Assembly: GCA_025399215.1 (NCBI GenBank)
Contig: MU621257.1
Coordinates: forward strand, 22,007 to 38,862
Origin: Globomyces pollinis-pini
Lineage: Eukaryota > Chytridiomycota > Chytridiomycetes > Rhizophydiales > Globomycetaceae
Length of the DNA stretch: 16,856 nucleotides
Reading direction: 5' to 3'
Of the stretch, positions 1-16,856 are shown one piece after another (positions within the stretch are counted from its first letter, which is position 1; each line of letters starts with the position of its first letter). The notes under the pieces are model-generated. The model did not search any database. It was not told the origin of the DNA and saw only the letters and a program-made list of their open reading frames with translations. Made by a program: the position numbers and the translations under genes.

Positions 1-174
1 GTGTGAGTTCTAGAAGGATTCAATGAATATAGTTCCATCAAATCATTCCATTATTTACTATTTCATAACTTACTATTTCAAAAAAGCGGTTTGTGTGTAA
101 CAACGCGAATGGAAAAAGTCAACATTGGAAATTGAAAGTTTCAAAGGTAACGGATCATTAGATGGCAAACACAT
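1..174. other. Left-edge stretch downstream of the small gene
   Basis: No independent gene is supported here. On the minus strand the frame of the small gene (435-175) stays open for 33 codons after its TGA, through 174-76, before a TAG at 75-73. This could be 3' untranslated sequence, or a missed splice could extend the gene. I see no clear acceptor that would justify an extension. Confidence 0.4.
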
Positions 175-421
175 TCACTGTAGATTTGATTCATCCAACT
201 TTCCAAAAATGAAGTCAATTATTTGGCTGTGTTTTCCTTGTTGCATGAGAGTCATAGCAACGGTTATAAATGAAGGAACATTGCCCTAAAATCACACGTG
301 CAGATTTTCATCGCAATTTACAATAGATTTGTAAGATTGTGTTAGGACCAAACTTGAGTTGAGGTCAGTTAATAAAGTAAAACTTAGTCTACATACATGG
401 TAAAGTTTATTATAGATATTA

Positions 422-435
<14 letters not shown>
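175..435 (-). CDS. Small unidentified protein, start overlaps the WDR5-like stop
   Basis: I do not recognise the family. Two exons (435-322 and 285-175) flank a 36-nt GT...AG intron (286-321) and give a 74-residue product. It begins MKKIDNIYNK, runs through a Leu/Thr/Ser-rich helical-looking stretch, reads YKSIGNVPSF across the splice junction, and ends GKLDESNLQ. The composition is coding-like, without the Lys/Asn/Ile runs of random AT-rich frames, and the exons join in frame, which is the main support. The ATG at 435-433 lies 9 bases upstream of the WDR5-like TGA (424-422) in another frame, so the two genes overlap by 14 nt on the same strand. Expression could be from a shared transcript or from a promoter inside WDR5. 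A short alternative intron near the 3' end could change the C-terminus. No membrane segment or known motif is visible. Confidence 0.45.
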
Positions 436-1793
<1,358 letters not shown>

Positions 1794-1923
1794 AAAAGAG
1801 AAACAACTGTAACCCTAAGTAACCCTAATATCCCTCTAAAATTCTCAAACTAGAATTCTTTCCAATTTATTTACAATTCAAAAATGATTGCTAAATTATT
1901 AAATCTTAGAGTTATTTTATATT
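1794..1923 (-). promoter_or_regulatory. Short promoter of the WDR5-like gene with two TTAGGGTTA motifs
   Basis: Only 130 bp separates the upstream gene from the WDR5-like ATG. On the coding strand it carries TTAGGGTTA at 1828-1820 and 1818-1810, ten bases apart, followed by a T-rich stretch before the ATG. The same motif in the same orientation is repeated eight times upstream of CCT3. In other fungi, TTAGGG-type sites at promoters are bound by Myb/telobox factors such as Tbf1. The role here is inferred from position and recurrence only. Confidence 0.5.
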
Positions 1924-3936
1924 CTATACTTGAAATGAATGGGGTTCATTGCGTTTAACAACTTGTCTTTCTCCCTTCACTTTATCAACATACTTTCTCT
2001 GATAACCGTAAAATTGTTCTACTGCTTTCGTTGTATTATATCGGTGAATAATTTCATCCTCTTGCATTATACCAAATGGATGCTTTTCCAGTTTTAATCC
2101 TGCATCTAACCATTCTTTCTGAATAATAATTGTTGCAAACTCTATTGATCCAATAGATACTACTGTAAATGGAGACACCAATTTCACACCCAAATTTCCC
2201 CATATAGATTCTTGATTAAACGTCTCATACTTGTTAATGTGCCCAAGAAGAAGTTGCTGCTTCACTCTATCACACATCTGTTAATATATTGAATAAATTA
2301 CCCGTCTTTTTTGATTGCCGAATTTTTAAAGACTGCACACGTTCCTTTCCGGATCACGAAAGCTGTCGCCAATGTCTGACCTTCTCTAATTAACACCGTG
2401 TCTTCTTTGGCTTGCCGTACGACCGTTTTATCTGCCACCTGTTTCAATGATTTTCGATCCATAGCTGAAAATAAAGAAACTTTCTTGAGAAATGTCATTT
2501 TGTCAGTGGTTTCGTGTTTATTGGCAGGTCCCATCAATCGAATAAATTGTGGTTTGTCCAGGGTTATAAATGTACAATGATCACTACTGATGGTGACAGA
2601 TGTACTTCGAAGTAAATCATTCAATAGAGCCAGATCTCCAAACTTATCTCCTTCTCTCATGGCTGCCACTGGAATCTGAGGGATTGGAGGAGGTCCAGGC
2701 CAGCCTGGTTTGTTGATTGAAATCGAGATCGTTCCTTCCAAAATAACATACCTAATGGTTAACATCATCAGCTAATACCATTTGTCCCCAGGATCACCTT
2801 GGTAAAATAGTATATGATCTTTCGGGTAACTGACCACATTTAACTCCTTGGTTAAATGTGGAAATATATATTCCGGTGTAGTTTGAAATGCAGGTAAGAT
2901 ACGCAGATAATCATCAATTGATCGTCGTTGTTCTTTTGTTCTCAAATCTTTTGGTAAACGCAAATATTCAATAAACGTTTGTTTATCAATCATTTCACGT
3001 TTCTTTCGATTCAAAGTATCAATCTTTTTAAAGACTACATGTGCTTCTGATGGATGTTTTTGATCAAGTGCAAATTTGACTCTTGCAATAGAATCGGTTG
3101 CTAAAGCAGAAGCTACTTTCCGTAAGAATACTTGTTTTGTTTCTGGTGGAGGTAATTTAGGTGTCTCTCTCTTTACTTTTAATGCTTGACCTGACATATT
3201 GATGATTGGGTTATATTACCTGATAATCGATACCAAGTATCTACTTCAAATCCATTATATAATTTTTTTGGTTTAGGTTTATCATGAACTATATCCAATA
3301 TACTCTGTAATCGAACCTATATATAGATATAACAAACTTTGAATGGTATAGTTACCTTATGAATGTGTTGACTATCATCATATACGTCAGCATTACAATT
3401 GAACGATTCTTGTTGTAACAAATCACGTAATTGATCAAACATGATAGATTCTTTACTAACTTTTTTTACCAATTTAGTTTTCTTTTTAGAATTCTTCATA
3501 CTTTGTAATAAATCTTCATAATATTCGAAATCGTAAGAATATTGATTACTTATTGAATGTGTAATTGCTAAAGGATTTCGACTTGTATTTTTTTGTGCAT
3601 TTGTTAAACTTGGAAATGTATATTTCTTTTTAGATGTTATTAAACTACTATCAATAGGTTCTTGTTCCACAACATCTTTTGATTTATTTTGTTTTAACTG
3701 TCTTTGTAAAGGTGAATATCTAGACTCTTTAATAAAAATCAAAAGTACAATTCAATTTGTATATCACCTTCAATATCAATTAATTTTCCAATCTTGCTTT
3801 CTCGACTAATTGTTATATAAACTATTGTTTTTTTTTACCATTTGGTATATTCTTTTACAGTTTTTAATTCTGATTTCCTAAATGATAGATTTTCAGCTAT
3901 ATCTACCACCGTATTATCCAATTTACTGATCACCAT
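1924..3936 (-). CDS. Double cyclic-nucleotide-binding-domain protein, copy A (CNBD2-like)
   Basis: Seven exons, 602 residues. Introns: 3838-3806 (33 nt), 3767-3727 (41), 3355-3317 (39), 3219-3191 (29), 2778-2752 (27) and 2301-2267 (35). The ATG at 3936 is the first in frame and aligns with the starts of copies B and C through the shared block ENLSFRKSELK. The N-terminal third is Lys/Ser-rich, with SKESIMFDQLRDLLQQ near its end. A linker with RTKEQRR and PAFQTTPEYIFPHL follows. The first cNMP domain contains ILFYQGDPGDKWYVILEG and a phosphate-binding-cassette-like FGDLALLNDLLRSTSV: the Arg is kept, and the usual Glu is Asp. A Pro-rich insert (PGWPGPPPIPQIP) precedes the cassette. A second, degenerate domain has VLIREGQTLATAFVIRKG without a clear cassette. 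CNBD2-type proteins are linked to flagella and sperm in animals; ligand binding here is unproven. Confidence 0.88.
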
Positions 3937-4603
3937 CAACAACAAACTAAACTATATAAAATTCTTTAATTATTAATTGTTGAAATCCTATTTGTACACA
4001 AACACTTGTATTTGTATATTATTTGTTGTAACAAAATAACAATCATGATTTACTAGGAATGATTTAAAATGATTTTCATGCATGTCCAATTGGAACATGT
4101 CAAGATTAGCTCGTACGTATCCAAATTTGTGTTATAAACAGATAAATCAATCAAACAATCAATTACCCAAGCGATCGATCAATCGATCAATCAATCATTG
4201 AGAATGGTTATAATAAACGAACTGGTTGAATATCATCAACTATAATTGTATTCATCATCATTTTACACATCATCACCCTCTCTCTCAAAACATAAAATCC
4301 TAATTATTGTATATCAAATATCATTTGGGTCAAAATAATCCCATACCAATGAGAATTATAAAATAGTTGAAAAGATGGTTTTGTATGAAAAATTATTGAA
4401 AAAAAATCCTAATAAATTGGAAAACAGGTCCGGTTACCAAAGTAACGTATCCATCCAAATCGAAAAACTATACGTGATACATATCACAATCTAATTTCAC
4501 ATTCACTGTTTATGATCAAACCAAATACAAAAACCTATGAAACTATACCGCATTCAAATCCACAATAAAAAAAAATTATATTACTATAAAAAAAGGTTAC
4601 AAA
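3937..4603. other. Intergenic region between the DAGL 3' end and copy A
   Basis: AT-rich, with no supported gene on either strand; only short open frames occur. It should contain the DAGL 3' end and the promoter of copy A. It holds a low-complexity ATCA/GATC tract (4143-4200) and a small inverted repeat GTTACcaaaGTAAC near 4433. Neither the TTAGGGTTA motif nor an RNA gene was seen. Confidence 0.6.
4143..4200. repeat. ATCA/GATC low-complexity tract
   Basis: Runs of ATCA and CAAT interrupted by GCGATCGATC and ATCGATCAATC. It lies about 200 bp upstream of copy A's start, so it may be promoter low-complexity sequence. No function can be read from it. Confidence 0.55.
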
Positions 4604-7600
4604 TCAACTATAAACTTTCAAAGGTAAATCAGGATGAATATCCTCATATTCCTTCAAAATCCCAAAGATAGCAGTATGATCAGAAATCATGGTACGACTG
4701 ACAACAACTTCCTGGAATTCTTCCTTGGTAGCCCATCGCGGGAGGTAAATGTATTTGGAGTCTACAGAAATGTGGGTGACGTAGACGATACGTTCCTTGA
4801 CGACATCTGTAAAGGCTTGTAAGGATTTTTGACCTCGTTTGCGTTTGATGGGTTCAGGGTCGGTGGGGATGATATCCGGGTTGGATTTGTATTTTTGGGT
4901 AATATCTTTAAGTTTTTCGATATAGAGGATACGACCGGGTATAAACATGGGACTGGTTTCGGATTCGAAAACAGGTTCGAGGTATGCATGTGAAGTTTCA
5001 TTAACTTTCCAACGTTTGGGGATAGATAGTGTCGTGGCACGAATACGATCATATTCGGTATTGGAGACTGAATATTTACGAATACGCACTTCAGGATCCA
5101 CAGGTTTCGTTTTCAATTGGTTGGATAAAATTGATCCAAAAATCTGATACTTTGCTTGATTGGAATGATTTAATAATCTACCAACATCTGCCTTGAGAAT
5201 TTCCAAGGATCGAACAGTGGTACGTGATACAACATCATCCCCTCCAACGATAGATATACAGAAATCGTTGAATAACCCAGAAGCCTTTTCACTGGTACAA
5301 CCACCAGGCATTGCATATGCATAACATCTTGTTTGCATATACCCATGTTTTCGTAACATGTAGGCCACAAAGGCTGCCACTCCCCCACCCAATGAATGAC
5401 CACATACTACAATACTATACTTGGACACACGACTACCATTAAAAATGAATCAATTACCTATCACGATTACCCATAATATTTTCCAAAATATGATTGGATA
5501 AAATATCAGCAACAATATTTTTAGCAGTTCGTAGAAATCCAGAATGAACTTGATACGATTCCGGATCCGGTAAATCCTCATCCAAAATTTCCGGATCCAA
5601 TTTCAAATCAACAATGACATCAGCAGCAGAGTACGTACCACGGATAGCAATCACAATCGAATTCCAGTCATGGTCAAGTGATACCAAATAAGGTGATTGG
5701 AATAAATCATTTAATGGTGAAAAATGAATCAAAACATCCATTTTACTTTGAACTTCATTATCAAGTTGTACATAGGCCATATTTGCATAATGACAGAAAT
5801 GAATCACATCTAGTATATCTGGTCGTTTCATTTCGATTTTGGATTGATTGGGAACACTAAAGGCATAAGAATTAAATGTCCAATCAAGTTTTTGTCGTTG
5901 TTTTTCATAATACTCTAATTGAAAATTTTCAACCACATTGGCATTGGCAATCACATCTTCAGATCCAACTGCATACGATTTGGATTTGTTCAAACTTTTG
6001 ACTCGATCAACAGAGGAAGAGTAGAATGCACTGGTAGGTCTTGGTTTTTTGTTTAACGTTAATGGTCGCATTTCAACTGTTTCTGGTGCTGAATTGGGTG
6101 GGTCTAATAGTGTGGCCAAACTGGATTGTGATTGTTTACTCTCATGCACAGGTGAATTGTATAATTGGTTGGATTGACTTTCTTTACCCTTGTGTAGGTC
6201 TGTATTAACCATCAAACTAGATTCTTCATGTGATCCAACAATGTTTTGGGTAACTTTGTTAGCATATTCTTGTAAAGTAGCTACACTAGGTAAATGGCTC
6301 AAAGATAATCGTTGTGACGGATGATGCTCTTTAGGACTTCCAGATTGATCTGAACTGTCTTCCCCTTCCAACACATTAAACGAAAAAGTTTGCATTTTGA
6401 TGGAATGATCAACGTGATTGCCTTTGATAACTGATGGTTGAGGATCAACATCCGGTTCGATTTGTGATTTACGACGATGAACTTGATTACGATTCAAAGA
6501 TTCATGTTGATACCAGTTTGACCAATCATGATCATCATTTAATCCTGCATTTCGTAATTCTAGGGATATTAATTTGAATTCATTACCTGTTACATCACGT
6601 ACTATTTTCTGTTCTTGCTTTAGTAGAATTAATCCAACAGCCATATCAGTAGGCGCCTAATATTAGTATTTTTTTAATCTTACCCAATCAACATCTTTAA
6701 AATATTTGGCAAGTGATTGTGAAATAGATACGATAACAGCTTGAGTCTCACTATGATCACGATGTGTTTCTTTTGTAAAAAACCTAACCATTATTTTAAA
6801 TTCAAAAACCATTCAATTCTTCGTTTCCATAGTTTTAAATAATCATTCCAATCCTTATTCACCATATTCTTTGCCTTGGATCCCCAAACGAATAGAGAGA
6901 GTGCCACGAAATAGATGAATGCGGATACAAAAGACCAAAAGATGACGATACGGACCAAAGTCAATGAAATATCAATTTTGGCGTTTTCAGTACATTTCAG
7001 TAAATTTTCAACTGGGATTGGATCGTAAATAACATAAAAACCTATCGTTACATTTTAAAATTAGCCATACCTAATTATAAAGTGATTAAAAATAAAACTA
7101 TTATACCTAATAATGAATCAGTCTTTGAAATTTCAAACCAAAAGCTTGTACCACCACTTCCAACACCACCAAAACAAAATGTAAATGTGCAAATACACTA
7201 GTATAAACCAAGACAAAACAAACCCGATATTTTCTCTCGGTTTTGGATCACTAATCGTTCCTGACATTGAAATTTTGATTAGTATAAATTCATTGATGAT
7301 AAGAACAAGTAACAGGATGGTAGAAGCTATAAGAAAGAGACCAACGGTATCAGTTGAAATACAAGAGTCTATAATAACTGCACCCAATGTGAAGACCAGA
7401 AATATTAACCTGTGAATATGAATTGGAATGAAAGAATACCTAATGATTAGTTAGTATTCTGTACCTTTAATGAATCAATATTAAATCGATACCTTTGATT
7501 AGATAATTAAAATCCAAACCTATGATTAGATAATGGAATTCTTATACCTATGAATTATAAACCATTACAAAAAACAAACCTATGATTAAATCAAACCAAG

Positions 7601-7841
7601 ACAAACCTAAAACAAATGAACAGAAACAGTATGAATACCAGACGAGTCTAAAAAGCAAAGAGAGGAATGCGGGTAAATAAATATCATCAGGAGCCATATC
7701 AATGACCCTATCGAACAGGACTAAACGACCCTACAACACAAGTCTTAACATTTTTCGACTTACCATTTGTATTGTATAGTAAAGTGAAACGGTGAAAGAA
7801 AGCAAGGACAGTGGCTTTTGGGACCCCAAAAACCCGAACAT
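4604..7841 (-). CDS. sn-1-specific diacylglycerol lipase (DAGL-like, class 3 lipase)
   Basis: Predicted membrane lipase cleaving diacylglycerol to 2-monoacylglycerol and fatty acid. Eight exons: 7841-7764, 7730-7639, 7409-7224, 7197-7139, 7041-6810, 6783-6684, 6656-5458 and 5432-4604. They sum to 2775 nt, giving 924 residues. The N-terminus carries the DAGL signature (APDDIYLPAF, like SDDLVxP) and about four hydrophobic helices within the first 240 residues. DVDWAPTDMAVGLILL matches the family's SDLDLVPSDIAAGLALL block. A Ser-rich, probably disordered stretch precedes the alpha/beta-hydrolase domain. The nucleophile is Ser662 in GHSLGGG, the likely acid is Asp715 in GGDDVVSR and the likely base is His901 in SDHTAIF, so the catalytic triad looks complete. 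Two introns are tandem micro-intron chains, annotated separately; the others are 25-33 nt. The start is uncertain: 7841 is the first ATG in frame, but the frame is open upstream to about 7990, so an unseen 5' exon is possible. Confidence 0.9.
7042..7138 (-). other. Compound intron: three micro-introns in tandem
   Basis: A 97-nt intron of the DAGL-like gene that divides without remainder into three GT...AG units: 7138-7107 (32 nt), 7106-7071 (36 nt) and 7070-7042 (29 nt). Donors are GTTTGA, GTATAA and GTATGG; acceptors are ATTAG, ATTAG and GATAG. Removing all three joins QAFG to FYVIYDPIP in frame. The exon base flanking the 5' side is G and the exon resumes with GT, so the junctions read AG|GT throughout. 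Confidence 0.8.
7198..7223 (-). other. 26-nt micro-intron of the DAGL-like gene
   Basis: Begins GTTTGTTTTG and ends TACTAG. Its removal joins PRENIG to VFAHLHFVLVVLEV, which fits the DAGL segment following the PRKS-type motif. Reading straight through gives a competing open frame (GFVLSWFILVYL) that soon stops, so the splice decides the frame here. Confidence 0.75.
7410..7638 (-). other. Compound intron: eight micro-introns in tandem with no exon between them
   Basis: A 229-nt intron of the DAGL-like gene that partitions exactly into eight consecutive GT...AG units: 7638-7607 (32 nt), 7606-7580 (27), 7579-7548 (32), 7547-7520 (28), 7519-7493 (27), 7492-7465 (28), 7464-7440 (25) and 7439-7410 (30). 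Donors are GTATTC, GTTTGT, GTTTGT, GTATAA, GTTTGG, GTATCG, GTACAG and GTATTC. Acceptors are TTTTAG, TCATAG (three times), TCAAAG, TTAAAG, CATTAG and TCACAG. Units 2, 4, 5 and 7 share a 3' end like CTAATCATAG, suggesting common descent. Full removal joins LLFRLVW to LIFLVFTLG in one transmembrane helix and preserves the 924-residue frame. Retaining the whole 229 nt would shift the frame. Confidence 0.85.
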
Positions 7842-8205
7842 GTGTTTGTGGTTCTTTGTTGAAGGGTTTAGGATGTTGGATGCGTGTGAATTGAGATTGT
7901 GTAGTTGGTTATCACGTCTATTGAATTGAGGTATGAAGTCGTTGTGTTGGGATATTTGGGGTGACAGAGGAGGCAATAATCTTTTAGAGTTTCATCACCT
8001 TTAATTGGTGGGAATAGCACTGAGAGTCTAGAATAACCAAAGTGCAGTTAGTGGATTATGGTTAGGTTCATATTTTCTTTGGAGTGCCAATAAATGTTCA
8101 TCAAATACAGTCCATTTAATTTTTTTTGGGTTCTGTAAATGATTTTCGTGTTTTTTTAGGAGTGTTATTAGTAAGAATGATAAAATATTATAATAAGAAT
8201 CTATA
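7842..8205 (-). other. Region between the GPI-protein stop and the DAGL start; possible 5' exon or gene remnant
   Basis: The minus strand has two stretches with coding-like composition but no convincing gene. One reads NPKKIKWTVFDEHLLALQRK around 8120-8060 and stops at 8030. Just upstream, in another frame, is NNTPKKTRKSFTEPKK; the two frames meet at an A8 run near 8118. Read together they vaguely recall protein phosphatase inhibitor-2 (a short KGILKN-like then KxxWDExNL pattern), but no ATG precedes them. The other stretch (about 7990-7842) continues the DAGL frame upstream without an ATG. It could be a DAGL 5' exon, a decayed gene, or untranslated leader. Confidence 0.3.
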
Positions 8206-9016
8206 TTAAAGCAAAAAGTATTGAGAGGCAACAAGAAGGAAGCAAGTCAAAAACAGAGCGATAGGAGAGGAATGAGCAAAACTTTTGTTTGGCCCATATT
8301 TTATATCCTGATAAGGTAATACTTTATGAGGACTCATGAGACGAAATGTAGATTTAGCAGGTGTAGGCCAACCTTCGGCAACACAACTACTTTGATTACC
8401 GACCTTGAAAGCATTGACGATATTTACATTATCAGGCATGATGAGTAACTAAATAATTTAATAAAAGGAAAAGATTACTTCATAACCACCTTCTTGAACG
8501 TTGCTGATAGAGATAAAGAGTTGATTTGTTCTGCCAGAGACGTCACCAATTTTAACGTAATCACCCGGTTGACTACCGGCGGTCATTTTACGATAGTATA
8601 GGGTAGCACCTTTTTTTGGATACTCAGGTTTAACATTTTTTTCATAAGTCCTAAATTTTAGTTTTTAATGAGAATATACCAAGTGATATTGATTGGGGAG
8701 TTTATAAAGTTGTTTAATACTTTATCATTTGGAGATATGATTGATAGAGTACCTCTTTCAGCAGCATTTTCACAAGAAGACTAAATTGTTAGATTAAGAT
8801 AGAGTATACATCCGGACATAAAGCTGTGTAAGGGTCACATTGAGCAGGTTTTTCAGTATTAGTGTTATTATTTTTATCATTATTTGAAGGATTATTTGGA
8901 GTTTGAGGACATAATTCTGGAGTGCAAGGGATATTTGTACCAGGTACAGTTTTTGGTTTATCTGTAGTTATTTGAGCGATTGATAATAATGGTAATAAAA
9001 AGTAATGATAATACAT
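8206..9016 (-). CDS. Secreted, probably GPI-anchored protein with Kre9/Knh-like domain
   Basis: Four exons (9016-8810, 8780-8680, 8650-8479, 8448-8206) with introns of 29, 29 and 30 nt, giving 240 residues. The N-terminus MYYHYFLLPLLSIAQ looks like a signal peptide. A low-complexity Asn/Thr/Pro linker with CxPELCP and CDPYTALCP follows. The central domain LSIISPNDKVLNNFINSPIN then ITWTY fits the fungal Ser-Thr-rich GPI-anchored membrane (Kre9/Knh1-like) pattern, in which an IxxPxxG start leads to an ItWt strand, and ends with GGYELLIMP. The C-terminus (SSPIALFLTCFLLVASQYFL) is a hydrophobic tail directly at the stop, as in GPI-attachment signals. Likely at the cell surface or wall; the exact role is unknown. 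Each splice removes in-frame stops and keeps the domain continuous. The gene is divergent from CCT3 and shares its promoter region. Confidence 0.82.
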
Positions 9017-9389
9017 TATAAAGGGAAGTGAATAATAAAGTCGGCGTTCTTATTGAAGGGTATATGAAACAAAGGCTTGTTCCAACACTTGTAACTAGTA
9101 TAGTAGTACTTTATTTAGTGATAGTAATAATACTAATAGTAACCCAATGAGTAGTTAGGTTACTTTATGATGAATACTTGGGTTACTATGATGTTGTACT
9201 TGGGGTTAGTAATTAATAGTTAGGGTTATTTTTGTTAGGGTTAATAGTACTATTAGGGTTATTTTGTAGTTAGGGTTACTACTACTATTAGGGTTATTAT
9301 GAATAGTAGTTAGGGTTATTTTGTAGTTAGGGTTAGAGTGAGTGGTAGTTAGGGTTAGTGATCCAACTTTTCTTCAGATCAAAACAAAA
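9017..9389. promoter_or_regulatory. Divergent promoter between the GPI-protein gene and CCT3
   Basis: This 373-bp gap separates the ATG of the minus-strand GPI-protein gene from that of CCT3 and should contain both promoters. The CCT3-proximal half is dominated by TTAGGGTTA repeats, listed separately. The GPI-gene-proximal half is AT-rich and shows no such motif. No RNA gene or open frame was supported. Confidence 0.7.
9220..9357 (+). repeat. Eight irregularly spaced TTAGGGTTA motifs upstream of CCT3
   Basis: Exact TTAGGGTTA starts at 9220, 9235, 9253, 9270, 9288, 9310, 9327 and 9349, with start-to-start spacing of 15-22 bp. All lie on the plus strand, reading toward CCT3. Decayed relatives (TTGGGTTAC, GGGGTTAG, AGTTAGGTTAC) occur at 9150-9210. 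Spacers are rich in TAGTA/ATTTTGTAG. This is not a perfect 6-bp telomere tandem. It looks like an amplified promoter element or a decayed interstitial telomeric tract. Confidence 0.85.
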
Positions 9390-11607
9390 ATGGCTATGAA
9401 TCCAAATGTTATTGTAATGAATACAAATATGGATAGACAAACTGGTCATAAAGCTCAAGTATCAAACATTCAAGCTGCAAAGGTATTTCTTATCTTAATA
9501 CTATATAAACTATCTTATATCTATCTAATTATAAAATACTAACAATAATAGACTATTGCTGATATCATAAGAAGTTGTCTAGGACCTCGTGCTATGCTAA
9601 AAATGTTACTCGATCCAATGGGGGGAATCGTACTCACAAACGATGGTAACGCTATCCTAAGAGAATGTGAAGTCCCGCATCCTGCTGCTAAATCAATGAT
9701 CGAACTATCAAGAACTCAAGACGAAGAAGTCGGTGACGGTACTACTTCTGTCATCATCTTGGGTATCCATTGAATCTCTCATCCTTGTAGCTGGTGAAGT
9801 CCTCGCTGCTGCTCTCCCTTTCTTGGATAGACACATTCATCCTACTGTCATCATCTCGGCCTTCAAAAGAGCTTTGGAAGATTCATTAGAAATCTTGAAT
9901 GAAATCTCGGTTCCAGTAAACATTAACGAAAAAAAAGAAATGATGAAATTAATTCAATCTTCCATCGGTAATCTTGAATTGATTCATCCTTAGGTACTAA
10001 AATGGCTTCCAATTGGAGTGATCTCATGTGTGGTCTCGCTTACGATGCTGTCAAAACTGTCGTCTTGGAAAAAAATGGAAAAAAGGAAATCGATATTAAA
10101 CGTTATGCTCGTGTCGAAAAAGTAATCAATTACTATTCTTTTCCTTTTTAAATCATCATCAATAACCTTTAAATCACTACTATCAACTATTTGAACCATG
10201 TTTTATTAAATCACTATTCATTAAATCAATACTTGAACCATATTCTATTAAATCACTACTTTAAAAAATTGATTTGATCTATTCCACTTGAAATCATGTG
10301 TTGTTATTTGATCTAACTGATCACTGAAACAGTTTGATCTAACATGGACCACTTGATCAAACATTTTTAATAATCAAATTCTAACATTATAGATTCCTGG
10401 TGGTTTAGTTGAAGATTGTTGTGTACTCGATGGAATTATGGTCAACAAGGATGTCACCCACCCAAAAATGAGACGTAGAATCGAAAATCCTAGAATTGTT
10501 TTATTGGATTGTCCTCTTGAATACAAAAAGGGTGAATCTCAAACAAATGTCGAAGTCACTGATGAAGCTCATTGGGCTCGTTTACTCGAAATTGAAGAAG
10601 AACAAGTCAAGGCTCTTTGTGATGAAATTATTCGAATGAAACCTGATCTGGTCTTTACCGAAAAAGGAGTCTCTGGTATGTTTTTATTGATTCTATACTC
10701 TTTATAACAAACAAATAACAACAATATTGTCACAAACACTTTTAGTGTTTGTAAAATGGGTTGATCTATACACAAACAAATAACAATCACCAAAAATTGA
10801 ATCTATTTTCAAACAAATACTAATTAAAATATAGATATTGCACAACACTACTTGCTCAAAGCAAACATCACTGCTATTCGTAGAGTCAAGAAAATGGACA
10901 ATTTCCGTATTGCTCGTGCTACTGGTGCCACTATTGTCAACCGACCTGAAGAATTAAAAGAATCAGATGTAGGAACTGAATGTGGTCTCTTTGACGTTCG
11001 TAAAATTGGTGATGAATACTTTTCATACCTTGTGCAATGTAAAAATCCAAAAGCATGTACCATTCTTTTACGTGGTCCATCAAAAGATATTTTACAAGAA
11101 TTAGACCGTAATTTACAAGATGCTATGGCAGTAGCTCGAAACGTTATGTTTGAACCTAAATTATCTCCTGGTGGAGGTGCTACTGAAATGTGCTTATCTG
11201 TTCGATTAACCGAAAAATCAAAGACATTGACTGGAGTTCAACAGTATCCATATAAAGCCGTTGCTACTGCCTTACAAGTCATTCCACGTACTTTGGTTCA
11301 AAATTGTGGTGCCAATGCCATCAAAGTCCTCACCGACCTTCGAGTAATTCTTTTAAATTAATCATAGGCCAAACATGCTGCACCAAACAATTCATCATGG
11401 GGAGTTGATGGTACTACTGGTAAAGTAGTTGATATGCATGAATATGGAATTTGGGAACCTTATGCAGTCAAATCACAAACTTTAAAAACTGCAATTGAAT
11501 CTGCATGTTTATTATTACGTGTGGATGATATTGTATCTGGACTTTCCAAAGGACGAGGACCTAGTGCTCAACAAGCTATTGAACAAAATGAAATGATGGA
11601 ACAATAG
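9390..11607 (+). CDS. CCT3: T-complex protein 1 subunit gamma (CCT3), cytosolic chaperonin
   Basis: Gamma subunit of the TRiC/CCT ring chaperonin that folds actin, tubulin and other cytosolic proteins using ATP. Seven exons give 546 residues, matching the family's usual 540-550. Introns: 9483-9551 (69 nt, with TACTAAC branch point), 9763-9790 (28), 9968-9993 (26), 10122-10392 (271), 10676-10834 (159) and 11344-11367 (24). Group II chaperonin landmarks are LDPMGGIVLTNDGNAILRE, the nucleotide-binding GDGTTS, KIPGGLVEDCCVLDG, RRVKKMDNFRIARATGA, and GGGATEM before the C-terminal WGVDGTTGKVVDM. The 28-, 26- and 24-nt introns are certain because conserved protein (VIILAGE, SSIGTKM, LTDLRAKHAAPNN) is rebuilt exactly across them. 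The start gives MAMNPNVIVMNTN, close to the family N-terminus. The promoter carries the TTAGGGTTA array. Confidence 0.97.
10122..10392 (+). other. 271-nt CCT3 intron with internal diverged repeats
   Basis: The longest intron in the window. It contains repeated words: TTAAATCACTA about four times (10170-10260), GAACCAT twice (10193 and 10234), and TTTGATCTA three times (10270-10345). It has a single 5' donor and a terminal CTAAC...TAG acceptor. There is no internal AG|GT junction, so unlike the DAGL arrays it cannot be divided into consecutive micro-introns. Confidence 0.75.
10707..10786 (+). repeat. Direct repeat and hairpin inside a CCT3 intron
   Basis: A 15-bp word, ACAAACAAATAACAA, occurs at 10707-10721 and 10772-10786. 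Between them lies a perfect 9-bp inverted repeat, ACAAACACT ttt AGTGTTTGT, at 10732-10752. Both sit inside the 159-nt intron. This could be a duplication remnant or a small RNA hairpin; no function is evident. Confidence 0.7.
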
Positions 11608-12850
11608 GTGTTTTTTTTTATATTGATATGATATAATTTTTAAAAGTTGAAATTTTTTGGTTGGGTGAGATTCCAAATTAGAGTGAATACGGTTTCGGGG
11701 ACATGTCACATGAACATTTCAATTGAATTTAACGTGTCTTTACTTTCTTTTCCTGTTTTGATACTGTTTCTTTCTTTTTCTTCTTTTGGAAAACTTAATG
11801 TTGAGAATGTTCGTTGCATTAGGTTTAACATCATGTCAGTCAATCGATTCAAGTGTTTGTTTCAAAAAGCAATTCAAAGTAAAAATCATTGTAAGGTAAC
11901 CTTATTAAGGTTGAATGATTTTAATGAGAGAAAAGTAGAATGTATAATCTGGTTACATAAAGTGTTTAAAAATCAGGTGAATGAAAGTCATTATAAAAAC
12001 CGTCTTGATTCAATCAACTTTGATATTATCTAGTGCAAATCATTATCGTTATTAGATGTGATGGGATGGATCCAAGATTGACATGTTTCAAAGAGATTTG
12101 AATAGTGACTTTACTATAAATTATGATTTTTTAAAGTTGGAATGAATTTTTTTGTTTATTGATTATTTGCTTTGTTGTAAACAAAATACAAATAGAATTG
12201 TTGCCATACAATCAATTTTTGAAATCGTTTTTATATTGAAATGAATATCATTTTGAATTAGGAAATCATTTTTTCAAAAAGAAAATGTATCATTTTTGAA
12301 AATTTGTATCGTTTTGAATATTGGATATTATCACAGATACTTTAAAGAGTGTACAGTTTAGTTTACTAAACTAATTGGGATTCTATTTGAAGATAAATCA
12401 AAAACTGATATGGACATGATAAAATAATATACCTGGTTACCTAGAGAAAAGAAAAAGATTCTGACAATTCGCGTTCAATGAATGACATTTGTTGAGTTAA
12501 AAAATCATGCAATGATCTCGGATGAAAATGATAGTCTCAACGAATGAACCTTTTGAAAAATAGTTATTTGTACATTGTCCCTAATGAAAAATCTAATGCT
12601 AGATGTTTGATCACTACAGCCAGAATTTTCAAATTGTTAATAAATTATATTTATCTTTAACATTATCATTTCTATACTATCCAATTAAATCTAATAAAAC
12701 CCAATTGTGGCAAAAGTTCTTGATTATAATTATCGAAATTGATTTTTCCGTTTTTATATTGACCAACCAAATGTAAATGATTAGGATAAAAAAATTAACT
12801 TTTTTCAGTGTTACACAAATCGAATTACAACGACAAAAAAGAAATCGTAG
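11608..12850. other. Intergenic region between CCT3 and copy B
   Basis: About 1.2 kb, AT-rich, with no supported gene. A plus-strand frame is open at 11710-12033 from an ATG (107 residues), but its product has no recognisable motif and is Asn/Phe/Lys-biased as expected from AT-rich noise. I could not find flanking exons for it. The region should hold the CCT3 3' end and the copy B promoter. No TTAGGGTTA motif was found. Confidence 0.5.
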
Positions 12851-14844
12851 ATGAGTGGTCGTAAAATACTGGATATTGCAGAAAATTTGAATTTTCGGAA
12901 GTCGGAATTAAAATCTGTTCAGCAACATAAAAAACAGTAAAAATGAATATTAAATTAAAATACAGTCGAGAAGAAAAAACAGGAATAGTGGATGATGTAC
13001 AAAAAGAATTTGAAATTGAAATGTACAATGAATTCAAATTAAATTTTATAGTCTATCACCATTGGCAATAATTAGTGAAGAAAACCCTATGAGAGTTTCT
13101 AGAAATTATCGACAAGGTCAAGTAATAGGTTTCCAAAAATTGGAAGCACATCCAAACAAAAAACAATACAATTTAACCGCAATGAAATCAGAAAAAAAAT
13201 CGGCATTACCAATGATTCAAGCAATGAGTAACCAATATTCTTACAATTTCGAATACTTGGAGGATTTGAAGAAATCCTTTGAGAATTCAAAAAAGAAAAA
13301 GAAATCTATAAAGAAAATTAGTAAAGAATCTATCATGTTTGATCAATTACGTGATCTATTGCAACAGGATACATATGAATGTGATGCTGATATGTATGCA
13401 GAAACTGAACAGATCCATAAGGTGATTATTATATTCAATCTAACAATAATAGCTTAGATTACAGGGTATAATGGATATCGTAAAAAACAAACCTAAACCA
13501 TGCAAACTCTACAATGGGTATCAAGCAGACACTTGGTATCGATTATCAGGTAATACAAACATATTCAATGTTTCAGGTCAGGCTTCAAAGGCAAAAAAGA
13601 TTACCCCAAAGTTACCCCCACCAGAAAGCAAACAAGGTTTCTTACGAAAAGTAGCTTCAGCATTACCTGCTGATTCTATTGCAAGAGTCAAATTTGCACT
13701 TGATCAAGAACATCCATCAGAAGCACATGCCGTCTTTAAAAAGATTGACAAGTTGAATCGAAAGAAACGTGTCATTATCGATAAACAACTGTTTATTGAT
13801 TTGTTACAGTTACCGAAGGATTTGAGAACAAAAGAACATCGTCGCTATATTGACGATTTTTTACGATCATTACCTGCATTTCAAACCACTCCAGAATATA
13901 TATTTCCACATCTGGCCAAGGAGTTAAATGTGGTCAGTTACCCGAAAGATCATATACTATTCTATCAAGGTGATCCTGGAGACAAATGGTATGTGTGTTT
14001 GCCACTGACATACATATTAGGTATGTTATTTTGGAAGGAACGATCTCGATTTCAATCAACAAACCAGGCTGGCCTGGACCTCCTCCAATCCCTCAGATTC
14101 CAGTGGCAGCCATGAGAGAAGGAGATAAGTTTGGAGATCTGGCTCTATTGAATGATTTACTTCGAAGCACATCTGTCACCATCAGTAGTGATCATTGTAC
14201 ATTTATAACCCTGGACAAACCTCAGTTTATTCGATTGATGGGACCTGCCAATAAACATGACACCAGTGAGAAGATGACATTTCTTAGGAAAGTTTCTTTA
14301 TTTGCATCGATGGATCGGAAATCATTGAAACAGGTGGCAGATAAAACGGTAGTACGACAAGCCAAAGAAGACACGGTGTTAATTAGAGAAGGTCAGACAT
14401 TGGCGACAGCTTTCGTGATCCGGAAAGGAACGTGTGCAGTGTTTAGAAATGTCACGTTCAAAAAAGGGTACTTGATCCATATGATTGATTATTTTTAGAT
14501 CAAGTGAAGTAACAAAGCAAATGCTATTGGGTCACATCAACAAATACGATTGTTTCAATCAGGAATCGATATGGGGTAATATGGGTGTCAAAACAGTATC
14601 TCCATTTACAGTAGTATCCATTGGATCAATAGAATTCGCTACAATTATTATTCAGAAGGAATGGTTAGATTCAGGATTGAAAGTAAATACACATCCATTT
14701 GGAACAATGAAGAATGAGGAATTGGTTAGACGGTATCATACTACAAAGTATGTTGATCAATTTCGAAGCTATCAGAAAACGTATATTGATAAGGTGATTG
14801 ATGAGCATAATGCTTCCAAACCTTATGAACTGCATTCTTATTAA
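12851..14844 (+). CDS. Double cyclic-nucleotide-binding-domain protein, copy B (CNBD2-like)
   Basis: Complete seven-exon paralogue of copy A, 604 residues. Introns: 12937-12965 (29 nt), 13023-13051 (29), 13422-13452 (31), 13550-13576 (27), 13989-14020 (32) and 14468-14498 (31). The start MSGRKILDIAENLNFRKSEL aligns with the other copies. Domain order is the same: Lys-rich N-terminal region, linker RTKEHRR, first cNMP domain (FYQGDPGDKW, then FGDLALLNDLLRSTSV at about residues 378-393), second degenerate domain (VLIREGQTLATAF), and tail GSIEFATIIIQKEWLD. The fourth intron is 27 nt and stop-free, so retaining it would only insert nine residues. Much of the cNMP-domain exons is nearly identical in DNA to copies A or C, in blocks, pointing to gene conversion. 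Its fifth intron differs completely from that of A and C. Function is inferred from the family only. Confidence 0.9.
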
Positions 14845-15641
14845 TGTGAACCACTTTTGAATATATTTTTTAAAATAGAATGAAAGAGTGTGTAGTATTT
14901 GAGAACTTCATTCAAATGTGAACCACTTAGTCAGTTTTAGTTTTAGTACAGTTTGATGTAATTCGCACTTGTAATCGACAAAGTGAAACTAGTTCTTTTG
15001 AAAAGATTCTAACCATTGATCGTCAAGATAGTTGACAATGTTCCAAATTAAATATAGGTATTTAAATTTATAGTAGTAAACTATTAGTAGATAAAATTCA
15101 TAAAAATTAAGCTGCTAAAAACTTAACTTCTAAGAATGTATTATTTTTAGAGCTTATTCGAAGAAGTTTTCTTTCTAATATAAGGAAGATTTACAAACAT
15201 TGAGCTAAATATGAATAAGTATTTAGATTGATGCGCTATTCAAAGTTCTGAGAGTAGTACGTAACACACATATTTTTCCATAGATTCTAATTTTGGTAAT
15301 GTAGATGATTCTTTTCTGCAACCCACAAATTGATGGGGTAAAGCAAGTATCTGGTTTATTACAGTTTGGAAATAAGTTCTCGAATGGAAGGAAACAGTAC
15401 AAGTTTTTGAAAAATTACCAATTATGCTGTTGACGTGAACAAATATAAACAATGGATCACCAATTATCAATATTTACTCAGTTATATACAACTTTCATCG
15501 CGGAATTTTACCTGGTTTCTACTGTTTTGAAAGATAACAATAATTTTACGATTGGTTCTTGGAGACATATAAATACTTGGAAATCAAACTCTTGTCAAAT
15601 AACAAACTCATAAAGATTAATTCAATTTGGTTTTGATAGAT
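14845..15641. other. Intergenic spacer between copies B and C
   Basis: About 800 bp of AT-rich sequence with no supported gene. The 13-bp word ATGTGAACCACTT occurs twice, at 14844 and about 14914, just after the copy B stop. A minus-strand open frame around 15240-15470 lacks an ATG and any motif. The spacer should contain the 3' end of B and the promoter of C. Confidence 0.55.
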
Positions 15642-16856
15642 ATGCACAATCATAGGGTGATCGATATCGTAGAAAATCTACCACTTCGAAAATCGGGATT
15701 GAAATCTGTTCAAGAACATATTAAACTGTAATTTGTGTCGAGCTAAAATAGAGTCGAGAAGAAAAAATTGGAATAGTGGATGAGATAGATAGTGAATCTA
15801 AAATGGAAACGTAAATTGTTAAACTTATTGTATAGCTTTCTACCACTTGTAAAGGTACAAGAAGAAGTGCAAGTAAGTTTAGCAACAAATGATCGACCAA
15901 ATCGGATGGTGGATTTTCAGAAAATGGAAAGTCATGTAAATAAGAAACAATACAATATGTCAAAAGTGAAATCACAGACTGGATTGCCAATGATACGAGC
16001 AATGAGTACTCAATATTCTTACAATTTCGAATTTGAAGATTTCAAAAAATCCGTTGAGAGTTTAAAGAAGAAAAACAAATCGTTAAAGAAAGTTAGTAAA
16101 GAATCAATCATCTTCAATCAATTGCGCGATTTGCTCCAACAGGATACATATGAAGGTGACGCTGATATGTATGAAGATAGTGAACAGATCCATAAGGTGA
16201 TTATTATATTCAATCTAACAATAATAGCTTAGATTACAGGGTATAATGGATATAGTTAAAGGCAAACCTAAACCATGCAAACTGTACAATGGATATCAAG
16301 CAGACACTTGGTATCGCTTATCAGGTAATGCAAACCAATTCAATGTTTCAGGTCAGGCACTAAAAGCAGAGAAGAATACCCCAAAATTACCTCCACCAGA
16401 AAGCAAACAATGCTTCTTACGAAAAGTAGCTTCAGCATTACCTGCTGATTCTATTGCAAGAGTCAAATTTGCACTTGATCAAGAACATCCATCAGAAGCA
16501 CATGCCGTCTTTAAAAAGATTGACAAGTTGAATCGAAAGAAACGTGTCATTATCGATAAACAACTGTTTATTGATTTGTTACAGTTACCGAAGGATTTGA
16601 GAACAAAAGAACATCGTCGCTATATTGATGATTTTTTACGATCATTACCTGCATTTCAAACCACTCCAGAATATATATTTCCACATCTGGCCAAGGAGTT
16701 GAATGTGATCAGTTACCCAAAAGATCATATACTGTTTTACCAAGGTGATCCTGGAGACAAATGGTATTAGCTGATGATGTTAACCATTAGGTATGTTATT
16801 TTGGAAGGAACGATCTCGATTTCAATCAACAAACCAGGCTGGCCTGGACCTCCTCC
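15642..16856 (+). CDS. Double cyclic-nucleotide-binding-domain protein, copy C (partial, runs off the window)
   Basis: Third paralogue, in tandem with copy B and cut by the window end inside the first cNMP domain. Introns: 15728-15753 (26 nt), 15811-15835 (25), 16197-16227 (31), 16325-16351 (27) and 16764-16790 (27). It starts MHNHRVIDIVENLPLRKSGL and then follows copy B. From about 16170 to 16760 its DNA is nearly identical to copy B, including an identical 31-nt third intron. Its fifth intron, however, is identical to copy A's 27-nt intron and unrelated to copy B's. The last visible codons encode INKPGWPGPP. The second domain and C-terminus lie beyond the window, so I cannot say whether this copy is intact. 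The role is presumably the same as its paralogues, a cyclic-nucleotide sensor or structural cNMP-fold protein. Confidence 0.88.

Follow-up and report, generated by a model that had tools for sequence, protein, structure and literature searches.

Adjoining introns with no exon between them are already known from fungal snoRNA clusters, as are AG|GT sites of dual use in human genes (PMC3596301, PMC10809524), and the chains described here are a variant of these. A first-pass annotation of this DNA knew of no standard annotation class for such an arrangement, which in view of these two systems was too strong. In the snoRNA clusters, "intron-intron-intron" complex introns without exons are described, with splicing products that fit stepwise 5'-to-3' removal (PMC3596301). 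Recursive splicing is reported to run through ratchet points, or zero-length exons (PMC8605326, PMC5126111). At human dual-specific sites, AGGT is described as both donor and acceptor, with a tandem run in UBC (PMC10809524), and stwintrons are presented as complex fungal intervening sequences comprising several introns removed by consecutive reactions (PMC8469720, PMC7138796). Tandem duplication has been put forward as a source of new introns, in a model with a shared AGGT (PMC4974935, PMC2395259).

The locus reported here lies in a multi-exon gene of the window, by which we mean the whole 16,856-nt stretch of Globomyces pollinis-pini DNA that was analyzed. A lipase domain (PF01764) was matched on the translation of 4604-5449 of this gene, and of the 16 homologues found for 5454-6656, 14 have at least PF01764 and two go by the UniRef name sn-1-specific diacylglycerol lipase. 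Paralogues of this diacylglycerol lipase (DAGL)-like gene were seen on C232 and C42, and a TCP-1-like gene is also located within the window. The features of the locus, with the units as candidate micro-introns, are as follows.

4604..7700 (limits approximate), minus strand: host gene, diacylglycerol lipase-like (lipase class 3, PF01764), multi-exon.
7607..7638, minus strand: unit 1, first micro-intron, 32 nt, without a TRAY branch-like motif; the upstream exon ends ...CTCGTCTG at 7639.
7580..7606, minus strand: unit 2, 27 nt, ending TAATCATAG, an acceptor end common to units 3-5.
7548..7579, minus strand: unit 3, 32 nt, starting GTTTGT as unit 2 does and ending AATTCATAG.
7520..7547, minus strand: unit 4, 28 nt, ending TCTAATCATAG.
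7493..7519, minus strand: unit 5, 27 nt, with a 3' half that resembles unit 4 (ATTATCTAATCA).
7465..7492, minus strand: unit 6, 28 nt, placed by the tiling.
7440..7464, minus strand: unit 7, 25 nt, with CTAACTAATCATTAG inside.
7410..7439, minus strand: unit 8, last micro-intron, 30 nt, ending CACAG and without a TRAY motif.
From 7409, minus strand: downstream exon of the chain, starting GTTAATATTT.
7042..7106, minus strand: another chain of the host gene, shorter than the first, an abutting pair of 7106-7071 (36 nt) and 7070-7042 (29 nt).

Read as the reverse complement, positions 7638-7410 (229 nt) admit exactly one tiling by GT...AG units of 20-35 nt, with lengths of 32, 27, 32, 28, 27, 28, 25, and 30 nt in order, just as the first-pass annotation had it: eight units of 25-32 nt and no leftover base. 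Allowing units of 15-60 nt gives 34 tilings, and the ten listed are the eight-unit tiling and mergers of its units. Each of the seven internal AGGT tetranucleotides falls at a unit border, so that 3' and 5' splice sites are juxtaposed inside an intervening sequence as in recursive splicing. The abutting AG|GT may permit stepwise removal as at the ratchet points described; those split long metazoan introns (PMC8605326, PMC5126111), whereas here the unit has ordinary intron size and the six chains closed by homology span 118-289 nt. Stwintrons are described as nested and spliced from the inside out (PMC8469720, PMC7138796), in contrast to the present units, which lie side by side, complete and adjoining, with no internal intron interrupting a donor, branch, or acceptor element. 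As in the snoRNA clusters, the units would be spliceosomal, fungal, and juxtaposed with zero exon bases between them, and tiling together with homology gives abutting GT...AG units of which each would serve as an intron. The snoRNA introns, as described, have non-coding hosts, number three in the analyzed case, and arose by internal exon loss (PMC3596301); the chains found here occupy protein-coding genes, reach 10 units of about 28 nt, and bear signs of duplication. No Rfam family matched the window at the gathering score and neighboring units look duplicated, which speaks against exon loss from snoRNA introns; a non-coding RNA was rejected on the same search.

One alternative would be that an AT-rich intron with many GT and AG dinucleotides happens to tile, and short chains do arise this way: shuffled sequence was tiled in 376 of 5,000 cases for two units, 5 of 5,000 for three, and 8 of 20,000 for the first four DAGL units, so that only long chains are strong evidence by themselves. 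When the interior of the 229 nt was put through 20,000 dinucleotide shuffles, none could be tiled with units of 20-38 nt. This is the shuffled-intron comparison that the first-pass annotation had proposed, and it upholds the proposed chain, in which exons have zero length and every inner border reads AG|GT. With the genome-wide spacing control described below, chance is rejected for long chains and has a negligible probability for this one, and remains a likely explanation of many two-unit cases.

The first-pass annotation had also maintained that reading frame and family alignment demand removal of the entire chain, and the homologues agree. With all 229 nt removed, a conserved Trp is restored where the exons meet, and 90 residues align to homologue P0012 without a gap (24/90 identical, 55/90 positive). 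Coding retention was rejected, as stops occur in all three frames and unit 8 is the sole single retained unit that is stop-free and in frame. Since unit 8 (30 nt) is open in frame, one could, were there no homologue, also read a seven-unit chain followed by an exon longer by 10 residues; removal of unit 8 is supported by the ungapped P0012 alignment. This differs from UBC, whose units are described as coding and variably spliced (PMC10809524), in that the present units are non-coding and the protein needs them all removed. An RNA structure joining the ends was rejected, the fold of the 229 nt being no better than that of shuffles (z -0.20). For the second chain, a possible third unit of 30 nt lies downstream, and the 65- and 95-nt closures both keep the frame.

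A genome search for similar chains had been suggested, and many are present; the DAGL type is not unique to one gene. TAG|GTW triple junctions number 148 at a spacing of 24-32 nt, compared with only 4 at 14-22 nt and none at 37-45 nt, and the reversed pattern shows no preference for the unit spacing (31 at 24-32 nt, 27 at 37-45 nt, and 25 at 14-22 nt). Plain AGGT triples number 693 versus 155 in the spacing control. The reversed-letter control exceeds the plain pattern (1292 versus 693), in our opinion owing to frequent TGGA repeats in coding sequence, and spacing controls were therefore used instead. Short chains are hardly above chance: a blind 140 kb held 4 AGGT chains of at least three junctions, compared with a Markov mean of 1.3 (maximum 5 in 40 runs) and 0-17 for other permutations of the AGGT letters. 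No chain of at least four junctions was present in this blind 140 kb sample, in agreement with the 18 such chains among the matches listed from C1 to C16:42559, or one per about 140 kb over about 2.6 Mb (the length of one contig being estimated). For the comparisons below, 81 of the 100 listed AGGT rows (of 693) were kept, and 19 that looked like coding repeats, seemed doubtful, or duplicated another row were excluded by eye; similarity and donor tests refer to the 81 kept rows only. Ab initio gene modeling in which intron length was left free found a peak at 24-35 nt, together with many doubtful long introns that seemingly skip exons, and was hence used for single introns and examples only.

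Frame-keeping closures were found in 18 of 23 chains (15 stretches); of the five without one, two were closed later (one by eye), and one, L031 (+), stayed open. Six chains are closed by homology.

DAGL-like: 8 units, ungapped homologue alignment.
CHMP3/Vps24: 10 units, ungapped across the join.
PHYHD1-like: 10 units, homology across the join.
HIPK/CLK-like kinase: 5 units, ungapped across the join.
MCM8: 6 units, homology across the join.
Gpi1: 4 units, domain match spanning the join.

All 43 units of these six measure 25-32 nt, with end units sought within 20-36 nt only, and total lengths are 118-289 nt. For three of them (CHMP3, PHYHD1-like, and MCM8), coding score alone gave a different border the top rank, and the exact borders were decided by homologues.

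In branch motif and in the proportion ending in TAG, chain units appear close to single introns. The TRAY motif occurs in 0.70 of 129 chain units and 0.68 of 105 single introns (shuffled 0.43 and 0.46), an excess that persists when the 19 excluded rows are restored (97/160 versus 0.40), and a TAG acceptor ends 94/129 and 80/105, respectively. Within 23-32 nt, lengths are 28.7 ± 2.3 for chain units and 28.1 ± 2.2 for single introns, a likeness partly built in, as chain units were searched at 23-32 nt. In the DAGL chain, TRAY is found in 6 of 8 units versus 0.43, which is not significant alone (p 0.07). Donors differ at +3, where T is commoner in chain units (34/129 versus 6/105, p 2e-5), suggesting that the inner donors are weaker; this parallels the lower scores described for dual-specific sites (PMC10809524). 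Such weakness would fit a model with a single active donor, the first, which may pair with any acceptor, full removal needing the last acceptor. It is the second option given for the juxtaposed snoRNA introns and still open in that published case (PMC3596301). We consider it very improbable here, given that the internal donors remain donor-like (+3 A in 85/129 and C in 0/129), unlike the units of the excluded rows (A 9/32, C 5/32). By sequence context, internal junctions are thus donor-like at +3 and acceptor-like in TAG.

The same relaxation at +3, together with the tandem similarity of units, could be expected of one long intron, grown by tandem duplication and removed in a single step from first donor to last acceptor, with the internal GT and AG as relics. 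Long introns that lack inner tiling are predicted in the genome, two of them (159 and 271 nt) within the TCP-1-like gene and several others measuring 58-77 nt, so that a chain could leave in one step. Relics should decay, yet in five chains of at least four units whose units resemble each other no more than random introns do (p 0.49-0.89; C4:31807, C4:120622, C7:65414, C1:20690, and C10:106064), TRAY persists in 24 of 32 units versus 0.41 in shuffles (p 1e-4) and TAG in 28 of 32. Branch-like motifs and TAG kept in unrelated units probably reflect selection on each unit. The absence of TAG|GTW triples at 37-45 nt also counts against relics. As chains were detected by their junctions, decayed ones are under-sampled; on balance we regard single-step removal as unlikely.

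Adjacent units are more alike than chance, which points to tandem duplication: their similarity is 1.72, whereas 1000 permutations averaged -0.66 and reached 0.59 at most. Copying is clear in C12:42083, C8:155151, and C68:15928, with identical or near-identical neighbors in the first and last, and partial in the DAGL chain (units 2-5). There, Tandem Repeats Finder (TRF) reports a 27-nt repeat at 7483-7534 (88% matches), and just 0.24% of between-chain pairs are at least as similar as units 4 and 5; the mean similarity of the chain's 28 unit pairs is only suggestive (p = 0.064). The shared acceptor ends remarked on in the first-pass annotation hold up: TCA[TA]AG, picked post hoc after that remark, ends 4 of 8 DAGL units versus 5 of 223 other units and introns (binomial 1.6e-5). 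Of the donor starts it invoked, GTTTG recurs in units 2 and 3, which share GTTTGT; GTAT is a start common among all introns here (70/223) and no evidence of copying. Likewise, repeated copying of one intron describes some chains and units 2-5, and not the several long chains of unrelated units. Those five chains would suit a history in which different introns were inserted one after another at AG|GT by reverse splicing, each insertion creating a new target, without any tandem duplication. Against insertion stand the overall likeness of neighbors and the lack of dispersed unit copies in the sample (81 of the 693 matches plus 103 distinct single introns), where the best score between units of different chains (13) is close to the 12 reached by different single introns. 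We hold insertion to be distinctly unlikely. Introner-like elements would be near-identical introns dispersed over different gene positions; in the genome the 281-nt region found no match but itself, and within the same sample units of different chains showed no strong similarity.

Rather than relics or insertions, we favor as the likely reading that the 229-nt gap comprises eight functional spliceosomal micro-introns head to tail, removed stepwise and grown by duplication followed by divergence. Each unit would carry its own donor, branch site, and AG, and the spliceosome would take out one unit per step, most likely 5' to 3' as for the snoRNA-cluster introns. Each excision would restore an AG|GT or exon|GT junction, the substrate for the next step; with units side by side, the order could in principle be free. 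Whichever donor is joined to whichever later acceptor, the outcome is a shorter chain or the finished join, so that all routes would lead to the same mRNA, making extra units cheap. A chain would lengthen when an intron is duplicated in tandem, and its units would diverge later, with selection maintaining the spliceability of each. The published duplications involve exonic, exon-spanning, or intron-containing repeats (PMC4974935, PMC2395259), whereas here the intron alone seems to be duplicated at its own border. More tentatively, these may be self-extending spliceosomal introns, which multiply in place near-neutrally, up to ten units in protein-coding genes, and are spliced stepwise like a zipper.

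Intron gain is an old open question, and chains ranging from identical neighbors to unrelated units would make in-place multiplication countable. The chains are natural substrates for asking whether the spliceosome passes through many zero-length exons, in what order, and whether units of about 28 nt are recognized singly. Gene-finders that forbid zero-length exons may misannotate chain-bearing genes. If self-extension is true, it would be a route of intron gain needing neither exon material nor a transposon. Judging from sequence, introns of this chytrid-like fungus seem to multiply in place while the chain is still removed cleanly.

The first-pass annotation had split the 229 nt between two exons of the diacylglycerol lipase-like (DAGL-like) gene into eight GT...AG units without remainder. 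A tiling script (units of 20–35 nt) returned this split as the single solution, with unit lengths of 32, 27, 32, 28, 27, 28, 25 and 30 nt along the minus strand from 7638 to 7410. In the shuffled-sequence control that the annotation had called for, with the interior randomised and dinucleotides kept, 0 of 20,000 shuffles tiled (units of 20–38 nt), as against 8/20,000 for four units of the chain, 5/5,000 for three and 376/5,000 for two. Chance is thus ruled out for the eight-unit chain, whereas a two-unit chain may well have arisen by chance. The window contains the following further features:

7042–7106, minus strand: second chain of the DAGL-like gene, two units
1924–3751, minus strand: open reading frame of a cyclic nucleotide-binding domain gene
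13032–14844, plus strand: closely similar copy of that gene
15789–16770, plus strand: third closely similar copy (PF00027 was tested on one of the three)

Eight TTAGGGTTA motifs, telomere-like and irregularly spaced, also lie at 9220–9358, just ahead of an ATG at about 9390; TRF scores them as imperfect repeats, and they are possibly promoter elements.

Removal of the whole chain, likewise proposed at first pass, is demanded by the protein. Joining CTC GTC TG upstream to G TTA ATA downstream restores a tryptophan codon, and this Trp is also present in the homologue P0012 (JGI source), with which the joined product forms a gap-free alignment of 90 residues (24/90 identical, 55/90 positive). Read through, the chain has stops in every frame. 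Unit 8, taken singly, keeps the reading frame and has no stop, and its removal rests on P0012. The gene's exon at 5454–6656 has 16 homologues, among them proteins of Kappamyces sp. JEL0680 (60% identity, 44% of the query covered) and two Boothiomyces (63%), both chytrids of the order Rhizophydiales, and of two Rhizoclosmatium (41–42%). On this basis the genome is taken to belong to a chytrid akin to them.

We extended the closure test to other chains, joining exons without the whole chain and comparing the product with known proteins.

Chains closed by conserved proteins, with two weaker cases
CHMP3/Vps24: 10 units, 289 nt; gap-free against CHMP3; Snf7 domain
PHYHD1-like protein: 10 units, 285 nt; no alignment gap at the join
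HIPK/CLK-like kinase: 5 units, 138 nt; gap-free alignment
MCM8: 6 units, 163 nt; a single-residue gap, which lies three residues off the join
Gpi1: 4 units, 118 nt; single domain match spanning the join (PF05024, 2.7e-42)
WD-repeat gene (weaker): 4 units, read by eye; WD40 match under the curated cut-off
GDSL lipase (weaker): 9 units; PF00657 under the cut-off, first border ambiguous

Including the DAGL-like chain, six chains are closed by homology, and 43 of their 43 units fall within 25–32 nt, end units having been searched within 20–36 nt only. For the CHMP3, PHYHD1-like and MCM8 chains (3/6), a different border came top by coding score alone and the homologue decided. A trial on 23 chains gave a frame-keeping closure for 18; two of the other five were closed later.

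Across the whole genome (18.5 Mb, 459 contigs), the plain pattern of triple AGGT junctions gave 693 matches with units of 23–32 nt and 155 at 37–46 nt spacing. Its reversed-letter control gave 1292, so that the plain pattern is unconvincing by itself. With TAG|GTW, chosen as the acceptor and donor letters typical for introns of this genome, 148 triples were found at 24–32 nt (31 with reversed letters), 0 at 37–45 nt and 4 at 14–22 nt. The spacing control, unlike the plain pattern, is convincing: chains are a genome-wide feature. Merging 100 of the 148 matches left 63 separate chains. The spacing control also turned up an AGGT run of ~42-nt spacing at C1:21710–21966 (contig C1, minus strand), which is probably a coding repeat.

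Chain units look like ordinary introns of the genome. We compared 129 units from 41 chains (the window plus 81 rows kept among 100 of the 693 AGGT matches, 19 having been removed by eye) with 105 single introns, 103 of them distinct and 67 from blind stretches. Sequence letters were read for part of the genome, namely the window, short loci and 186 kb in stretches that were either chosen or taken blind. Single introns came from a simple gene model without splice-site scoring, whose codon statistics derived from earlier passes with such scoring. The share with the branch-like motif TRAY is 0.70 among chain units and 0.68 among single introns (0.43 and 0.46 after shuffling); this excess, the only test repeated with the 19 removed rows, persists when they are put back. 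The acceptor is TAG in 94/129 and 80/105, respectively. Lengths are 28.7 ± 2.3 nt for chain units, which were searched at 23–32 nt, and 28.7 ± 3.1 nt for single introns, or 28.1 ± 2.2 nt when these are restricted to the same range. The donor differs: T stands at +3 in 34/129 chain units versus 6/105 single introns (Fisher p 2e-5). A preceding AG does not explain the excess, as single introns following an exonic AG have this T in 2/29 cases. Human dual-specific AGGT sites are described as having lower site scores (PMC10809524); by analogy, the weaker donors may reflect tolerance of a dual site, or else a failed donor that is bypassed.

Neighbouring units are closer in sequence than expected. 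Over 88 adjacent pairs the mean alignment score is 1.72 (permutation mean −0.66, maximum 0.59 in 1000 permutations), and 1.06 without the most repetitive chain (permutations −0.73, maximum 0.46). In the DAGL-like chain, units 4 and 5 have their 3′ half in common, and 4/8 units end in TCA[TA]AG, compared with 5/223 other units and introns. The chain at C12:42083 has two identical neighbours, and adjacent units of the chain at C68:15928 differ in few bases; C12:42085–42369, C68:15928–16040 and C60:58969–59091 are young-looking chains of identical or similar neighbours, suited to a search for unit-number polymorphism. In the four-unit chain from ~2657 (plus strand) of genome stretch L035, units 1 and 2 have a 3′ half in common and units 3 and 4 a 5′ part, a pattern that looks like the outcome of two independent duplications. 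In five chains of at least four units each (C1:20690, C4:31807, C4:120622, C7:65414 and C10:106064), unit likeness is no greater than among random introns. Inner sites left over from a single long intron would be expected to have decayed with the rest of the sequence, yet the 32 units of these five chains keep TAG (28/32) and TRAY (24/32; shuffled 0.41, p 1e-4), an argument weakened by the chains having been found via their junctions.

Exon-less juxtaposed introns (in snoRNA clusters), recursive splicing, dual-specific sites, stwintrons and intron gain by tandem duplication are already known. Chains of many micro-introns in protein-coding genes were not found among the titles and abstract openings listed by searches of the open-licence PMC literature, with up to 40 papers per list.

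Each unit would be a complete minimal intron, and its excision would leave exon|GT or AG|GT again, so that the next unit could be spliced. Splicing over several units at once, with the donor of one and the acceptor of a later one, would likewise leave a proper chain, and every route would yield the same mRNA. The gene models also predict long introns without inner AG|GT tiling, several of 58–77 nt and two in the window's TCP-1/cpn60 gene (plus strand; 271 nt at 10122–10392, which carries repeats of a TTAAATCACTA-like word, and 159 nt at 10676–10834), which argues against a strict need for unit-sized splicing steps. For three juxtaposed introns in fungal snoRNA clusters, 42 spliced products are reported as consistent with 5′ to 3′ removal (18 lacking intron I, 14 lacking I and II, 10 lacking all three), with none described that lacked II or III but retained I; the authors allow for the alternative that the first donor is the sole active one (PMC3596301). 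By analogy, the same 5′ to 3′ order would be expected for the DAGL-like and other chains. Judged from their sequence, stepwise excision of units is most likely how these chains work.
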